A DNA stretch of 64,000 nucleotides from Methanomassiliicoccus luminyensis B10 (GCF_000308215.1 NZ_CAJE01000003.1:1-64000); one strand, 5' to 3'. Counted from the stretch's first letter, positions 1 through 64,000 are shown. The notes: generated from the letters alone by a model not told the origin. Translations and numbers: made by a program.

Positions 1-10
1 ATCTATATTA

Positions 11-739
11 TTGCCACATAATAACGTAGTGATGTGTACTAACAACTGGATTGACCTGCAAAAACAGGTAATGGACTCTATTGAATGGAGACATGAGGTT
101 CACATTAGAAATATTGCAAGCACATATGGTGCGTTTCAACAAAACGCGATTGAGCTAGTGAAGAAATTAATTTGGTTCGAAAAATCAGATGAGGCCATTT
201 CGTTAATGGCCATTGGTAATGAAGATAAAATGTACGCCTTCTGGCACGACCTCAGGAGGCTAACATCGAACTATCTTTCGTCCATCTCGCCCCTAATAGA
301 GCAAACAAGAGCGCTCGTTAAGGAGTTTACTTCCTGCGGCTATGCCATCCAAGACTATCAAAAGAATGTGGAAAAATTCAGAACCGATCCCATCCTTCAG
401 TTTGTCCAAGACTTGAGAAATTATACTCAACACGTAGTAGGAATACCGCTAGGTTCTCAATTAAAATATGATATTGAGACTGGAAGTCATTGGTTTATTT
501 GCCTTCCTCTGGAAGAGCTTAGAGGAGCATATAAATGGAATCCATTAGCCAAACAATATCTGGAATCCCAGCAAGATGATCCTCCTCTTGTTCAGCCGAT
601 ATTATACTACACGCAGGAAACCGAAAAGTTATACCGATGGCTTTTTCCCAAAATTGATGAGACCCGGACAAAAGAGATTGAATATCTTAAAAAGATGAAT
701 AAAGAAATCCAAGATGGATTAAAAACCAACTCAGGATGA
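11..739 (+). CDS. Unrecognised protein, possibly HEPN-like; may be cut by the window edge
   Basis: A 242-residue soluble, mostly helical protein of unknown function. The frame is open to the window edge, so the 5' end may be missing; TTG at 11 or ATG at 32 are possible starts. The central stretch RNYTQH fits the Rx4-6H motif of HEPN-type nucleases and follows a long helical region, but this is only a motif-level resemblance. Its base composition is clearly more AT-rich than the genes after position 4,200, which suggests recent acquisition or a mobile-gene neighbourhood. There is no signal peptide or membrane segment. Confidence 0.55.
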   Translation: MPHNNVVMCTNNWIDLQKQVMDSIEWRHEVHIRNIASTYGAFQQNAIELVKKLIWFEKSDEAISLMAIGNEDKMYAFWHDLRRLTSNYLSSISPLIEQTRALVKEFTSCGYAIQDYQKNVEKFRTDPILQFVQDLRNYTQHVVGIPLGSQLKYDIETGSHWFICLPLEELRGAYKWNPLAKQYLESQQDDPPLVQPILYYTQETEKLYRWLFPKIDETRTKEIEYLKKMNKEIQDGLKTNSG

Positions 740-877
740 TATAAACGTTGTTTCGACTCCTCGAAGGGTTCAATCTGGCAATAATAAAAGGCAGGCCATT
801 CTAACCTGTTCCCACATTGTTTTTTAGCTAACATATGCCATATGAGATGTGAATAACAAGCTCATAGGCGGTTGAAT

Positions 878-1351
878 CTAGTTACGTATTTTGGGTGGAC
901 AATTGCCAATCTGCTTTAGGGTATAGCCGTCTCGTTCAATATGTGATGTTAGTAATCTTTTAAAATAAGCACACCAGGCGCATCGATTATCTCTTCCTAG
1001 ACCATTAATGTACAAAACAGACAACTCATTGGGCTCATCACTAATCAACTCACTCTTGGCGTCATTCACCAAGATAACGTGCGAATCTGTGTTATTTTTC
1101 AATAATCTTAACGTCTCCCACTTTACCAAATCTGTCATTTGAAATGTAAATCTGCACCTATATCCAGAATCAGGATCCCCTCCTTGATTTTTATAACGGA
1201 CAACATAGACCTTGCTATTTGGGTCCCACATTCTCTGACCTGAGCCCATACGCTCGACGTGCGGTCCTCGCTCGGTCAGGCTCCTGCAACAAGAACAATA
1301 GAGGTCACCTTCATCAGATATTATGTCACAATTCCGGCAATAGCTTTTCAA
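878..1351 (-). CDS. Unrecognised small protein with zinc-ribbon cysteines
   Basis: A 157-residue protein that I do not recognise. The N-terminus carries C5-x2-C8 and, ten residues on, C19-x2-C22, the spacing of a small zinc ribbon. A second CAWC pair lies near the C-terminus, about 30 residues from the end. No membrane segment is visible. Like its neighbour before it, the gene is AT-rich compared with the rest of the window, so the two may form an acquired patch. It is convergent with the upstream gene, with about 140 bases between them. Confidence 0.5.
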   Translation of the reverse strand: MKSYCRNCDIISDEGDLYCSCCRSLTERGPHVERMGSGQRMWDPNSKVYVVRYKNQGGDPDSGYRCRFTFQMTDLVKWETLRLLKNNTDSHVILVNDAKSELISDEPNELSVLYINGLGRDNRCAWCAYFKRLLTSHIERDGYTLKQIGNCPPKIRN

Positions 1352-1694
1352 GAACAGGGGCCTCCATATTTGGCTAGGAGATGACTAATAAATTGCATTG
1401 ATGGAAGGTATCCTTTTCATTGTTATATCGATTTCCTACGTATAAAACGCTCAAATTGCACGGAAGTCCGTTGATGTAAGTTTTCAATTTACTGGATGGT
1501 CATTTTGAAGTCTAGATAGGCTCGAAATGAACTAGCCTGATGAAAGAGAAAGAAAAACCTCACCAATACTGGGAGGCAATAGGTTTGTCAGACTGGCTCT
1601 GCGTTCTATCGAAATAATTGAATTTCAATTCTCATCATCTGGCTCAGATGAAGAGTGGTCCCGGCTGAGCCCACTCATCACTCTATCCAGATAA
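1352..1694. other. Intergenic region without recognised features
   Basis: AT-rich spacer of about 340 bases between two minus-strand genes. It should hold the promoter of the zinc-ribbon gene. I see no RNA gene, repeat or convincing small ORF. Confidence 0.4.
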
Positions 1695-2354
1695 CTATTT
1701 TTGGTCCATCCAACCCCTTATTGTGTCTAAGCACAACCTCAAATCATTGCCCTCATGAACGACTTCGCCCATCGTGGAAGCGTACTCGTCGGTAGGATTG
1801 AACGCTATGGAGTGTTCGGACTCTAGGAACATGCATACATCATTACAGCTATCCCCAACTGCCACGGTCTCTTCCTTGGATATGTTGAATTCCTTCATCC
1901 AGTAATGAAGACACTTTTCCTTTCCCAGATAGCTCACTTTCCGAACGTAGTTTGGCACCAAGTATCCGTCCGGACTGATCTCAAACCAGTTGGCCCTCCA
2001 ATCATGGAACTTGACCTTTTCCCCAATCCATCGGGCTAGGGGCTCTGCACCGGCAGAAATGATGACGCACTTGACTCCAAATGATGTAAGCGTTGATATG
2101 CACTCCTGGACCCCCGTCCTGAGGTGGGTATTGCGGATAATGGCGTCCTCAATCTCTCGGGCGGTCAAACCAGGGTGCGCGTTTATTATTTCTCTAAGGT
2201 TAGACGCCGCCCACTCATCCTGGTTGATATGCCCTTCCGTGTACAATTGATAGTAGGGTTTGGGGTCATGATCATAAATGCGGAAGAGCGTATCCCACGA
2301 ACTGGCCTCCTGGGTAAGTGTGCCGTCCATATCAAATGCCACTAGCTTGATCAC
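1695..2354 (-). CDS. HAD-superfamily phosphatase, phosphoserine-phosphatase-like
   Basis: A 219-residue haloacid-dehalogenase-fold phosphatase. Motif I is DMDGTLT near the N-terminus (nucleophile Asp and acid/base Asp), motif II is the Ser in IISAG, and motif IV is GDSCND, which binds Mg2+. The overall arrangement resembles the SerB / phosphoserine phosphatase-like branch, but the substrate cannot be fixed from sequence. GTG at 2354 is chosen as start because GAGGGGG lies just upstream and the protein then begins VIKLVAFDMDG, as usual for the family; ATG at 2378 would add eight residues. It stands alone, with no obvious operon partner. Confidence 0.75.
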   Translation of the reverse strand: MIKLVAFDMDGTLTQEASSWDTLFRIYDHDPKPYYQLYTEGHINQDEWAASNLREIINAHPGLTAREIEDAIIRNTHLRTGVQECISTLTSFGVKCVIISAGAEPLARWIGEKVKFHDWRANWFEISPDGYLVPNYVRKVSYLGKEKCLHYWMKEFNISKEETVAVGDSCNDVCMFLESEHSIAFNPTDEYASTMGEVVHEGNDLRLCLDTIRGWMDQK

Positions 2355-2769
2355 GGTCCCCCTCAAACGGATGGCCATACGTAACGGTTGGAGAAATAGA
2401 TATCGAACTAGGGCGAGACAGCAGGGGTTGCGCAATTGACTTCAGATGATTGACATTGATACATCATTGGCTTTGTTGAAAGTAGAAAAAGGTTCATCGA
2501 GCTGGCCTTTATAGCCAGTTCGTCAAGGAACATGCGATTGTATGCTTCATCGACGTTGGTGAACGCAGGGCAGCTCGCGAGCGGCAGTATGCCGTGTACG
2601 GCCGCAAGGCCCATTTGCATGCCCTCATGCCATAAGGCGCACTATTGCTTGACGAGACACATAGCTCCATCGACCATTGGATGATATCTAGTCGATCCCC
2701 ATCTTTGGCAGTCGGACGATACGATATTAGTTGCCTCGCCGTTTTCGATTCGATCAGGAAAGGAACATC

Positions 2770-3822
2770 ATGGAACATTATGATGTCATCGTTGTCGGGG
2801 GAGGACCGGCCGGGTCATCGGTTGCCAGTCGGCTCAGGATCGATGGCCCCATCAAGAATGTCCTGCTGATCGAATGCAGGGAGAAGGACGACTTCGGTAG
2901 ATACCATGAGATGTGCGGGGAGGGCGTTAGTTTAAAGTGCCTGACCGAGGCGCACGTCGATAGCTCCGAGCTCATCAAGAACTATATTAGTGGAGCTGTG
3001 GAGCGTTGGCCCGGCGGGATCACTTTAAGCGCTAACATGGACGGAGCGGTCATCGACAGGAGCAAGCTGATAGCCGCGCTCCGAGCACCATTCCTGGCAA
3101 TGGGTGGAGAGGCAAGGACGGGGAGGGTCCATTCGGTCCGTCGTTCGGGCAAGGGATATATAGTGAGCTGCGGTGAAGAAGACATCCATTGCGACTATCT
3201 GGTGGGGGCTGATGGCGCCCACTCCGTCGTCCGTCGAGATCTTTTCGAGATCGAACCGCCGGTCTACATGAACGTTGTACAATATGTCGTCGATCGATCG
3301 ATGGAGAACCGATTCTTTTTCTTCTTTGATGAGCGGTACAAGGGCAAGTACCGATGGGAATTCCCGTCCGGGAATCATACCAAAGTGGGATTTCCACTGG
3401 GGCCCGATCCACCTCCTTGTGAGGTATTGCAAAAACAGAACCGGACCATTCCCATCGGCCCGCTGGAACGGATTGTTAAGGGGCGAGCCTGCTTGGTATG
3501 GGACGCTGCTTCGCAAGCTAACCCAGTAACATTCGGAGGCATAATGAATGGATTGACCGCAGGAAGGATGGCCGCGGAGGCGATAATGAATGAGAACCTC
3601 GAGCTGTACCAAAACAACTGGCCCCAGTCGCCGCTGGCCGACCCCTGCTTCTATGAAACGTATCAGTTGATGAGGGCAATGCCGAATGATATGATGCGGG
3701 GATTGGTCGAACCATTCCGATATGGCCCCAACATGACGGCCATCATGAGAGAATTGATGAACAACCAGGGCTTCAGACCATTCTATCGGAGCCATGTCCG
3801 TAAGCTGGAACATGGGTGGTAA
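2770..3822 (+). CDS. Geranylgeranyl-reductase-family FAD flavoprotein
   Basis: A 350-residue flavoprotein of the geranylgeranyl reductase family. It has an N-terminal Rossmann FAD motif VVGGGPAGSS, the family's CGEG segment near residue 48, and a second FAD motif around VGADGAHSVVR. Members saturate archaeal lipid side chains or reduce isoprenoid quinone-like tails. This one is more divergent than the second copy at 27,660: the usual GDAAG near the C-terminal third is replaced by WDAASQANPVTFGG. The substrate is therefore uncertain. ATG 2770 follows CAGGAAAGG and gives the standard MEHYDVIVVGGG start. It is a single gene. Confidence 0.75.
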   Translation: MEHYDVIVVGGGPAGSSVASRLRIDGPIKNVLLIECREKDDFGRYHEMCGEGVSLKCLTEAHVDSSELIKNYISGAVERWPGGITLSANMDGAVIDRSKLIAALRAPFLAMGGEARTGRVHSVRRSGKGYIVSCGEEDIHCDYLVGADGAHSVVRRDLFEIEPPVYMNVVQYVVDRSMENRFFFFFDERYKGKYRWEFPSGNHTKVGFPLGPDPPPCEVLQKQNRTIPIGPLERIVKGRACLVWDAASQANPVTFGGIMNGLTAGRMAAEAIMNENLELYQNNWPQSPLADPCFYETYQLMRAMPNDMMRGLVEPFRYGPNMTAIMRELMNNQGFRPFYRSHVRKLEHGW

Positions 3823-4194
3823 CCCAATATCGATCATCGTTCAGTCCACAGCATCATACCGATGCCGGTGTGAAACATGTGGTCTTCCAATATGTAATAA
3901 CGGATTTCAAACAGTCAGCCATCTCTGAATTGGATCGGTTTTTGTTGGAGGACCACACGGTCAGCTCGCGAGCGGTAAACCAAGCGCGAGTTGCCCACTG
4001 GCCGACCCAAAGTTCCTCTTGGTCGCATGAACGGGCACATCCAAGACCTCACCCGGATATTCCCCCCTCGTACTCCTGGGACCTGAATCTGTACAACATC
4101 ATTGTACAAATGCATTATAGCCGGGTCGGCGCTCGGATTCACTCGGGATTCACTCAGAGAATGCCTTAGTGATCATGTTTGTGGGGGCGCGGTT
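3823..4194. other. Spacer upstream of the kdp locus
   Basis: About 370 bases, presumably containing the kdp promoter. A short tandem duplication (GGATTCACTC, twice around 4135-4156) is visible. No riboswitch, RNA gene or convincing small protein was recognised. Confidence 0.35.
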
Positions 4195-6320
4195 GTGGAG
4201 GACACCAAACCGAGGAAGAGGTCGCGAGCCGTAAGCAAGGAGGAGCACAAGCGGATAAGGCGCTGGGCCGTAAAGCAATCCTTGATCAAACTGGACCCCC
4301 GGCACACCATAAGGAACCCTGTGATGTTCGTGGTGGAGATGGGCAGCGTCATAACCACGCTGCTCTTTTTCCAAGCCTTGTTCTGGACCGGGGAAGCTTC
4401 GCCTCTGTTCATCGGCCTGGTCTCGCTGTGGCTCTGGTTCACGGTGGTCTTCGCCAACTACTCCGAGGCCCTCGCCGAGGGCAGGGGCAAGGCGCAGGCC
4501 GACTCCCTTCGAAGCATGCGGACCGCCATCCCGGCCAAAAAATTGAGAGAAGGATATGCGGTCTCCCGGGGAGTTCAGCCCACCGATCCGGACATCACCT
4601 CCGTCCCCTCGACCCGCCTCCGCAAGAACGATCTGTTCTACGTCCAGGCCGGGGACTTCATCCCCGTCGACGGCGAGGTGGTGGAGGGCGCATCCTCGGT
4701 CGACGAGAGCGCCATCACCGGAGAGAGCGCGCCGGTGATCAGGGAATCGGGAGGGGACCGCAGCGCGGTCACCGGGGGCACCCGCATACTCTCCGACTGG
4801 CTGATCGTCAGGGCGGCCGCGGACCCGGGAGAAGGGTTCATGGACAAGATGATCTCCCTCATCGAAGGGGCCAAGAGGCAGAAGACCCCCAACGAGATCG
4901 CTCTGAACACCCTGCTCATCGGCCTTACCGCCATCTTCATCATCGTCTGTGCGACCCTTCTCCCATTCTCCATCTACGGCGTCCACGTGGCCGGACAGGG
5001 CAGCCCGGCCACCATTACGGTCCTCATCGCCCTGCTGGTCTGCCTTGCCCCCACCACCATCAGCGGGCTCCTCAGCGCCGTCGGCATTGCGGGGATGGAC
5101 CGCCTCATCCAGAAGAACGTGCTCGCTTTCTCCGGGCAGGCCATCGAGGCGGCCGGGGACGTGGACGTGCTCCTCCTGGACAAGACCGGGACCATCACCT
5201 TCGGCAACCGGCAGGCAGTGGAGTTCATCGCCGGAGAGGGCCAGGACGTCCAGAGGATCGCGGAATATGCCCTTCTTTCCTCGCTCTCCGACGAGACCCC
5301 GGAAGGACGCAGCATCGTCGCCCTGGCCATAGAAAAATATGGCCTGGCGGAACGGAAGCAGGAGATAGAGAACGATCGCTCGGAGATGCAGTTCATGCCC
5401 TTCAGCGCCCACACCAGGATGAGCGGCGTGGACTATCGCGGCGATACCATCCGCAAGGGGGCGGCCAGCGCCATACTGGGGCGGGCCGAGAGCCCTCGCC
5501 AGGAACTCCCGGGGAAGCTGTCCAAGGAGATTGACCGCATCGCCCGTTCGGGAGGCACGCCCCTAGTGATCGCGGTGAACGACCACCCCGTGGGGGTGAT
5601 CCACCTCAAGGACGTCATCAAGCCAGGGATGAAGGAGCGTTTCGCCCAGCTCCGCCGCATGGGCATACAGACGGTAATGATAACCGGCGACAACAAGTTG
5701 ACCGCGGCGGCCATCGCGGCGGAGGCGGGAGTGGATGATTTCCTGGCCGAAGCGACGCCGGAGAACAAGCTGAAGCTCATCCGCAAGTACCAGGCCGATG
5801 GGCGGCTGGTGGCCATGACTGGGGACGGGACCAACGACGCTCCCGCGCTGGCCCAAGCGGACGTGGCGGTGGCCATGAACAGCGGGACGCAGCCTGCCCG
5901 GGAGGCCGCCAACATGGTCGACCTGGACAGTGACCCGACCAAGCTCATCGAAGTGGTGGAGACGGGGAAACAGCTCCTGATGACCCGGGGGGCGCTCACC
6001 ACCTTCAGCATCACCAATGACGTCGCCAAGTATTTCGCCATCGTGCCGGCGGCGTTCGTGGGTATCTATCAGGCACTAGACAAGTTGAACTTCATGGGGC
6101 TGCACTCGGCCATTCTTTCCGCGGTCATATTCAATGCCATCATCATCATGCTGCTGATCCCGCTTGCCCTCCGGGGGGTCCGTACCGGTCCCTCACCGCG
6201 GCGGAGTCCCTGCGCAGAAACATGCTGGTCTATGGCCTGGGCGGCCTGATCGTGCCGTTCGTGGGGATAAAGCTCATCGACATGATGCTGGCCGCTGTGG
6301 GGCTGGGGGTGGGAGCATGA
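4195..6320 (+). CDS. kdpB: Potassium-transporting P-type ATPase subunit KdpB, with apparent frameshift near the 3' end
   Basis: Catalytic subunit of the KdpFABC high-affinity K+ pump, a membrane P-type ATPase. Seen: TGES actuator motif, phosphorylation motif [11 protein letters not shown] and [10 protein letters not shown] hinge motifs, and several hydrophobic segments. GTG 4195 gives a protein beginning shortly before the family block [20 protein letters not shown]. The open frame stops at 6249, but the KdpB C-terminus ([16 protein letters not shown]...) continues in another frame and ends at TGA 6318-6320, overlapping the next ATG. One base is missing around 6173-6183, next to a run of six G. 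Restoring it gives a normal length of about 708 residues. It may be a sequencing error or a real lesion. Confidence 0.9.
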
Positions 6321-8767
6321 ACGGAAATATGAACAGAAGAGGGCCGGCGACCAGGATCGCCGATTTCACCCGGTCCACGTTCAGAGCGCTGAGGGAGCAG
6401 GCCCGGCCGGCGGCGTTCCTCTTCCTCCTCCTAATGCTGATCACCGGGGTAGCCTACCCCCTGCTAGTAACGGGAGTGGCTCAGGTGGTCTTTCCCCACC
6501 AGGCCAATGGCTCCCAGATAGTGCAGGACGGCACGGTGGTGGGTTCCGAGCTCATCGGCCAACCCTTCAGTGACCCCCGGTACTTCTGGGGGCGGCCCTC
6601 GGCCACCCCCGGGTTCGAGTACAACGCGTCCCTATCCAGCGGGTCCAACTACGGCCCCGACAACACCAAGCTGACCGAGGTCGCGCAGGCGAGGATCGCC
6701 GCGCTGCATGCCGTGGACCCCAACAATACCTTGCCCATACCTTCGGACCTGGTCACTGCCTCGGCCAGCGGGCTGGACCCCCATATAAGCGTGGCCGGCG
6801 CGGAATACCAGCTGTCCAGGGTGGCCCGGGAGCGCAACATGAGCGAGGAGGTCATCCAAGCGCTAGTGGATCAGAACACCGAAGGCCGCCAGTTCGACCT
6901 GCTGGGAGAGAGGACGGTCAACGTCCTGAAATTAAATCTCGCCCTGGACGAGCTGCAGGCCCAGGGCGGCGAGGGCGAGAGCACCGGAGTGAAAGCGGTG
7001 CCTGCCACCGACGAGAGGGTGCTGGGAATGACCACTACGGACTGGCTCTTCCTGGCCATGCTGGCGGCCTTGCTGCTGATCGGCGGCCCTTTCGTGGGGA
7101 GGCTGATCGCCGCGGCCTATGACGGGAAGCCCGGCCGGATGTCCGAGGCCATATCCAGGATAGAGCCGCGCCTCTACCGGTGGTCCAAGATCGGGAATGA
7201 GGGGATGAGCTGGAGGATGTACGCGCTCTCCATGCTCCTGTTCAACCTCATCGGCTTCCTCTTCCTCATGGCCGTCATGCTCCTCCAGCCGTATCTGCCG
7301 TTCAATCCCGACGGCATGGGCCCGGTATCACTGGACACCGCGTTCAATACCGCGGTCAGCTTCGTCACCAACACCAACTGGCAGTCCTATACGGGGGAGA
7401 CGACCATGAGCTATTTCACCCAGATGGTCGGCCTCACCGTTCAGAACTTCCTCTCCGCGGCCACTGGCCTGGCGGTCCTCATAGCCCTAGTGCGGGGCAT
7501 AAGGCAGAGGACGGCCAAGGACCTGGGTAACTTCTGGAAGGACGTCACCCGGGCCACGCTGATACTGCTCCCCATCGCCTTCGTCCTGGCCCTCGTCCTG
7601 GTCTCCCAGGGCTGCGTGCAGACGCTGGACGGTTCGATCTCCGCCCAGCTGCTGGAGCCGGTGACCGACTCGGGAGGCAACGTGATAACGGTGCAGACCA
7701 TACCGGTCGGACCGGTGGCCTCGCAGGAGGCCATCAAGCTGCTCGGCACCAATGGAGGGGGCTTCTTCAACACTAACTCGGCCCATCCGTTCGAGAACCC
7801 TACGCCATTGTCCAACCTGCTGGAGATCTTCGCCCTCATGCTCATCCCCATAGGTGTGGTCTTCGCCTTCGGGGAGATGGTCAAGGACCGCCGGCAGGGA
7901 ATGGTCCTTCTGATAGCGATGATCGTGATCTTCGCCGCGTTCCTGGGCCTGGCGATATGGGCGGAGGGAGGGGGCAACCCTGCGCTGGATGGCCTAGGGG
8001 TATCGCAGATCGCCAATGGTCTCCAGCCCGGGGGCAACATGGAAGGCAAGGAGGTGAGGTTCGGGGTGGTGCCCTCGTGCACCTTCGCCGTGGCTACCAC
8101 CTCCACTTCCACCGGGGCAGTGAACTCCATGCACGACTCCTATACGGCGCTGGGAGGCATGGCCCCCTTGCTCCTGATGCAGTTCGGCGAAGTGGTCTTC
8201 GGAGGGGTCGGCTCCGGCCTCGCTGGGATGCTGGTGTTCGTGCTCATCGCGGTGTTCATAGCCGGCCTGATGATCGGCCGGATGCCCGATTACCTGGGAA
8301 AGAAGATCGGACCCCATGAGATGAAGCTGTGCACCATCATCGTACTGATCCCGATCACCATAGTCCTGGTGGGAACGGCGCTCGCGGTCATGCTGCCCGA
8401 GGGAAGGGCGGGGCCTCTCAATCCCGGACCGCATGGGTTCACGGAGATACTGTACGCCCTCACCTCGGCCGCCAACAACAACGGGAGCGCCTTCGCCGGC
8501 CTCACCGCCGGCACTCCATTTTACAACTGCATCCTGGCCATCGCCATGCTCCTGGGCCGGTTCCCGGTCCTGGTCCTGATCCTGGCCCTGGCCGGGGCAC
8601 TGAGCGAGAAGAACATCGTGCCGCCGAACCCCGGCTCGCTGCCCACACACACCCCATTGTTCATAGCCTGGTTGATCGGCGTGGTAGTGATCCTCGGGGC
8701 GCTAAGTTATTTCCTCGCCTTGGCATTAGGGCCCATCGTAGAGTTCTTGATGATGGGAGGGGGGTGA
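6317..8767 (+). CDS. kdpCA: KdpC-KdpA fusion protein, potassium-transporting ATPase
   Basis: An 816-residue protein joining two Kdp subunits normally made separately. Residues 1-225 are KdpC: one N-terminal membrane helix (AAFLFLLLMLITGVAYPLL), then an extracytoplasmic domain with FSDPRYFWGRPSA and SGLDPHIS. After a short Gly/Glu-rich linker, residues about 240-816 are KdpA, complete with its K+-filter segments: TNTNWQSYTGE, GTNGGGFFNTNSAHPFENP and TSAANNNGSAFAG. The start ATG overlaps the restored kdpB stop (ATGA). The gene order B-CA-D differs from the usual A-B-C. Fusing the external KdpC C-terminus to an external KdpA N-terminus is topologically possible. No kdpF is seen. Confidence 0.92.
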   Translation: MNGNMNRRGPATRIADFTRSTFRALREQARPAAFLFLLLMLITGVAYPLLVTGVAQVVFPHQANGSQIVQDGTVVGSELIGQPFSDPRYFWGRPSATPGFEYNASLSSGSNYGPDNTKLTEVAQARIAALHAVDPNNTLPIPSDLVTASASGLDPHISVAGAEYQLSRVARERNMSEEVIQALVDQNTEGRQFDLLGERTVNVLKLNLALDELQAQGGEGESTGVKAVPATDERVLGMTTTDWLFLAMLAALLLIGGPFVGRLIAAAYDGKPGRMSEAISRIEPRLYRWSKIGNEGMSWRMYALSMLLFNLIGFLFLMAVMLLQPYLPFNPDGMGPVSLDTAFNTAVSFVTNTNWQSYTGETTMSYFTQMVGLTVQNFLSAATGLAVLIALVRGIRQRTAKDLGNFWKDVTRATLILLPIAFVLALVLVSQGCVQTLDGSISAQLLEPVTDSGGNVITVQTIPVGPVASQEAIKLLGTNGGGFFNTNSAHPFENPTPLSNLLEIFALMLIPIGVVFAFGEMVKDRRQGMVLLIAMIVIFAAFLGLAIWAEGGGNPALDGLGVSQIANGLQPGGNMEGKEVRFGVVPSCTFAVATTSTSTGAVNSMHDSYTALGGMAPLLLMQFGEVVFGGVGSGLAGMLVFVLIAVFIAGLMIGRMPDYLGKKIGPHEMKLCTIIVLIPITIVLVGTALAVMLPEGRAGPLNPGPHGFTEILYALTSAANNNGSAFAGLTAGTPFYNCILAIAMLLGRFPVLVLILALAGALSEKNIVPPNPGSLPTHTPLFIAWLIGVVVILGALSYFLALALGPIVEFLMMGGG

Positions 8768-8771
8768 ACCG

Positions 8772-10793
8772 ATGGCGGAGGATCGGCGGCCGAACCCGGA
8801 CGAGCTGCTCCAGCAAGTGGTCAAGGAGGAAGAGAAGCGTTCGCGCGGCAAGCTAAAGGTCTTCCTTGGCTACTCCGCCGGCGTGGGGAAGACCTACGCC
8901 ATGCTGGAGGACGCCCACCGCCGCCAGGACCGGGGGACAGACGTGGCCGTCGCCCTTCTGGAATCGCACGGCCGCAAGGAGACCGAAGCCTTGCTGGCAG
9001 GCCTGGAGGTCGTGCCGCCCCGGGGAGCCGAGCACCGTGGCCTCCAGCTCAAGGAACCAGACATCGATGCGGTGATAGCGAGGCGGCCCGAGCTGGCCCT
9101 GGTGGACGAGTTCGCGCACACCAACGCCCCCGGCTCGCGGCACCTCAAGCGGTACCAGGACGTGCAGGAGCTGCTCGAAGCGGGCATTGACGTGTACACG
9201 ACCCTCAACATCCAGCATCTCGACAGCATGAACGACGCGGTCGCCCAGATCACTGGGGTGAAGGTCCACGAGACCATTCCCGACTCGGTGCTGGACGGGG
9301 CCAATGAGATCAAGATCGTGGACATCCCCCCCAACGAGCTGATGCAGAGGTTCTGGGAGGGCAAGGTGTACATCCCCTCTCAGGCGGCTATCGCGGTGGA
9401 GAACTTCTTCACCGAGGGCAATCTCATCGCGCTCCGGGAGATGACCTTTCGCCGGGCCGCCGACCACGTCGACGAACAGATGCTCGAGTACATGAAGATG
9501 CGCTCCATCCCTGGCCCCTGGCCGGCGAGCGAGACCTTGCTGGTGTGCATTGGTAACAGCCGGGCGCTGAATGAGCGGCTGGTGCGGACGGCCCGCCGGC
9601 TGGCCGATGAGCTCCGGGCGGAATGGTACGCGATCTATGTGGAGACCCCCGCCCACAGCCGCTTCTCCCGGAAGGACCGCATGGAGGCCATGCGCGGGCT
9701 GGAGATCGCCGCTGAGATGGGAGCGAAGACGGCCACTAGCTTCGGCGTTTCCATTGCCGAGGAGGTCGTCCGCTTCGCCCGGAAGAACAATGTCATCAGG
9801 ATCATCGTGGGACGCCCGCCTCGGCCGCGGTGGCAGGAGCTGATCCTCGGATCGGTGGCTAATCAGATCGTCAGCCTGAGCGGGCCGATAGATGTCTTGG
9901 TCATTACCGGAGAGGGGGAGAAGGAGCGCAAGGGCGGCGAACGCGAGGCCCGGCCGAAGCAGCCGTCCGTCAAGAACCGCTACTTTTACTGCACGTGGCT
10001 AGTAATGATCGTAACCATAATCGCCTACTTCCTCAAGCCATACTTGTCCCCCACGAACCTAGTCATGTTCTACCTGATCGGAGTGGTTGTGGCGGCGGTC
10101 ACCTGGGGCCTGTGGAAGGCGGTCTTCACCGCGACACTGAGCGTCCTGATGTTCGACTTTTTCTTCGTGGCTCCCCACTTCAGCTTGCGGATCATCGACA
10201 CCGAATACCTGGTCACCTTCGCCGCCTTCCTGTTCGTGGGGGTGGTGATCAGCCTGCTGGTGGTCCGATCGAGGGACAACGCCGCAGCGGCGCAGAGGAG
10301 AGAGGAGTACACTTCCGCGCTGTACGCGCTGAGCATCGATCTGGCCAGCGCCAATGATATCGAACGCGCGCTGGAGACGGTCAGCGGGCACGTGAAGAGG
10401 TCCTGCAACTGCCTCTCCGCTTATCTGCTGCCTTATGGAAGCTGCCTTGGAGTGGTCTTCTCCGATAGCGGCCTGGACCTGGACGAGAAGGAGATGACCG
10501 CCGCCGATTGGACCTACCGGAACGGCCAAGCCTCAGGGAAGGACACTGACACCCTCTCCTCCGCTGTTCTCAAGTTCTATCCCCTGCGTACCCCCAGTGG
10601 GGTGGTGGGAGTGATGGGTATCAAGCCCGAGGAGCGGGATGGGATAATCAGGCTGGAGCAGGAGCGGCTGATCGAGGCGTTCACCAGCCAGACCGCTCTG
10701 GCCATCGAAAGGATACATTTCTGGAACCAGCTGTCCCGATCAGGCAAACAAGCCGAGGGACATGAAGCGACCGGATCGCAAGCTCAGAAATGA
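8772..10793 (+). CDS. kdpD: KdpD-like sensor lacking the histidine-kinase domain
   Basis: A 673-residue KdpD homologue, start ATG four bases after the kdpCA stop. Domains in order: N-terminal KdpD domain with Walker A GYSAGVGKT and Walker B-like LALVDEFAHTN (about 20-230); a universal-stress-like domain with LVCIGNS (about 250-370); four membrane helices of the DUF4118 type (about 395-500); and a GAF-like domain (about 510-650). The usual C-terminal dimerisation and ATPase kinase domains are absent: family members with kinase are near 890 residues. No kdpE response regulator is nearby, so signalling must differ from the classical two-component route. Confidence 0.88.
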   Translation: MAEDRRPNPDELLQQVVKEEEKRSRGKLKVFLGYSAGVGKTYAMLEDAHRRQDRGTDVAVALLESHGRKETEALLAGLEVVPPRGAEHRGLQLKEPDIDAVIARRPELALVDEFAHTNAPGSRHLKRYQDVQELLEAGIDVYTTLNIQHLDSMNDAVAQITGVKVHETIPDSVLDGANEIKIVDIPPNELMQRFWEGKVYIPSQAAIAVENFFTEGNLIALREMTFRRAADHVDEQMLEYMKMRSIPGPWPASETLLVCIGNSRALNERLVRTARRLADELRAEWYAIYVETPAHSRFSRKDRMEAMRGLEIAAEMGAKTATSFGVSIAEEVVRFARKNNVIRIIVGRPPRPRWQELILGSVANQIVSLSGPIDVLVITGEGEKERKGGEREARPKQPSVKNRYFYCTWLVMIVTIIAYFLKPYLSPTNLVMFYLIGVVVAAVTWGLWKAVFTATLSVLMFDFFFVAPHFSLRIIDTEYLVTFAAFLFVGVVISLLVVRSRDNAAAAQRREEYTSALYALSIDLASANDIERALETVSGHVKRSCNCLSAYLLPYGSCLGVVFSDSGLDLDEKEMTAADWTYRNGQASGKDTDTLSSAVLKFYPLRTPSGVVGVMGIKPEERDGIIRLEQERLIEAFTSQTALAIERIHFWNQLSRSGKQAEGHEATGSQAQK

Positions 10794-10834
10794 GCAGCGC
10801 CTTGTTCTGTGGAACGTCCCGGAGGACAGGAGCG

Positions 10835-11524
10835 TCAGTAGCCTTCATCTTTCGCTGCTTTTTTCCTGGGTTCGCCATCATCCTTCGCCGCAAGCAATTT
10901 CCTGCCCGGGTTTGCGATAGCTCTGGCTATCTCTTCCATAGCTGCACAAAAAGTGACGTCGTCGACGGCGGATGAATCGAGATCGATCTCCCGCAGCCTC
11001 TCCCTGATCGCGCCCCAGAATGACGAGTCCTCTTGCTCTGGAGCTCGCTCTTTCGCTATCGTCACGCTGAGCTCAGGGTCCAATAGCTCACCCATCTGGC
11101 TGGCGGCCACCTTATAAAAGACCTGGGGCCTTTGCCTTTCCTCGCCGTGCCGGGTGACCGGGCGTTCTTCGTGCCGCTCCACGAAGCCGGCCTCGATCAG
11201 GCCGTCGAGTATCACTGACAGTTGATGAACGTACATCCTCTTCTCGGGAGGGGCCGGGCGATGGGCCATCGGCTTTCCCGGTATGACCGTCTCCGCCACG
11301 ATCCTCAACCGCCGGTTGGTCGATTCCCTCTGGACCACGAAGTGCTCCTTGAGCACGCTATGCCGGACCTTCTCCCCCTCGAACCAGGCCAGAAAATCGA
11401 GCACCGCCGCATAATGGTCCTTGGACTGCTGAGTATAGCGGCTGCGGTAGTGCTCACTGGCCTTGTACCGTCTTAACAGTGCTTGACGCCATCCCTCCAC
11501 CCGGGATGGGCTGCAGCGCTGCAT
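10835..11524 (-). CDS. Unrecognised protein, possibly winged-helix DNA-binding
   Basis: A 229-residue basic, soluble protein convergent with kdpD. It is rich in Arg and charged helices. A segment around residues 100-150 (MYVHQLSVILDGLIEAGFVER, here shortened to its key part LIEAGFVER) looks like a recognition helix and wing of a winged-helix domain followed by a short hairpin. The C-terminus is Lys-rich (RKKAAKDEGY). No family can be named. Its position next to a kinase-less KdpD, without KdpE, makes a regulatory link conceivable but unproven. Confidence 0.5.
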   Translation of the reverse strand: MQRCSPSRVEGWRQALLRRYKASEHYRSRYTQQSKDHYAAVLDFLAWFEGEKVRHSVLKEHFVVQRESTNRRLRIVAETVIPGKPMAHRPAPPEKRMYVHQLSVILDGLIEAGFVERHEERPVTRHGEERQRPQVFYKVAASQMGELLDPELSVTIAKERAPEQEDSSFWGAIRERLREIDLDSSAVDDVTFCAAMEEIARAIANPGRKLLAAKDDGEPRKKAAKDEGY

Positions 11525-12080
11525 ACTGAGCAGTACGCCCTAATTGAATTTGTATTTTCTCTTTCACCGGTTTAGAGTTCGGGGAACTACTCTACCTTGT
11601 CGTATGAGCGGCGGCATCCATTAGGCTGCTTTTCACCAGCGGTCCTATGCCTGACATTCGTCGAGTGCAAGTTGTCCGCCGGTCGGTCGGAGGTCCCCTC
11701 ACTTGAAACGGTCCCGACTTCTAGCATCACTTGAATCATTAGCGGACCGAACGCCGGCTGAGTGTAGAGCTGTTGATGCCGTGGCAGGAGACGGCCGGGA
11801 TAAGTGGCTCGGTGCTCACTATGCCTCTGGAGTCCAGCATCCCGGTTCTGCATTTGGGCGGTCAAGGATGAGCGGCTCAAGGATGTCCAATATCGGCAGG
11901 CGCTTCATTTCACCATGGGTATTATTTCCCTGGGGATTGGCAATCAGGGAAAGGTCCGCTACGTCTGGAAAAAAAAGATAGTGACCTTTACTCGGCCAAG
12001 AAAAAGGTCGCTTTCGATCCCCTTCCCCCCCCACAACGCACGTCGAACCTTGCATCAGAAAAGATCGTGATCTTCGCGCT
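11525..12080. other. Long intergenic region, no supported gene
   Basis: About 555 bases between two minus-strand genes. Overlapping open frames exist on both strands but none has a good ribosome binding site, a recognisable protein or a hydrophobic pattern. The first 60 bases are AT-rich and should hold the promoter of the 10,835 gene. No RNA gene was recognised. Confidence 0.4.
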
Positions 12081-12968
12081 CTAGGTCGTCACCTGGGCCC
12101 TGGAGCCGTTTATGAGTATGGTGTGCTCGGTCTGGGAGACCATCCCGCCCTTCACTTCGGTTAGGATCGGATAGGCATGGATCGCTCCATACCTGACCAG
12201 GGTCCTAAGGTGTGCGGAAGCTTTGGGATCGAGGGCCGTGCACCACCTCTCACAGAAAGCCAGGCTTCCGAACTCGTCCTTGATCATGTCGAAAAGGCGG
12301 TTCGCACCGGCGTCCTTGATCTCACGGTCCCTTTGAAATATGTAAATGTTTCCCGGCTTCGAATTGCCGACCTCCCCCGCTCCATCGGTTGCGAACGGCT
12401 CGATGGCCAGCAGCATGTCGTTGTGAACCTTCGTGATGTTGCCGTCATCATAGTTCGAGATCGACAGGCCCGAGTGCAGATTGTGCCGTTTGATCTCATG
12501 ACCGGCAAGGTTGCGGATCGGCACGAAACCATTGCTTTTTATACCTGTCTCGATCGTGCCTCCGATGGCGCTGATAGGTACTCCTTCACTGATCATATCG
12601 ATCACCATCGAGAGTGCTTTAGACGGGGCATCGATCAAGCTGGACCAGTTCCTCGTACCTACCTCGACCGTTACCGCGGTGTCGCCCATGTAGCCGTTCA
12701 CATGCGCTCCGACATCCAGCTTCACCACGTCCCCTCGACGGAAGGTGGAAGCATCATTCGAGGCCGGAGTATAGTGGGCAGCGATCTGGTTGATGCTGAT
12801 ATTGACGGGAAATGCAGGCTTCGCCCCTCTCTTCTCGATGAGAGCTTCCACTTCCTCGGCCACGCTCAGCAGGCTTACGCCTTCCCCGATCATGCCCGCC
12901 CCGAGCTGACGAGCCTCCCTCGTCACTGCTCCGGCTTTGATTATGCTATCTAAGGCGTCCTGATCCAT
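12081..12968 (-). CDS. map: Methionine aminopeptidase, type II
   Basis: A 295-residue archaeal type II methionine aminopeptidase, which removes the initiator Met from new proteins in the cytoplasm. The five metal ligands can be placed: Asp in KLDVGAHVNG, Asp in GYMGDTAVTVEVG, His in GHEIKRHNLHSG, Glu in AIEPFATDG and Glu in QTEHTILI. The insertion between the fourth and fifth ligands (about residues 190-265) is the type II feature. Length agrees with archaeal homologues. ATG 12968 is the first good start. It is a single gene. Confidence 0.93.
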   Translation of the reverse strand: MDQDALDSIIKAGAVTREARQLGAGMIGEGVSLLSVAEEVEALIEKRGAKPAFPVNISINQIAAHYTPASNDASTFRRGDVVKLDVGAHVNGYMGDTAVTVEVGTRNWSSLIDAPSKALSMVIDMISEGVPISAIGGTIETGIKSNGFVPIRNLAGHEIKRHNLHSGLSISNYDDGNITKVHNDMLLAIEPFATDGAGEVGNSKPGNIYIFQRDREIKDAGANRLFDMIKDEFGSLAFCERWCTALDPKASAHLRTLVRYGAIHAYPILTEVKGGMVSQTEHTILINGSRAQVTT

Positions 12969-13252
12969 CTAAGGTCCCTCGTGCCTTGCCTCTGTTGCAT
13001 ATGGACAACTCATGATGATCTATCGTCCTTGAGAACTATCTTCGTTCATTGTGAAATGAGAATGGAGATAAAGTTTTTTTCCTGCGTAGAAATATATTTG
13101 TGCTGCAAGAGAAAAATAAAAGGATCTGTGAACTGGCCTCATATTGTGTTCATATAACTCTGAATGCCGAGTATAGTCACCTGGTTCAGTATGTGGGCGA
13201 TACTCGGGAACGTTCACAAACTATTAATGCCGGAGCCTGGCTAAAAAACAGC

Positions 13253-13849
13253 ATGAGGAAGGTCACCGTTCTCTCCTTCGTCACGATGGATGGCGTCATT
13301 CAGGCGCCTGGCGGACCGGAAGAGGATGTCACCGGCGGTTTCAAGTATGGCGGCTGGACGGCTCCCTATTTCGATGAGTTCATGAACAAGATAATGGCCG
13401 AGCAGATGGGAAGGCCATTCGACCTCCTTCTGGGCAGGAAAACGTACGATATCTTTGCTTCCTATTGGCCGTATCACCAGGAGGAAGACATGGGGTTCAA
13501 CCAGGCGACCAAGTACGTCGCCTCAAAGCATCCCTTGCAGCTCACATGGGAGCGGTCGGTTCAACTGCATGACGATGTAGTGAAGGCGATAACGGACCTC
13601 AAGGCGCAGAAGGGTCCCGAGCTTCAGGTACATGGCAGCAGCGATCTGATCCAGACCCTCCTAAAGCACAATCTGATCGATGAGCTTTGGCTAAAAATAT
13701 TTCCACTGACGCTCGGCCCGGGAAAGCGCTTGTTTGCCGAAGGCACTGTTCCAGCGGCGTTCAGGCTGATCGACAGTAAAGTCTCACCGAAAGGGGTCAT
13801 CGTAGCCAGCTACCAGCGCGCCGGAGAAGTCGAGACAGGGTCCTTCTGA
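13253..13849 (+). CDS. Dihydrofolate-reductase-family protein (RibD C-terminal type)
   Basis: A 198-residue protein of the DHFR / RibD-C fold (YyaP-YwjB-like group), which usually binds NAD(P)H. Visible blocks are VTVLSFVTMDGVIQAPGG at the start, LLLGRKTYDIFASYW, a central segment GPELQVHGSSDLIQTLL, and KIFPLTLGPGKRLF near the end. The substrate is not known; a folate role is possible but not shown. ATG 13253 begins the conserved block; an upstream extension exists but is AT-rich and unlike the family. Divergent from map across about 280 AT-rich bases that should hold both promoters. Confidence 0.78.
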   Translation: MRKVTVLSFVTMDGVIQAPGGPEEDVTGGFKYGGWTAPYFDEFMNKIMAEQMGRPFDLLLGRKTYDIFASYWPYHQEEDMGFNQATKYVASKHPLQLTWERSVQLHDDVVKAITDLKAQKGPELQVHGSSDLIQTLLKHNLIDELWLKIFPLTLGPGKRLFAEGTVPAAFRLIDSKVSPKGVIVASYQRAGEVETGSF

Positions 13850-13920
13850 GAACAAGATGACCGAGTTCCCAGGGGATGGGGCTACAGCATGATGGCTGGC
13901 CGAACCCGTTCAAACTCGTT

Positions 13921-14706
13921 TCAAGGCAGCTTGCAGACGTCCTCCCTCGATCCAGGATAGGCCACGTGGGGCCTGCGGACGATGAACGAGCTGTCGAGGT
14001 CCTCGCACATGGACCGCGCCAGGTCCGCGGGGATGCCGATGCTCATCAGACCCTCCGGGAACCAGTTGTTGCCGGTGGGGTCCATGGGGCCCAGGTAGGC
14101 GGAGCCCCGGGGCGCCTTCTCGGCCATCCCCGCAGGATAGGTGATCCATGAGGCGCAGGTCGGCCCCCATGCGGCCAGGACCGGGTTGAACGGGTCGGTG
14201 CTCCCGAAGTGCACCAGGGAGGACATGTTGCGGATCTGCTCACTGTTCCCGAAGCACAGGAAGGACCTGACCCCCGGGTCGCTGTCCAGGTCCGCGCACG
14301 GCCGCACTACGATGTACGTTCCCGGGGGAGCGATCTCCCCCACGCCCTCCTTCGATCTCCTGACGATTTCAGGACTGGCCTTGAGGTACTCGGCCTCCCC
14401 GTTCCTGAATGTCGGGGAGCCGGTGGAAACGAAGAACTCCAGCTGCGGCCCGATGCGCCCGTACCCGGTCCATCCGATGCCGCCGGGGCAGCACCCCGCC
14501 ACCGCCCCCTTGCCGAAATAGAGGGGCGGCATGTCACCGCACTGCGAGGCCTTGAAGATGGCCTTGACCAGGCATTTATCGACGGAGGTTATGAGCACCC
14601 CGCCCTCCGGGACCGTTTCAGAACCGTATATGCACAGTGGGCGGGACTTCAATCTGCCCGCCTCGGTGAGCTTTTCACCGATATCCTTGATCGACATGTT
14701 GGCCAT
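13921..14706 (-). CDS. DUF169 family protein
   Basis: A 261-residue protein matching what I know of the DUF169 family, which is common in methanogens and anaerobes and has no settled function. Characteristic parts are the cysteine-containing AGCCPGGIGWTGYG, the RPCADLD segment and HFGSTDPFNPVLAAWGP. No membrane segment is seen. The Cys and His content suggests metal or corrinoid-type chemistry, but that is speculation. ATG 14706 or the in-frame ATG nine bases later could be the start. Confidence 0.7.
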   Translation of the reverse strand: MANMSIKDIGEKLTEAGRLKSRPLCIYGSETVPEGGVLITSVDKCLVKAIFKASQCGDMPPLYFGKGAVAGCCPGGIGWTGYGRIGPQLEFFVSTGSPTFRNGEAEYLKASPEIVRRSKEGVGEIAPPGTYIVVRPCADLDSDPGVRSFLCFGNSEQIRNMSSLVHFGSTDPFNPVLAAWGPTCASWITYPAGMAEKAPRGSAYLGPMDPTGNNWFPEGLMSIGIPADLARSMCEDLDSSFIVRRPHVAYPGSREDVCKLP

Positions 14707-15104
14707 ATTGTATCATCTCGGTGTATTTTCGCCCTGTTCATTCGCGAGCGGTCTTTCGGGATGGGATAGGGATTAAAGGTCATATCTCACTTGTTCAAGG
14801 ACATCGATGCGGGGTACCCCGTTCATAATGTGGGGTCGGGGCAAAACGCCGCTGCCGGCTGTGAAGCAGATAGGGCTGAACGTCACACATATTATCCGGC
14901 GCCCGGCGGGCTGAAGGGCGACGACCTTGATGCAATGAAGCGCTGGCCCTGCTTGCGCTGCGGGTCTAGGACGGGCCGACATGAGGCCCTATGTGCCCAA
15001 CATGATCATCACATGGATGTCGGATACCCAGCCCCCCGTGCGCTCACATATTTTGCGTGCTCGATGAGAAAGGGAGCACGAACATGCGGGACGGACTTTA
15101 GATC
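14707..15104. other. Intergenic region, doubtful small zinc-finger ORF
   Basis: About 400 bases. A plus-strand frame covering roughly 14,935-15,138 would encode WPCLRCGSRTGRHEALCAQH, a C-x2-C-x8-C-x2-H pattern, but has no clear ribosome binding site and runs into the opposite gene. I do not call it. Confidence 0.3.
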
Positions 15105-15467
15105 TCAATCGTGTAGCCCTGACAGGTTCTCCATGTAGAAGCTGCAGTCCAGGACCGTCACCGAGGACGGGTCGATGCATCTGCCCATATATTCAAAATA
15201 TTTCAGGTCGATGTCGTTCTTGCTCTCCCCCGCTATATTGTTGGCCGCCTCCACGTCTTTTGCCACTATGAGCATGTACACATACGTGGAGTCGCCTTCC
15301 TTGGCCTGGAAATACGATTCCAAGTACACCTTTTCGTTCTTCAAGGTCTCCATGCCCGCTTCCCCATTGTCCCTCAAGAAGCTCAACCACTCATTGGCTA
15401 CATCTTCCATCCCCCTGATGATCCCCGCCTTGTACATTTTGATATCAAGTTCCTTAATCTCCCACAC
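15105..15467 (-). CDS. Small cytosolic protein, DUF6176-like
   Basis: A 120-residue protein, probably of the DUF6176 group (small alpha/beta proteins with a ferredoxin-like fold). Matching pattern: an N-terminal strand ELDIKMYKAG, a helix with ANEWLSFL, then YLESYFQAKEG and YVYMLIVAKD. No catalytic residues can be proposed. GTG 15467 preserves the first strand; ATG 15437 would cut it. It is a single gene flanked by spacers. Confidence 0.5.
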   Translation of the reverse strand: MWEIKELDIKMYKAGIIRGMEDVANEWLSFLRDNGEAGMETLKNEKVYLESYFQAKEGDSTYVYMLIVAKDVEAANNIAGESKNDIDLKYFEYMGRCIDPSSVTVLDCSFYMENLSGLHD

Positions 15468-15752
15468 GCTCCCTTGAGGTCCGATCGCAGATCAAGTATC
15501 ATTTAGCCCGTTTAATCACCTAGCACCAACGGCCCTGCCGCCTCAGGGTCGCCGGTCAGCTTCGAAGCCCTCGGCCCGCACATCCCGGACGAGCTCTCCA
15601 AGGCTTATGCCTGGAAGGGGGGCGAGCATTTGCTGGATGCGATGCCCTCAAGAACGTGCAGGCATGGATCGAAATCGATGGTTCGACCGATCCTCGGTGG
15701 CGCGGGATCAGGCTACCAACCTATATGTCCGTCCACGCCGTTGTTCGTCCTC

Positions 15753-16202
15753 ATGGAACCGTTCCGCAGGATACTCATCCCCACCGACGGGAGCGACAAC
15801 GCAAAGGTCGCTGTGGCCAAAGGTTTGGAGCTGGCTAAGATGACAGGCGCGGAGGTCACCGCTATAAGCGTGATGGACGCGGTCGGCCTGGCCTACGCCG
15901 CGCAGAGCACCACCATGTCGCCGATATACCAGCTTCTGAAGGATGGTGCGGACTCCGCGGTCGGTCAGGTCCGCAAGGAGGGCGAGAAGCTGGGCGTCCC
16001 GGTCAGGACCGTCGTAAAGGAAGGGAACCCTGCGGACGAGATAGCCAAGGCGTCCGGTAACTACGATCTGATCGTCATGGGGACCCTGGGCCGCACCGGG
16101 CTCGCCCACCTCCTCCTGGGCAGCGTGGCGGAGAAGGTCGTCCGGTTCGCCTCCTGCCCGGTGATGGTGGTGAGGGTCCCGAAGAAGACTGGAAGCGAGT
16201 GA
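15753..16202 (+). CDS. Universal stress protein (UspA family)
   Basis: A 149-residue single-domain universal stress protein. It starts FRRILIPTDGSDNAKVAV and ends with the ATP-binding signature VMGTLGRTGLAHLLLGSVAEKVVRFASCPVMVVR, in which G-x2-G-x9-G-S/T is intact, so nucleotide binding is expected. ATG 15753 is preferred over an upstream in-frame ATG because family members begin at this strand. A hairpin with a pyrimidine-rich tail follows the stop. The role of these proteins in archaea is poorly defined. Confidence 0.9.
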   Translation: MEPFRRILIPTDGSDNAKVAVAKGLELAKMTGAEVTAISVMDAVGLAYAAQSTTMSPIYQLLKDGADSAVGQVRKEGEKLGVPVRTVVKEGNPADEIAKASGNYDLIVMGTLGRTGLAHLLLGSVAEKVVRFASCPVMVVRVPKKTGSE

Positions 16203-16206
16203 GGCC

Positions 16207-16262
16207 GGGCGCGTCTCCCCGTGACCGGAGGCGCCCCCACGGCACTTTCTTTTCATTTCTGG
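16207..16262 (+). terminator. Terminator-like hairpin after the universal stress gene
   Basis: GGGCGC-gt-CTCC (16207-16218) pairs with GGAG-GCGCCC (16227-16236) across an 8-base loop, with a 2-base bulge. It is followed by CTTTCTTTTCATTTCT. It sits five bases after the uspA stop. Confidence 0.5.
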
Positions 16263-16317
16263 CCCGATCGCCGGGAGGGACATCCGAGGGAGCGACGGGC
16301 CCGCCGAGCGTCCTATT

Positions 16318-16368
16318 TAAATAGTATTTATATGATTGAGTATTTAATCGACTATTGGAGGTTTTTCC
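16318..16368 (+). promoter_or_regulatory. TBP promoter and Shine-Dalgarno site
   Basis: An AT-rich stretch holds several TATA-box candidates (TATTTAAATAG, ATTTATATG, TATTTAAT). GGAGGT at 16357-16362 is a strong ribosome binding site, six bases before the proposed ATT start at 16369. No ATG, GTG or TTG stands at the right distance. Confidence 0.55.
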
Positions 16369-16917
16369 ATTTCCACATACAAGATCGAGAATGTAGTTGC
16401 CTCCGCTTCGTTGGGCATCGAGCTCGACCTGCAAGCGTTAGCGTTGGTATTGGAGGGCTCTGAGTACGAGCCGGAACAGTTCCCTGGCCTCATCTACCGT
16501 GTGAAGGACCCGAAGGCGGCGCTCCTCCTGTTCAGGAGCGGCAAGATCGTGTGCACCGGGGCCAAGAGCTCGGCCCAGGTACACTCCGCCATCAAGAAGG
16601 TGATCGAGAGGATCAGGGAAGCGGGCATCGCCGTGACCAAGGAGCCGGATGTAGTCGTCCAGAACATCGTAGCGTCCTCGGACCTTGGCCAAGAGGTGAA
16701 CCTCAACGCCATCGCCATCTCCTTCGGCCTGGAGAGGGTGGAGTACGAGCCGGAACAGTTCCCTGGCCTGGTGTACCGCATGTTCGACCCCAAGATCGTC
16801 CTGCTGATCTTCGGCTCCGGCAGACTGGTCGCCACCGGTGGCAAGACCCCCATCGACATCGAGAGGGCGGTCAACAAGGTCACCGAAGAGCTGCGCGCCG
16901 CCGGCCAGCTCCGGTAA
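16369..16917 (+). CDS. tbp: TATA-box-binding protein, probable ATT start
   Basis: Archaeal TATA-binding protein, the general transcription factor that bends promoter DNA and recruits TFB. Two imperfect repeats of about 85-90 residues form the saddle; their matching blocks are SEYEPEQFPGLIYR and VEYEPEQFPGLVYR. The N-terminus of the first repeat, ISTYKIENVVASASLG, is essential for the fold and matches VVQNIVASSDLG in the second repeat. The first conventional start codon in frame is TTG 16411, which would delete that strand. GGAGGT lies six bases before ATT 16369, giving 182 residues, the normal length. I infer a non-canonical ATT start. Confidence 0.9.
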   Translation: MSTYKIENVVASASLGIELDLQALALVLEGSEYEPEQFPGLIYRVKDPKAALLLFRSGKIVCTGAKSSAQVHSAIKKVIERIREAGIAVTKEPDVVVQNIVASSDLGQEVNLNAIAISFGLERVEYEPEQFPGLVYRMFDPKIVLLIFGSGRLVATGGKTPIDIERAVNKVTEELRAAGQLR

Positions 16918-16926
16918 ATCCGTTCC

Positions 16927-16958
16927 GGGGCGAGGTGCCGGCTTCAGGCGCCCGCCCC
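16927..16958 (+). terminator. Hairpin after tbp
   Basis: GGGGCG-A-GGTGCC (16927-16939) pairs with GGCGCC-C-GCCCC (16947-16958) around a 7-base loop, with one mismatch. The following tail is only moderately T-rich, so terminator function is probable rather than certain. Confidence 0.4.
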
Positions 16959-17285
16959 AGACCTTTCTTGCCCCGTGACCTCTGGGCATGGACCGGCCCG
17001 TCAATGTACTGTCCTGCGTCCCTCCCCTCTCCGAGAGCGCGGAGATAAGGGAACGGACGTCCTTGGGACGCCTCGGGAAGAGACCTCTGCCTCTGGAATA
17101 CTTGTATCCGCCTACGAAAAGCGGCGTCCATATCTTATAATGTGTTCACTATTCCAACGCCTCAGCTATGACACATAGCTTTATCTATATATTCTGCATT
17201 TGAAGATATGCCTCAAATGAGACATCTTCCTAAGTTGTTCCGGCATGGGCCGGACTGTCTGGATTTGGTAGGACTGAATAATTAA
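16959..17285. other. Spacer before the CNNM/CorC gene
   Basis: About 330 bases. The last 150 are AT-rich (for example CTTTATCTATATATTC near 17,180) and probably hold the downstream promoter. No small gene or RNA was recognised. Confidence 0.35.
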
Positions 17286-18620
17286 ATGATAATAATAGAC
17301 ATACTGCTCGTCATCTTCTTCGTGTTGATGAACGCGTTCTTTGTGACCGCGGAATTCGCGCTAGTGAAGGTGCGAAAATCACAGATAGACATTCTCGCGG
17401 CTGGTGGACGTCGGGGAGCGAAATATGCCCAGATCGCGGTGAAGGACCTCAACCTGTACCTGTCGGCCTGTCAGCTGGGCATAACCCTGGCCTCCCTGGC
17501 GCTGGGCTGGATCGGCGAGCCTGCGGTGTCCGCCATCATCGGCCCGGTCCTGAGCTGGATAGGGCTGGGCTCTGCGACCATACACACGATTTCCATCGTG
17601 GTAGGGTTCCTGGCCATTACCATGCTGCACATCGTGATAGGCGAGCTGGTCCCCAAGTCCCTGGCCATCCTGAACGCGGAGAAGTTCGCCACCGCCACCG
17701 CCATGCCATTGGTGTACTTCTACCGGCTCACTTACCCCATCATGTGGTTGTTCAACACCGCCACCAACGGGCTGCTGAAGCTGATGGGCTACTCCGCGGT
17801 GTCCGACGGGCACGAGAACGCGCACTCCGACGAGGAGCTCCAGATGCTGGTCGAGGATAGCTACAAGCACGGCCTTATCGACAAGACCGAGTACACCTAC
17901 GTGGACAACATCTTCGAGGCCACCGACAAGGTCGTCAGGGACGTCATGATGCCCCGCCCGGACATGGTGTGCCTGTTCAAGGGCGACGGCGCCGACAAGA
18001 TGATCGAAACGGCCATACGGGAGAAGTACACCCGGTACCCGGTGTGCGAGGGCAGCCGGGACAACGTGGTGGGGTTCATTAACATCAGGGACGTGTACGA
18101 GAAGAGGATCCAGGGCAACCCCTTCACCGTGGAAGGCCTCATCCGCCCCATAATCATCGTTCCGGACAGCATGCCCATCAATGACCTGCTGAAGAAGTTC
18201 CAGAAGGAAAAGGAGAACATCGCCGTCGTGATCGACGAGTACGGCGGCACCGCCGGCCTGGTCACCATGGAGGACATCCTCGAGGAGATCGTGGGCAGCC
18301 TGTGCGACGAGTACGACGAGGAGGAGAAGGAGATCGAGCCGCTCGACGACCACACCTTCCTGGTCAAGGGCCTGGTCGACCTGGACAAGGTATGCGACAT
18401 CACGGGCGTATGCCTTCCCTCGGACGAGTACGATACCCTCAACGGGTTCCTCATCGCCAAGCTGGGCCGGATACCCACCGTGAAGGAACGCCCCGTCATC
18501 CAGCACGAGGGCGTGGAGTTCGCCATCGAGAAGATGGCCAAGAACCGCATCCTGTCGGTCCGGATCACCAAGCTCCCGCCCGCCCTGGAGACGGCCGGAG
18601 AGACCGCCAGCGGCGCATGA
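17286..18620 (+). CDS. CNNM/CorC (HlyC) family membrane protein with CBS pair
   Basis: A 444-residue membrane protein of the DUF21-CBS-CorC_HlyC architecture (CNNM / TlyC group), linked in other organisms to Mg2+ or other divalent-cation export. The N-terminal DUF21 domain (about 1-190) has membrane helices such as DILLVIFFVLMNAFFVTAEFAL. Two CBS motifs follow (about 205-330; VRDVMMPRPDM and RPIIIVPDSMPINDLLKKF), with the nucleotide-binding-type IDEYGGTAGLVTMEDILEEIVG. The C-terminal CorC/HlyC domain occupies about 345-430. Length is normal. It is a single gene. Confidence 0.88.
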   Translation: MIIIDILLVIFFVLMNAFFVTAEFALVKVRKSQIDILAAGGRRGAKYAQIAVKDLNLYLSACQLGITLASLALGWIGEPAVSAIIGPVLSWIGLGSATIHTISIVVGFLAITMLHIVIGELVPKSLAILNAEKFATATAMPLVYFYRLTYPIMWLFNTATNGLLKLMGYSAVSDGHENAHSDEELQMLVEDSYKHGLIDKTEYTYVDNIFEATDKVVRDVMMPRPDMVCLFKGDGADKMIETAIREKYTRYPVCEGSRDNVVGFINIRDVYEKRIQGNPFTVEGLIRPIIIVPDSMPINDLLKKFQKEKENIAVVIDEYGGTAGLVTMEDILEEIVGSLCDEYDEEEKEIEPLDDHTFLVKGLVDLDKVCDITGVCLPSDEYDTLNGFLIAKLGRIPTVKERPVIQHEGVEFAIEKMAKNRILSVRITKLPPALETAGETASGA

Positions 18621-19144
18621 GCCGGACCACGCGATCCCCCTGGCAAAGCGCAGGCCCTTCAGCTAACGCTGGGAAGAACATCGTTCTCAGAAGCAGAAGA
18701 TGGTGCAGGGAAGAGATTGGGAAGTGGTTTCAGACTTAGACGCAGATTCTAGCACTCCCCCCGGTACGCGCGCCGGGACCGCGCATCAATGGCTAAACCT
18801 GCCTTATTTTGGAGGATTGGTCCAAATGACCAGCTTAATTGGATATATTATCCAACTAGTACTAAAATCGAATATCGGATATATACATACGTGCATTGTG
18901 TTCTATAATTAGAAAACGCTCAGCAAGGCCCGGGCGGCGGGCCCCCGCCTCGGACCACGCTCGCGGGAACGCCCCGTCCAGCATAATGATCTCGGGCCGC
19001 TCCGTGCCTCCCGGCTCACGCCTCAGCGGTCCCCGTCATCAACGGCACGTTTTAAGCGTTAAAACCAGGTTCTATCCCCGTTTTTGAGAAAACATTTAAA
19101 TTCGGCCACACGTCTTATGTAACTCTGGGCCAGGTGAGCGCAGT
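18621..19144. other. Spacer with operator-like repeats between CNNM and Lrp genes
   Basis: About 520 bases. The middle holds two 17-base inverted repeats, described separately. A TATA-like CATTTAAATTCGG near 19,092-19,104 is the likely lrp promoter. A 28-codon frame at 18,826 is not called because its ribosome site is too distant. Confidence 0.4.
18809..18855. promoter_or_regulatory. Two tandem inverted repeats TTGGA-N7-TCCAA
   Basis: Positions 18809-18825 and 18839-18855 each fit TTGGA-N7-TCCAA exactly. Their centres are 30 bases apart, close to three helical turns, and the second is a near-complete palindrome (TTGGATA-TAT-TATCCAA) with a TATA-like core. This is the geometry of two dimer-binding sites on one DNA face. 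The regulator is unknown; the Lrp protein encoded 290 bases downstream is a candidate. Confidence 0.5.
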
Positions 19145-19588
19145 TTGGTCGCCGTTGACGATATGAACCACCGGATCCTAAAGCTCCTCAAGATGGACGG
19201 GAAGATGACCTACCGGGAGATAGCGTCAAAGCTTCGGAGGTCTCCCTCCACGGTTAGGGACCGCATCAGGAGGATGGAGGACTACAACGTCATCCTCGGC
19301 TACGCCGCCATCGTCAACAACGAGCAGATGGGGATGCAATCTGACGCCATCATCCTGGCGAACATCGACGAGGGGATCAGCTCCAAGGACCTGAGGAAGC
19401 TCCAGGACGTGGAAGGGGTCATGGAGGTCCTGCTGGTGAGCGGGGGGAAAAGGGCCATGGTCCGGCTTCACGCGCCGGACAACCGGACCCTCGACAACAC
19501 CATCGCCAATTCGATTATCCCCATCGGCCTGAAGGACGTCGAGGTGCGCATCGTTCTCGAGTCGGTGATGCGCTTCCCCGGCATCTGA
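19145..19588 (+). CDS. Lrp/AsnC family transcriptional regulator
   Basis: A 147-residue Lrp/AsnC regulator: an N-terminal winged helix-turn-helix (DDMNHRILKLLKMDGKMTYREIASKLRRSPSTVRDRI) and a C-terminal RAM ligand-binding domain with VEGVMEVLLVSGGKRAMV. TTG 19145 is preceded by GGTGAGCG at suitable distance. The gene ends two bases from the end of the convergent glutamate synthase operon. Since Lrp-type proteins often control nitrogen and amino-acid genes, a link to that operon is plausible. Related regulators bind short palindromes, and two candidate sites lie upstream. Confidence 0.88.
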   Translation: MVAVDDMNHRILKLLKMDGKMTYREIASKLRRSPSTVRDRIRRMEDYNVILGYAAIVNNEQMGMQSDAIILANIDEGISSKDLRKLQDVEGVMEVLLVSGGKRAMVRLHAPDNRTLDNTIANSIIPIGLKDVEVRIVLESVMRFPGI

Positions 19589-19590
19589 CC

Positions 19591-20409
19591 TCAGATCGCG
19601 GTGGGATCGAAATGTCCGCGGAAGGGCCTCGATGATGTCGGGGCGATCTTCCTGATGTCCGACCAGTCGTGCGGGACGCTGACGCCGAAGGCCTTCTCGT
19701 AATCGGACACCAGCTCCTCCAGCTTGCCCCTGTCCTCGTCGGTCAGCTCCTTGAACGCCGCGGCCACGCCCAGCTGGTGCTGCTCCACCTTGCCGCGGAC
19801 GAATATCGCGCCCCCGTGCATGCCGGTGCCGAGGTTCGAGCCGACCGGGGACGCGTTCTGGGGGACCCCGATGCCCAGCACGAGTATGGCGCCCCCGGCC
19901 ATGTACTCCCCGAGGTACTCGCCGGCCCTCCCGCCGATCACGATGGAGGGGCGATGCTCGGCGAACTCCTTCATGTGGATGCCGACCCTGGTGCCGGAGC
20001 TGCCCTTCACTAGGATGCGTCCGCCCCTGGCCGCCAGCCCGGTAACGTCCCAGGCGTTGCCGTGGACGACGATGCGCCCGGAGGACATGGTGTTGCCGGT
20101 CATGTCCTGAGCATTGCCGAACACCTCGATGGTGGGCCCGTCGAGGAACGCGCCCAGGTTGTTGCCCGGGGTCCCCCTGATCCCAATGTACAGGTCCTTG
20201 CTGGTGCAGGCGGAGGCGATGTACCTCTGGCCCATGACGCCCTCCACCACGATGCGGCTGGCGCCGCCGCGCACGGCGCTCCTTATCTCCGCGTTCACCA
20301 GGCGGAAGTCGATGGGGCGGCCGTACGGGTCCTTGGCCGAGGCGTCGATGACCGTCTCCTCGCAGCCGTCGCCGTTCACGCGGACGTCAGAGCAGATGGC
20401 GCCCATCAT
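19591..20409 (-). CDS. gltB3: Glutamate synthase, GXGXG (alpha-domain 3) subunit
   Basis: A 272-residue protein corresponding to the C-terminal beta-helix domain of bacterial GltB, here encoded separately as usual in archaea. It consists largely of repeated G-x2-G-x3-G turns (for example GTPGNNLGAFLDG, RGGRILVKGSSGTRVG, GRAGEYLGEYMAGG, MHGGAIFVRG). The domain is structural and helps form the ammonia channel. It follows gltB2 with essentially no gap, as the last gene of the operon. Confidence 0.9.
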   Translation of the reverse strand: MMGAICSDVRVNGDGCEETVIDASAKDPYGRPIDFRLVNAEIRSAVRGGASRIVVEGVMGQRYIASACTSKDLYIGIRGTPGNNLGAFLDGPTIEVFGNAQDMTGNTMSSGRIVVHGNAWDVTGLAARGGRILVKGSSGTRVGIHMKEFAEHRPSIVIGGRAGEYLGEYMAGGAILVLGIGVPQNASPVGSNLGTGMHGGAIFVRGKVEQHQLGVAAAFKELTDEDRGKLEELVSDYEKAFGVSVPHDWSDIRKIAPTSSRPFRGHFDPTAI

Positions 20410-20410
20410 C

Positions 20411-21951
<1,541 letters not shown>

Positions 21952-21955
<4 letters not shown>

Positions 21956-23181
21956 CAGAACACCCCCTGGAACGGTTCGGTCTCGTTGCCGCGACGGATG
22001 ATCCCTTCACCCATCTTGGCGATCATCGGGCTTCCCGGGTTAGCGACCCAGGTGTCGGCCGTCCCATCGACGATGCGCACCGCGCATTCCTCCGAGGCGG
22101 CGTAGACCCTCTTCTTATCCGCCGACTGCCCGATGAGCAGGGGGCGGAGCTTCTTCCGGTCGGCCATGGCGATCATGGTGATCTCCGGCCTGGACCGGCC
22201 GACCAGTATGGAGAACGGCCCATTGAGGAACGCCTCCTTGTACGTGACCCTGAGCTGATTCCCGAGGTCCCGGCTCTTCTGGTCCAGGCGCTTCATGTCC
22301 CCGTAGTACCACGGGGCCATGGCGAACCCCGCGGCCTGGATGGGGAGCTTGTGCCGCCGCACCAGCAGGTCCCACTGATAGGTGACGACCTCGGTGTCGG
22401 TGAGGAGGGAGCAGCGGTACCCGTTCATCTCCACGAAGCGCTTGTTGACGCCGTAGGAGGTTATCTCGCCGTTGTGGCAGACGGACCAGTCCAGCAGGCT
22501 GATGGGGTGGGCCCCGGCCCACCAGCCGGGAGTGTTGGTGGGGAACCTGGAGTGGGAGAGCCACATCTGGGCGTCGTACCTGCCCAGGTCGTAGTAGTCG
22601 GCGATCTCGTAGGAGAAGCCGTTCCCCTTGAACACGGCCATGTCCTTGCCGCTGGAGATGCAGATGGCACCGGGGATGATCCCGTTGATGCCCATGACCG
22701 TCTCCACGACGCACTCGTCGGGGGCCTGGTCCCTGATCCTGAACTTCTCCGACCCGGGGTCGGGCTGGAAGAAGTACCGCCACACCATCGGGTAGGGCGG
22801 CTTCATGGAGGACGTCTTCTTGGTGTAGACGGGCTCGTCCTTGAGGATCTCCCCGCGGCCCTTCAGGTACTCTTCCACCGAGGACATCGCCTTCTCGTGG
22901 TCGAAGAAGAACTGCAGGCAGTAGTCGTCCTTGTGCTGGTCGAAGAGGCCGTACGCGACGTACCCTGAGCCGAGGCCGTTCTCCCTCTCGTTCATGGTGC
23001 ACAGCATGCGCCCGATCTGCTCCCCGGAGATCCTGCCGCCGCTGACATCGAAGCAGCCGGCGATACCGCAACCGCCCATCATGTAGGTGAGGCCAGGCGG
23101 CTTGTCGGCCCCGTAGGTGGGGAGCTGAGGGAGCGTGTCCCTTCCGTTGGTACTGCCGTGTTCCGTGTTATCTTGTCGCAT
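21952..23181 (-). CDS. gltB1: Glutamate synthase, glutamine amidotransferase subunit
   Basis: A 409-residue class II glutamine amidotransferase, which releases ammonia from glutamine for gltB2. The Ntn nucleophile is expected to be Cys38 in MMGGCGIAGCF; starting at ATG 23181 implies a 37-residue leader that must be removed, while in-frame ATGs at 23082 and 23079 would shorten it to a few residues. Also visible: LSHSRFPTNTPGWWAGAHP and SVCHNGEITSYGVN, family active-site blocks. It is the first gene of the operon; the region upstream has direct repeats that may be regulator sites. Confidence 0.9.
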
Positions 23182-23243
23182 TCACTCACCCCGAGGTGTT
23201 GCCTATATTCAATTTATGGGACAATTGCTTCGAACTTTACGAT

Positions 23244-23303
23244 GTCTTTAGACGAGCGTCGGAACGACACGGTTCTAAGCGACCGTCATTAGACATCTGT
23301 CGG
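23244..23303. promoter_or_regulatory. Direct repeats GTCWTTAGAC-N4-GTCGG upstream of gltB1
   Basis: GTCTTTAGAC-gagc-GTCGG (23244-23262) and GTCATTAGAC-atct-GTCGG (23285-23303) repeat with a 41-base period, near four helical turns. Between them is GAAC-N6-GTTC (23262-23275), an inverted repeat reminiscent of NrpR-type nitrogen operators. They lie 60-120 bases before the gltB1 start, so control of glutamate synthase is likely; the protein involved is unknown. Confidence 0.5.
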
Positions 23304-23742
23304 TATGTCCGCAATATCATGAACCATTTCGGTTTATTAATCGTTGTTGCCAAAATGAGTCTCAGAAGAATAAAATTTTTCGGAATTCGTATACTTTTTT
23401 AAGAAATTTCGCCAGGTATGTCTATGTTATTCGAATTATTCTAGATACATGTACATTTTTTTACTTTATCAACAGATTTTTGAAGCATTGAAGAATCAAC
23501 TTTTACCCTCGTTGAATGTGTTCCACGCTTTTTCGTTCCTTGGACCGATAACGGAGGCCTTTCCGCGCCTTCCGGAGGCTCCGGCGCGGCCCCGCCGCGA
23601 GGCCGGGGCTCCGTACGTACCGGCCAAAAGCGGCGTATCGGGTCGGTCCAGAACAGGGGGCCGCGGGCCGTTCCCGATGCCGGATGTCGAGATCGGCACC
23701 GATGGGGGGTTACGGCCGGGGACCGAAAAGTTAATTCCAGAA

Positions 23743-23752
23743 TATTTATAGA
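23743..23752 (+). promoter_or_regulatory. TATA box of the XRE-CBS operon
   Basis: ATATTTATAG lies about 40 bases before the ATG at 23,790. GAGGAG at 23,776-23,781 serves as ribosome binding site. Confidence 0.5.
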
Positions 23753-23789
23753 AAGTATGCATATGGGATTCTAAAGAGGAGCCTCACCC

Positions 23790-24422
23790 ATGTCATCGCT
23801 CAAGCTGACCCTTATCCCGCAGCTGCCCGACCTTGACGAGATACGGCAGATGAGGAAGCGGCTGGACCTGTCCCAGAGGGAGCTGGCGTCCCTGGCCGGC
23901 GTGTCGCAGTCGCTCATCGCCAAGATCGAGAAGGGAAGCATCGACCCCTCCTACGACAACGTGAGGAAGATCTTCAACGCCTTCGAGGACATCCTGAAGA
24001 AGCGCGCCCTGGAGGGCAAGAACATGGGCGCCCGGTTCACCGTGGGCGACCTGGCCACCAGGGGCGTGGTGTCGATCTCTCCCGACTCCACCCTGGGTGA
24101 AGGAGTGGACAAGATGGTGAAGGGCCGCTTCACCCAGCTCCCGGTGTTGGTGGGCGATCGCATCGTGGGTGGCATCACCGACGACCGCATACGTGACTAT
24201 ACTATAGAGGAAACGAGGAACCAGCGCAAGTCTTATGATGAGGTCATGCAGACCAAGGTGGAGACCATCATGGAGGACCCCTTCCCCATTCTCAGCGAGG
24301 ACACCCCCATCGAGCTGGCGTCCCTGCACCTCCAGAGGGAGGAGGCGGTCCTGGTGTCCCGCCGGGGAACGATAATCGGCATCCTCACCAGCGCGGACTT
24401 CCTGGACCTGGGCCTGCACTGA
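23790..24422 (+). CDS. HTH-XRE transcriptional regulator with CBS pair
   Basis: A 210-residue archaeal regulator. The N-terminal XRE/Cro helix-turn-helix is clear: MRKRLDLSQRELASLAGVS followed by QSLIAKIEKGSIDPSY. Two CBS domains follow (about 80-205), for example FTVGDLATRGVVSISPDSTL and VETIMEDPFPILSEDTPIE, which usually bind adenine nucleotides. The architecture matches an archaeal group of predicted regulators sensing energy state. It is the first gene of a three-gene unit with the RNA methylase and csl4, with only six bases before the next ATG. Confidence 0.88.
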   Translation: MSSLKLTLIPQLPDLDEIRQMRKRLDLSQRELASLAGVSQSLIAKIEKGSIDPSYDNVRKIFNAFEDILKKRALEGKNMGARFTVGDLATRGVVSISPDSTLGEGVDKMVKGRFTQLPVLVGDRIVGGITDDRIRDYTIEETRNQRKSYDEVMQTKVETIMEDPFPILSEDTPIELASLHLQREEAVLVSRRGTIIGILTSADFLDLGLH

Positions 24423-24428
24423 GGCGGC

Positions 24429-25037
24429 ATGAAGAAGAACGAGCTGGAACGCTTGCTGCAGAAGGTGCCGCCGCACTCCGTCCCCAAGGCCGGCCTGGAG
24501 CAGTACTCCACCCCCGCGGCCATCGCCGCTGACGTCCTGTACACCGCCTACTCCTTCGGCGACATCGCCGGGCGGTCGGTGGCGGACCTGGGGTGCGGCA
24601 GCGGGATATTCTCCATCGGGGCGTGGGCGCTCGGCGCCAGCAAGGTAACGGGCGTGGACGTGGACCACGCCGCCATCGAGGATGCCGCACGGAACATCAG
24701 CGCGTTCGGGGCGGAGGTCGTTCTCGTCGAGAGCGACGTCAGGGACGTGGACCTCAGGGCGGACACCGTGGTCATGAACCCCCCCTTCGGCTCGCAAAAG
24801 AAGCATGCCGACCGCCCCTTTCTGGAGGCGGCGGTGCGGACGGCGCCAAGGGTGTACAGCCTCCACAACGCGGGGACGGTGGAGTTCCTGAACGTCATGC
24901 TGAGGTCCCTGGGGGCCGAAGTGTTCTGCCAGAAAAGCTATAAATTACAAATCCCTCATATGTTCGACTTCCACGACAGAAAGAAGAAGGATATCGAAGT
25001 AGCGCTGTTGTGCATTTCATCGGATGTGACCAAATGA
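24429..25037 (+). CDS. METTL5-like N6-adenine RNA methyltransferase
   Basis: A 202-residue SAM-dependent methyltransferase of the METTL5 group (archaeal predicted RNA methylases). It has the SAM-binding motif ADLGCGSGIFSIGAWALGA, the acidic VTGVDVDH, and the catalytic NPPF in VMNPPFGSQKKHADRPF, typical of N6-adenine methylation. Homologues modify small-subunit rRNA, so a ribosomal target is likely. The stop overlaps the csl4 start (ATGA), pointing to translational coupling. Confidence 0.85.
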   Translation: MKKNELERLLQKVPPHSVPKAGLEQYSTPAAIAADVLYTAYSFGDIAGRSVADLGCGSGIFSIGAWALGASKVTGVDVDHAAIEDAARNISAFGAEVVLVESDVRDVDLRADTVVMNPPFGSQKKHADRPFLEAAVRTAPRVYSLHNAGTVEFLNVMLRSLGAEVFCQKSYKLQIPHMFDFHDRKKKDIEVALLCISSDVTK

Positions 25038-25591
25038 CAGGAAAGACCGTTTTGCCCGGCGACGAGGTCGCCGTGGCCGAGGAGTACATGCCCGCGGAAG
25101 GCACCTACGAGCATGACGGGAAGATATTGTCCTCCCTGGCCGGCGAGCTCCAGCTCGACGACGCCGAGAAGGTCGCCAAGGTGAAGGCCAAGAACCCCAT
25201 GGTGACCCTGAAGAATGGGGACAGCGTGTTCTGCCGTATCACCGACGTAAGGGCCAGCATGGCCATCTGCGAGATCATCGGCGCCGAGGGCAAGGACCGC
25301 GAGATAACCGGCGAGACCTCCGCCACCATCCACATATCCAAGCTGTCCTCCGAGTACGTGCAGGACGTGGGCAGGGAGTTCCGCCCCGGGGACCTGATAC
25401 GGGCCAAGGTCATACAGACCAGGCCATCAGTGCAGCTCTCCACCCAAGAACCGCACTTCGGGGTCATCAAGGCCCTTTGCCGCAAGTGCCGCTCCCCCCT
25501 CGCCAAGCAGGGCAAGTCGCTAAGGTGCGAGCCGTGCGAGAGGACCGAGAGCCGCAAGGTCGCCGACGACTACGGCGACATCAACTACTGA
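25034..25591 (+). CDS. csl4: Exosome RNA-binding subunit Csl4
   Basis: A 185-residue Csl4, cap subunit of the archaeal exosome that recruits RNA to the degradation ring. It has an N-terminal domain starting VLPGDEVAVAEEYMPAEGTYEHDG, a central S1 domain (about 60-140) with VFCRITDVRASMAICEI, and a C-terminal zinc ribbon, CRKCRSPL...CEPC. ATG 25034 overlaps the preceding stop. A T-tract terminator follows 10 bases after the end. Confidence 0.92.
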   Translation: MTGKTVLPGDEVAVAEEYMPAEGTYEHDGKILSSLAGELQLDDAEKVAKVKAKNPMVTLKNGDSVFCRITDVRASMAICEIIGAEGKDREITGETSATIHISKLSSEYVQDVGREFRPGDLIRAKVIQTRPSVQLSTQEPHFGVIKALCRKCRSPLAKQGKSLRCEPCERTESRKVADDYGDINY

Positions 25592-25600
25592 TGCGGGAAC

Positions 25601-25635
25601 GGGGGCAAGGCCCCCCTTCCGCGCCCCATTTTTTT
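25601..25635 (+). terminator. Terminator after csl4
   Basis: GGGGGC (25601-25606) pairs with GCCCCC (25610-25615) around a 3-base loop, followed after 13 bases by a run of seven T (25629-25635). It closes the XRE-CBS / METTL5 / csl4 unit. Confidence 0.6.
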
Positions 25636-25839
25636 ATTGAGCCAGTTAAAAAGAAAAATCAATAAGCGCGCTCTTTAGGAAGGAGCATAGAACTCATTTT
25701 TTTGATCGCAACACGGAGCGACGCCTAATAGATTAATAGTAGAACAACATTGCGTTGAACATACGGGATCCTCGGATACCTCGGAAGAAGCAAGGCGCTC
25801 TCCCAGACGGAGAGAAAGACCGCTGAAGTTCCGAACATG

Positions 25840-25985
25840 CTCCCGATCACCGCTGTCCTATGGATGCTTAGGACGGCAGGCTGTCTGTCGACCAGCCAAA
25901 TGTAGCGAGTGTTGAGGCCGAAGGCCGGAAGGCAGTTGAGGCGGAGCTTGGTTACAAGCTCGCGGATATCTCCGCGAGCGGTTGA
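25840..25985 (+). ncRNA. Candidate structured RNA or leader with overlapping hairpins
   Basis: Several strong stem-loops lie close together: GTCCTA / TAGGAC (25855-25860 with 25869-25874); GGCC-gaa-GGCC near 25917-25927; GAGCTTG-gtta-CAAGCTC (25944-25961); and GCTCGCGGA-tatc-TCCGCGAGC (25958-25979), a perfect 9-bp stem. The last two share bases 25958-25961, so they exclude each other, as in attenuators and riboswitches. The region ends 38 bases before the ATG of the 59-residue acidic protein. No known RNA family was recognised, and it could be either an independent RNA or a 5' leader. Strand is assumed from the downstream gene. Confidence 0.35.
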
Positions 25986-26023
25986 CATCAATAATCGTTG
26001 TTGGACAAGGCGGAGGGTGAACG

Positions 26024-26203
26024 ATGACCAAGACCAATGAGGATCTCATCCGCGAGATAAACGAGCTCAAGACCGAGATGAAGCAGATGAGGGAGATCTT
26101 GAACATGTTGTTTACCATCGTGGTCGACTCGGACGATGACGACGAGGAAGAGGACTACGGATACCCTGGCTTCACCCAGGATACCCCGAAGTTCAACACC
26201 TGA
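26024..26203 (+). CDS. Small acidic coiled-coil protein, 59 residues
   Basis: A short gene with a good ribosome site: GGAGGGTGAAC precedes ATG 26024. The product begins with a charged helix (DLIRENELK-type heptads up to residue 27, with EINELKTEMKQMREIL), then a hydrophobic LFTIVV, an acidic run DSDDDDEEEDYG, and a tail with YPGFTQDTPKF. It looks like a small coiled-coil oligomer with an acidic tip. Function is unknown. It lies between the structured intergenic region and the ThiI-like gene. Confidence 0.65.
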   Translation: MTKTNEDLIREINELKTEMKQMREILNMLFTIVVDSDDDDEEEDYGYPGFTQDTPKFNT

Positions 26204-26269
26204 ACCTGGTCCAATGTTCCTCAGTGATACCATGCGTTCATTCCGTCTCGGGGGGCAGCGGTCCTGAGG

Positions 26270-26911
26270 GTGGTGTGCCTTCTTTCCGGCGGGATCGACT
26301 CCCCGGTGGCCGCCGACCTTATCGGGCGCAACGGGGCCGAGGTCGTCCTGCTCCACATGGACAACCGCCCCTACTCCGACAACGCCGTCATCGATAAGGT
26401 ACAGAAGCTGGCCGGCCAGCTGGCCAGGGGCCTGGGGCGCGATGTGCCGCTGTACGTCGCCCCGCATGGATATGATCAGCTGATGATCTCCCGCCACTGC
26501 CGGAGGGAGCTGCAGTGCGTGCTGTGCAAGCGCACCATGCTCAAGGTCGCCAGGAATGTCGCCCGGGACCTTGGCGCGGATGCCGTGGTGACCGGCGAGT
26601 CGCTGGGCCAGGTGGCCTCCCAGACGCTGCACAACCTGGCGGCCGAGGAGAACGGGCTGGGCTTCCCGGTGCTGCGCCCCCTGATCGGCCTGGACAAGCT
26701 GGAGATCGAGAACATCGCCAAGCGCATCGGCACCTATGATATATCGATCCAAAAGAGCATGCCATGCAGCGCGGTGCCCTTCCACCCCGCTACCATGGCC
26801 ACTGTAGAGATGATCAGGGTCCAGGAGGGGAACCTGGACCTCGAGAAGCTGGCGGAAGAGGCCGCGGAGGAGGCCTTCCTGCTCAGTAGTACGAGCAGCT
26901 CAGGTACCTAG
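26270..26911 (+). CDS. ThiI-like PP-loop ATPase without THUMP domain
   Basis: A 213-residue adenylating PP-loop protein resembling the catalytic part of ThiI, which makes 4-thiouridine in tRNA or takes part in sulfur transfer. The PP-loop LLSGGIDSPVAADL is at the very N-terminus; TGESLGQVASQTLHNL and KSMPCSAVPFHP also fit ThiI. The N-terminal ferredoxin-like and THUMP domains and the rhodanese domain are absent. GTG 26270 or the adjacent GTG 26273 are possible starts; there is no ATG in frame. Its 3' end overlaps the convergent small gene by 29 bases. Confidence 0.8.
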   Translation: MVCLLSGGIDSPVAADLIGRNGAEVVLLHMDNRPYSDNAVIDKVQKLAGQLARGLGRDVPLYVAPHGYDQLMISRHCRRELQCVLCKRTMLKVARNVARDLGADAVVTGESLGQVASQTLHNLAAEENGLGFPVLRPLIGLDKLEIENIAKRIGTYDISIQKSMPCSAVPFHPATMATVEMIRVQEGNLDLEKLAEEAAEEAFLLSSTSSSGT

Positions 26912-27134
26912 AGGGGTCCAGCATGTCCGCGGTGACCTTGCTGATATAGCGGGCCTGGACGCGCGAGATGTATAATATGAAGTCGCCCACCTTGATCTGG
27001 AGGTCCGATTCCTTGGGGGCCTTCATCTCGGTGGGTACGACGACAGGGCCGGAGCACGAAGTGGACACGCGGTAGTCCTTCTTGTTCGTGAGGATGAAGT
27101 CGATCACCGCTTGCTCCACCATTATGTCAGTCAT
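26883..27134 (-). CDS. Unrecognised 83-residue protein
   Basis: A small basic/beta-rich protein beginning MTDIMVEQAVIDFILTNKKDYRVS at ATG 27134 (shown here only to mark the start). It contains VGDFILYISRVQARYISK, which suggests a short beta-barrel-like core, and three Cys including the end RYLSCSYY. The family is unknown. It is convergent with the ThiI-like gene, whose stop lies inside it, and divergent from nob1 across about 70 bases. Confidence 0.5.
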   Translation of the reverse strand: MTDIMVEQAVIDFILTNKKDYRVSTSCSGPVVVPTEMKAPKESDLQIKVGDFILYISRVQARYISKVTADMLDPSRYLSCSYY

Positions 27135-27206
27135 GGATGTCCGAAAAAGCACGTCCCTATTTAGGGATTGCGAATACTTTTTCACGCCCGGCCACCATGG
27201 CGGTGC

Positions 27207-27671
27207 GTGAAGTTCGTTCTGGACACCTCTGCGCTGTTCTCCATGCAGGACCTCCCTCCCGGGGAGGCGCACGCCACCCCCGGGGTCATCGCCGAGCTGA
27301 GGAAGTACGAGGACCCCCGTCTGCGCTTCTGGGACGACCTGCTGAAGGTGTCATCGCCCACCGAGGCGGCCCTGCGGAAGGTCAGGGAGGCGGCGGCCCG
27401 CACCGGGGACGACGCGAGGCTTTCGCCGACCGACCTGGAGGTGCTCGCCCTGACCGTGGACCTCGGCGCCACCCTGCTCACCGACGATTACTCCATACAG
27501 AACCTGGCCAGGGTGATGGGGCTGAAGTACCGGGGGGTGGGGATGAAGGAGATCAAGGAAACCCTCACGTGGAAGTACCGCTGCGTCGGCTGCAGGAAGG
27601 AATGGGATAAGAACTACCCCGACTGCCCAGTGTGCGGCAGCGCCCTGCGCTCGGTCCGCTCACGGAAATGA
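27207..27671 (+). CDS. nob1: rRNA maturation endonuclease Nob1 (PIN domain and zinc ribbon)
   Basis: A 154-residue archaeal Nob1, which cleaves the 3' end of 16S rRNA. PIN-domain acidic residues: Asp in FVLDTSALF, Glu in GVIAELRKYED, Asp in LSPTDLEVLAL, and Asp pair in LLTDDYSIQNLA. A C-terminal zinc ribbon has CVGC and CPVC. GTG 27207 gives VKFVLDTSALF, the standard N-terminus. The 3' end overlaps the convergent reductase gene by 12 bases. Confidence 0.9.
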   Translation: MKFVLDTSALFSMQDLPPGEAHATPGVIAELRKYEDPRLRFWDDLLKVSSPTEAALRKVREAAARTGDDARLSPTDLEVLALTVDLGATLLTDDYSIQNLARVMGLKYRGVGMKEIKETLTWKYRCVGCRKEWDKNYPDCPVCGSALRSVRSRK

Positions 27672-28742
27672 CGGCCTGCACCTGAGGATGTTCCCCATCC
27701 TCCTGGCGCCCAGCACATTCATGGAGAACTCCAGGCGGCGGTTGCTGCCGAAGAACAGGTCCGCCAGCATCTTGGTGTGGACCGCTGTGCGGAGCGGCTT
27801 GGCCACCTGGTGCCTCCACAGATCCTCGTACCTGGACAGCGGGACCCCCTTGGCGACGTGCTCCGCGGCGACACGCCCGGCCAGGCGGCCGCATATCATG
27901 GCTATGGGAATGCCTCCCCCGTTCACCGCCATGACGTGCCCGGCGGCGTCCCCCACCAGGAGGCCGTGCTCTGCGACGGTCCGGTCCAGCGGGCCCTTGG
28001 ACGGCACGTACTTGCCGATGGGGCGGGTGACGATATTCAGCCCCCTCTGCTTCAGGTACGCGTCGAAGTAGTCGGTGAGCTTCCCGTCGGCCCAGCGGCG
28101 GGCCACTCCCACCCCCACGTTGGCCCCCTTGCCCTTGGGCAGCACCCACGCGTACGCGCCGGGGGCGACGCTCCCGAAGTGCATCTCCATGATCGGCTCG
28201 AAGTCGCCCTCCGCCTGCGCGGTGATGGCGGGATAGGGGTCCTGGTTCTTCGGCAGTCCCAGGCAGGCGGCCACCTTGGAGACCGGGCCGTCGGCGCCGA
28301 CCACCACCTTGGCGCGGTACGTCGCGTCCCTGGTCCTCACCTCGGTGCCGTTGACATCTATGACCTGCGCGGAGGTAGCGATCTCCGCCCCGGCCTTGCG
28401 GGCCTTCTCCGCGAGGTGCTTGTCGAAGCGGTCGCGGTCGGTGGTGTACCCCTTGAAGGGAACGTCCCAGTGGCGGTTCGGGGAAAGAATGCGGAATATG
28501 TCCATGCGGCGGGAGATGAGGGATTCGGGGACATCGAACAGCGGCCCCAGGTCCGGCGAGTTGGGCAGGATGGCCTCCATCTCCTCCAGGAGGGGCATGA
28601 ACTCTCCGCAGGCCACCGGCTCGCCCACGTTCTTCTTCTTTTCCAGGACCAGGACGCTCGCCCCGCCCAGCGCGGCGTGCTCGGCGGTGCTGCTGCCGGC
28701 GGGCCCGCAGCCCACGACGATGACGTCGTAATCGGTCCTCAT
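27660..28742 (-). CDS. Geranylgeranyl reductase (digeranylgeranylglycerophospholipid reductase family)
   Basis: A 360-residue FAD enzyme that saturates geranylgeranyl chains of archaeal lipids. Seen: N-terminal VVGCGPAGSSTAEHAA, VACGEFMP (family CGE block), VVGADGPVSKVA, and the C-terminal FAD motif LLVGDAAGHVMAVNGGGIP. Length and motifs are closer to canonical archaeal reductases than the copy at 2,770. It lies immediately downstream of the prenyl diphosphate synthase with two bases between them, so both are probably one lipid operon. Confidence 0.88.
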   Translation of the reverse strand: MRTDYDVIVVGCGPAGSSTAEHAALGGASVLVLEKKKNVGEPVACGEFMPLLEEMEAILPNSPDLGPLFDVPESLISRRMDIFRILSPNRHWDVPFKGYTTDRDRFDKHLAEKARKAGAEIATSAQVIDVNGTEVRTRDATYRAKVVVGADGPVSKVAACLGLPKNQDPYPAITAQAEGDFEPIMEMHFGSVAPGAYAWVLPKGKGANVGVGVARRWADGKLTDYFDAYLKQRGLNIVTRPIGKYVPSKGPLDRTVAEHGLLVGDAAGHVMAVNGGGIPIAMICGRLAGRVAAEHVAKGVPLSRYEDLWRHQVAKPLRTAVHTKMLADLFFGSNRRLEFSMNVLGARRMGNILRCRPSFP

Positions 28743-28744
28743 CC

Positions 28745-29728
28745 TCAGGCCTTCCTCTCGACCACACTGTCGGCCAAGGCTATCAGGGCGTCCTTGTAGA
28801 TGGATGGTTCGATGTCCTTTATGGCCGCGACGGCCTTGTCCCGGAGATCGTTGGCGTGCTTCCTTGCCGCCTCCACCGCCCCGGAGGCCTTTACCAGGGC
28901 CAAGGCCTCCTCGACCTCCGCCCTGGTCTTCTCCCCCTTCTGATAGATGTCCCTGATCCTGGCCCCGCTCTTCTCGTCGTGCATGGCCAGCATGATCGGC
29001 AGGTTCGGCTTTCCCTCCACGATGTCCATGCCCCGGGGCTTCCCGATGTCGGCCTCGTCGCCTATGATGTCGAGGATGTCGTCGATGATCTGGAACGCGA
29101 AGCCGATATTCAGCCCGTAGTTGCCGAAGGCGATGAGGTGGTCGGCGGACCCCCCTCCCACGTAAGCGCCGACACGGGCGCTGGCCTGGATGGGCTCGGC
29201 GGTCTTCCCGTCGATGATGTCCTTGTAGACCTCCAGGGGGGTATGGGTATCGTGCTCCACCTGTATCTGCAGGATCTCGCTTTCGGCCATCCGCTGGCAG
29301 GCGTCCGCGACGATCTCGATGACCTCCGCGATCTCCAGGATCCCGCCCAGGCGGAAGCCCTGCACGAAAAGGAAGTCGCCGGTTATGATGGCCTTCTGGG
29401 TGCCGTACTTGCGGTACGCCGACACGTGCCCCCTTCTGGTCCGCGCGCCGTCGTTGATGTCATCGTGGACCAGGCTGGCGGAGTGGATAAGCTCGAAGGC
29501 GGCGGCGAGCTGGATGACCCTATCGGGGTCGGCGCCCCCGACGCTGCGGAACGCCAGGAGGGCCACTCCCGGGCGCATCCTTTTGCCCCCGGAGGTCAGA
29601 ATGTGATTGGCGATCTCGGTAAGCAGGGGCTGCTGGGTCTCCACGCTCCGTACCATGGTTTCTTCGACCTTACGGAGCTCGTCCTTTATGGGCGCATCCC
29701 AGCTTGCTACCATGTCGCGACCTAACAC
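28745..29728 (-). CDS. idsA: Short-chain isoprenyl diphosphate synthase (geranylgeranyl type)
   Basis: A 327-residue trans-prenyltransferase that condenses IPP with allylic diphosphates to make the C15/C20 precursor of archaeal lipids. The first Asp-rich motif is in LVHDDINDGARTRRG and the second in FQIIDDILDIIGD; SGGKRMRPG and GKTAEPIQAS also fit. GTG 29728 or ATG 29713 could be the start. It is the first gene of a pair with the geranylgeranyl reductase and diverges from the CBS protein gene over about 120 bases. Confidence 0.92.
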   Translation of the reverse strand: MLGRDMVASWDAPIKDELRKVEETMVRSVETQQPLLTEIANHILTSGGKRMRPGVALLAFRSVGGADPDRVIQLAAAFELIHSASLVHDDINDGARTRRGHVSAYRKYGTQKAIITGDFLFVQGFRLGGILEIAEVIEIVADACQRMAESEILQIQVEHDTHTPLEVYKDIIDGKTAEPIQASARVGAYVGGGSADHLIAFGNYGLNIGFAFQIIDDILDIIGDEADIGKPRGMDIVEGKPNLPIMLAMHDEKSGARIRDIYQKGEKTRAEVEEALALVKASGAVEAARKHANDLRDKAVAAIKDIEPSIYKDALIALADSVVERKA

Positions 29729-29846
29729 TAAAGTGTTACTTAACGCTTATGAGCCAAACCCAGTACGTTGGAGGCCTGGCGTTGCCATTTTGCGCGCCGC
29801 GGAGCAATCGGAACGGTAATATCCCGCCCGCTCCGAACGTGCAAGC

Positions 29847-30272
29847 ATGATGGAAGGGCGGCAACGGACCTCAAGCACAGTGAAGGACTGCATGGACCGG
29901 CAGCTGGTGACGGCGCCGCGCAGCGGGACCATGGCCGACGTACTCGACGCTATGATCTACAGCAACCATCCCAGCGTGGTCGTCCAGGACGGGGACGAGA
30001 TAATCGGCATCGCCTCGGCCGCCGACGTCGGCAGGATGGTGGCGGACGGCAAGGACCTCAGGGACACGGAGGTCAAGAGCTTCCTGAGCGCGTGCCAGCT
30101 CACCGGCAGCTCCCCGTGCGTGCAGATACCGGAGAATGAATCGGTGATCAACGCGCTCAAGGTCATGGAGAACTACGGCATCAGCGAGCTCATAGTCGTA
30201 AATGAAGAAAACAAGCTCGTCGGGACGATCTCCGCCCTCGACGCGTTAAAAGGTTGGAGGAAAGGGGTTTAG
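29847..30272 (+). CDS. CBS-domain pair protein
   Basis: A 141-residue protein made of two CBS domains (about 10-65 and 80-138): MDRQLVTAPRSGTMADVLDAM, then PCVQIPENESVINALKVM and ELIVVNEENKLVGTISALDALKG. Such stand-alone pairs bind adenine nucleotides or SAM and regulate partners that are not evident here. Its end is 14 bases from the end of the convergent fpo operon. Confidence 0.8.
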   Translation: MMEGRQRTSSTVKDCMDRQLVTAPRSGTMADVLDAMIYSNHPSVVVQDGDEIIGIASAADVGRMVADGKDLRDTEVKSFLSACQLTGSSPCVQIPENESVINALKVMENYGISELIVVNEENKLVGTISALDALKGWRKGV

Positions 30273-30286
30273 GCTCCCGAACCGGC

Positions 30287-31762
30287 CTAGCCCAGGCCGC
30301 CGCCGCCCAGCAGGGCCCTCGCGGCATCCAGGCAAGCCCCGAACACCTGGTCGGGCCACAGGCCGATCAGGATGGTCGCGAGCAGGCAGACGGCCACGGC
30401 CGCGGTCATGGTCCAGGGGAGCTTTATGCGCTCCTTGCTGGGGCCCTCCTCGACGTACATGTACTTGACCACGCGGGCGTAGTAGTACAGGGACAGCGCG
30501 GAGTTGAGTATGCCGGCAATGGCCAGCCACAGCATCCAGTTGTTCGCCGCGATCGACGAGGCGTCCACGGCGGCACCGAACAGGAACATCTTGCTCCAGA
30601 ACCCTGACAGGGGCGGGATGCCGGCCAGGGCGAACATCAGGACCATCATGGTGAAGGCCAGGAAGGGGGCCCTCTTGGCGAGCCCCTTGTAGTCCGCGAT
30701 GTTCTCCCCCAGGGCGGTGTAGGCGAGAGCGGCCACGATCACGAACGCCCCGCCCTTCATGAAGGCGTGGGTCACGATGTGGAATATGCCGCTGCCGACC
30801 GCGAAGTCGGTGGCCACCGCCACGGCGATGAGCATGTAGCCCGCCTGGGCGATGGACGAGTACGCTAGCATCCTCTTCATGTTCGTCTGCGACAGAGCGA
30901 CCACGTTGCCCAGGGTCATGGTCAGGATGGCGATGATGGACACCACCGGCTGCCAGTCCGCCTTGAGCGCGATGAGCGCGACAAGGAAGAGCTTGAACAG
31001 CAGGACTATGCCCATGCTCTTGGAGCCGGCCGCCAGCATGGCCGAGATGGTGCTGGGGGCGCCCTCGTACACATCGGGGGCCCACATGTGGAAGGGCACC
31101 AGGGCGACCTTGAAGCCGAACCCGGCGATGAGCATGCCTATGCCCAGCAGGGCCACCGCATCCAGGCTGCCCAGGTTGGCGAGGGCGGCGTTCATGCCCT
31201 CCAGGTTGGTGGTCCCGGTGACGCCGTACAGCAGCGACATGCCGTAGAGCGAGATCGCGCTGGACAGTCCGCCGATGATGACGTACTTCACCGCCGCCTC
31301 GGACCCCCTCTTGTCCTTCTTGCGGAAGGCCACCAGGGCGTAGGACGCCAGGGAGGTCGCTTCGAGACCGGCGAACAGCATGAGCAGGTCGTCGGCCCCG
31401 GCCACGACCATCATGCCCGCGGTGGCGAGCATGAGCAGGGAGTAGTACTCCGCCAGATGCCTGTCCTTCTCAACGTACCTCGCCGAGGCGAGCACCACGA
31501 AGGCCGCCACCGCCAGGAACACCAGGGAGAACACCGCCGCGAACGCGTCGAACGTCAGCAGGGGAGTGTTCGCCCCGCCCAGGGTGACGGGGTAGCCGTT
31601 GAACATGAAGTGCAGCACCGTGCCTATGGACGCGGCGATGCCCACCAGGGACACCGTGGCGAGGGCTTTGCTTGACTTCGCTAGCAGGTGCACCGCGGGC
31701 AATACCGCGGCGAACACTACCAGGACTATCACGGGGTAGAGCGCGCTGTAATCAATAGCCAT
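30287..31762 (-). CDS. fpoN: F420H2 dehydrogenase-like complex subunit FpoN (NuoN)
   Basis: A 491-residue antiporter-like membrane subunit of complex I type, last gene of the operon. About 14 hydrophobic helices are visible. Conserved elements include the Lys-containing GFGFKVALVPFHMWAPDVYEGAP and the helix with SSIAQAGYMLIA. It contributes one proton channel of the membrane arm. Length is normal. Confidence 0.93.
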   Translation of the reverse strand: MAIDYSALYPVIVLVVFAAVLPAVHLLAKSSKALATVSLVGIAASIGTVLHFMFNGYPVTLGGANTPLLTFDAFAAVFSLVFLAVAAFVVLASARYVEKDRHLAEYYSLLMLATAGMMVVAGADDLLMLFAGLEATSLASYALVAFRKKDKRGSEAAVKYVIIGGLSSAISLYGMSLLYGVTGTTNLEGMNAALANLGSLDAVALLGIGMLIAGFGFKVALVPFHMWAPDVYEGAPSTISAMLAAGSKSMGIVLLFKLFLVALIALKADWQPVVSIIAILTMTLGNVVALSQTNMKRMLAYSSIAQAGYMLIAVAVATDFAVGSGIFHIVTHAFMKGGAFVIVAALAYTALGENIADYKGLAKRAPFLAFTMMVLMFALAGIPPLSGFWSKMFLFGAAVDASSIAANNWMLWLAIAGILNSALSLYYYARVVKYMYVEEGPSKERIKLPWTMTAAVAVCLLATILIGLWPDQVFGACLDAARALLGGGGLG

Positions 31763-31763
31763 T

Positions 31764-33296
31764 TCAGATCACCCCGGACAGGATCCTGGGAATGGAAGGC
31801 ACGATGTAGTCCATGATCAGGGCGGGCCACACCCCGTACAGCACTATCAGCCCGATGAGCACGGCCAGGGGGCCGATCTCGAACCAGTAGGCGTCGTGGA
31901 TGTGGTGCGTGTCTATCTTGGTGGTCAGATCGCCGAATATGGTCCGCTGCATCGCCCACAGGTAGTAGGCGGCGGTCAGCGCGACGCTGATCATGGGTAT
32001 CAGGACCCACAGGCCGATCCAGTCATAGGTGGCCGTGAACACCGAGAACTCGGCGAGGAAGCCGACCATGCCGGGAAGGCCCAGCGAGGCCATGAAGCCT
32101 ATCATCATGACCGTGGCGACGATGGGCATCTTGGGGGCGAGGCCTCCAAGCAGAGGTATCTCTCTGGTCCCGGCCTTGTGCTGGAACATGCCGCAGGTCA
32201 TGAAGAGGACCGCCGTGATGAGGCCGTGGGCGAACATCTGGAAGACCGCCGCGGCCACGCCCAGCTCGCTCAGGGTAGCGATGCCCAGCATCACTATGCC
32301 CATGTGGCTGATGGACGAGTACGCCACCATCTTCTTCAGATCGGTCTGCGCCAGGCAGGCCAGGGCGCCGTATATGATGGACACTATGCCGATGATCGCC
32401 ATCAGTACCTGGAACTCCGCCGCGACACCGCCCTCGCCCGCGAAGGTGAAGAGGTTGATGCGGATGAGACCATAGGAACCCATCTTAAGCAGCAGGCCGG
32501 CCAGAAGGACCGACCCGGCGGTGGGCGCCTGCACGTGGGCGTCCGGCAGCCAGGTATGGAACGGCACCATGGGCATCTTGACGATGAACCCGAAGAACAG
32601 TGCCGCGAAGATGGCCACCTGGAGCATGTGCCCGAGGTCCCCGGCCACCGCTGCGATGTCCAGCATGTTGAAGGTCCCGAACTGCCCGGCCGCGATGATC
32701 CCGCTGTCCACCAGCAGGGGCGCCGTCGTGAAGTACAGGGCGAATATGCCCAGCAGCATGAACAGCGACGCCACGTGGGTGTATATGAAGAACTTTATAG
32801 AGGCGTAGGCCCGGTTGGGACCTCCCCATATCGCTATGAGGAAGTACATCGGGATCAGGACGACTTCCCAGAATATGTAGAACAGGAAGTAGTCCAGAGC
32901 CGTGAACACGCCGATGACGCCGACCTCCAGGACCAGCATCAGGGCCATGTACTGCCGGGTCTTGTCCTTCACGTCCCAGGAGAACAGTATCGCCAGGAAC
33001 ACCAGCAGGGCGGACAGGAACACCATGGGTATGGATATCCCGTCCACGCCGAGGAAGTAGCTGATCCCGAGCTGGCTGACCCAGGTGTGGTTCTCTACGA
33101 ACTGGAACTCGGTTCCCAGGGGGGTGCCCAGGGAGAATTCCGAGAGCAGGAGGACCGACAATACCAGAGGTATGGCGGAGAACACCAGGGCGATGTACTT
33201 CGCCACCTTGGGGTCCTTCCCGAGGAAGAACGTCGCCAAGGCGCCGATCAGCGGTATCACGATCAGCAGGGTTAATATTGGAATGTTCTCGAACAT
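31764..33296 (-). CDS. fpoM: F420H2 dehydrogenase-like complex subunit FpoM (NuoM)
   Basis: A 510-residue antiporter-like proton-pumping subunit. Typical parts: FFIYTHVASLFMLLG, FIVKMPMVPFHTWLPDAHVQAPT with the conserved Lys, and VAYSSISHMGIVMLG. The conserved glutamate region FWEVVLIPMYFLIAIWGG is also present. It is separated from fpoL and fpoN by one base or less, as expected for a tightly packed operon. Confidence 0.94.
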   Translation of the reverse strand: MFENIPILTLLIVIPLIGALATFFLGKDPKVAKYIALVFSAIPLVLSVLLLSEFSLGTPLGTEFQFVENHTWVSQLGISYFLGVDGISIPMVFLSALLVFLAILFSWDVKDKTRQYMALMLVLEVGVIGVFTALDYFLFYIFWEVVLIPMYFLIAIWGGPNRAYASIKFFIYTHVASLFMLLGIFALYFTTAPLLVDSGIIAAGQFGTFNMLDIAAVAGDLGHMLQVAIFAALFFGFIVKMPMVPFHTWLPDAHVQAPTAGSVLLAGLLLKMGSYGLIRINLFTFAGEGGVAAEFQVLMAIIGIVSIIYGALACLAQTDLKKMVAYSSISHMGIVMLGIATLSELGVAAAVFQMFAHGLITAVLFMTCGMFQHKAGTREIPLLGGLAPKMPIVATVMMIGFMASLGLPGMVGFLAEFSVFTATYDWIGLWVLIPMISVALTAAYYLWAMQRTIFGDLTTKIDTHHIHDAYWFEIGPLAVLIGLIVLYGVWPALIMDYIVPSIPRILSGVI

Positions 33297-33297
33297 T

Positions 33298-35265
33298 TTA
33301 GATCAGCCCTCCGAATATGAAGAGGAGGACAGCCACAAGCAGGATCCCCACGACCACGATGGCCGCGTAGGTCTGCACGAAGCCGGTCTGGACACGGCGA
33401 AGGTAGTTGCCTCCCTTCACCGAGGCCGCGCTTATCGCGTTGACTATGCCGTCGATGACCTTCCGGTCGAAGAAGTCCACGACCTTGGACAGGCCGTAGA
33501 TGACCTTCAGGCCGATCCAGTCGTAGGCCGCCTTGAACCCGTACCTGGCCAGGAGAACATCGTAGGCTCCCTTGCGGAGCTTCCCGGCAGTGAAGATGTC
33601 GGCGTTGATGCTCTTCCGGTCGTACACCAGGTAAGCCAGCAGGATGCCGGCCGCCGCTGCGATTATAGATATGTACGTCAGCGCGCTGGTGAAGACCTCT
33701 TTCAGCGTCTCGAGCGGAGTATGCTCGTGGATGTGGAAGAACTCCGGTACCAGCAGGTTCTCGAAGCCGGTGAAGATGCCGATCAGGCCGGACCCGAAGG
33801 CCAGGACTGCCAGGATGACCAGCGGGGCCCACATGACCGCGGGGCTCTCGTGAGCGTGCTCGTAGGCGTGGCGGTCCCTCGGCTCTCCCCGGAAGGTCAT
33901 GAACCACAGCCTGAACATGTAGAACGCGGTCATGAACGCGGTCAGGACGCCCATGATGAACAGCACATAGAATATGGCGTTCTCCGCGCCGGCCTCGAAC
34001 ACCGTCGCCAGGATCTCATCTTTAGAGAAGAACCCGCTGAACGGCGGTATGCCGGCGATGGATATGCAGCCTATGAGCATGACCCATGGGGTTATCTTCA
34101 GCTTCTTGGACAGTCCGCCCATGGACCTCATGTCCTCGGTATGCACGGCGTGGATGACCGCGCCGGCGCTCAGGAACAGGAGGGCCTTGAAGAACGCGTG
34201 GTTCATCAGGTGGAACATGCCCGCGGTGTAGCCCGCGTTGGCCTCCTGGGTCATGGCGAACAGGTATCCGCCGGCGCCCAGGGCCAGGAACATGTAGCCC
34301 AGCTGGCTCACCGTCGAGTACGCCAGGACCCTCTTGATGTTGGGATTGTTGAGGGCCATGGTGGCCGCGAACAGCGCGGTGAAGCCGCCGATGATGGCGA
34401 TTATCAGCAGGGTGTCGGGGGTCTCCACCAGGATCGGGTAGGACCTCGCCACAAGGTAGACACCGGCCTTGACCATGGTGGCCGCGTGAATGAGCGCGGA
34501 AACGGTGGTGGGACCTTCCATGGCGTCGGGAAGCCAATCATGCAGGGGGAACTGCGCCGACTTGCCGATGGCACCGCCGAATATCATGAAGGTGCCGATG
34601 GTCAGCAGGGTGTTCCCGCCCACGAACTGGTCGACATTGTTGAATATGTGGTCGAAGTCCAGGTTGCCCCCGAACCCGACGAAGAAGATGAATAGGCCGA
34701 CCATGAACATTATGTCGCCGATCCTGGTGACCAGGAAGGCCTTCTTGGCGGCGGAGGCCGCGGAAGGCTTGGTGTACCAGAAACCGATGAGCAGGTATGA
34801 GCACAGTCCAACCAGCTCCCAGAAGATGAACATCTGCAGGAAGTTGGAGGCCAGAACCAGACCGAGCATGACGCCGATGAAGAGAGAGATGATGGCGTAG
34901 TACCTGCGCTTCTTCTCACCCTCCTCGTGCATGTACCCGACGGAGTAGATGACCACCAGGGTGGCGACGAACGACACCACGATGAGCATCAGGGCGGTCA
35001 GGTTGTCGATGTATATGCCCATGTTGAAGGTGAACCCGTCGACCACCAGCCACTCCAGGCTGGACTTGTACGCTCCTCCGGGGACGCCTCCGCTGAGCAC
35101 CTCGTAGGCGATCAGCAGGGAAAGCACGCAGGAGATGGCGGTCGTCAGGATGGCAATGTACCCGCCGCCCTCCCACTTCTTGAACAGCTTGTTCCCCAGG
35201 AACCCTATCACGACGAACGAGATCAGGGGGATGATGGGGATCAACCAGGCTAGTTCGCTTATCAA
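33298..35265 (-). CDS. fpoL: F420H2 dehydrogenase-like complex subunit FpoL (NuoL)
   Basis: A 655-residue NuoL-like subunit with about 15-16 membrane helices. Seen: FWELVGLCSYLLIGFWY, KSAQFPLHDWLPDAMEGPTTVSALIHAATMV (family block with Lys and His) and VLAYSTVSQLGYMFLALG. The C-terminal part (about 520-655) holds the lateral amphipathic helix and last membrane helix typical of this subunit. It is the most distal proton channel. Confidence 0.94.
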   Translation of the reverse strand: MISELAWLIPIIPLISFVVIGFLGNKLFKKWEGGGYIAILTTAISCVLSLLIAYEVLSGGVPGGAYKSSLEWLVVDGFTFNMGIYIDNLTALMLIVVSFVATLVVIYSVGYMHEEGEKKRRYYAIISLFIGVMLGLVLASNFLQMFIFWELVGLCSYLLIGFWYTKPSAASAAKKAFLVTRIGDIMFMVGLFIFFVGFGGNLDFDHIFNNVDQFVGGNTLLTIGTFMIFGGAIGKSAQFPLHDWLPDAMEGPTTVSALIHAATMVKAGVYLVARSYPILVETPDTLLIIAIIGGFTALFAATMALNNPNIKRVLAYSTVSQLGYMFLALGAGGYLFAMTQEANAGYTAGMFHLMNHAFFKALLFLSAGAVIHAVHTEDMRSMGGLSKKLKITPWVMLIGCISIAGIPPFSGFFSKDEILATVFEAGAENAIFYVLFIMGVLTAFMTAFYMFRLWFMTFRGEPRDRHAYEHAHESPAVMWAPLVILAVLAFGSGLIGIFTGFENLLVPEFFHIHEHTPLETLKEVFTSALTYISIIAAAAGILLAYLVYDRKSINADIFTAGKLRKGAYDVLLARYGFKAAYDWIGLKVIYGLSKVVDFFDRKVIDGIVNAISAASVKGGNYLRRVQTGFVQTYAAIVVVGILLVAVLLFIFGGLI

Positions 35266-35266
35266 A

Positions 35267-35569
35267 TTACCACCTCAGTAGGTTGATTTCATCAAGGTTG
35301 ATGGTGTCCCTGGACTTGTACAGTACAAGGATGATCGCGAGGCCTACGGCCACTTCCGCCGCCGCGATGGCGATGGAGAACAGGGCGAATATCTGCCCGG
35401 TGGCGTCGTTCAGGTAGGACGAGAACGCCACGAAGTTGATGTTGGCCGCGTTCAGCATGAGCTCGACGCACATCAGGACGATGATGGCGTTCTTCTTGGT
35501 GAGAACGCCCACGAGCCCGATCACGAACAATATGGCTCCCAGGCCAAGGAAATACTCGATAGGGATCAT
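35267..35569 (-). CDS. fpoK: F420H2 dehydrogenase-like complex subunit FpoK (NuoK)
   Basis: A 100-residue, three-helix subunit. The membrane glutamates of the family are visible in [18 protein letters not shown] and [17 protein letters not shown] 35569 is the start, overlapping the end of fpoJ2 by four bases. The longer open frame upstream is spurious because it reads over fpoJ2. Confidence 0.94.
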
Positions 35570-35820
35570 TCTTTTTCCTCCTGGGCGAGGTACACGCCTC
35601 CCATCATGGACACGAACAGCACGACCCCTACGATGAGGAAGGCTATGCCGTAGTCCTCGAACAGGGTGATGCCTATGTCGCGGATGGGGGTCTCGGTTAT
35701 TCCCCAGCTGCCCGGCCACGCGGCGGTCATAAGAACGCCGAGGAGCAGCAGCAGGAACAGCGCGGCGATGAGGCCCAGGCGGGCCTTCTTCTGAGACGCT
35801 TCCTTATTCATTGCGCTCAC
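35566..35820 (-). CDS. fpoJ2: FpoJ C-terminal subunit (split NuoJ)
   Basis: An 84-residue membrane protein corresponding to the C-terminal half of NuoJ. It has one long helix [20 protein letters not shown] and a second, [25 protein letters not shown]. Division of NuoJ into two genes occurs in Fpo operons. An in-frame ATG nine bases later (35811) is an alternative start. Overlaps fpoJ1. Confidence 0.85.
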
Positions 35821-36073
35821 CTCCGACGAGCCTGCGCTTGGTCAGCATTATTCCGAACAGCATCAGCACGGACACCGCTCCGACGTACACGAGGACCTGG
35901 ATGATGGCCAGGAACTCGGCCCCCAGGAAGATGTAGATCACGGCCACCCCGATGAAGGTGAAGGCGAGCCACACGATGCTGCGAACGATCTCCTTGGTCC
36001 ACACGATGGCGATCGCCGATGCGATGGTCATCGCGGCAAAGATTAGGAAGAACAAAAGGTCCCATTCCACCAT
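35804..36073 (-). CDS. fpoJ1: FpoJ N-terminal subunit (split NuoJ)
   Basis: An 89-residue membrane protein corresponding to the N-terminal half of NuoJ, with three helices: LLFFLIFAAMTIASAIAIV, IVWLAFTFIGVAVIYIFLG and AIIQVLVYVGAVSVLMLFGIM. The YVGAVSVLMLF pattern is the well-known NuoJ helix with a pi-bulge that couples quinone chemistry to pumping. A Shine-Dalgarno-like GGAGGTGCA precedes ATG 36073. Confidence 0.87.
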   Translation of the reverse strand: MVEWDLLFFLIFAAMTIASAIAIVWTKEIVRSIVWLAFTFIGVAVIYIFLGAEFLAIIQVLVYVGAVSVLMLFGIMLTKRRLVGGERNE

Positions 36074-36826
36074 TTACTGCACCTCCTGCATGGTGAGCGC
36101 GTCCTTGGGGCATATATCGACGCAGTTCTCGCAGGCGACGCACTTTTCCACGTCGAACTTGGGCTTCTTGACCGGCCTGCCCTTCTCGTTGACGCCGGCC
36201 TCGACCATTACTACAGCGTTCACGGGGCAGACCTTGACGCAGCGCTGGCAGCTGATGCACTTCTTGTCCTCCAGTACGGGGACGTCCTTGTTCAGGATGC
36301 TCTCTCTGGGCTCCACGCCTTTGTGGAGCTCGGCCGGGAGGACCTCCATGATGTGCACCTCGTTGCCGGGGACGCCGGGCCACTGCAGCTTGTAAGGATC
36401 GAATATTATCTCTTCCCGGGTGAACGAGGCAAGCTCGTACTCCGGGGTCACGATCATAGACTTGGTGGGGCAATACTCGGCGCAGTACCCGCACATCATG
36501 CACCTGCCCACGTTGACGCGGGGCCTCTTGACCTTGGCAGGGGCTTTCCCCTCCTCGCAGTGGAGGTCGTCGACCTCCAGAAGGTCGATGCACTTGTTGG
36601 GGCAGATGCGCGCGCATATGCCGCAGCCGATGCACTTGTCGAAGATCAGGCCGGGCCTGCCGCGGAACACGTCAGGCAGGACCTGCTTCTCCCACGGATA
36701 CAGGATTGTCTGGGGCCGATGGATGCTGGCCTTGAAGGTCTGCTTGAGGGTCAGCCAGAACGGCTTGAGTATCCAAGTCGTCAGGCCAAGCTCCTGGTTC
36801 TTGCGGGACTTCTTGACTTCAGACAT
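36074..36826 (-). CDS. fpoI: FpoI-like subunit with four [4Fe-4S] motifs
   Basis: A 250-residue NuoI/FpoI homologue that carries electrons towards the N2 cluster. Four C-x2-C-x2-C-x3-CP motifs are present: CIGCGICARICP (from residue 65), CMMCGYCAEYCP (109), CISCQRCVKVCP (190) and CVACENCVDICP (219). The family normally has only the first pair. The C-terminal half thus adds a second 2x[4Fe-4S] ferredoxin-like domain after a linker. ATG 36826 shares a base with the fpoH stop (TAATG). Without FpoF in the operon, the extra clusters could be the input site for electrons, for example from ferredoxin; this is inference. Confidence 0.93.
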   Translation of the reverse strand: MSEVKKSRKNQELGLTTWILKPFWLTLKQTFKASIHRPQTILYPWEKQVLPDVFRGRPGLIFDKCIGCGICARICPNKCIDLLEVDDLHCEEGKAPAKVKRPRVNVGRCMMCGYCAEYCPTKSMIVTPEYELASFTREEIIFDPYKLQWPGVPGNEVHIMEVLPAELHKGVEPRESILNKDVPVLEDKKCISCQRCVKVCPVNAVVMVEAGVNEKGRPVKKPKFDVEKCVACENCVDICPKDALTMQEVQ

Positions 36827-37923
36827 TAGAACAATCCCTCCCATTCCAGGGTCTTCAGCAGTATGGCGATGAACAGGTTGACCACCGCCAGGGGCAGCAG
36901 CCTCTTCCAGCCGATGGACAGGATCTGATCTGTCCTGACCCTGGCCAGAGCGCCCCTGAACCAGATCATGACCGCGAACACGATCAGGACCTTGATGATG
37001 AACCAGATCTCGTCGGGGATGATGTTGTTGAACGGGCCGCTCCATCCGCCCAGGAACAGAAGGGTGAACAGGCAGGAGCCTACGAACCCCCTCATGTACT
37101 CCGAGCACATGATCAGGCCGAACCTCATATCGCCGTATTCGGTCTGCCAGCCTTCCACCAGCTCAGCCTCGGCCTCGGGAAGGTCGAAGGGGACCCTTTC
37201 CAACTCGGCGATCATGGATATAAGGAACACGAAGGCGCCGATGATCAGCGGCACTATGTACCAGATGCTGTTGGTCTGGGCATCCACCACATCCAGGAAG
37301 TTGAAGCTCCCGGCGAGGATGAGGACCGATACCACGGAGAGCAGCAGCGGGATCTCGTACGCGATGATCTGCGCGGCCGCACGCATGCCCCCGATGAGGG
37401 TGTACTTGTTATTGGACGCCCACCCGCCGATCAGCACCGCGAACGGGGCGATGCTGAAGATGGCGAAGGTGAGTATCACGCTGAGGCTCGAGTTGGTGGC
37501 CCAGAACCCCGGGCTGTACGGTATGGTGACCATCAGGAACCCGGAGGTCCCGATGAGCAGGATCGGGGTGATCTCGTATATCAGCCGGTCCGCTGACTTG
37601 GGGACGATGTGCTCCTTCAAGAGCGTCTTGATGGCGTCGGCGAAGTTCTGGAACAGGCCGATGGGGCCGGTCATGGTGCCTCTGCGGTCCATCAGGCGGC
37701 CGAGCAGCTTGCGCTCCTCCCAGATCAATGTGATCGACATCAGCAGTCCGACCACGAAGACGATCAGGACCACCAGGACGGTGTTGATGAAGTCGACGAC
37801 ACCGGCGCTCCCGACCCACTTGGCCAGGGTCTCCAGGGTCAGCCAGTCCAAGATCCTGCCGATGATGTCGACCATCAACCAATGAGTGATCCCGTATAGG
37901 AATTCGTAAATGTTCAGGTACAT
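36826..37923 (-). CDS. fpoH: F420H2 dehydrogenase-like complex subunit FpoH (NuoH)
   Basis: A 365-residue, about eight-helix subunit that links the peripheral and membrane arms and forms part of the quinone (methanophenazine) site. Family blocks: ERKLLGRLMDRRGTMTGPIGLFQNFADAIKTLLKE, in which GP-x-G-x2-Q is diagnostic; GGWASNNKYTLIGGMRAAAQIIAYEIPLLL; and ERVPFDLPEAEAELVEGW. The N-terminus has an extra hydrophobic stretch relative to bacterial NuoH. Confidence 0.95.
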   Translation of the reverse strand: MYLNIYEFLYGITHWLMVDIIGRILDWLTLETLAKWVGSAGVVDFINTVLVVLIVFVVGLLMSITLIWEERKLLGRLMDRRGTMTGPIGLFQNFADAIKTLLKEHIVPKSADRLIYEITPILLIGTSGFLMVTIPYSPGFWATNSSLSVILTFAIFSIAPFAVLIGGWASNNKYTLIGGMRAAAQIIAYEIPLLLSVVSVLILAGSFNFLDVVDAQTNSIWYIVPLIIGAFVFLISMIAELERVPFDLPEAEAELVEGWQTEYGDMRFGLIMCSEYMRGFVGSCLFTLLFLGGWSGPFNNIIPDEIWFIIKVLIVFAVMIWFRGALARVRTDQILSIGWKRLLPLAVVNLFIAILLKTLEWEGLF

Positions 37924-37929
37924 CTTGCA

Positions 37930-39015
37930 TCACCTGTCCGTCTCGCCCATGCAGACATCAAGCATCCCCATGATGGACGGGACGTCAGCCACCTTGTTGC
38001 CGTTCAGCATGACCGGGGCCGCCGACAGCGTCACGAAGAAGGGGCTGCGCACCTTTACCCTGGAGGGCTTGTCGGTGCCGTCGCCGATTATGTAGACGAG
38101 GCTCTCGCCGCGGGGATCCTCCAACCTGGCGAAGCCGGTGCCGACGGGGGCGTTGCGCGGGGGCTTTACCCTTATGGGTCCGGACTTGGGCATCTTCTTG
38201 AAGGCGTCCCTGACGATCTGGCAAGACATCCTCATCTCGTCCATGCGCACGCGGTAGCGAGCATATACATCGCACTCGTCGCGGGTGCACATGTTCCACT
38301 CCAGCTCGTCATAGATCTCGTAAGGGTGATTGTAGCGGATGTCATACTTCACGCCGCTGCCGCGAAGGCTGGGACCGGCGACGCCGAGGTTGATGGCGTC
38401 CTGAGGCTTCAGGTAGGACAGGCCGTCCATCCTCATGCGGAAGATGGGGTTGCGGTCCACCAGGTCCTCGTACTCGACCATCCTCTTCTCGAAGTAGTCG
38501 AGGATCTTCAGGACGTGCTTCTCGAAGTCCGCGGGAGCATCGTTCCTGACCCCACCGATGCGCGGGTAGTTGGTGGTCATCCTGGCCCCGCACAGCTCTG
38601 TGAACAGGTCCAGGAAGAGCTCCCTCTCCCTCATGGCGTACAGGAAGAGGGTCAGGTTTCCCAGATCGGTACCGATGGCGGCCAGCCACATAAGATGGGA
38701 GCCGATCCTCTGAAGCTCGTCGGATATTACACGTATGTATTTGGCCCTCTCAGGCACTTCCACGCCCATCAGGTCCTCGGCGGCCAGGCAGTACACGTGC
38801 GACCAGGTGAACGACGAACCATAGCAAAGGCGGTCGGCCAGTGGGATGATCTGGGGGTAGGTCCTGTTCTCCACCATCTTCTCCCAGCCGCGGTGAAGGT
38901 AGCCGATCACCGGCTCGGAGCCGGTGATGGTCTCGCCGTCGACCTTGACCCGGAGGTTCCACAGCCCATGGGTCATGGGGTGCTGGGGGCCCATGTTGAT
39001 CCACATCTCGGGCAT
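37930..39015 (-). CDS. fpoD: F420H2 dehydrogenase-like complex subunit FpoD (NuoD)
   Basis: A 361-residue 49-kDa-type subunit. The N-terminal NMGPQHPMTHGLW provides the His residues that line the quinone-like site; ERAKYIRVISDELQRIGSHLMW and GVAGPSLRGSGVKYDIR also fit. As usual in complex I, the [NiFe]-hydrogenase cysteines are missing. The end DVCMGETDR is the family C-terminus. Confidence 0.95.
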   Translation of the reverse strand: MPEMWINMGPQHPMTHGLWNLRVKVDGETITGSEPVIGYLHRGWEKMVENRTYPQIIPLADRLCYGSSFTWSHVYCLAAEDLMGVEVPERAKYIRVISDELQRIGSHLMWLAAIGTDLGNLTLFLYAMRERELFLDLFTELCGARMTTNYPRIGGVRNDAPADFEKHVLKILDYFEKRMVEYEDLVDRNPIFRMRMDGLSYLKPQDAINLGVAGPSLRGSGVKYDIRYNHPYEIYDELEWNMCTRDECDVYARYRVRMDEMRMSCQIVRDAFKKMPKSGPIRVKPPRNAPVGTGFARLEDPRGESLVYIIGDGTDKPSRVKVRSPFFVTLSAAPVMLNGNKVADVPSIMGMLDVCMGETDR

Positions 39016-39489
39016 TTACGGCCCCCCTACGGTGTAGTCCTTCCTCATGGGGAAGAACTGGACGTCCTCGGGCAGGAGAAGCCTCTCCAGCCTCGGGTGG
39101 TTGATGAAAATGATGCCGAACATGTCGTAGGTCTCCCTCTCATGCCAGTTCGCTCCTCCCCACAGCGGGGTGACGGAGTCGACCCGGGGGTCATCGTGCG
39201 GGAGGTCTACGGTGATCTCCACGATCACGTTCCTGGAGCACGAGGACAGGTGGTAGACGGTCTGGAACCTGTCCACCCGGTCCACCCCGCACACGCAGGA
39301 GCAGTGGTCGAAGCCCTGCTTCTCCTTGAGGAAGGTGCACAGCTTTAACAGGCAGTCCTTGTCCGCGGTCATGAATATCGTCTGGGGCTTGCACTTGTCC
39401 GTTATGGCGACCCCGGCGGGGAATGCCGCGGCTATCTCGCTCTTTATCTGGTCCACGGTGAGTTGTACGCTCTCGTTCAAATCTCTCAC
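39016..39489 (-). CDS. fpoC: F420H2 dehydrogenase-like complex subunit FpoC (NuoC)
   Basis: A 157-residue 30-kDa-type structural subunit. The diagnostic blocks near the C-terminus are VDSVTPLWGGANWHERETYDMFGI and FINHPRLERLLLPEDV. The N-terminal third is poorly conserved. It is adjacent to fpoD without a gap. Confidence 0.92.
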   Translation of the reverse strand: MRDLNESVQLTVDQIKSEIAAAFPAGVAITDKCKPQTIFMTADKDCLLKLCTFLKEKQGFDHCSCVCGVDRVDRFQTVYHLSSCSRNVIVEITVDLPHDDPRVDSVTPLWGGANWHERETYDMFGIIFINHPRLERLLLPEDVQFFPMRKDYTVGGP

Positions 39490-39490
39490 C

Positions 39491-40054
39491 TCAATCTTCC
39501 AAGAAGGTGCCCTTCATCTGCACGTGGATCTTCTGGTGCAGCTTGAGGAAACCATCGATCATCGCCTCGGGCCTGGGAGGGCATCCGGGGATGTAAACGT
39601 CCACGGGGATGAAAGTGTCAGTTCCCTGGACGACGTTATATGCATCGTACCACGGACCGCCGGAAATGGCGCACTCGCCCATGGCAATGACCCACTTGGG
39701 CTCAGGCATCTCTTCGTAAAGCCGGCGCAGGGCCGGGCGGAGCTTGTAGCTGATCCATCCGTTGACTAGCAGGACCTCGCATTGACGCGGGGACGACCTG
39801 AAGACCATGCCGAACCGTTCGTTGTCGAACCGGGGGCCGGAACAGGCCGCCATCTCCAGCGCGCAGCACGCGACACCGAAGTGCAGCGGATATATGGCGT
39901 TCCTAATGCCCCAGCTCCATAACGGGGCGGTGACCTTGTCCACGACCTTCTTGACGCCACTGGCGCGGAGCGCGTCGTCCATGGCGTTGGACGACCACTC
40001 CACGAACTCCTTGGCGCTCATGGCGACGGCATGGGGATAAAGGCTCAGATCCAT
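39491..40054 (-). CDS. fpoB: F420H2 dehydrogenase-like complex subunit FpoB (NuoB)
   Basis: A 187-residue PSST-type subunit that binds the terminal N2 [4Fe-4S] cluster. Ligand cysteines are visible in [22 protein letters not shown] and [15 protein letters not shown] 40054 is chosen; it gives a start MDLSLYPH and overlaps fpoA by ten bases. The longer frame upstream reads over fpoA. Confidence 0.95.
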
Positions 40055-40404
40055 AATCTTTCCTCCTTCTTCAGTGCGTAGAACACCCCGACGAGCAGCA
40101 GGCCAAAGAATGCCAGCATTAAAATCTTGGAATCGAAGCCTAATCCGGAGAAGGAGACAGCCCATAACAGCAAAAAGATCGTGATAATATCAAAGACTAC
40201 AAAAATTATTGCGAACATATAGAACTGAAAATGGAACTGGATTTGTGCCTCTCCGATAGGTACTTCACCGCACTCATAGGTATCCGCTTTAAGCGCCGTC
40301 CACTTGGTCGGCCGGAAATACCTGGACGCAAAGAACGAAATCGCCGGGAAGCCTACCGCGACCAATGCAAAGATCGCTATTGGCAAATAGGTGTCCAAGA
40401 GCAT
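40045..40404 (-). CDS. fpoA: F420H2 dehydrogenase-like complex subunit FpoA (NuoA)
   Basis: A 119-residue, three-helix subunit, first gene of the operon. Family parts: [52 protein letters not shown], where the loop Cys of the D-x-Y-E-C-G motif is conserved. No Shine-Dalgarno sequence precedes ATG 40404 and a TATA box lies about 25 bases upstream, so the transcript may be leaderless. Confidence 0.93.
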
Positions 40405-40423
40405 TAGTGCGACAATATGATGC

Positions 40424-40434
40424 CTCTATAAATA
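40424..40434 (-). promoter_or_regulatory. Probable TATA box of the fpo operon
   Basis: Read on the minus strand, GTATTTATAGA lies about 25-30 bases before the fpoA ATG, the spacing between TATA box and transcription start. The transcript would then begin at or next to the start codon. A second candidate, CTTTTTAAG, lies about 40 bases further upstream. Confidence 0.45.
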
Positions 40435-40690
40435 CATTATTGAGATTGAGGTTACTGGCTACTTAAAAAGGAGGCCCCTTATTCTCATGTATTCTATGAT
40501 AAATTCACGCCATTTATTACAAATCCGTCAGATATGGCCGGGCACATGCATTCTTCGGTCAAAATAAATGCCCTCCCATCATTTGTGCGTTTACGATAGT
40601 TAGTTTTGTTAAAAAGGATAATTATGTCGTTAGATAATCTGCGAGAGAAGGGGACGGTCCGGGACCGCCGCAATGAGGCGCGGCGGGACG

Positions 40691-40717
40691 CCGGGGCTAA
40701 CAGTTTATTAGCCCCGG
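40691..40717. promoter_or_regulatory. Perfect 10-bp inverted repeat in the proC promoter
   Basis: CCGGGGCTAA (40691-40700) and TTAGCCCCGG (40708-40717) are exact inverted copies around CAGTTTA. The loop and right arm contain TTTATTA, a possible TATA box, about 60 bases before proC. It could be a repressor site over the promoter or an RNA hairpin. Confidence 0.5.
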
Positions 40718-40773
40718 TAACATTAGGCGGCATGCTAGCATAGCGGACTGACCGCAAGCTAGAGGTGCGAGAG

Positions 40774-41583
40774 ATGAGCAAGAAGTTCGGGTTTATTGGT
40801 GCCGGCAACATGGCCGAGGCGCTGATGAAGGGCATGATCGCGGGCGGCGTCGCCACGGCGGACGAGCTTATCGCCAGCGAGGTCGTGGCCGAGAGGAGGG
40901 ACTATATGGCCAAGAGCCTCGGCATCACCTTGACCGCCGACAATGTCGAGGTCGTCAGGGAGGCCAAGACCATCGTGCTTGCGGTAAAGCCGAACATCGT
41001 GGGGCTGGTCCTCGACGAGCTGAAGCCCTTGTTGACCGAGGAGCATCTCATAATCTCCATCGCCGCGGGCGTGAAGATCTCGTTCGTAGAGGCGCACCTC
41101 AACTGGGGCGTGCGCGTGGTCAGGGTCATGCCCAACCAGCCCTGCCTGGTGGGCGCGTCCGCCTCCGGCTTCGCCCTGGGCAAGTCGGCCAAGAAGGAGG
41201 ACAAGGACCTGGTGCAGAAGATGCTCAACTCCGTGGGCATCGCCTACGCCATGGACGAGAAGTTGCTGGACGCCGTCACCGGCCTCAGCGGCTCCGGGCC
41301 GGCGTACGTCTACTTGGTCATCGAAGCGCTCTCCGATGGAGGCGTGCTCGCCGGGCTGCCCCGGGATATCGCCACCGCGCTGGCGGCGCAGACCGTGCTC
41401 GGCGCTGCGAAGACGGTGCTGGACACCAAGGGGCACCCCGCGCAGTTCAAGGACATGGTAGCGTCCCCGGCGGGGACCACCATCGAGGGCATGAAGGTCC
41501 TCGAGGAAAGGGCGGTCAGGGGCGCTTTCATCGACGCGGTGGAAGCGGCCACCAAGCGGTCCCTGGAACTCGGCAAGAGCTGA
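40774..41583 (+). CDS. proC: Pyrroline-5-carboxylate reductase
   Basis: A 269-residue reductase for the last step of proline synthesis (NADPH-dependent). Seen: [17 protein letters not shown] (Rossmann), [26 protein letters not shown], and the catalytic block [35 protein letters not shown]; the C-terminal [17 protein letters not shown] is also typical. ATG 40774 begins [11 protein letters not shown]; an upstream GTG at 40765 is less likely. Methanomassiliicoccales relatives use P5C-like chemistry in pyrrolysine synthesis, but the ordinary proline role is the safe call. Confidence 0.95.
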
Positions 41584-41586
41584 GGC

Positions 41587-43344
41587 TCAGCCGCTTCTGC
41601 TCTTCCGCCTGAACACCAGGCTCTTTATCACCCGGGGCGCTGACCTCAGCACTCCGGGGGAATCCCATTCCAGCTCCCTCTTCTGGCAGATGGTCGATTC
41701 CATCAGATCGTCGGCCCTCTCCTTGAGGCGCGACAGCGTTCCCTCGCGCTCCTGGGGGTCCTTGATGCCCATCGCCCTGTCCACTTCGTTCATCAGGAGG
41801 CGGGCGTCATGCGACCTCCGCTCCCGGGACTCCAGCTCCTCCTTGGACATCAGGCCCACCTCGGCCCTCACCTTGTTCAGGCGGTCCGCGGCGTCGTAGG
41901 ACACCTCGGCGATTTGGTCCCTGGTCAGCCACCTGGTCTCGTATGACAGCACGTCCTTCCAGTTGGGGCTGGCCAGGCGGGCGCGGTGCTCCTCCAGGGT
42001 CCGGGCGAACAGCCTGTACCCGAACCTCTCGGGGTCCTCGAAGGCGATGCTGCCCGGATCGAGGAACGGCGCGAGCGGGGAGGTGTACAGGAACAGGCGG
42101 GGGTCGTTCTTGTTGTCCCGGTACAGGTGCCGGACATAGTCGGCCGAGTTCAGGGCCGACTCCGCGGTCTGCTCCGGAAGGCCGATCATGAAGAACATGT
42201 CAAAGCGCTGGCATTCGTTCGACAAAGCGTAGCTGATGCTCTTCTCCATGGCGGCGTTGTCGAACCGCCGCCCGAGGGCGTAGCGCACCTTCTCGTCATG
42301 GGAGTCGGGGGAGAACTGCATGGAGTAGCGGTCGAAGGTGGAGGCGGCCTTCTCGAAGAAGTCCTCCGGGGCGGGGGTGAAGACCTCCAGCACGATGTGG
42401 TTATCCACGCCCAGCCGCTTGGCCTCGCGGAAGAACCGGTCGGCGTAGTCGTCGCCATTCTGGCGCAGATCGCCGACCACGAACACCGGGGCGTTCAGGT
42501 AGCTCTGGACATTGTACACGTCCTCGGCCACCTTCTCGGGGCTGCGGAACGCCGGACGGGAGCGGCCGACCACCCTCCTGTTGGCCCCGCAGCTGCCGCC
42601 GCATACCGCGCAGCGCTGCGAGCATCCCCTGACGGTGAAGGCGGTGGTGATGGGGTAGCGGTCCCAGTCCTTGAACGGCTTCGCTCCCTCCAGGTCGCGG
42701 TGCTTTATCACCGACCTGACGATCCACCCATAGTCGATGTCCAGGTAGTCGAGGTCCTCGGGGACGCAGGTCAGGTCGTTGACGACAGCCTTGCCGTCCT
42801 TCTTCCAGGTGAGATTGGGGATGTCGGAAAGATCGGAGCCCTTCTCCAGCGCGGACATCAGGGGGGACATCAGGGGCTCCACGGAATCGCCGCGCAGCAC
42901 CAGATCGACCTGCGGGTAGCGGATCAGCTCCTCGTGGAAGTACGAGGACGAGAAGCCGCCGAACAGCGTCCTGGAGGCCGGATGGAGATTCTTGATGATC
43001 TCGGCGACGGCCAGAGAGCCATGCGCGTGCGGCAGCCAGTGCAGGTCGATGCCGAACACGTCGGCCCGGAGCTTGGAGAGGTACGCTTCCACGTCCAGCT
43101 TGGGGTCGTTGAGCATCATGCTGGCGAGGTTGATGATGCGCACGCGGTACCCGTCCTTGTAGAGCTGATTGGCCATGGTGGTGAACCCGAACGGGTACAT
43201 CTCGAAGACCGGAGTGGAGGGGACCAGGTCGCTGACCGGCCCGTAGAACATGGACTCCTTCCTGAAGTCGTACACGCTGGGAGCATGGATGAAAATCAGA
43301 TCTTCCCTTGACAATGGCTTCCCCTCCGGGAACTGAGTGTGCAA
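41587..43344 (-). CDS. B12-binding-domain / radical SAM protein (Ta0216-like)
   Basis: A 585-residue radical SAM protein with an N-terminal cobalamin-binding-like domain (about 1-170, FGIDLHWLPHAHGSLAVAEI). The cluster cysteines are spaced unusually in TVRGCSQRCAVCGGSCG: C-x3-C-x2-C. The architecture and length resemble the archaeal family first noted in Thermoplasma as Ta0216. Substrate is unknown; members of this broad group methylate or rearrange unactivated carbons. It is a single gene convergent with proC, three bases apart. Confidence 0.75.
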   Translation of the reverse strand: MHTQFPEGKPLSREDLIFIHAPSVYDFRKESMFYGPVSDLVPSTPVFEMYPFGFTTMANQLYKDGYRVRIINLASMMLNDPKLDVEAYLSKLRADVFGIDLHWLPHAHGSLAVAEIIKNLHPASRTLFGGFSSSYFHEELIRYPQVDLVLRGDSVEPLMSPLMSALEKGSDLSDIPNLTWKKDGKAVVNDLTCVPEDLDYLDIDYGWIVRSVIKHRDLEGAKPFKDWDRYPITTAFTVRGCSQRCAVCGGSCGANRRVVGRSRPAFRSPEKVAEDVYNVQSYLNAPVFVVGDLRQNGDDYADRFFREAKRLGVDNHIVLEVFTPAPEDFFEKAASTFDRYSMQFSPDSHDEKVRYALGRRFDNAAMEKSISYALSNECQRFDMFFMIGLPEQTAESALNSADYVRHLYRDNKNDPRLFLYTSPLAPFLDPGSIAFEDPERFGYRLFARTLEEHRARLASPNWKDVLSYETRWLTRDQIAEVSYDAADRLNKVRAEVGLMSKEELESRERRSHDARLLMNEVDRAMGIKDPQEREGTLSRLKERADDLMESTICQKRELEWDSPGVLRSAPRVIKSLVFRRKSRSG

Positions 43345-43368
43345 AGTGGGCGCTCTACAAATATGTTG

Positions 43369-44076
43369 TCATGTGCCGAACCGTCTTTGGCGAAACTGGA
43401 AGCTGCGCACCGCCCGCAGAAAGTCGATCTTCCTGAAGCCGGGCCAATAAACGTCGGTGAAGTACAGCTCCGCGTACGCCAGCTGCCACAGCAGGAAGTT
43501 GGAGATCCGCTCCTCCCCCGACGTCCTCAATATGAGGTCGGGGTCCGGGAAATCGGCGGTGTACAGGAAGTTGGAAAAGGTCCTCTCGTCAATGTCCTCG
43601 ACCTCCAGCGCGCCTTCCTTGACCTTCTGGGCGATCTGCTTGATCGCCTGTATGATCTCCTGCCGGGAGCCGTAGGCGAGGGCGATGTTGTAGTAATAGT
43701 TGCTGTAGTCGCGGGTCTTCCCCTCGGCGTAATCTATGGCCTTGAGGACCCTTTCAGGCAGCAGGTCCCGCTGTCCCAGCGCGGATACCTTGATGCCGTA
43801 CTTGTGGACCCTCTCATCATCGCCCAGGCGGTAGAAGTTCTCCTCGAACATCTGCATGAGCGACTCCACCTCATCAGGCTCCCGGTGCAGGTTCTCGGTC
43901 GAGAAGGCGTAGACGGTGAGGACCTTGATGTCAAGCTCCATGCACCAGTCCAGCACTTCCTCGAGCTTGTCCTTGCCCTTCATGTGCCCCTCGGCGGTGG
44001 TCAGCCCGAACTCCTTGGCGAACCGGCGGTTGCCGTCCATGATGACCGCGATATGGTGGGGCATCTCGCCCTCCAT
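43369..44076 (-). CDS. uppS: Undecaprenyl/polyprenyl diphosphate synthase (cis-prenyltransferase); true start uncertain
   Basis: A cis-prenyltransferase that makes long polyprenyl phosphates for glycan carriers. Seen: IAVIMDGNRRFAKEF (catalytic Asp), TVYAFSTENL and DLILRTSGEERISNFLLW. ATG 44076 gives 235 residues. Archaeal homologues extend further, and the frame upstream encodes IANTAYQTYEKGLLKEV, which matches that extension. No ATG, GTG or TTG is available there before the TAG of the preceding gene; ATA 44151, after GGGGGG, is the best-placed non-canonical candidate. A start at ATG 44064 after GGAGGGCGAG is also possible. Confidence 0.9.
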   Translation of the reverse strand: MEGEMPHHIAVIMDGNRRFAKEFGLTTAEGHMKGKDKLEEVLDWCMELDIKVLTVYAFSTENLHREPDEVESLMQMFEENFYRLGDDERVHKYGIKVSALGQRDLLPERVLKAIDYAEGKTRDYSNYYYNIALAYGSRQEIIQAIKQIAQKVKEGALEVEDIDERTFSNFLYTADFPDPDLILRTSGEERISNFLLWQLAYAELYFTDVYWPGFRKIDFLRAVRSFQFRQRRFGT

Positions 44077-44203
44077 GACCTCCTTTAAAAGCCCCTTCTC
44101 GTAGGTCTGGTAGGCGGTGTTGGCGATGATTCTGGAGATCTCGTTCTTTATGCCGTTCCCCCCATAGAACCGGCGTTCAATGACATATTCTGTCCAAGCA
44201 TAT

Positions 44204-45163
44204 CTAGTCTATGCTTTGAATGTCCTCCGGCAAGGCCGACGCCTTCCAGCCCATGTCGAAGCACCCGATGCCCGCGACCGCTCCGATGGTCCCCCTCTTT
44301 CCGGTGACCTCCACCAGCTGCACCCCGCCCTCCTCGGCCGCCTTGCGGGCGTCCTCGACCTTGAGTATATCGCGCTTCGCCCTCATCCCGTAGTCCTGGA
44401 GCACCGGGGGCACCTTGAGCCCCTGGAATATGGCCAGGGTGGTGTTATCGGAGACGGTGTGCTCCCGGATGTAGCTTATGACGAACTCCGTGAGCTGAGG
44501 CAGGTCCCTCTCCCTGACGGCGAACGATACTCCCACCGAGCAACAGTTGGTGGTCTTCTCCGGCACGTTCGGGTTGAGCTGGATGATCTTGTGCTCTATG
44601 TAGTGGCCGACCGGCGCGGACTTGACCATCTGCAGCATCAGGACCCACGACGCGCCCTTCTCCTTGGTATCGGTATCGTCCACGGCGTAAATGACCCTGA
44701 CCATCTTGGGGGTGACGATGCTGACCTCGACGCGGTGAGCGCCGCCGATCTTGACGTCGTCGGGATACACCGCCTCGATGGTCCCCGGACCCTGGGGCAG
44801 GCAGGCCCCCACGCCGACGCTGGCGCCGGCCAGGCCTACCCAGGTGGTGCGGACATTGTCCCCCTCCACCTTCAGCGACTTGAGCCCCTGGCCCCCCACG
44901 TCCTTGGCGGCCGGCCCGAAGCGCACTTCCCTCTCGCCGATGATGGTGTCCATGATCAGCGTGGTGCCCTCCACCCTGACGTCCTCGATGGCCCCGCCGG
45001 CCCGCTTGCGGTTGACGGCGTCCCATTCCACCGGCCCCTTGGCCATGCAATGCTCGATGATAGTGGCCACGCCGCTCTTCTCGTCCACCATGGTGTACAC
45101 TCCCTGGCAGAACATCTTGCCGAAGCGCTTGGTCACTTCCCCCGGGGTCATGATGTTGGTCAT
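44204..45163 (-). CDS. TiaS-like protein, probable methanogenesis marker protein 11
   Basis: A 319-residue protein with the TiaS-type catalytic signature VIYAVDDTDTKEKGA (DDTD) and the domain order expected for the TiaS-related methanogenesis marker 11 family. TiaS makes agmatinylcytidine in tRNA-Ile2; the marker family is longer at the N-terminus and its function is unknown. Other blocks are NVPEKTTNCCSVGVSFAV and GTIGAVAGIGCFDMGWKASALP. The gene ends with TAG, and the frame continues open into uppS. Its presence is the main methanogen marker of the window. Confidence 0.72.
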   Translation of the reverse strand: MTNIMTPGEVTKRFGKMFCQGVYTMVDEKSGVATIIEHCMAKGPVEWDAVNRKRAGGAIEDVRVEGTTLIMDTIIGEREVRFGPAAKDVGGQGLKSLKVEGDNVRTTWVGLAGASVGVGACLPQGPGTIEAVYPDDVKIGGAHRVEVSIVTPKMVRVIYAVDDTDTKEKGASWVLMLQMVKSAPVGHYIEHKIIQLNPNVPEKTTNCCSVGVSFAVRERDLPQLTEFVISYIREHTVSDNTTLAIFQGLKVPPVLQDYGMRAKRDILKVEDARKAAEEGGVQLVEVTGKRGTIGAVAGIGCFDMGWKASALPEDIQSID

Positions 45164-45436
45164 TAATAATCTCCAGCGGGTTGAACGGGTCAGGATTAAG
45201 GAACTGATAGTTATGACTTTCTCCGATGCTTCGCCTGGCAGCGGCGGCGGAGCGGATGTCTGGACGATCTCTCATCCAGGATCGGCGGACTGTGCTGGAT
45301 GAACGCACGATCATGGGGATGGAAGATGGAGCAGGCCCGGAGGACGATCAACTCCTGACCAACGCCAGATCTAGATCTTCACTTCTCTTTCCCTGATCTT
45401 CTTTTCAGTGTAGATCTTGACATCAGGCCCTTCTGT

Positions 45437-46285
45437 TCATACGAGCTCGACGAACCGCGACGGAAGGTCGCTGAGATCCAGAAGGCGGGACGAGCCGTCC
45501 CTGCGGAAGATCATGAAGCGGCCCTTGACGCCCATGACCTCGCCGATGTGGGTCCCCGCGGTCCCCTCGACCTCCGGCGGGGAGGACGGCCTCTCCGACA
45601 CGGGGTACCGGTCAAGCAACACCAGCTCCGCGCCCAGGGTAGGCCGCCATCGGGAGATGCGGCCGAGATAGGTGCGGTACACGTTCCCCATGATGTCCTT
45701 GGACGGGGGCGATGTCCACTGCCCCGCGATCTTCTTGATGCGTATCTCCTGGGGGATCTTGAACCTCGAGGACACTTCCTTCTCCAGCGTCCTCGCCTCC
45801 ATGCGGTCCCTGCAGTCGAATATCGGCGCGACGGCATCGGCCCCCTGCTCGACGGCGCGCCCCATAAGCCGGCCCTTGCTGGTCATCCCCACCTTGATGA
45901 GGCGGCCGTACAGCGCGAGGTACACCACGTGCAGGCGGCCGCAGAACTCCGGGTGCCCACATCGATCGCCGCTGCACTGCGGCTCGAACACGCACTTCTG
46001 CATCGGGACCCGATCGGCCATGCAGGAGCGGCAGGAGGAGAAGGCGTTCACCCTGAGCCGCTGCGGGCAGGGGCGATAGCCGTCGTCATCGAACCTGCCG
46101 ACGCACCGCTTCTCCTCCGACACCGTCATGCTCAGGCGGTCCAGGGGCAGCTCCTGCACCTCCCCGGCCTCGCCGTCATACACGATGAGGTGAGGCCGGA
46201 AGCCTTCCCAGTGGTAGGACAGGACGTGCTTCGTAACCCCTTCTTTGGAGGGCAGCAAGCGGTCGGCCCGCTCGAACATGACCAC
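45437..46285 (-). CDS. DUF2797 protein with GIY-YIG-like segment
   Basis: A 282-residue protein of the DUF2797 group. The middle has VYLALYGRLIKVGMTSKGRLMGRAVEQGAD, resembling the core of GIY-YIG nucleases, preceded by cysteine pairs CRSC and CSGDRCGHPEFCGRLH that probably bind zinc. Activity is not established for this family. It is a single gene on the minus strand, 275 bases upstream of the marker-11 gene. Confidence 0.75.
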   Translation of the reverse strand: MVMFERADRLLPSKEGVTKHVLSYHWEGFRPHLIVYDGEAGEVQELPLDRLSMTVSEEKRCVGRFDDDGYRPCPQRLRVNAFSSCRSCMADRVPMQKCVFEPQCSGDRCGHPEFCGRLHVVYLALYGRLIKVGMTSKGRLMGRAVEQGADAVAPIFDCRDRMEARTLEKEVSSRFKIPQEIRIKKIAGQWTSPPSKDIMGNVYRTYLGRISRWRPTLGAELVLLDRYPVSERPSSPPEVEGTAGTHIGEVMGVKGRFMIFRRDGSSRLLDLSDLPSRFVELV

Positions 46286-46339
46286 TAATCAAATGAAGTA
46301 TGGATAAGAAAATTTCGGCGGGAGGAGCGAAAGGGACGT

Positions 46340-47014
46340 TCAGTCTTTCTCCTCTTCCTCGACTACCTCTTGCTCTTCCGCCCTGCTGAGGAACTCGGGG
46401 GGCACTTCCTTGATGAGGTAGACGGTCCTGGCGGCCCTCTGTATCTGCAGGCCGGACCCGATGACCGCGACGGTGTCGATCTCCAGGATGATCGGGGACT
46501 CCGTCCTCACCTTTCCGGCGTTGAACGCGTCGGAATAGGTCTTGGAGAGGTGAACGAGCTTGCGGTCGGAGGGCTTCAGCCCCGTCTCCAGGATAATGTC
46601 CGCCTCCTCTGGGGTGGTCGGATAATAGAGATGCTCGGGGATGCTGTCGGTGGGAAGCCTGAGGTCCAGCTCGAGGGAGTGGCCGTAAGTGGCGCGGATG
46701 AGGTCGTTGCTCACTTGGTACCGGCCCTTCGGGTCCGTCTCTATCAGGGCGATGATGTGGTGCGGCCTCAGCCAGTGGTAGCGGGGGTTGTACTTCTTCA
46801 TCGCGGCTATGAAATCACGCATGGACACGAAGCCCTGCTCGTCCATGCTCAGGCCGAACTTCTCGGGGAAATGGCGCAGGGACCCGGCCATGGTCCTTCC
46901 GATGCGCTCCAGCTCCTCGTCGCTCATGAGGAACTTGCCTGCTTCTCCGCAGACGGGACACCGCTCGCCCCGGAAGTAACCGTGCTCAGGACACTCTCGC
47001 AGCATATTCGCCAT
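46340..47014 (-). CDS. kptA: RNA 2'-phosphotransferase (Tpt1/KptA) with N-terminal zinc finger
   Basis: A 224-residue KptA/Tpt1 homologue, which removes an RNA 2'-phosphate using NAD+. The Arg-His-Arg-Arg set can be placed in GSLRHFPEKFGLSMDEQGF, LIRATYGHSLELDL and LQIQRAARTVYLI; the usual LYHGT is LYYPTT here. The N-terminus adds a zinc finger, CPEHGYFRGERCPVCG. Length is near normal apart from an acidic tail. Archaeal function is unclear since tRNA-splicing 2'-phosphates are not made by the archaeal ligase. Confidence 0.82.
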   Translation of the reverse strand: MANMLRECPEHGYFRGERCPVCGEAGKFLMSDEELERIGRTMAGSLRHFPEKFGLSMDEQGFVSMRDFIAAMKKYNPRYHWLRPHHIIALIETDPKGRYQVSNDLIRATYGHSLELDLRLPTDSIPEHLYYPTTPEEADIILETGLKPSDRKLVHLSKTYSDAFNAGKVRTESPIILEIDTVAVIGSGLQIQRAARTVYLIKEVPPEFLSRAEEQEVVEEEEKD

Positions 47015-47394
47015 GAGTATGGAACGGAATTCTTAATACTTTTCGGAGGAACCGAGCCAGGCCTTGACTTTTTCGAAACTGATGACTGGCAGCCCCCGGG
47101 TTCGCCGGGACGGCCGGGAGACTCTCGAAATGATTATTAATTTTTCAGCCCCGCGGGGCCCGAAGCCGGGCAGCGTGTTCTGCGCATGCCCCTCGGCCAG
47201 CAGGTCGCACGTTTTGGTGTTCTCGGAGAATAACAATATATTAACAAAATTGAAATATGGCCGTTGATTACTCGCATGGTCGGCCCAGGAGGGACCTTCT
47301 CCAACTTCCCCACCAAACAGTTTGGGTTTTTCTCCCTGGGCCGATTCCCAAGACGTCGAACCGATCTCTTGATGGGCCGAGCCAGATCTCGCGC
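47015..47394. other. Intergenic region between kptA and folD
   Basis: About 380 bases. AT-rich near 47,230-47,260 (ATAACAATATATTAACAAAATTG), likely the kptA promoter region. No gene or RNA was recognised. Confidence 0.35.
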
Positions 47395-48285
47395 TCAATA
47401 CTCCAGTCCGTTGGCCCGGTACGCCGCCGTCACCGCGTTCATCATGAGCATGACGATGGTCATCGGTCCGACCCCCCCGGGCACGGGGGTGATGTACGAT
47501 GCCTTCTCTTTCACCGCGTCGAAGTCCACGTCCCCCACCCATCGGTAGCCCTTCTTGGCCGTGGGATCGTCCACGCGGTTCGTTCCGACGTCGATCACCA
47601 CCGCTCCCTCCTTGATCATGTCCGCTTTGATGAACCGCGGGGAGCCCATCGCCGCGATGACGATGTCGCCCTGGCGGGTGAAGGACGCGAGGTCCTTGGT
47701 GCGGGAGTGCGCCACCGTGACGGTGGCGTTGGCGCCCCTGGCCTTCTGCATGAGAATGGCCGCAACCGGTTTCCCGACGATGTTGCTGCGCCCCACCACC
47801 ACGACGTGCTTTCCGGCGGGGTCGTTGCCCGAGCGCACAAGCATCTCCTGGATGCCGTGAGGCGTGGCCGGCAGGAACAAAGGGTCGCCGATGAGCATGC
47901 GCCCGACGTTCACGGGATGGAACCCGTCGGCGTCCTTCCCGGGGTCGATGGCGTTCAGCACCTTGTTCTCGTCGATGTGCTTTGGGAGCGGCAGCTGCAC
48001 CAGGAAGCCGTGGACCTGGGGGTCCTTGTTGAGTTCGTCCACCACGGACAGGAGCTTCTCCTCGGTGGTGTCCGCCGGGAGAACGATGGTGCGCGAATAG
48101 ATCCCCAGCTCGTCGCACGCTTTCCCCTTGTTTCGGACGTACTGCTGGGACGCGGGGTCCTCGCCCACGAGGACGACGGCCAGGCCGGGAACGATCCCCT
48201 TGGACCTCAGGTCGGCGATCTTCGCTCTCAGTTCCTGCCTGATCCGCTCGGCGATCTCGGTCCCGCTGATGATCTTGGCCGTCAT
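47395..48285 (-). CDS. folD: FolD: methylene-H4F dehydrogenase / methenyl-H4F cyclohydrolase
   Basis: A 296-residue bifunctional enzyme of the tetrahydrofolate methyl branch: methenyl-H4F cyclohydrolase and NADP-dependent methylene-H4F dehydrogenase. Seen: catalytic Tyr/Lys in QQYVRNKGKACDELG, LVQLPLPKHIDE, KDADGFHPVNVG, the nucleotide loop VVGRSNIVGKPVA and the end ITPVPGGVGPMTI. ATG 48285 gives MTAKIISG. It diverges from the secreted-protein gene; fhs follows on the other strand, so the two folate genes are near but not co-transcribed. Confidence 0.96.
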   Translation of the reverse strand: MTAKIISGTEIAERIRQELRAKIADLRSKGIVPGLAVVLVGEDPASQQYVRNKGKACDELGIYSRTIVLPADTTEEKLLSVVDELNKDPQVHGFLVQLPLPKHIDENKVLNAIDPGKDADGFHPVNVGRMLIGDPLFLPATPHGIQEMLVRSGNDPAGKHVVVVGRSNIVGKPVAAILMQKARGANATVTVAHSRTKDLASFTRQGDIVIAAMGSPRFIKADMIKEGAVVIDVGTNRVDDPTAKKGYRWVGDVDFDAVKEKASYITPVPGGVGPMTIVMLMMNAVTAAYRANGLEY

Positions 48286-48431
48286 GTCTATCTCGGAAAG
48301 GAGTAAAAGCTCGACGCAAATTAACTTTGTCCACCGCCACCGCCGGCTATTCTGCGAAGTCGCTGTCGCCGCGGTCATCGATGTCGAAAATACTTTATCC
48401 TATCCCCATGATAATATTTCTCGGGGAAGAC

Positions 48432-48914
48432 ATGGAAAGGGTTCAGCCGCTGACGTTGATCCTTGCTCTGCTGGCCGTGGGGGTCGCCTGCGGAGTGGCG
48501 GTGGGCTATGCGATGATGGCCGCCTCGGACGACGCTGACGTATGGCCTTACGCGACCCTGACCCCCACCAGGTCGGACGCGGACGTGATCCACTATGACG
48601 TATCGGATGTGAGGGGAAGGGCCAACCCCGTGGTCATGACCGCTCATCTTATCATCGGCCCCGACGGGAGCAACGTGGTAAACAGCTCCAAGTTCACGCT
48701 CCGCGAAGGTGGATACTACGAGGCCAATCTGACATTTGGGGGCGCGTACTTCATCCTCCACCTCCACAATGTGGACGGCGTGCTGTCCGACAGGTCCTTC
48801 CTGGACCTCAGGTACGCCTCCGGGGAGTTTGCGGAGGGAATGCAGTACACCCTGCGGCTCGGGGACGGCAAGAGCGGGGTCACAATCGCATCCGCGTCCT
48901 ACCACGCGACCTGA
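48432..48914 (+). CDS. Secreted or membrane-anchored protein of unknown function
   Basis: A 160-residue protein with one N-terminal hydrophobic helix (LTLILALLAVGVACGVAVGYAMM) followed by a beta-rich extracytoplasmic domain without Cys pairs after the helix. ATG 48432 is preceded by GGGGAAGAC. Tyr- and Gly-rich strands such as GGYYEANLTFGGAYFILHLHN suggest a beta sandwich. No family is recognised. It is 45 bases before fhs and may be co-transcribed. Confidence 0.6.
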   Translation: MERVQPLTLILALLAVGVACGVAVGYAMMAASDDADVWPYATLTPTRSDADVIHYDVSDVRGRANPVVMTAHLIIGPDGSNVVNSSKFTLREGGYYEANLTFGGAYFILHLHNVDGVLSDRSFLDLRYASGEFAEGMQYTLRLGDGKSGVTIASASYHAT

Positions 48915-48959
48915 CGGGCGAACCGTTTTCTAGAATCAAGCCGTTCGGTCCGTACCATC

Positions 48960-50642
48960 ATGAAGGCCGACATAGAGATAGCCCAGGACGCCAAGGCAGA
49001 ACCTATCGAGAAGATAGCCGGGAAGCTCGGCCTCTCGCGTGACGACCTTCATTTCTACGGCCGGTACATGGCCAAGGTCCCCCTCGACGTGCTGAAGCGC
49101 TTCGACGACCGCCCCGACGGGAAGCTGGTCCTGGTCACCGCCATCACCGCCACCAAGGCCGGGGAGGGCAAGACCGTCACGTCCATCGGCCTGATGCAGG
49201 CACTGGGCAGGCTCGGCGTCAACGTGATGGGGGCACTCCGGGAGCCCTCCATGGGGCCGGTGTTCGGAATAAAGGGCGGAGCTACCGGGGGCGGCCTCTC
49301 CCAGGTGTACCCGATGTGGGACATCGACCTGCACTTCACCGGGGACATCCACGCTGTCACGTCGGCCCACAACCTGCTGTCGGCGATGGTGGAGAACAGC
49401 ATCGCCAAGGGGAACCATCTGAGGATCGACCCCACCAGGGTGGTGTGGAAGAAGGCCATCGACATGAACTGCCGCGAGCTGAGGGACATCGTGGTCGGCC
49501 TGGGCGGGAGGACCGCGGGGGGCGTCCCCCGCGAGAGCGGGTTCCTCATCACCGCCGCCTCGGAGATCAGCGCCATATTGGCGCTGGCGACGTCGATACA
49601 GGATCTCCGCGCCCGCCTCGGACGGATGGTGGTGGCATACGACGTGGAGGGGCGGCCGGTGCGCGCGGAGCAGCTGAACTGCGTCGGTGCGATGACCGTC
49701 CTGCTCAAGGACGCCCTGATGCCCAACCTGGTGCAGACCCTGGAAGGGGAGCCGGTGTTCATCCACGGGTTCCCGTTCGCCAACATCGCCCACGGGAACA
49801 ACAGCCTCCTGGCGACCAGGTACGCCCTGAAGCTCGCCGACGTGGTGGTGACGGAGGGCGGGTTCGCCGCCGACCTGGGCGCGGAGAAGTTCTTCGACAT
49901 CGTGTGCCGGAAGGCCGGCTTCCGCCCCGACTGCGCGGTCATCGTCGCGTCCATAAGGGCGCTGAAGATGCACGGGGGCGCCTGCCTGGAGGACGCCACC
50001 AGCTGCGAGCGGTCGGACCTGTCCTCGCTGAGCAGGGGCTTCGCCAACCTCGACAAGCACATCGAGAACGTGCGCAAGTACGGCGTCCCCGTGGTGGTCG
50101 CGGTGAACCGCTTCCCCACCGACCACGCGGACGAGATCGCGCTGGTGCGGGAGCACTGCGCTTCGCTGGGCATCCCCTGCGCTCTTTCCGAGGTGTTCGC
50201 CAGGGGCGGCGAGGGCGGGAGGGAGCTGGCCGAGGCGGTGATGGATGTGATGAGGACCACGCCGAGCCGGTTCCGCCCCCTCTACGACGCCAAGATGTCG
50301 ATAAAGGACAAGATCCGCACCATCGCCACCGAGATCTACGGCGCCAAGGACGTGCGCTACATCGGCACGGCGGAGAGGGACATCCGGGCCATCGAGGCGG
50401 CCAAAAGCAACGAGCTGCCCATCTGCGTGGCCAAGACCCAGCTGTCGATATCGGACGATCCCTCCCTTAAGGGCGCGCCCACCGGGTGGACCCTGACGGT
50501 GAAGGAGGTGCTTCTGTCCGCCGGGGCCGGGTTCATCGTCCCGCTGTGCGGCGACATCATGCTCATTCCCGGCCTGTCCTCCGAACCGGCGGCGGAGAGG
50601 ATCGACATCACCGACGAGGGAAGGATCATCGGGCTGAGCTAG
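48960..50642 (+). CDS. fhs: Formate-tetrahydrofolate ligase
   Basis: A 560-residue ATP-dependent ligase that makes 10-formyl-H4F from formate. Seen: P-loop ITATKAGEGKTVTSIGL, REPSMGPVFGIKGGATGGG, HFTGDIHAVTSAHNLL, and ADVVVTEGGFAADLGAEKFFDI. Length agrees with bacterial enzymes. The C-terminal block KTQLSISDDPSLKGAPTGW is intact, so an active enzyme is expected. With folD it gives the first three steps of the bacterial-type Wood-Ljungdahl methyl branch. Start ATG 48960. Such genes are sporadic in archaea, so acquisition from bacteria is likely, though base composition matches the neighbours. Confidence 0.96.
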   Translation: MKADIEIAQDAKAEPIEKIAGKLGLSRDDLHFYGRYMAKVPLDVLKRFDDRPDGKLVLVTAITATKAGEGKTVTSIGLMQALGRLGVNVMGALREPSMGPVFGIKGGATGGGLSQVYPMWDIDLHFTGDIHAVTSAHNLLSAMVENSIAKGNHLRIDPTRVVWKKAIDMNCRELRDIVVGLGGRTAGGVPRESGFLITAASEISAILALATSIQDLRARLGRMVVAYDVEGRPVRAEQLNCVGAMTVLLKDALMPNLVQTLEGEPVFIHGFPFANIAHGNNSLLATRYALKLADVVVTEGGFAADLGAEKFFDIVCRKAGFRPDCAVIVASIRALKMHGGACLEDATSCERSDLSSLSRGFANLDKHIENVRKYGVPVVVAVNRFPTDHADEIALVREHCASLGIPCALSEVFARGGEGGRELAEAVMDVMRTTPSRFRPLYDAKMSIKDKIRTIATEIYGAKDVRYIGTAERDIRAIEAAKSNELPICVAKTQLSISDDPSLKGAPTGWTLTVKEVLLSAGAGFIVPLCGDIMLIPGLSSEPAAERIDITDEGRIIGLS

Positions 50643-51268
50643 GGCCGCTCCCTCGCTTCCGCGAGCTCGCTCACCACGAACGAGCCGACGTAGGCGAGGT
50701 CCTCGGTGTCCATTATCCTCGAGGCGCTCTCGTCGAACAGCACGTTAGCCGAGCCGCTGACCTCATCGTCGCCCTTCCACAATATGACGGTGACGGGCAG
50801 CCGCGGGAACACCTCGATCTGCGCCGAGGCGTCGCCCTGCCTCAGCTTCCTCGCGCCGAGCGCTCCGGCCGCGGCCATCAATGCTTCGGGTCGATCGGGG
50901 AACAGCTCCCAGATTGCGTCGATGACGCGCTTCTTGAACGCCGCGAAGAACACGTCGCCGCCGGGCAGCTGGCGGAAGGAGATGAGCTTGCCCGTGACCC
51001 CGGCGTCGCCCGCACCGGCGAGATAGAGCACCACCAGCATGCTGGCGATGGGCTCCAGCTCCGCGCCGTTGATGGTGATGGACCGGGACGCCGGGTCGAT
51101 CACGCACCTCCTGCCCATGACCGGGAGCGTTATCTTCTCGCCGTCGAGCTCGGCCCCGGCGCTCTTTGCCTGCGACCTCATGTCCCCGCTCAGGAACCGC
51201 TCCCAGGCCCGGGCCAGCGCCCTCTCGCGGGCATCGTCCTTCAGTCCGGTGAACGCGCCGTCCTTCAC
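50639..51268 (-). CDS. DUF3786-like protein
   Basis: A 209-residue protein that fits the DUF3786 group: a beta-rich N-terminal part with VMGRRCVIDPASRSI, then MLVVLYLAGAG, ISFRQLPGGDVFFAAFKKRVI and VILWKGDDEVSGSANVLFDESAS. The family is found in anaerobes, often near corrinoid or folate enzymes, and its function is unknown to me. GTG 51268 overlaps the stop of the upstream deacetylase gene, so the pair is co-transcribed. Its end overlaps the fhs stop by four bases. Confidence 0.65.
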   Translation of the reverse strand: MKDGAFTGLKDDARERALARAWERFLSGDMRSQAKSAGAELDGEKITLPVMGRRCVIDPASRSITINGAELEPIASMLVVLYLAGAGDAGVTGKLISFRQLPGGDVFFAAFKKRVIDAIWELFPDRPEALMAAAGALGARKLRQGDASAQIEVFPRLPVTVILWKGDDEVSGSANVLFDESASRIMDTEDLAYVGSFVVSELAEARERP

Positions 51269-52095
51269 TGCCCGACCTCCCTGTCGATGTAGTCCTTCAG
51301 GGTGGTGAACTCGATCCCCCGGTCGAGAGCGCCCCGCAGCAGCGCCTTGAGCTCGGCCACGTTGCCGCGCACGCCCTTCTCGTCCACCGGGCCGCCCAGC
51401 CTTTCCACCATGTGCCAGCTGTGGTCCCCCAGGACCAGCAGGCCCTCTCCGAACTGCGAGAACAGGACCTCGTAATCGGCCGGAGGCCTCTTCCCCTCGT
51501 GGAGCGGCCACAGGTATGACTGCAGCTTCTTGCCCCTGCCGTCCACGCCCTGCGCGAGCGGCACCTCCCAGAGCCCGTTGGGGTGCCGGGACGGCGCGAT
51601 CCCGCCGTCCTCGATGGAGCGGATGACCGAGGAATCGTACAGGTACCCGCGCTCCTTCAGCGCATCGAGGACCGTTCCGTCGGCGTGAAGATAGGGGGCG
51701 CGGAACCCCGCTGGCCTCTTGCCGAATAGCTTCTCCAGCGAGGAGGTGCAGGCGTCGATGACCTGCCCGATCTCCCTGGGACCGAGCGGCACCTCATTGC
51801 TCTCTCCGGTGAGGTCCTCGTGGCCGTACCCGTGCCCGGCGATCTCGTGGCCGAACATGAGGTCCCTGAGGTCGACATCGAGGGCGATGCGCTCTGCCGT
51901 CTCGCCCTCCATGAAGAAGGTCCCCCTGATCCCCATATCGTTCAGCGCCTCTACGATCAGCGCGAGGCCGCGGGCCGAAGAGCCGAAGCGCGCGGAAGGG
52001 TCGCCGTCAACCTCTCGGGACACTGCCTTGATCTCGCCCTTCTGGGGCTGATTGACGTCCCGGTCTACGTCCACGGTGAAGGCGGCAAAGCGCAT
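51265..52095 (-). CDS. Polysaccharide deacetylase family protein
   Basis: A 276-residue NodB-type deacetylase. Conserved parts: FTVDVDRDV (metal Asp pair), GTFFMEGETAE, EIAGHGYGHEDLT (His pair H-x3-H), and GFRAPYLHADGTVLDALKERGYLYDSS. It lacks a signal peptide, so a cytoplasmic substrate such as a sugar nucleotide or lipid-linked sugar is possible. ATG 52095 is the family start. It is the first gene of a two-gene unit with the DUF3786-like protein. Confidence 0.85.
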   Translation of the reverse strand: MRFAAFTVDVDRDVNQPQKGEIKAVSREVDGDPSARFGSSARGLALIVEALNDMGIRGTFFMEGETAERIALDVDLRDLMFGHEIAGHGYGHEDLTGESNEVPLGPREIGQVIDACTSSLEKLFGKRPAGFRAPYLHADGTVLDALKERGYLYDSSVIRSIEDGGIAPSRHPNGLWEVPLAQGVDGRGKKLQSYLWPLHEGKRPPADYEVLFSQFGEGLLVLGDHSWHMVERLGGPVDEKGVRGNVAELKALLRGALDRGIEFTTLKDYIDREVGQ

Positions 52096-52202
52096 GAGCG
52101 TTAAATCCGCGGCGAGGTAATTAGCTTTCTGCCTTCAGAGGGACCTAGCTCGGACGCCGCGCTCAAAACGAATAAATATCTCCTCTTGCCAATAGAAAGC
52201 TC

Positions 52203-52508
52203 GTGAATATATCCGCCGACGACCTACAGTGGCGCGAGGAAATGCGCCGGGAAATTACCCGCATCGAGTCGAAGATCGACGATGCTCTGGAGATCCTGAA
52301 GGACATCAGGGGCGCGGTCGGGCCGAGGGATGATCTTATCAAAGAGATTCCGTTCGATGAGGCTTACGAGCTGGCCAGGGAGTTCATCCGGGACCATGAC
52401 ATGGTCGACCCGCTCGAGCTGGCGGTCGAGCTGAGCATCTCCTATGGGCAGGCCCACGACGTCATGCTGAAGCTCCGGGACGACGGGCTCATCGAGCTGG
52501 ACCGTTGA
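52203..52508 (+). CDS. Small protein with coiled coil and winged-helix-like end
   Basis: A 101-residue protein starting at GTG 52203. The first 45 residues form a charged helix (REEMRREITRIESKIDDALEILKDI), and the last 45 resemble a winged helix, with AVELSISYGQAHDVMLKLRDDGLIELD as recognition helix and wing. This suggests a small DNA-binding regulator. It ends 10 bases from the convergent surface-protein gene. Confidence 0.6.
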   Translation: MNISADDLQWREEMRREITRIESKIDDALEILKDIRGAVGPRDDLIKEIPFDEAYELAREFIRDHDMVDPLELAVELSISYGQAHDVMLKLRDDGLIELDR

Positions 52509-52517
52509 AAGGCACGG

Positions 52518-54314
52518 TCACTCTTTGGGATCGCCTTCCTTCGGACCGCCGGACCGGTCGCGCCTGATCAGGACGAACAATATCGCCGCCACGGCGACGA
52601 CCGCGAGCACCACTGCGTAGATGTACCACGAGCTGCCGCCCTCGGCGGCCTTCAGGGACAACGCGCCCGCATCGGTGCTCTGTCCCGCCGTGACGTCGAC
52701 GTACTTCTCCATGTAGACGTAGCCATCTTTCGCCACCGACAGGGTATAGTTTCCTGACGGGACATGCTCGAGCAGGAAGTAGCCGCTGGCATTGGTCGTG
52801 GTGGTCATGCCGTTGCTCAGCGTCACCTTGGCGTCGGCCACGGCTTTGCCGTCGGCGTCCCTTATGACGCCGTAGATGCTGCCCTCGTCCTTCAGGGTGG
52901 TGAACTGCCACATGAACTCCATGGGATTGCCCGCCAGGTCCTTCCCGGTCACTGCCACGGTATATTTCGTCCCGTAGTCCAGCACGGAGGCGGGAGTGAA
53001 GGTCGCGGTGTCCCCGTCCCACCTGATCTGGCCATCGATCTCATCGACGTCGATGCTGACCGAACTTTGATTCATCGCCTCGGAGAAGGTGACATTGATG
53101 ACGCTGCCGATGGCGATGTCCGTGCCGGTCGGAGATTTAGCGTCAACGCTTGGGGCCTTGGTATCCACTATGAACATCCTGAACATCGTCTCGGTGTTAC
53201 CAACGAAGCTAGTGGCCCTGACCTTTGCGGTGTGCTCGCCATCGGACTGGACAGTGAACTGGTAGCTTGTCCCATCGACCTTTGTCCAGGGCCCCCCATC
53301 GATGCTGGTCTCGGTTAGTTCGGTCAAGACGCTCGCGTCGATGGTCCATGATATGGTGTCGGTCCTTGAGGTGTAGTATGCACCGTCCTCTGACGGATAT
53401 TCGATCGATACTCCCAGTGGGATTGCGGCGACAACGGTCGAATTCTGACCATTGATCGAGCCTCTGAGGGCTTTCACATAGAACGAGTACATGGTTCCAT
53501 TATCGAGCCCGCTGACCGTGTACCGCGGGTTGTTCATGGCCCCAATGATGCCATGTCGGTATTCTTCTCCGCCGACATTTATGTAGATGGCATATTGATC
53601 GATGCTCGGGTTACCGAGATAGGTCGGAGCGTCCCAGAAAAGGGTCACCTCTCCATTGGCGGAGATGGCCGTCAGGTTGTTCGGCGCGGTAGCCTTCGCT
53701 CCGAGCTGTGCGGTGGGCACCCCTCCACGCAATTCACTTGGGAAGCTGCCCGCGTTCGCAGGGAGGTAGTATGCGATCAACCCGTAATTGGGGTTCATGA
53801 TCCAATTGGTGTCCACCGCAGGGGCCGGGCCCTCGAACACGATCGTGGCAAGGTTGTAGTCATTCCAGAACGCTAGGGGCTCAATCTTCTGAACGCTTGA
53901 AGGTATCGTGATAGAGGTCAGCGCGTGGTTGTCGTAGAACGTGAAGCTGCCTATGGTCTCGACGGTCCCTGGTATGCTGACATGCTGAAGGGCGGTGCAG
54001 CCCCGGAACGCGCCATCCCCTATGATGGTGACGCTGTCTGGTATAGTGACGGATATAATTGTGCGCTCGTTCTGGAACGCCCCCTCGGCGATCTCGACCA
54101 CCGACATCCCGTCGAGGAATCGAGGTATCGTCACTTCTCCACCGAGACCTTCATAACTCGTTATCTTGACCTTCGTACTGTCGATGAAAGCGTACTCGAA
54201 GTCTCCGAATCTGGCGGCGGACGCCGTGCTCGTCGAGAGGCCGATCGTGGCTGCGGTCGCGGACAGCAGCATCAGCGCGACAGACATCAATGTCAGGACC
54301 TTTTGGAACTTCAT
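52518..54314 (-). CDS. Large surface protein with leucine-rich, fibronectin-like and CnaB-like domains
   Basis: A 598-residue cell-surface protein. A signal peptide (about 1-33) is followed by BspA-type leucine-rich repeats (about 50-165; VTIPDSVTIIGDGAF, ITIPSSVQKIEPLAF), a fibronectin III-like domain (about 210-300), an Ig-like domain, an SbsA-type Ig-like domain with VNVTFSEAMNQSSV, a carboxypeptidase-regulatory / CnaB-like domain (GSIYGVIRDADGKAVADAKVTLS), and a C-terminal membrane helix (YAVVLAVVAVAAILFVLI) with a basic tail. ATG 54314 gives the signal peptide. Such modular proteins mediate adhesion in gut and sediment archaea. Confidence 0.85.
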   Translation of the reverse strand: MKFQKVLTLMSVALMLLSATAATIGLSTSTASAARFGDFEYAFIDSTKVKITSYEGLGGEVTIPRFLDGMSVVEIAEGAFQNERTIISVTIPDSVTIIGDGAFRGCTALQHVSIPGTVETIGSFTFYDNHALTSITIPSSVQKIEPLAFWNDYNLATIVFEGPAPAVDTNWIMNPNYGLIAYYLPANAGSFPSELRGGVPTAQLGAKATAPNNLTAISANGEVTLFWDAPTYLGNPSIDQYAIYINVGGEEYRHGIIGAMNNPRYTVSGLDNGTMYSFYVKALRGSINGQNSTVVAAIPLGVSIEYPSEDGAYYTSRTDTISWTIDASVLTELTETSIDGGPWTKVDGTSYQFTVQSDGEHTAKVRATSFVGNTETMFRMFIVDTKAPSVDAKSPTGTDIAIGSVINVTFSEAMNQSSVSIDVDEIDGQIRWDGDTATFTPASVLDYGTKYTVAVTGKDLAGNPMEFMWQFTTLKDEGSIYGVIRDADGKAVADAKVTLSNGMTTTTNASGYFLLEHVPSGNYTLSVAKDGYVYMEKYVDVTAGQSTDAGALSLKAAEGGSSWYIYAVVLAVVAVAAILFVLIRRDRSGGPKEGDPKE

Positions 54315-54458
54315 GTGCACCAACCCTCCTCGTTCGACAGCGGTGAACTCAGAGTGAAATCCCCTGCCCGATATATAACAGGAGGGGGATAGAAAAACGT
54401 TCCATGACATCACGGTCGGTGAGCGGTCGGCCGCCCTGGCTAAGCTCTCCCAAGAACC

Positions 54459-54467
54459 CTTATATAG
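54459..54467 (+). promoter_or_regulatory. TATA box of the HdrA-MetF gene block
   Basis: CTTATATAG lies about 50 bases before the ATG of the first HdrA-like gene. It would drive the five-gene block 54,512-58,650. Confidence 0.5.
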
Positions 54468-54511
54468 ATTCATTATTTTGCTAATGGCCGCAGCGGCGGA
54501 GCGCGCTCGGG

Positions 54512-55537
54512 ATGAAAAGGGTCTTGATCATCGGCGGAGGGGCGGCGGGAATGGCCGCGGCCTCCGAGCTGTCGAGGAGGGGCATAGCCTCCATTGTCGT
54601 GGACAGTGCCGATGAGGTCGGCGGGGCGCCCAACGACCTGTGCTGCAAGGGCGCTCCTCAATGCCAGCGCTGCGACGCCTGCGCGCCCGGGGACATCAAG
54701 CGCGAGGCTCTGCGCTCTCCTCTCGTCCAGGTCATTACCGGGACCCAGGTGGTCGGCGTCACCAGGAGGCCTGACGGATTCGCCGCCGTATTGAGCTCGT
54801 GCCCGCTGGGCCAGTGCGGAGCGCCCGCGATGGACGAGCTGGTGGTCGGGGCGATCATCGTGGCCATCGGCCACCAGGTCTTCGACCCCCGCCGTGACGC
54901 CCGCCTTCACTACGGCGAGTGCGAGGACATACTCTCCTCCCAGGACGTGGAGAAGGCTCTTTCGAAGAACGGCGAGCTGGTGGTCCCCTCGACCGGCAGG
55001 AGGCCGGAAAGCGTGGCCATTATCCAGTGCGTCGGCTCCAGGGACCTGCGCAGGGGCGCGCCGTACTGCTCGAAAGCCTGCTGCAAGTACGCCCTGAAGC
55101 TCGCAAAGCACCTCCGGTCCGAGGACCCGGGGACGAACATCACGTTCTTCTACATGGACTGGCGCCCCTACGACGGCAACTACGGCGAGCTCGATGCGTT
55201 CGCCGGGGAGAAGGGCGTCAGGGTCATCAGGAACAGGCCGTCGGAGACCCTCCCGGGAGCGAGGCCGGCGGTCCGCTACGCCGCTCCGGACGATGAGGTG
55301 GCGGAGGAGGAGTTCGACCTGGTGATGCTCAGCGTGGGCATCCTTCCCCCTCCGGACGCTCCGAGATTGGCCTCCCTCCTGGGGATCGAGCTCGGCCCCC
55401 TCGGCTTCTTTCCCTCCGAGAGCGAAGGCATCTTCGCCGCGGGGACCTGCACCGGCCCGAAGGACATCCGGGAGAGCATCGAGGAAGGCATCGCCGCGGC
55501 GGGATGGGCCGCCGCGTTCATGGAGGAGCCAGGATGA
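54512..55537 (+). CDS. HdrA-like FAD protein, flavin part
   Basis: A 341-residue flavoprotein related to heterodisulfide reductase subunit A. N-terminal FAD motif LIIGGGAAGMAAASEL; cysteine-rich CCKGAPQCQRCDAC near residue 48; HdrA blocks IIQCVGSRD and YCSKACCKYALKLAKHL; and the C-terminal FAD-type FAAGTCTGPKDIRESIEEG. The C-terminal ferredoxin clusters of full HdrA are missing and appear instead in the next gene. It is the first gene of the metFV block. Expected role: flavin-based electron transfer, perhaps bifurcation, to the MetF side. Confidence 0.85.
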   Translation: MKRVLIIGGGAAGMAAASELSRRGIASIVVDSADEVGGAPNDLCCKGAPQCQRCDACAPGDIKREALRSPLVQVITGTQVVGVTRRPDGFAAVLSSCPLGQCGAPAMDELVVGAIIVAIGHQVFDPRRDARLHYGECEDILSSQDVEKALSKNGELVVPSTGRRPESVAIIQCVGSRDLRRGAPYCSKACCKYALKLAKHLRSEDPGTNITFFYMDWRPYDGNYGELDAFAGEKGVRVIRNRPSETLPGARPAVRYAAPDDEVAEEEFDLVMLSVGILPPPDAPRLASLLGIELGPLGFFPSESEGIFAAGTCTGPKDIRESIEEGIAAAGWAAAFMEEPG

Positions 55538-56640
55538 GGACCGTCCTGGTGATCGGCAGCGGCGCATCATCCGTGGTGGCCGCGCTGGAGGTCCAGAGGC
55601 AGGGTGGAAAAGCGGTCATCCTGCACCCACCCGGTGACGATGGGGTCAGGGTGAAGATCCCGGGGGTCGGCGAGATCGGCGATGCCACGGTCCGGTCCCT
55701 CTCGGGCCGCCCGGGAAACTTCGTGGCCCACCTCCAAGCGGGGGGCCGCGAGGTCTCGCTGGAGTGCGGCGCGGTCATCCTCGCCATCGATGGGTCCTCA
55801 AGGCCCATGGCCTCGACCACGAGGGTGATGTCCCTCTCCGCCGCGCTCGGCGGCATCCCCGCAGCGGTCGGGAGCGCGGCCATGGTGCTCAATGCCGCCC
55901 GCCCCTCCCGGTCGTCGCACATCGACGCCGTCAAGCTCGCCGCTGACCTGAAGCGGTCCCTGCCCTGCCGCGAGGTGTACATCATCGCCAAGGAGGTGAT
56001 GACCATGGGCTCGGACGAGATCCACTATCTCGACGCCCAGCTCGCCGGGGTGATCTTCATAAGGACCGAGGGGGCGCCGGACATCGACGCGGAGGAAATG
56101 ACCGTCCATGCGGTCGACAGCGCGTCGGGGGCGGAGCTGGAGGTGCGCCCGGACCTCATCGTCCTGGAGGACGAACAGGAGGTCGACGCCGCGCCCTCGG
56201 GCCGCGGGCTCCTGGTGCCCCCGGTCGACGGCGGCCGCCTGCGCCAGGGCAACGTCGGCATGGGGGCCGCCTCCACCATCCGGGGGGGAGTGTTCCTCTG
56301 CGGCACCGCCGGGCGCCCGCTCCTCGTGGACGAGCTCATAATCTCGGCGAGAGCTGCCGCCACCAGGGCCGTTACCGTCGCCGCCCCCCCTCCCGAGGCG
56401 GGCAAGGCCGCCAAGGTGGACGCGGAGAAGTGCTCGGCCTGTCTCACCTGCGTGCGCACCTGCCCCTACTCCGCGCCGCGCATGAGCGGGGAGTTCAAGG
56501 CCGTGGTGCTCGAGGACCTGTGCCGCTCCTGCGGGGCCTGCGTGAGCATGTGCCCCAGCCGGGCGATAACGCTGGAGGGGGCGGACCGGGCGGACCTGGA
56601 CAGGATGCTGAGCGGCGCGCTCGGGGAGGGGACCGGATGA
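55534..56640 (+). CDS. HdrA-like protein with degenerate FAD part and two [4Fe-4S] clusters
   Basis: A 368-residue second HdrA-like protein. The N-terminal motif VIGSGASSVVA deviates from GxGxxG, and the cysteine block of HdrA is missing. The C-terminus carries two ferredoxin motifs, CSACLTCVRTCP and CRSCGACVSMCP. It looks like the electron-conducting complement of the preceding protein, so together they may equal one functional HdrA. ATG 55534 overlaps the previous stop (ATGA), and its own stop overlaps mvhD in the same way, indicating tight coupling. Confidence 0.82.
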   Translation: MRTVLVIGSGASSVVAALEVQRQGGKAVILHPPGDDGVRVKIPGVGEIGDATVRSLSGRPGNFVAHLQAGGREVSLECGAVILAIDGSSRPMASTTRVMSLSAALGGIPAAVGSAAMVLNAARPSRSSHIDAVKLAADLKRSLPCREVYIIAKEVMTMGSDEIHYLDAQLAGVIFIRTEGAPDIDAEEMTVHAVDSASGAELEVRPDLIVLEDEQEVDAAPSGRGLLVPPVDGGRLRQGNVGMGAASTIRGGVFLCGTAGRPLLVDELIISARAAATRAVTVAAPPPEAGKAAKVDAEKCSACLTCVRTCPYSAPRMSGEFKAVVLEDLCRSCGACVSMCPSRAITLEGADRADLDRMLSGALGEGTG

Positions 56641-57035
56641 ACGACATCAAGGTAATGCTCATTTGCTGCCGGAACGCCCGCGCCGCCGTGGACGCGGTGG
56701 AGGATATGCCGCCGGAGGTCAAGGTCCTGGAGCTCCCCTGCTCCGGGCGCGTGGACGAGGTCACCATCGTCAGGGCGCTGCGGCTGGGAGCGTCGGCGGT
56801 GATGGTGGCGGGGTGCCTGGAGGGAAACTGCCAGCACCACTCCGGCAACTATCAGGCGAGGCGTCGGGTCGATGATGCCCGCTCCATCCTCGCGCAGATC
56901 GGGGTAGAGCCGGAGAGGGTGGAGATGCTTCATCTCGCGTCAAACCAGTCCGCCAAGGCCAGGGCGGCGGTGCAGGAGATGGTGGCAAGGGCGAGAAGGC
57001 TCGGCCCCATAACGCTCACGGAGGGAAAGCGATGA
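56637..57035 (+). CDS. mvhD: MvhD/FlpD-like iron-sulfur protein
   Basis: A 132-residue protein of the MvhD family, a [2Fe-2S] electron carrier between HdrA and a partner enzyme. Seen: LICCRNARAAV, VLELPCSGRVDEVTIVRAL and VAGCLEGNCQHHSGNYQARRRV, the usual cysteine pattern. In hydrogenotrophic methanogens the partner is a hydrogenase; here the partner is likely MetFV, as in acetogenic bacteria. Start ATG 56637. Confidence 0.9.
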   Translation: MNDIKVMLICCRNARAAVDAVEDMPPEVKVLELPCSGRVDEVTIVRALRLGASAVMVAGCLEGNCQHHSGNYQARRRVDDARSILAQIGVEPERVEMLHLASNQSAKARAAVQEMVARARRLGPITLTEGKR

Positions 57036-57736
57036 TCATTGCGGAGCAGAAGGACCTGGAGACGATAGCCTCCATGCTCGAAGGGCACAGCGACATCCTG
57101 GTGGCGGGCTGCCGCTCCTGCGTGGCCATATGCCTTGCCGGAGGGGAGAGGGAGGTAGCCACTCTGTCGGAGGCGCTGCGGCTGAGGTCGGCGCTGCGGG
57201 GCAGCGGGTGGAACATCTCCGAGACCACCCTGGAGAGGGCGTGCGAGAAGGAATGGGCCGGGGACATCGTTCCCCTGGCGGAGGGTAAGGACGCCATCCT
57301 GTGCCTCGCCTGCGGCGTCGGCGCCCAGGTGCTGCAGGAGATGTATCCCCAGGTGAGGGTCGTTCCCGGTCTCGACACCTCCAACATGGGAGCTCCCGAG
57401 GAGCAGGGCATCTACCTCGAGAAGTGCGGGGGATGCGGCGACTGCGTCCTTCATCTTACCGGAGGGGTGTGCCCCGTGGCACGCTGTTCCAAATCGCTCA
57501 TGAACGGGCCCTGCGGCGGCTCCCAGGACGGCCGCTGCGAGGTCGACAAGGACACCCCGTGCGGGTGGGACCAGATCTATCAGAGCCTCAAGCGGCTGGG
57601 CCGCCTCGACCTGATGGAAGTGAACATCCCGCCCAAGAACTGGCTCCCCTCCCGCTCCGGGGGGCCCAGGAAGATAGTGCGGAAGGCCGCGGTGCTGAGC
57701 GACGACGAGAAAGCGATCAAGGAGGGGAGGACATGA
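57032..57736 (+). CDS. metV: MetV-like zinc/iron-sulfur subunit of methylene-H4F reductase
   Basis: A 234-residue MetV homologue. Its N-terminal part has VAGCRSCVAICLAGG and the C-terminal part the family's cysteine block EKCGGCGDCVLHLTGGVCP...CSKSLMNGPCGG, which binds a cluster or zinc and docks to MetF. ATG 57032 overlaps the mvhD stop and the stop overlaps metF. MetV with MetF is typical of acetogenic bacteria; in this archaeon it marks a bacterial-type methylene-H4F reductase. Confidence 0.9.
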   Translation: MIIAEQKDLETIASMLEGHSDILVAGCRSCVAICLAGGEREVATLSEALRLRSALRGSGWNISETTLERACEKEWAGDIVPLAEGKDAILCLACGVGAQVLQEMYPQVRVVPGLDTSNMGAPEEQGIYLEKCGGCGDCVLHLTGGVCPVARCSKSLMNGPCGGSQDGRCEVDKDTPCGWDQIYQSLKRLGRLDLMEVNIPPKNWLPSRSGGPRKIVRKAAVLSDDEKAIKEGRT

Positions 57737-58650
57737 AGGCGGGCAGCAATCTTGAGAAGGTGCTCGAGTCCGGAAGGTTCGCCGTCACCGCCGAGATCGG
57801 ACCACCGAGGTCGGCGAGCGCCGACGCGATAAGGAAGCGGGCGCAGTTGCTCCGCGGCACCGCCGACGCGTTCAACCTTACCGACAACCAGACCGCCATA
57901 GTGCGCCTGTCCAGCTTCGCCTCCTCAGTGGCGTGCCTGCAGGAAGGCATCGAGCCGGTGATGCAGATGACCTGCCGCGACCGGAACCGCATCGCCATGC
58001 AGTCCGACGCGCTGGGCGCGTCGGCCCTCGGCATACGGAACATCCTGTGCATCTCCGGGGACCACCAGACCTTCGGGAACCAGAGGGAGGCGAAGAACGT
58101 ATACGACCTCGACTCCGTACAGGAGCTGATGGTCCTGCGGAACATGAGGGACCAGGGCAAGGTGTGGGGAGGCGACGCGCTGGAGGAGCCGCCCAGGCTG
58201 TACCTCGGCGCGGCGGCGAACCCCTTCGCCGATCCCTTCGAGTTCCGGGTGGCCCGTCTGGCCAAGAAGGTGGACGCCGGCGCCGACTTCGTGCAGACGC
58301 AGGCGGTGTTCGATCTTGACAGGTTCGAGAGCTTCATGGCGCAGGTGCGCGAGAGGGGCCTGGACAAGAAGGTCCACATCCTCGCCGGGGTGATCCCCCT
58401 CAAATCGGCGGGAGCGGCCAAGTTCATGAAGGCCAAGGTGTCGGGGATGAGCGTCCCCGACGCGATCATCGAACGCATGAGGTCCGCCTCCGACCCCAAG
58501 AAGGAGGGGGTCAGGATATGCGTGGAAACGATCGACCGGCTGAGGGAGATGGAGGGGGTGCACGGCGTTCACGTCATGGCCATCGCATGGGAGGAGATGG
58601 TCCCGGCGGTCGTGGAACAGGCCGGCCTGTTCCCCCGGCCGGGGGACTGA
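57733..58650 (+). CDS. metF: Methylene-tetrahydrofolate reductase MetF
   Basis: A 305-residue TIM-barrel enzyme that reduces methylene-H4F to methyl-H4F. Family blocks: AVTAEIGPPRS, FNLTDNQTA, MQMTCRDRNRIAMQSD, ILCISGDHQTFGN, and FVQTQAVFDLDRFESFM. Length is normal for the short MetF that works with MetV. ATG 57733 overlaps the metV stop. A hairpin follows the stop. Since MetFV in acetogens is driven through Hdr/MvhD partners, the preceding three genes likely supply or take its electrons. Confidence 0.95.
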   Translation: MKAGSNLEKVLESGRFAVTAEIGPPRSASADAIRKRAQLLRGTADAFNLTDNQTAIVRLSSFASSVACLQEGIEPVMQMTCRDRNRIAMQSDALGASALGIRNILCISGDHQTFGNQREAKNVYDLDSVQELMVLRNMRDQGKVWGGDALEEPPRLYLGAAANPFADPFEFRVARLAKKVDAGADFVQTQAVFDLDRFESFMAQVRERGLDKKVHILAGVIPLKSAGAAKFMKAKVSGMSVPDAIIERMRSASDPKKEGVRICVETIDRLREMEGVHGVHVMAIAWEEMVPAVVEQAGLFPRPGD

Positions 58651-58675
58651 GCGATAAATGAAAAATGGAAAGAGC

Positions 58676-58691
58676 GGGCCGGTCGCGGCCC
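58676..58691. terminator. Bidirectional hairpin between metF and microprotein 1
   Basis: GGGCCG (58676-58681) pairs with CGGCCC (58686-58691) around a 4-base loop. On the plus strand a short T-run follows; on the minus strand the sequence continues GCTCTTTCCATTTTTCATTT, a good terminator tail. It probably ends both convergent transcripts. Confidence 0.55.
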
Positions 58692-58712
58692 TTTGTTCCC
58701 GAGCCCCCTACC

Positions 58713-58817
58713 TTAGAAGGGGAATACGGGGAGCCATCCAGAGGCCGCTATGACGGTCCACGCTGCGAAGAATACGACCCCCGTGCTGTAGAAGAACGAA
58801 TACGGCAATGCCACCAT
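58713..58817 (-). CDS. Hydrophobic microprotein 1 (34 residues)
   Basis: A short minus-strand gene with a strong ribosome site: AAAGGAGGTGAAA then ATG 58817. The product starts MVALPYSFFYSTGVVFF and ends AASGWLPVFPF, with a single hydrophobic helix of about 20 residues and no charged residue. The shared core LPYSFFYSTGVVFFAAWT and AASGWLP recur in microprotein 2 about 360 bases away. A conserved leader element and a downstream hairpin frame the gene. Function is unknown; a small subunit of a membrane complex or a membrane-active peptide is possible. Confidence 0.75.
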   Translation of the reverse strand: MVALPYSFFYSTGVVFFAAWTVIAASGWLPVFPF

Positions 58818-58838
58818 TTTCACCTCCTTTGCAATTCC

Positions 58839-58853
58839 CCCTCTCCTCCAGGG
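58839..58853 (-). promoter_or_regulatory. Leader element shared by both microprotein genes (copy 1)
   Basis: On the minus strand CCCTGGAGGAGAGGG lies 22 bases before ATG 58817. Copy 2 (59204-59218) differs at one base. A TATA-like AATAAATAG lies about 30 bases further upstream. Confidence 0.5.
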
Positions 58854-59014
58854 TATAGTATGAATTTGTACAATTGACTATTTATTATTATCTTAATAGA
58901 TAAGGAACTCATTTTACATGGGGCCAGTGCGCGGCGCGGACGGTGCGATCGGATGGCCCTGTCCCGGGACGGCGGATATTCGCAGCAAGACAACGGACCG
59001 GTGAGGATTTGGAT

Positions 59015-59041
59015 AAAAATGAGGGGGCCCACAAGGGGCCC
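59015..59041 (-). terminator. Terminator of microprotein 2
   Basis: On the minus strand GGGCCC-cttgt-GGGCCC (59041-59025) is followed by CCTCATTTTTATCC, a stem with T-run. It lies 38 bases after the stop of microprotein 2. Confidence 0.55.
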
Positions 59042-59078
59042 GCTGGCGTTTGGCAGCGTTCGGTCAGATGGCCCATCC

Positions 59079-59177
59079 TTAGAAGAAGGGGAGCCATCCA
59101 GAGGCCGCAATGGTGGTCCAGGCGGCGAAGAACACCACACCAGTGCTGTAGAAGAACGAGTACGGCAGCGCGAACAT
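59079..59177 (-). CDS. Hydrophobic microprotein 2 (32 residues)
   Basis: Paralogue of microprotein 1. ATAGGAGGTGACAAAAA precedes ATG 59177. The product begins MFALPYSFFYSTGVVFF and ends IAASGWLPFF, with one uncharged membrane helix. Between the copies 27 of 32 residues are the same by eye, mostly with synonymous codon changes, a sign of selection on the protein. It has its own AT-rich promoter region (TATTAAATACC near 59,246), leader element and terminator. Function unknown. Confidence 0.78.
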   Translation of the reverse strand: MFALPYSFFYSTGVVFFAAWTTIAASGWLPFF

Positions 59178-59580
59178 TTTTTGTCACCTCCTATAGATTT
59201 TATCCCTTTCCTCCAGGGTCGGTTCTATTTCTGTAATGGGGGGTATTTAATACTATCTATAACGATAATATTAGATTTAATAATGTGGTCCATTTACAAT
59301 TGTTATAAAACGGACGCGAACAAAGATCGCGGGGACAATGGCTTGCGAAAGCTCTCTGGCTGGGACGTTCTGTCCGGTCCGCGGACGCTCCCGCCTGCCG
59401 GTCCTCCCACCATGGATTATTTTCGATAGAGGACTATTTAGTTTTTTTGATGGACCCAGTCCCCCGGGCCGCCGCGGACCAAGCGGGGGTCGGCGGGAGG
59501 ATCGGCAACCAGGGCGCGCAGCATCAAGGGTCGAAAAAGATGAAAAGGGGAAAAGGTTTAGTCGTTCGTTGCGTTCCTGC
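59178..59580. other. Spacer between microprotein 2 and the cysteine-rich surface gene
   Basis: About 400 bases. The part up to 59,290 is the promoter and leader of microprotein 2; the remainder is GC-rich and shows no recognised gene. Confidence 0.4.
59204..59218 (-). promoter_or_regulatory. Leader element shared by both microprotein genes (copy 2)
   Basis: On the minus strand CCCTGGAGGAAAGGG lies 27 bases before ATG 59177, in the same arrangement as copy 1. Conservation outside the coding sequence suggests a shared transcript-level control or initiation signal. Confidence 0.5.
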
Positions 59581-61590
59581 TCACTGCTCGATCGGCTCCT
59601 CGGCCGCCTCAGCGTCCCCCGTTGGTATGTTGGGCACGCCCATGGTCGCGACCACGCCGTAGAGCAGGGCCTGCACGTTGGAGACAGCGTAGCTGCCGTC
59701 CGCGTCGTAGAGCATGAACTGCTCAAAGTATGCAAGCTCGCTCGCCAGCTCAAGGTCCACCGAGTAGCACAGGGCGTGAACCGCCAGGGTCTCGGAGTCC
59801 TCGCTCATCGCGAGGTCGGACATGACCACGAACTTGTTGTTGCCGTTCATGACAGAGGTCTCGCAGTGGACGTAGTCGTTGTTCAGGATCCCGGTCTCGT
59901 CGCAGCAGCAGCAGTGGTACTCCACAATGGTCTGGGCGTGGACCTCGGTGTTCGAGGTGATCATGGTCTCACCGTCGCAGTGGGTGATGACGATGGTCTG
60001 CTCCATGCTCAGCTGGTTCGAGAACTTGATCCACGCGTCCTCACCGGCGGTCGGCAGGGGCATGAAGTCCTCGTTGACGAAGCAACCAGTGGTGGTCACG
60101 GTCAGCACATCCTGCTTGAGCGGGACGAACAGGGGCTGGACCAGCACTGTGTCGCAGCCGCAGTCATCATCGTTGTTGGAGATGCTGGCGTTGACCATGC
60201 CGGTCATGCCCGCGAAGTTGGCGTAGCCGAACGTTCCGCGGTCAGCGCCGCTGATGTACAGCTCCATGCAGAACGTGTAGGTCCAGGACTCGCAGGGCTC
60301 CAGCACGGGGTGCTCGGAGACATCGACCACGACGCAGCCGACCCTGACCCACTCGGTCCCGTTGAAGTAGTAGACGGAGTAGGTTAGCTCCAGGCCCTCG
60401 GTGGCATATGACCCGATATTGGTCAGGGTTATGGTGCCCTCGATGACGAAGCAGTTGTCGTCGACTATGAGGATGTTATCTATGCCGACCACGGGGGAAG
60501 AACCGTTCAGCGGGTCCCCGCCGGTGGTGTTGAGGACATTGACGACATCATCGGCGTCGATGACCATGGTGTAACCGACGTTCTCGACCCAGGAGACAAT
60601 GTTCGCGGTGCTCGCAATGTCAAGGCAGGCCTCAAGGTCGCCGGTGTATACCTTCACCTGAGCGTTGGCTACGATCTCCTCACAGGTGTCGTTGAGACTG
60701 AGCTTGGCCATGTTGTCCAGGATGTAGACGGTGTCCCGGCAGGCGTTCTCGTTGCATACGATGTACTCAACGCAGAACGTGTAGGGGCCCTCGATCCCGT
60801 TAAGGAGCCAGGGGCCATCGTAGAGAGTAGCGGTGTAGCTGAATCCCTCAGGCACCACGAAGCAGTCGGCCAGCCAAGCCTCGTCGTTGAGGATGACGTA
60901 GCTGATCTCCTCGGGCAGGGTGAACTCGGCGCAGGCCTCGACACCGTAGACCTCGTCGACATGGTCAACGAAGTTGGTTATAGTGACGCACGCCATAGCG
61001 CGGTATGCCTCGCAGCCGCAGCCGTCGAAGGCAATGTCGTAGCCGTAGGCGAACTCCGCGCCGGCGGCCAGAACGGGCATGCCCGCGGTGTTGACAACAG
61101 CAGAGGCAATGTCCACCCACACGCCATCAGAAAGGCCCTGGATAACGACAGTGATCGCGAGGTCCTCGGTCGGGCAGCTGCCGGTGTTGGTCACAGCAAC
61201 AGCACCCCTGGCGCCTTCCGTCTGTACGATGACAGGAGCGCACCTGTTCGCCGTTATGTCGAACTGGATCGTCGCGCACTCGCCGGGCTCTATCTCGATG
61301 CTCGGGATATCGCAATCGCATTCATCTTCCGGTGCAAGCTCTCCCCCAACGACCTTCTCCAATGTCCAGTCATAGGAGGTGATGTTTTCCCAGTAGCCGA
61401 CAGCGGTCATAGATGCCGCAATGGTGGTCGGAGAGGCCACAACGGGGGTCTCCCCACCGTTGTCGACGGGGGGATCCTCGTTCTTGGCCTGACCCCCTGA
61501 TACGGGGTTCTCCGTAGCGATCACCACGAAGGCGCTTATCACTACGACCAGCGCTATCGCTAGGGCTATCACTTTTCCTTTGTTCTTCAT
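59581..61590 (-). CDS. Large cysteine-rich secreted or surface protein
   Basis: A 669-residue exported protein. ATG 61590 follows GGGTGG and gives an N-terminal Lys/hydrophobic segment (KVIALAIALVVVISAFVVIA), a signal peptide or anchor. The rest is acidic, beta-rich and holds about 29 cysteines, many in C-x-C pairs (ECDCD, DGCGC, DDCGC) and one run of four in YHCCCCDE near the end. Several segments repeat a pattern: NTGSCPTEDLAITVVI and NIGSYATEGLELTYSV, both followed by a Cys-containing strand and a G-F/YG-Y turn. It looks like two or more related Ig-like domains. No C-terminal anchor is seen. Function unknown. Confidence 0.72.
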   Translation of the reverse strand: MKNKGKVIALAIALVVVISAFVVIATENPVSGGQAKNEDPPVDNGGETPVVASPTTIAASMTAVGYWENITSYDWTLEKVVGGELAPEDECDCDIPSIEIEPGECATIQFDITANRCAPVIVQTEGARGAVAVTNTGSCPTEDLAITVVIQGLSDGVWVDIASAVVNTAGMPVLAAGAEFAYGYDIAFDGCGCEAYRAMACVTITNFVDHVDEVYGVEACAEFTLPEEISYVILNDEAWLADCFVVPEGFSYTATLYDGPWLLNGIEGPYTFCVEYIVCNENACRDTVYILDNMAKLSLNDTCEEIVANAQVKVYTGDLEACLDIASTANIVSWVENVGYTMVIDADDVVNVLNTTGGDPLNGSSPVVGIDNILIVDDNCFVIEGTITLTNIGSYATEGLELTYSVYYFNGTEWVRVGCVVVDVSEHPVLEPCESWTYTFCMELYISGADRGTFGYANFAGMTGMVNASISNNDDDCGCDTVLVQPLFVPLKQDVLTVTTTGCFVNEDFMPLPTAGEDAWIKFSNQLSMEQTIVITHCDGETMITSNTEVHAQTIVEYHCCCCDETGILNNDYVHCETSVMNGNNKFVVMSDLAMSEDSETLAVHALCYSVDLELASELAYFEQFMLYDADGSYAVSNVQALLYGVVATMGVPNIPTGDAEAAEEPIEQ

Positions 61591-61826
61591 ATTCGAACCA
61601 CCCAAAAAAGGGTTTCGGGGTCCTACTTGGAAACCACCGGATTAAATATCTTTCTATAGAAAAGACATAATAATATCTAGTCGGATAACAATCCTAGATC
61701 AGAAAAATAAGAAGGTCCCGGCGCATCTGGACAGGGCGGACCTCTACCTGCCATGAAATATTATTTTAACCATATATTCATTGGTATGCCGTTGCACGCC
61801 CGGACCGGGCGGGGGCTCGGGAACGG

Positions 61827-62603
61827 TCAGGCCCGCAGGAAATCGTCGCAGTACAGCTTCTCGTTCATGAGCAGTTCCCCCGCCTTCAGCACGTCCATGA
61901 GGTCCTTGTCCTCGGGGTCGAGGATGGCGGCGGTGAGGCCGGAGCCCATGAGCATGGCCAGGAAGGTGCGGTTTATGAGGCTGCGCTGCTTGGTGCAGTT
62001 GGAAACGTTGCTGAGGCCGACCACGGTGCGGGGGGCGGGGTCGTTGAGCCCCTGGAACATCTGCACCGCCTGGATGATCTTCTTGGACTGGTCCTGGGCC
62101 GCGCCTACCGGGAGCACCAGGGGGTCGAGGTACAGCCGGTCGGGCATGATGTCGTACTCCATCGCCTTGGTCATCATGATCATTGCCATCTCGGCCCGGG
62201 CGTCGGCGGAGTTCGGAACGCCCTTCTCGTCCATGCACAGGCAGATTATCTCGGCGTCGTACTCCCTGCACAGGGGGAAGAACCTCTCCATCTTCTTCGC
62301 CTCGGCCGTCGTGGAGTTCATGATGACTCTGTTCTTCGCCGCCTTCAGCCCCGCCTCCATGGTCTTCGGCCCCGAGGTGTCCAGGGACAGCGGCACGTCC
62401 GCCACTTCCTGGAGCGTGCGAACGAGCCACTCCATGGCCGCGGGGCCGTCCTCGCGCCCCGGCCCGACGTTGACGTCAAGCGCCTGCGCGCCGCACTCGA
62501 CCTGCTTCACCGCGAGCTCCTGGATGAACTTCGCGTCTCTCCCGTCGATGGCCTTGCCCACCGAGGTGAACAGCCCGTTGATCCTCTCGCTGATGACGTA
62601 CAT
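61827..62603 (-). CDS. Methyl-H4F:corrinoid methyltransferase-like (AcsE/MtgB type, pterin-binding)
   Basis: A 258-residue TIM-barrel methyltransferase of the pterin-binding group that includes AcsE and MtgB. It starts MYVISERINGLFTSVGKAI, as AcsE does; further blocks are GAQALDVNVGPGREDG, DVPLSLDTSGPKTMEAGL, NRVIMNSTTAEAKKME, and VVGLSNVSNCTKQRSLIN. Expected reaction: transfer of the methyl group between methyl-H4F and a corrinoid protein (not encoded here). It completes, with fhs, folD and metFV, a route between formate and methyl-corrinoid. ATG 62603 is chosen; a longer start at 62,650 is possible but unlike the family. Confidence 0.88.
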   Translation of the reverse strand: MYVISERINGLFTSVGKAIDGRDAKFIQELAVKQVECGAQALDVNVGPGREDGPAAMEWLVRTLQEVADVPLSLDTSGPKTMEAGLKAAKNRVIMNSTTAEAKKMERFFPLCREYDAEIICLCMDEKGVPNSADARAEMAMIMMTKAMEYDIMPDRLYLDPLVLPVGAAQDQSKKIIQAVQMFQGLNDPAPRTVVGLSNVSNCTKQRSLINRTFLAMLMGSGLTAAILDPEDKDLMDVLKAGELLMNEKLYCDDFLRA

Positions 62604-62750
62604 GGTCGTGCCTGGAAGTGGGAATCGATGATCGCTAGAAAATGTTTTCCCCATGGCCGGGGCGCCGGGACGCAGTATACGTGTCATGCGCAGCATCATC
62701 TCCCCTCGCCCGGATGGCTCGCCGCGGCATAGCGCGCAGGAAGAACGGAT

Positions 62751-63086
62751 ATGGCACAACAGCACAACGGCAGGCCTGCAGAGGAGGACGAGATGGACAT
62801 CGAGTTCGACGATGACGATGTGGAGGACGACGGACCGGTAGTGGCGGTGGGCAACGCCATAGTGGAGGTGTGCTTCGGCGACCCCGAGGATGAGGGCGAC
62901 GAGGTCGAACGCACCCTGTGCTGGGTGGAAAGCTTCGTCCCCGGGCTGCTCACCCGGCAGGTGGCGGACCTGTTCGTGCATCACGGCAATGTCTGCATGA
63001 TCATGGATCGGATGACCGTGACCATCCCTCTCAAGACCGTCCGCCTCCTGGTGAGGCAGGCCGGCCTCATCGAGGGAGGGGGCTGA
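62751..63086 (+). CDS. Acidic protein, paralogue A
   Basis: A 111-residue protein with a strongly acidic N-terminal third (DIEFDDDDVEDDG), then a conserved block AIVEVCFGDPEDEGDEVERTLCWVESFVPGLLTRQVADLF, shared with paralogue B (63,497), and a hydrophobic C-terminal helix. It has the size and acidity of small adaptor proteins. The shared block contains a conserved Cys in RTLCWVESF. No family is recognised. ATG 62751 is the first start; the gene diverges from the methyltransferase gene. Confidence 0.65.
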   Translation: MAQQHNGRPAEEDEMDIEFDDDDVEDDGPVVAVGNAIVEVCFGDPEDEGDEVERTLCWVESFVPGLLTRQVADLFVHHGNVCMIMDRMTVTIPLKTVRLLVRQAGLIEGGG

Positions 63087-63218
63087 AGCCTTCCCTTTCA
63101 TGTCCTGACAGGACGCTTTTTTCCTGTCACTACCAATTTTCTATATTCTCAGGATATACAGTTTAAAAAGCCGAATGCGGTTGATGTTAACGGAGCACCG
63201 CCTCAGCGCGCGCGGTAT

Positions 63219-63401
63219 GTGCTCATGCAAGGCAACATGCAGTTCGTCAGGATGGTTTGCAGCTATTGCGGTGCCTCCGCCGAGGGCTTCAAGGGCGACC
63301 TGGAGATGATCGGCTGGTCCGCCGCGGAGGTCGCGGTCAAGGGCGGCCGCGTCAAGAGGACCGCCTGCCCCGCTCACCGGGATCTCCTGGAGCGGAGGTA
63401 G
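63219..63401 (+). CDS. Small zinc-binding protein
   Basis: A 60-residue protein lying between the two acidic paralogues. It contains VCSYCGASAEGFKGDLEMIGW and a later CPAHRDL, giving C-x2-C and C-x2-H pairs about 30 residues apart, a zinc-ribbon layout. GTG 63219 or the ATGs at 63,225 and 63,237 could be the start. It probably belongs with its neighbours to one small unit. Function unknown. Confidence 0.6.
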   Translation: MLMQGNMQFVRMVCSYCGASAEGFKGDLEMIGWSAAEVAVKGGRVKRTACPAHRDLLERR

Positions 63402-63496
63402 CGGACGCTACCGGGACGTGATGTATGTTCTGTCAGTGCTCCCCGGTGTCAACGGTTATATCCGCTCACTGCGGTGGGCGCGAAGGAAGTGCGATC

Positions 63497-63844
63497 ATGG
63501 CGACCGACAAGAGAGACAAGGCGACAGAGGAAGAGCAGATCGAGGTCGAGCTCGAGGATGAGGGCTTCGACAGACCGGAAGGGGACCTGCCGGTGGCGGA
63601 GGACGCCATCGTGGAGGTCGCCTTCGGCGATCCCGACGACGAGGATGAGGACATCGACCGCACCCTGTGCTGGGTGGAAAGCTTCGCCCCCGGAGCTTTG
63701 AGGAGGGAGGTCGCGGACCTGCTCATGGTGGACGGAAACATACGCATAGTCCTGGACAAGGTGACCGTGGCGGTCCCGATGATGGAGCTGTTCCGCCTCC
63801 TGGAGAAGATCGACCTCTTCAAGTCAGAAGAGCAGGCTCCCTGA
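63497..63844 (+). CDS. Acidic protein, paralogue B
   Basis: A 115-residue paralogue of the 62,751 protein. Acidic N-terminus (EEEQIEVELEDEGFD), then AIVEVAFGDPDDEDEDIDRTLCWVESFAPGALRREVADLL and a C-terminal helix with VPMMELFRLLEKIDLF. The pattern RTLCWVESF-x-PG-x-L-x-R-x-VADL is identical in both. ATG 63497 begins the protein; an upstream frame is not supported. About 100 bases separate it from the zinc protein. Confidence 0.65.
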   Translation: MATDKRDKATEEEQIEVELEDEGFDRPEGDLPVAEDAIVEVAFGDPDDEDEDIDRTLCWVESFAPGALRREVADLLMVDGNIRIVLDKVTVAVPMMELFRLLEKIDLFKSEEQAP

Positions 63845-63960
63845 CCTCCTTTCCGCCCTGCGGCGGCCCCCCCCGCCTCATAAGCTTGATATTTCTTGTA
63901 GTCATATAGCGATGGCAATCTGTTCTGACAGCTTGCCTCATGAAGATTGGAGGCACCAAT

Positions 63961-64000
63961 TTGGTTAAGATCGAACGTGCGCTCATCAGCGTCTCTAACA
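63961..64000 (+). CDS. purH: Start of a PurH-like gene, cut by the window end
   Basis: Only 13 codons are visible. TTG 63961 is preceded by GGAGG at 63,949-63,953 and the product begins VKIERALISVSN, which matches the N-terminus of bifunctional AICAR transformylase / IMP cyclohydrolase (PurH, typically K-x-R-ALISVSDK). If right, it is the last step of purine synthesis, a 10-formyl-H4F-dependent reaction, which would fit the folate genes in the window. With so few residues the call is provisional. Confidence 0.5.
   Translation, partial: MVKIERALISVSN

Follow-up and report, generated by a model that had tools for sequence, protein, structure and literature searches.

A conserved MetVF gene block with a split HdrA in Methanomassiliicoccus luminyensis and its possible electron path

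The MetVF block of Methanomassiliicoccus luminyensis B10 raises the question of how electrons reach or leave an archaeal methylene-H4F reductase when HdrA is encoded beside it in two pieces and hdrB and hdrC are absent from the cluster. The block occupies positions 54512-58650 of the window, that is, the whole 64,000-nucleotide stretch analysed (NZ_CAJE01000003.1:1-64000), in a Methanomassiliicoccales methanogen whose genome (2.62 Mb, 99.7% complete, 4.3% contamination) contains mcrA and a single metV. Five genes follow one another on the plus strand: hdrA1 (54512-55537; 341 aa, the flavin half of HdrA), hdrA2 (55534-56640; 368 aa, a scaffold half with a degenerate FAD motif and a C-terminal 2x[4Fe-4S] ferredoxin), mvhD (56637-57035; [2Fe-2S] linker subunit; PF02662, E 2e-31), metV (57032-57736; iron-sulfur subunit of MetVF; PF12225 C-terminal domain, E 7e-35) and metF (57733-58650; methylene-H4F reductase flavoprotein; PF02219, E 2e-42). 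Profile searches place the identities of MvhD, MetV and MetF beyond doubt, and the three genes form one operon, as in the HdrABC-MvhD-linked MetVF methylene-H4F reductases (MTHFR) of the Moorella/Sporomusa type. Each of the four gene junctions is a 4-base ATGA overlap, and the coordinates and overlaps given by the initial annotation hold for all five genes; a longer hdrA2 start at 55504 was rejected, the ATGA start being the one that agrees with homologues. A TATA-like TTATATA upstream of hdrA1 (54460-54466, plus strand), read by eye from the sequence, is a candidate archaeal promoter.

The complete order hdrA1-hdrA2-mvhD-metV-metF recurs in 32 of the 37 loci of the archaeal clade, whose members form a single group in the MetV+MetF tree (SH-aLRT 100). 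The other five are a locus with hdrA1 in two pieces (L121), one at a contig end (L158) and three from family f2 with metVF alone at the same place; metVF likewise stands alone in two further f2 loci (L153 and L154). Every inspected family of Methanomassiliicoccales except f2 has kept the block, as have their Thermoplasmatota kin. Given this conservation of gene order, together with HdrA1 motifs invariant in 40 of 40 sequences, chance or an annotation artefact can be ruled out.

HdrA1 is matched by HdrA models and by solved HdrA from the FAD domain through the C-terminal FAD motif. Its FAD motif is intact (GGGAAG), C173, C186, C190 and C191 are equivalent to C386, C399, C403 and C404 of the TrxR-type [4Fe-4S] site in Methanothermococcus HdrA (5odc), and K196 is equivalent to K409 of that protein, the numbering being counted off HMMER alignments. 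A CKxxxxCxxCxxC motif (C45-C51-C54-C57) probably holds a second cluster. None of the 40 HdrA1 sequences departs from the three FAD glycines, this motif or the four cysteines of the TrxR-domain cluster; some relatives have R, H or G at the K409 position. No ferredoxin motif was found in the whole 341-aa protein. The AlphaFold (AF2) model, built like that of HdrA2 on a 10-row alignment, has a pLDDT of 83.3, finds its best Foldseek matches in 5odh/5odc (E ~2e-32) and fits over its whole length the short sHdrA of Hyphomicrobium denitrificans (6tjr; TM 0.85, 29% identity), which has the same single-module fold. The sHdr system functions in sulfur oxidation and is a different one; no sHdr cluster with B- and C-type subunits beside the A subunit occurs among the genes around the block.

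HdrA2 begins at the FAD motif, with no N-terminal FeS domain, and reads GSGASS...H31 where HdrA reads GGGxAG...E, histidine replacing the glutamate. Pfam FAD families reach only E 0.006-0.016 on it, under their cut-offs, which upholds the initial annotation's description of a degenerate FAD motif in the second protein. HdrA models match only from residue ~112-129 onward, and two [4Fe-4S] motifs follow with eight ferredoxin cysteines (C300-C310 and C330-C340), such that the MvhD-facing ferredoxin is kept; the AF2 model (pLDDT 85.5) best matches 5odc (Foldseek E 7e-25). Most relatives from outside Methanomassiliicoccales still have an intact FAD motif in HdrA2, and every one examined from that order has a degenerate one, so the decay of this motif appears to be derived. 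Taken together, HdrA1 and HdrA2 contain the FAD site, the TrxR-domain cluster, K409 and the C-terminal ferredoxin of canonical bifurcating HdrA, and the proposal of two complementary halves, with the flavin/TrxR site in the first and two [4Fe-4S] motifs in the second, is thereby borne out.

HdrA is usually one piece or a fused double piece; here the flavin half and the iron-sulfur half are separately encoded. Among 29 fused HdrA proteins (~1,380-1,590 aa), all from metVF loci, an HMM of the HdrA1 core fits the N-terminal module far better in every case, and an HMM of the HdrA2 core fits the C-terminal module better than the HdrA1 HMM does in 28; in L100, for example, the scores are 205 versus 48 bits and 149 versus 130 bits for the N- and C-modules, respectively. 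The exception, L114, is fragmentary, and its two scores are close. The same assignment of modules is obtained for the canonical 1007-aa HdrA of the host genome. Thus, HdrA1 and HdrA2 together correspond to a known part that has been split. The division of HdrA functions claimed by the initial annotation is real, but it amounts to separate encoding of the modules of a fused double HdrA, and complementary tandem or fused HdrA had already been described in ANME and Moorella (PMC9012536).

Both the inserted ferredoxin domain and the N-terminal FeS domain of canonical bifurcating HdrA are absent here. According to Chadwick and colleagues (PMC9012536), this ferredoxin branch takes electrons to ferredoxin across two HdrA subunits. 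Of 35 non-redundant loci, 19 have the HdrA1 insert and 16 lack it; the same 19 loci have an HdrA2 N-terminal FeS domain with at least 4 Cys, which is absent or has lost its ligands in the other 16, so that the two features are concordant in 35/35, although the scoring of four g7 loci and L167, where cysteine spacing differs, involved judgement calls. The HdrA1 linker here comprises 115 aa with 3 Cys, versus 166-178 aa with 8-10 Cys in insert-bearing relatives. The tree requires only ~3 changes, with 2 well-supported contrasts, and a sign test is unable to reach significance; hence the concordant loss is a pattern rather than a statistically secured result, and a statistical proof of joint loss was dropped for want of independent changes. 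What is new here, as read from the sequences, is that the predicted ferredoxin branch comes and goes in both genes jointly, and that it is gone in this genome; this fits a heterodimer that no longer reduces ferredoxin.

Comparison with known systems places the block as a real, conserved variant of a known complex. In Moorella thermoacetica, Sporomusa ovata and Chloroflexota, the HdrABC-MvhD-MetVF system likewise groups the genes for MetV, MetF, MvhD and an HdrA of two modules. By contrast, in the block HdrA is divided between two genes, hdrB and hdrC are not in the cluster, there is no NAD(P)H-type insertion, the ferredoxin insert and N-terminal FeS domain are lost, and the HdrA2 FAD motif is degenerate. 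The hdrA-mvhD-metVF-hdrCB clusters of Actinomycetota (L129 and L131; cf. Hakuba Actinobacteria, PMC7325909) share the split HdrA1 and HdrA2, the cysteine motif and the lack of an inserted ferredoxin, but have hdrC and hdrB after metF, and in their HdrA2 the FAD motif is intact and the N-terminal domain is kept, though without its full Cys set. The ANME HdrA5/6, 12/13, 3 and 4 (PMC9012536) are likewise complementary pairs, thought to be heterodimeric, and the same logic applies to relatives of the block that keep the ferredoxin branch; however, the ANME clusters are unlinked to MetVF and all retain the FAD residues, whereas here the HdrA2 FAD motif and the N-terminal/Cys197 complement are lost. 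The ANME-type pairing, with the N-terminal domain in one subunit and Cys197 in the other, was not found here; the N-terminal domain is present in relatives such as L047 and L048. The succession of flavin half, FeS half and MvhD presumably resembles that of QmoAB.

With respect to HdrB and HdrC, the initial annotation regarded them as missing. They are indeed absent from the block, but two hdrCB pairs exist elsewhere in the genome, at C13 ~262 kb and C1 ~22.4 kb. Furthermore, the canonical 1007-aa HdrA with MvhD (C13, ~50 kb) has no hdrBC beside it either, in line with the published observation that in Methanomassiliicoccales hdrBC and hdrA normally lie in separate places (PMC4153887). An operon without hdrBC is, therefore, weak evidence in this order for a complex without HdrBC, and the inference from the missing genes is weaker than first claimed. 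Conversely, hdrB or hdrC occurs within 6.5 kb in 0/31 archaeal-clade split-pair loci, versus 43/59 loci elsewhere in the tree (both counts being lower bounds owing to contig ends), so the operon evidence does not point to an HdrBC partner. The idea that the second pair, hdrC2B2, is a dedicated partner is not supported, because its presence does not track the block: it is present in some genomes without metV and absent from several that have the block, with no close homologue in g139 except G305 and none in G174 or g7, and the cluster around it is a separate, MvhD/HdrD-like one. L153 and L154, from a single f2 genus and without HdrA1A2, have an HdrC2B2-like pair at a distance of 3-4 kb from metVF.

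The surroundings of the block point to C1 metabolism. The conserved upstream neighbour is fhs, encoding formate-H4F ligase (48960-50642, plus strand; PF01268), and the conserved downstream neighbour encodes a pterin-binding methyltransferase, AcsE/MeTr-like by family and position (61827-62633, minus strand; PF00809). Also nearby are folD, for methylene-H4F dehydrogenase/cyclohydrolase (47395-48285, minus strand), a DUF3786 gene, a polysaccharide-deacetylase-like gene and purH. Further along the same contig are genes for a RACo-type activator, two CdhD-family CFeSP proteins and acetyl-CoA synthase (ACS), the CFeSP and ACS genes lying 35-41 kb downstream of metF. Across genomes, metV and cdhC, often 14-41 kb apart, tend to co-occur (42/47 versus 29/100 genomes; Fisher p 2e-12, uncorrected for phylogeny).

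We put at about even the chance that the block is an archaeal variant of the HdrA-MvhD-linked MetVF acting as a linear, non-bifurcating wire to a partner of the HdrBC type encoded in trans; we infer not only this partner but also the formation of a complex, the path of the electrons and their direction. The double HdrA would be a heterodimer of the two separately encoded modules. Electrons would pass from the MetF flavin through the MetV FeS centers and the MvhD [2Fe-2S] cluster to the two [4Fe-4S] clusters of HdrA2, and thence to the HdrA1 FAD, the HdrA1 TrxR-domain [4Fe-4S] cluster, probably along with a second cluster on the CKxxxxCxxCxxC motif, and an external partner. With the ferredoxin branch gone, one would hardly expect canonical bifurcation to ferredoxin, but rather a complex that acts as a linear wire. 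Electrons could pass from the TrxR cluster to HdrC even without that branch, because the bacterial split pairs L129 and L131 combine an equally reduced HdrA1 with hdrC-hdrB directly after metF. Our best guess for the partner is HdrCB encoded elsewhere, in which case the complex would be an oxidoreductase between methyl-H4F and the heterodisulfide (CoM-S-S-CoB), at the service of the H4F C1 pool and of the acetyl-CoA synthase pathway encoded nearby. The potential of CoM-S-S-CoB is -140 mV. From this value and the -200 mV of methylene/methyl-H4F (PMC9430772), passing electrons linearly from MetVF to HdrBC, in the oxidative direction, would release ~12 kJ/mol. Methyl groups would then be a source of C1 units, an idea put forward before for this order (Lang et al. 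2015, as reported in PMC6147122); if ferredoxin were the donor, the enzyme would work reductively, toward ACS, and much energy would be lost. The more specific reading, that a former bifurcating HdrA is now a dedicated non-bifurcating methyl-H4F:heterodisulfide oxidoreductase operating via shared HdrCB, is possible but on balance doubtful.

The oxidative wire to HdrBC is favoured because the TrxR cluster, which in HdrABC faces HdrC, is invariant, the ferredoxin branch is lost and the bacterial split pairs encode adjacent hdrCB; against it stand the lack of hdrB/C near the block in the archaeal clade, the variability of K409 and the few tree changes underlying the joint loss. Moreover, ferredoxin might dock straight onto the HdrA2 ferredoxin domain, and MetVF-type enzymes take ferredoxin electrons in vitro (PMC9430772, PMC8760232). 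Reduced ferredoxin from Mvh-HdrABC could donate directly to an uncoupled MTHFR running reductively toward ACS, with HdrA1A2-MvhD as an adaptor or relay only. The presence of metVF alone at the same locus in f2 indicates that MetVF is able to work without the HdrA module, and ACS/CFeSP genes are nearby. Nevertheless, we consider this unlikely, given that the module is strongly constrained in all inspected non-f2 families, that a mere relay would need neither flavin nor TrxR cluster, and that the domain lost is the canonical ferredoxin-facing one. Of the different electron path suggested by the initial annotation, a departure from standard bifurcation is probable, but the path to ferredoxin is the least expected, the inserted ferredoxin and N-terminal relay domains being absent.

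Bifurcation might also persist, with the HdrA1 FAD splitting or merging electrons among MetVF, an acceptor resembling HdrBC and another one of low potential, the latter reached via a CKxxxxCxxCxxC cluster that replaces the ferredoxin branch. The invariance of this motif even without the N-terminal relay domain, and the retention of K409 as K196, fit such a scheme; yet the motif also occurs in relatives retaining the ferredoxin branch, K409 varies across the family and a ferredoxin docking domain is not evident, which renders it decidedly unlikely. Least probable, in our estimate, is the exchange of electrons through HdrA1 with a membrane partner, such as the Fpo-like complex or HdrD: Methanomassiliicoccales have a ferredoxin-oxidising Fpo-like complex and HdrD (PMC10804542), and the Sporomusa MetVF-HdrABC-MvhD proteins are partly membrane-associated (PMC9430772), but the gene neighbourhood of the block showed no connection with fpo or hdrD.

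In the block, MetVF, the enzyme making or breaking down methyl-folate, is tied to a split HdrA. For the MetFV-MvhD-HdrABC type, Poudel and colleagues listed one archaeal candidate, M. intestinalis (PMC6085437), and one published Methanomassiliicoccales model took NAD(P)H for the folate C1 pathway, with the caveat that this does not match ferredoxin/Fpo (PMC6147122). The conserved MetVF-MvhD-HdrA1A2 block suggests that folate C1 electrons pass through an HdrA wire instead of NAD(P)H. Furthermore, the ferredoxin branch, spread over two genes, ranges from complete to stripped down among the relatives, a natural series by which the electron-branch assignments of HdrA become testable through comparison. 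If the proposed wire to the heterodisulfide is true, the folate branch of the Wood-Ljungdahl pathway would be connected directly to the methanogenic CoM-S-S-CoB pool.

In relatives belonging to family f2 of the Methanomassiliicoccales, metV-metF alone occupies the same syntenic place (loci L153, L154, L164, L165, and L170), and the HdrA1A2-MvhD module, which comprises the products of hdrA1, hdrA2, and mvhD, is absent beside metV-metF at these loci.

The interval between fhs and hdrA1 includes one gene of the DUF3786 family and one resembling polysaccharide deacetylases (window positions 50639-52095), neither of which is known to be linked to the pathway; the deacetylase-like gene is found in the same place in most of the relatives from the order that were examined. 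In this genome, a large secreted or anchored repeat protein, which appears leucine-rich-repeat-like by eye, is encoded between the latter gene and hdrA1 (52518-54473); it was not seen at this position in the relatives examined. Directly past metF, the minus strand contains a 36-aa hydrophobic ORF (MKMVALPYSFFYSTGVVFFAAWTVIAASGWLPVFPF; 58713-58823), with an apparent tandem repeat on the same strand approximately 330 bases further (about 59040-59190).

Elsewhere in the host genome, another conserved Hdr cluster combines hdrB2-hdrC2 with genes for an HdrD-like protein and MvhD (contig C1, ~22.4-26.1 kb; L054:7388-11144). This cluster was also found at loci L152, L156, and L157, and its version in genome G293 includes a 980-aa HdrA.

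The gene for acetyl-CoA synthase (CdhC/AcsB), which lies beyond the downstream end of the window (contig C3, ~96.8-100 kb; L176:1-3189), is interrupted by an intein that contains a LAGLIDADG domain (Pfam PF14890, PF14528). Long open frames suggest a similar situation in several relatives.
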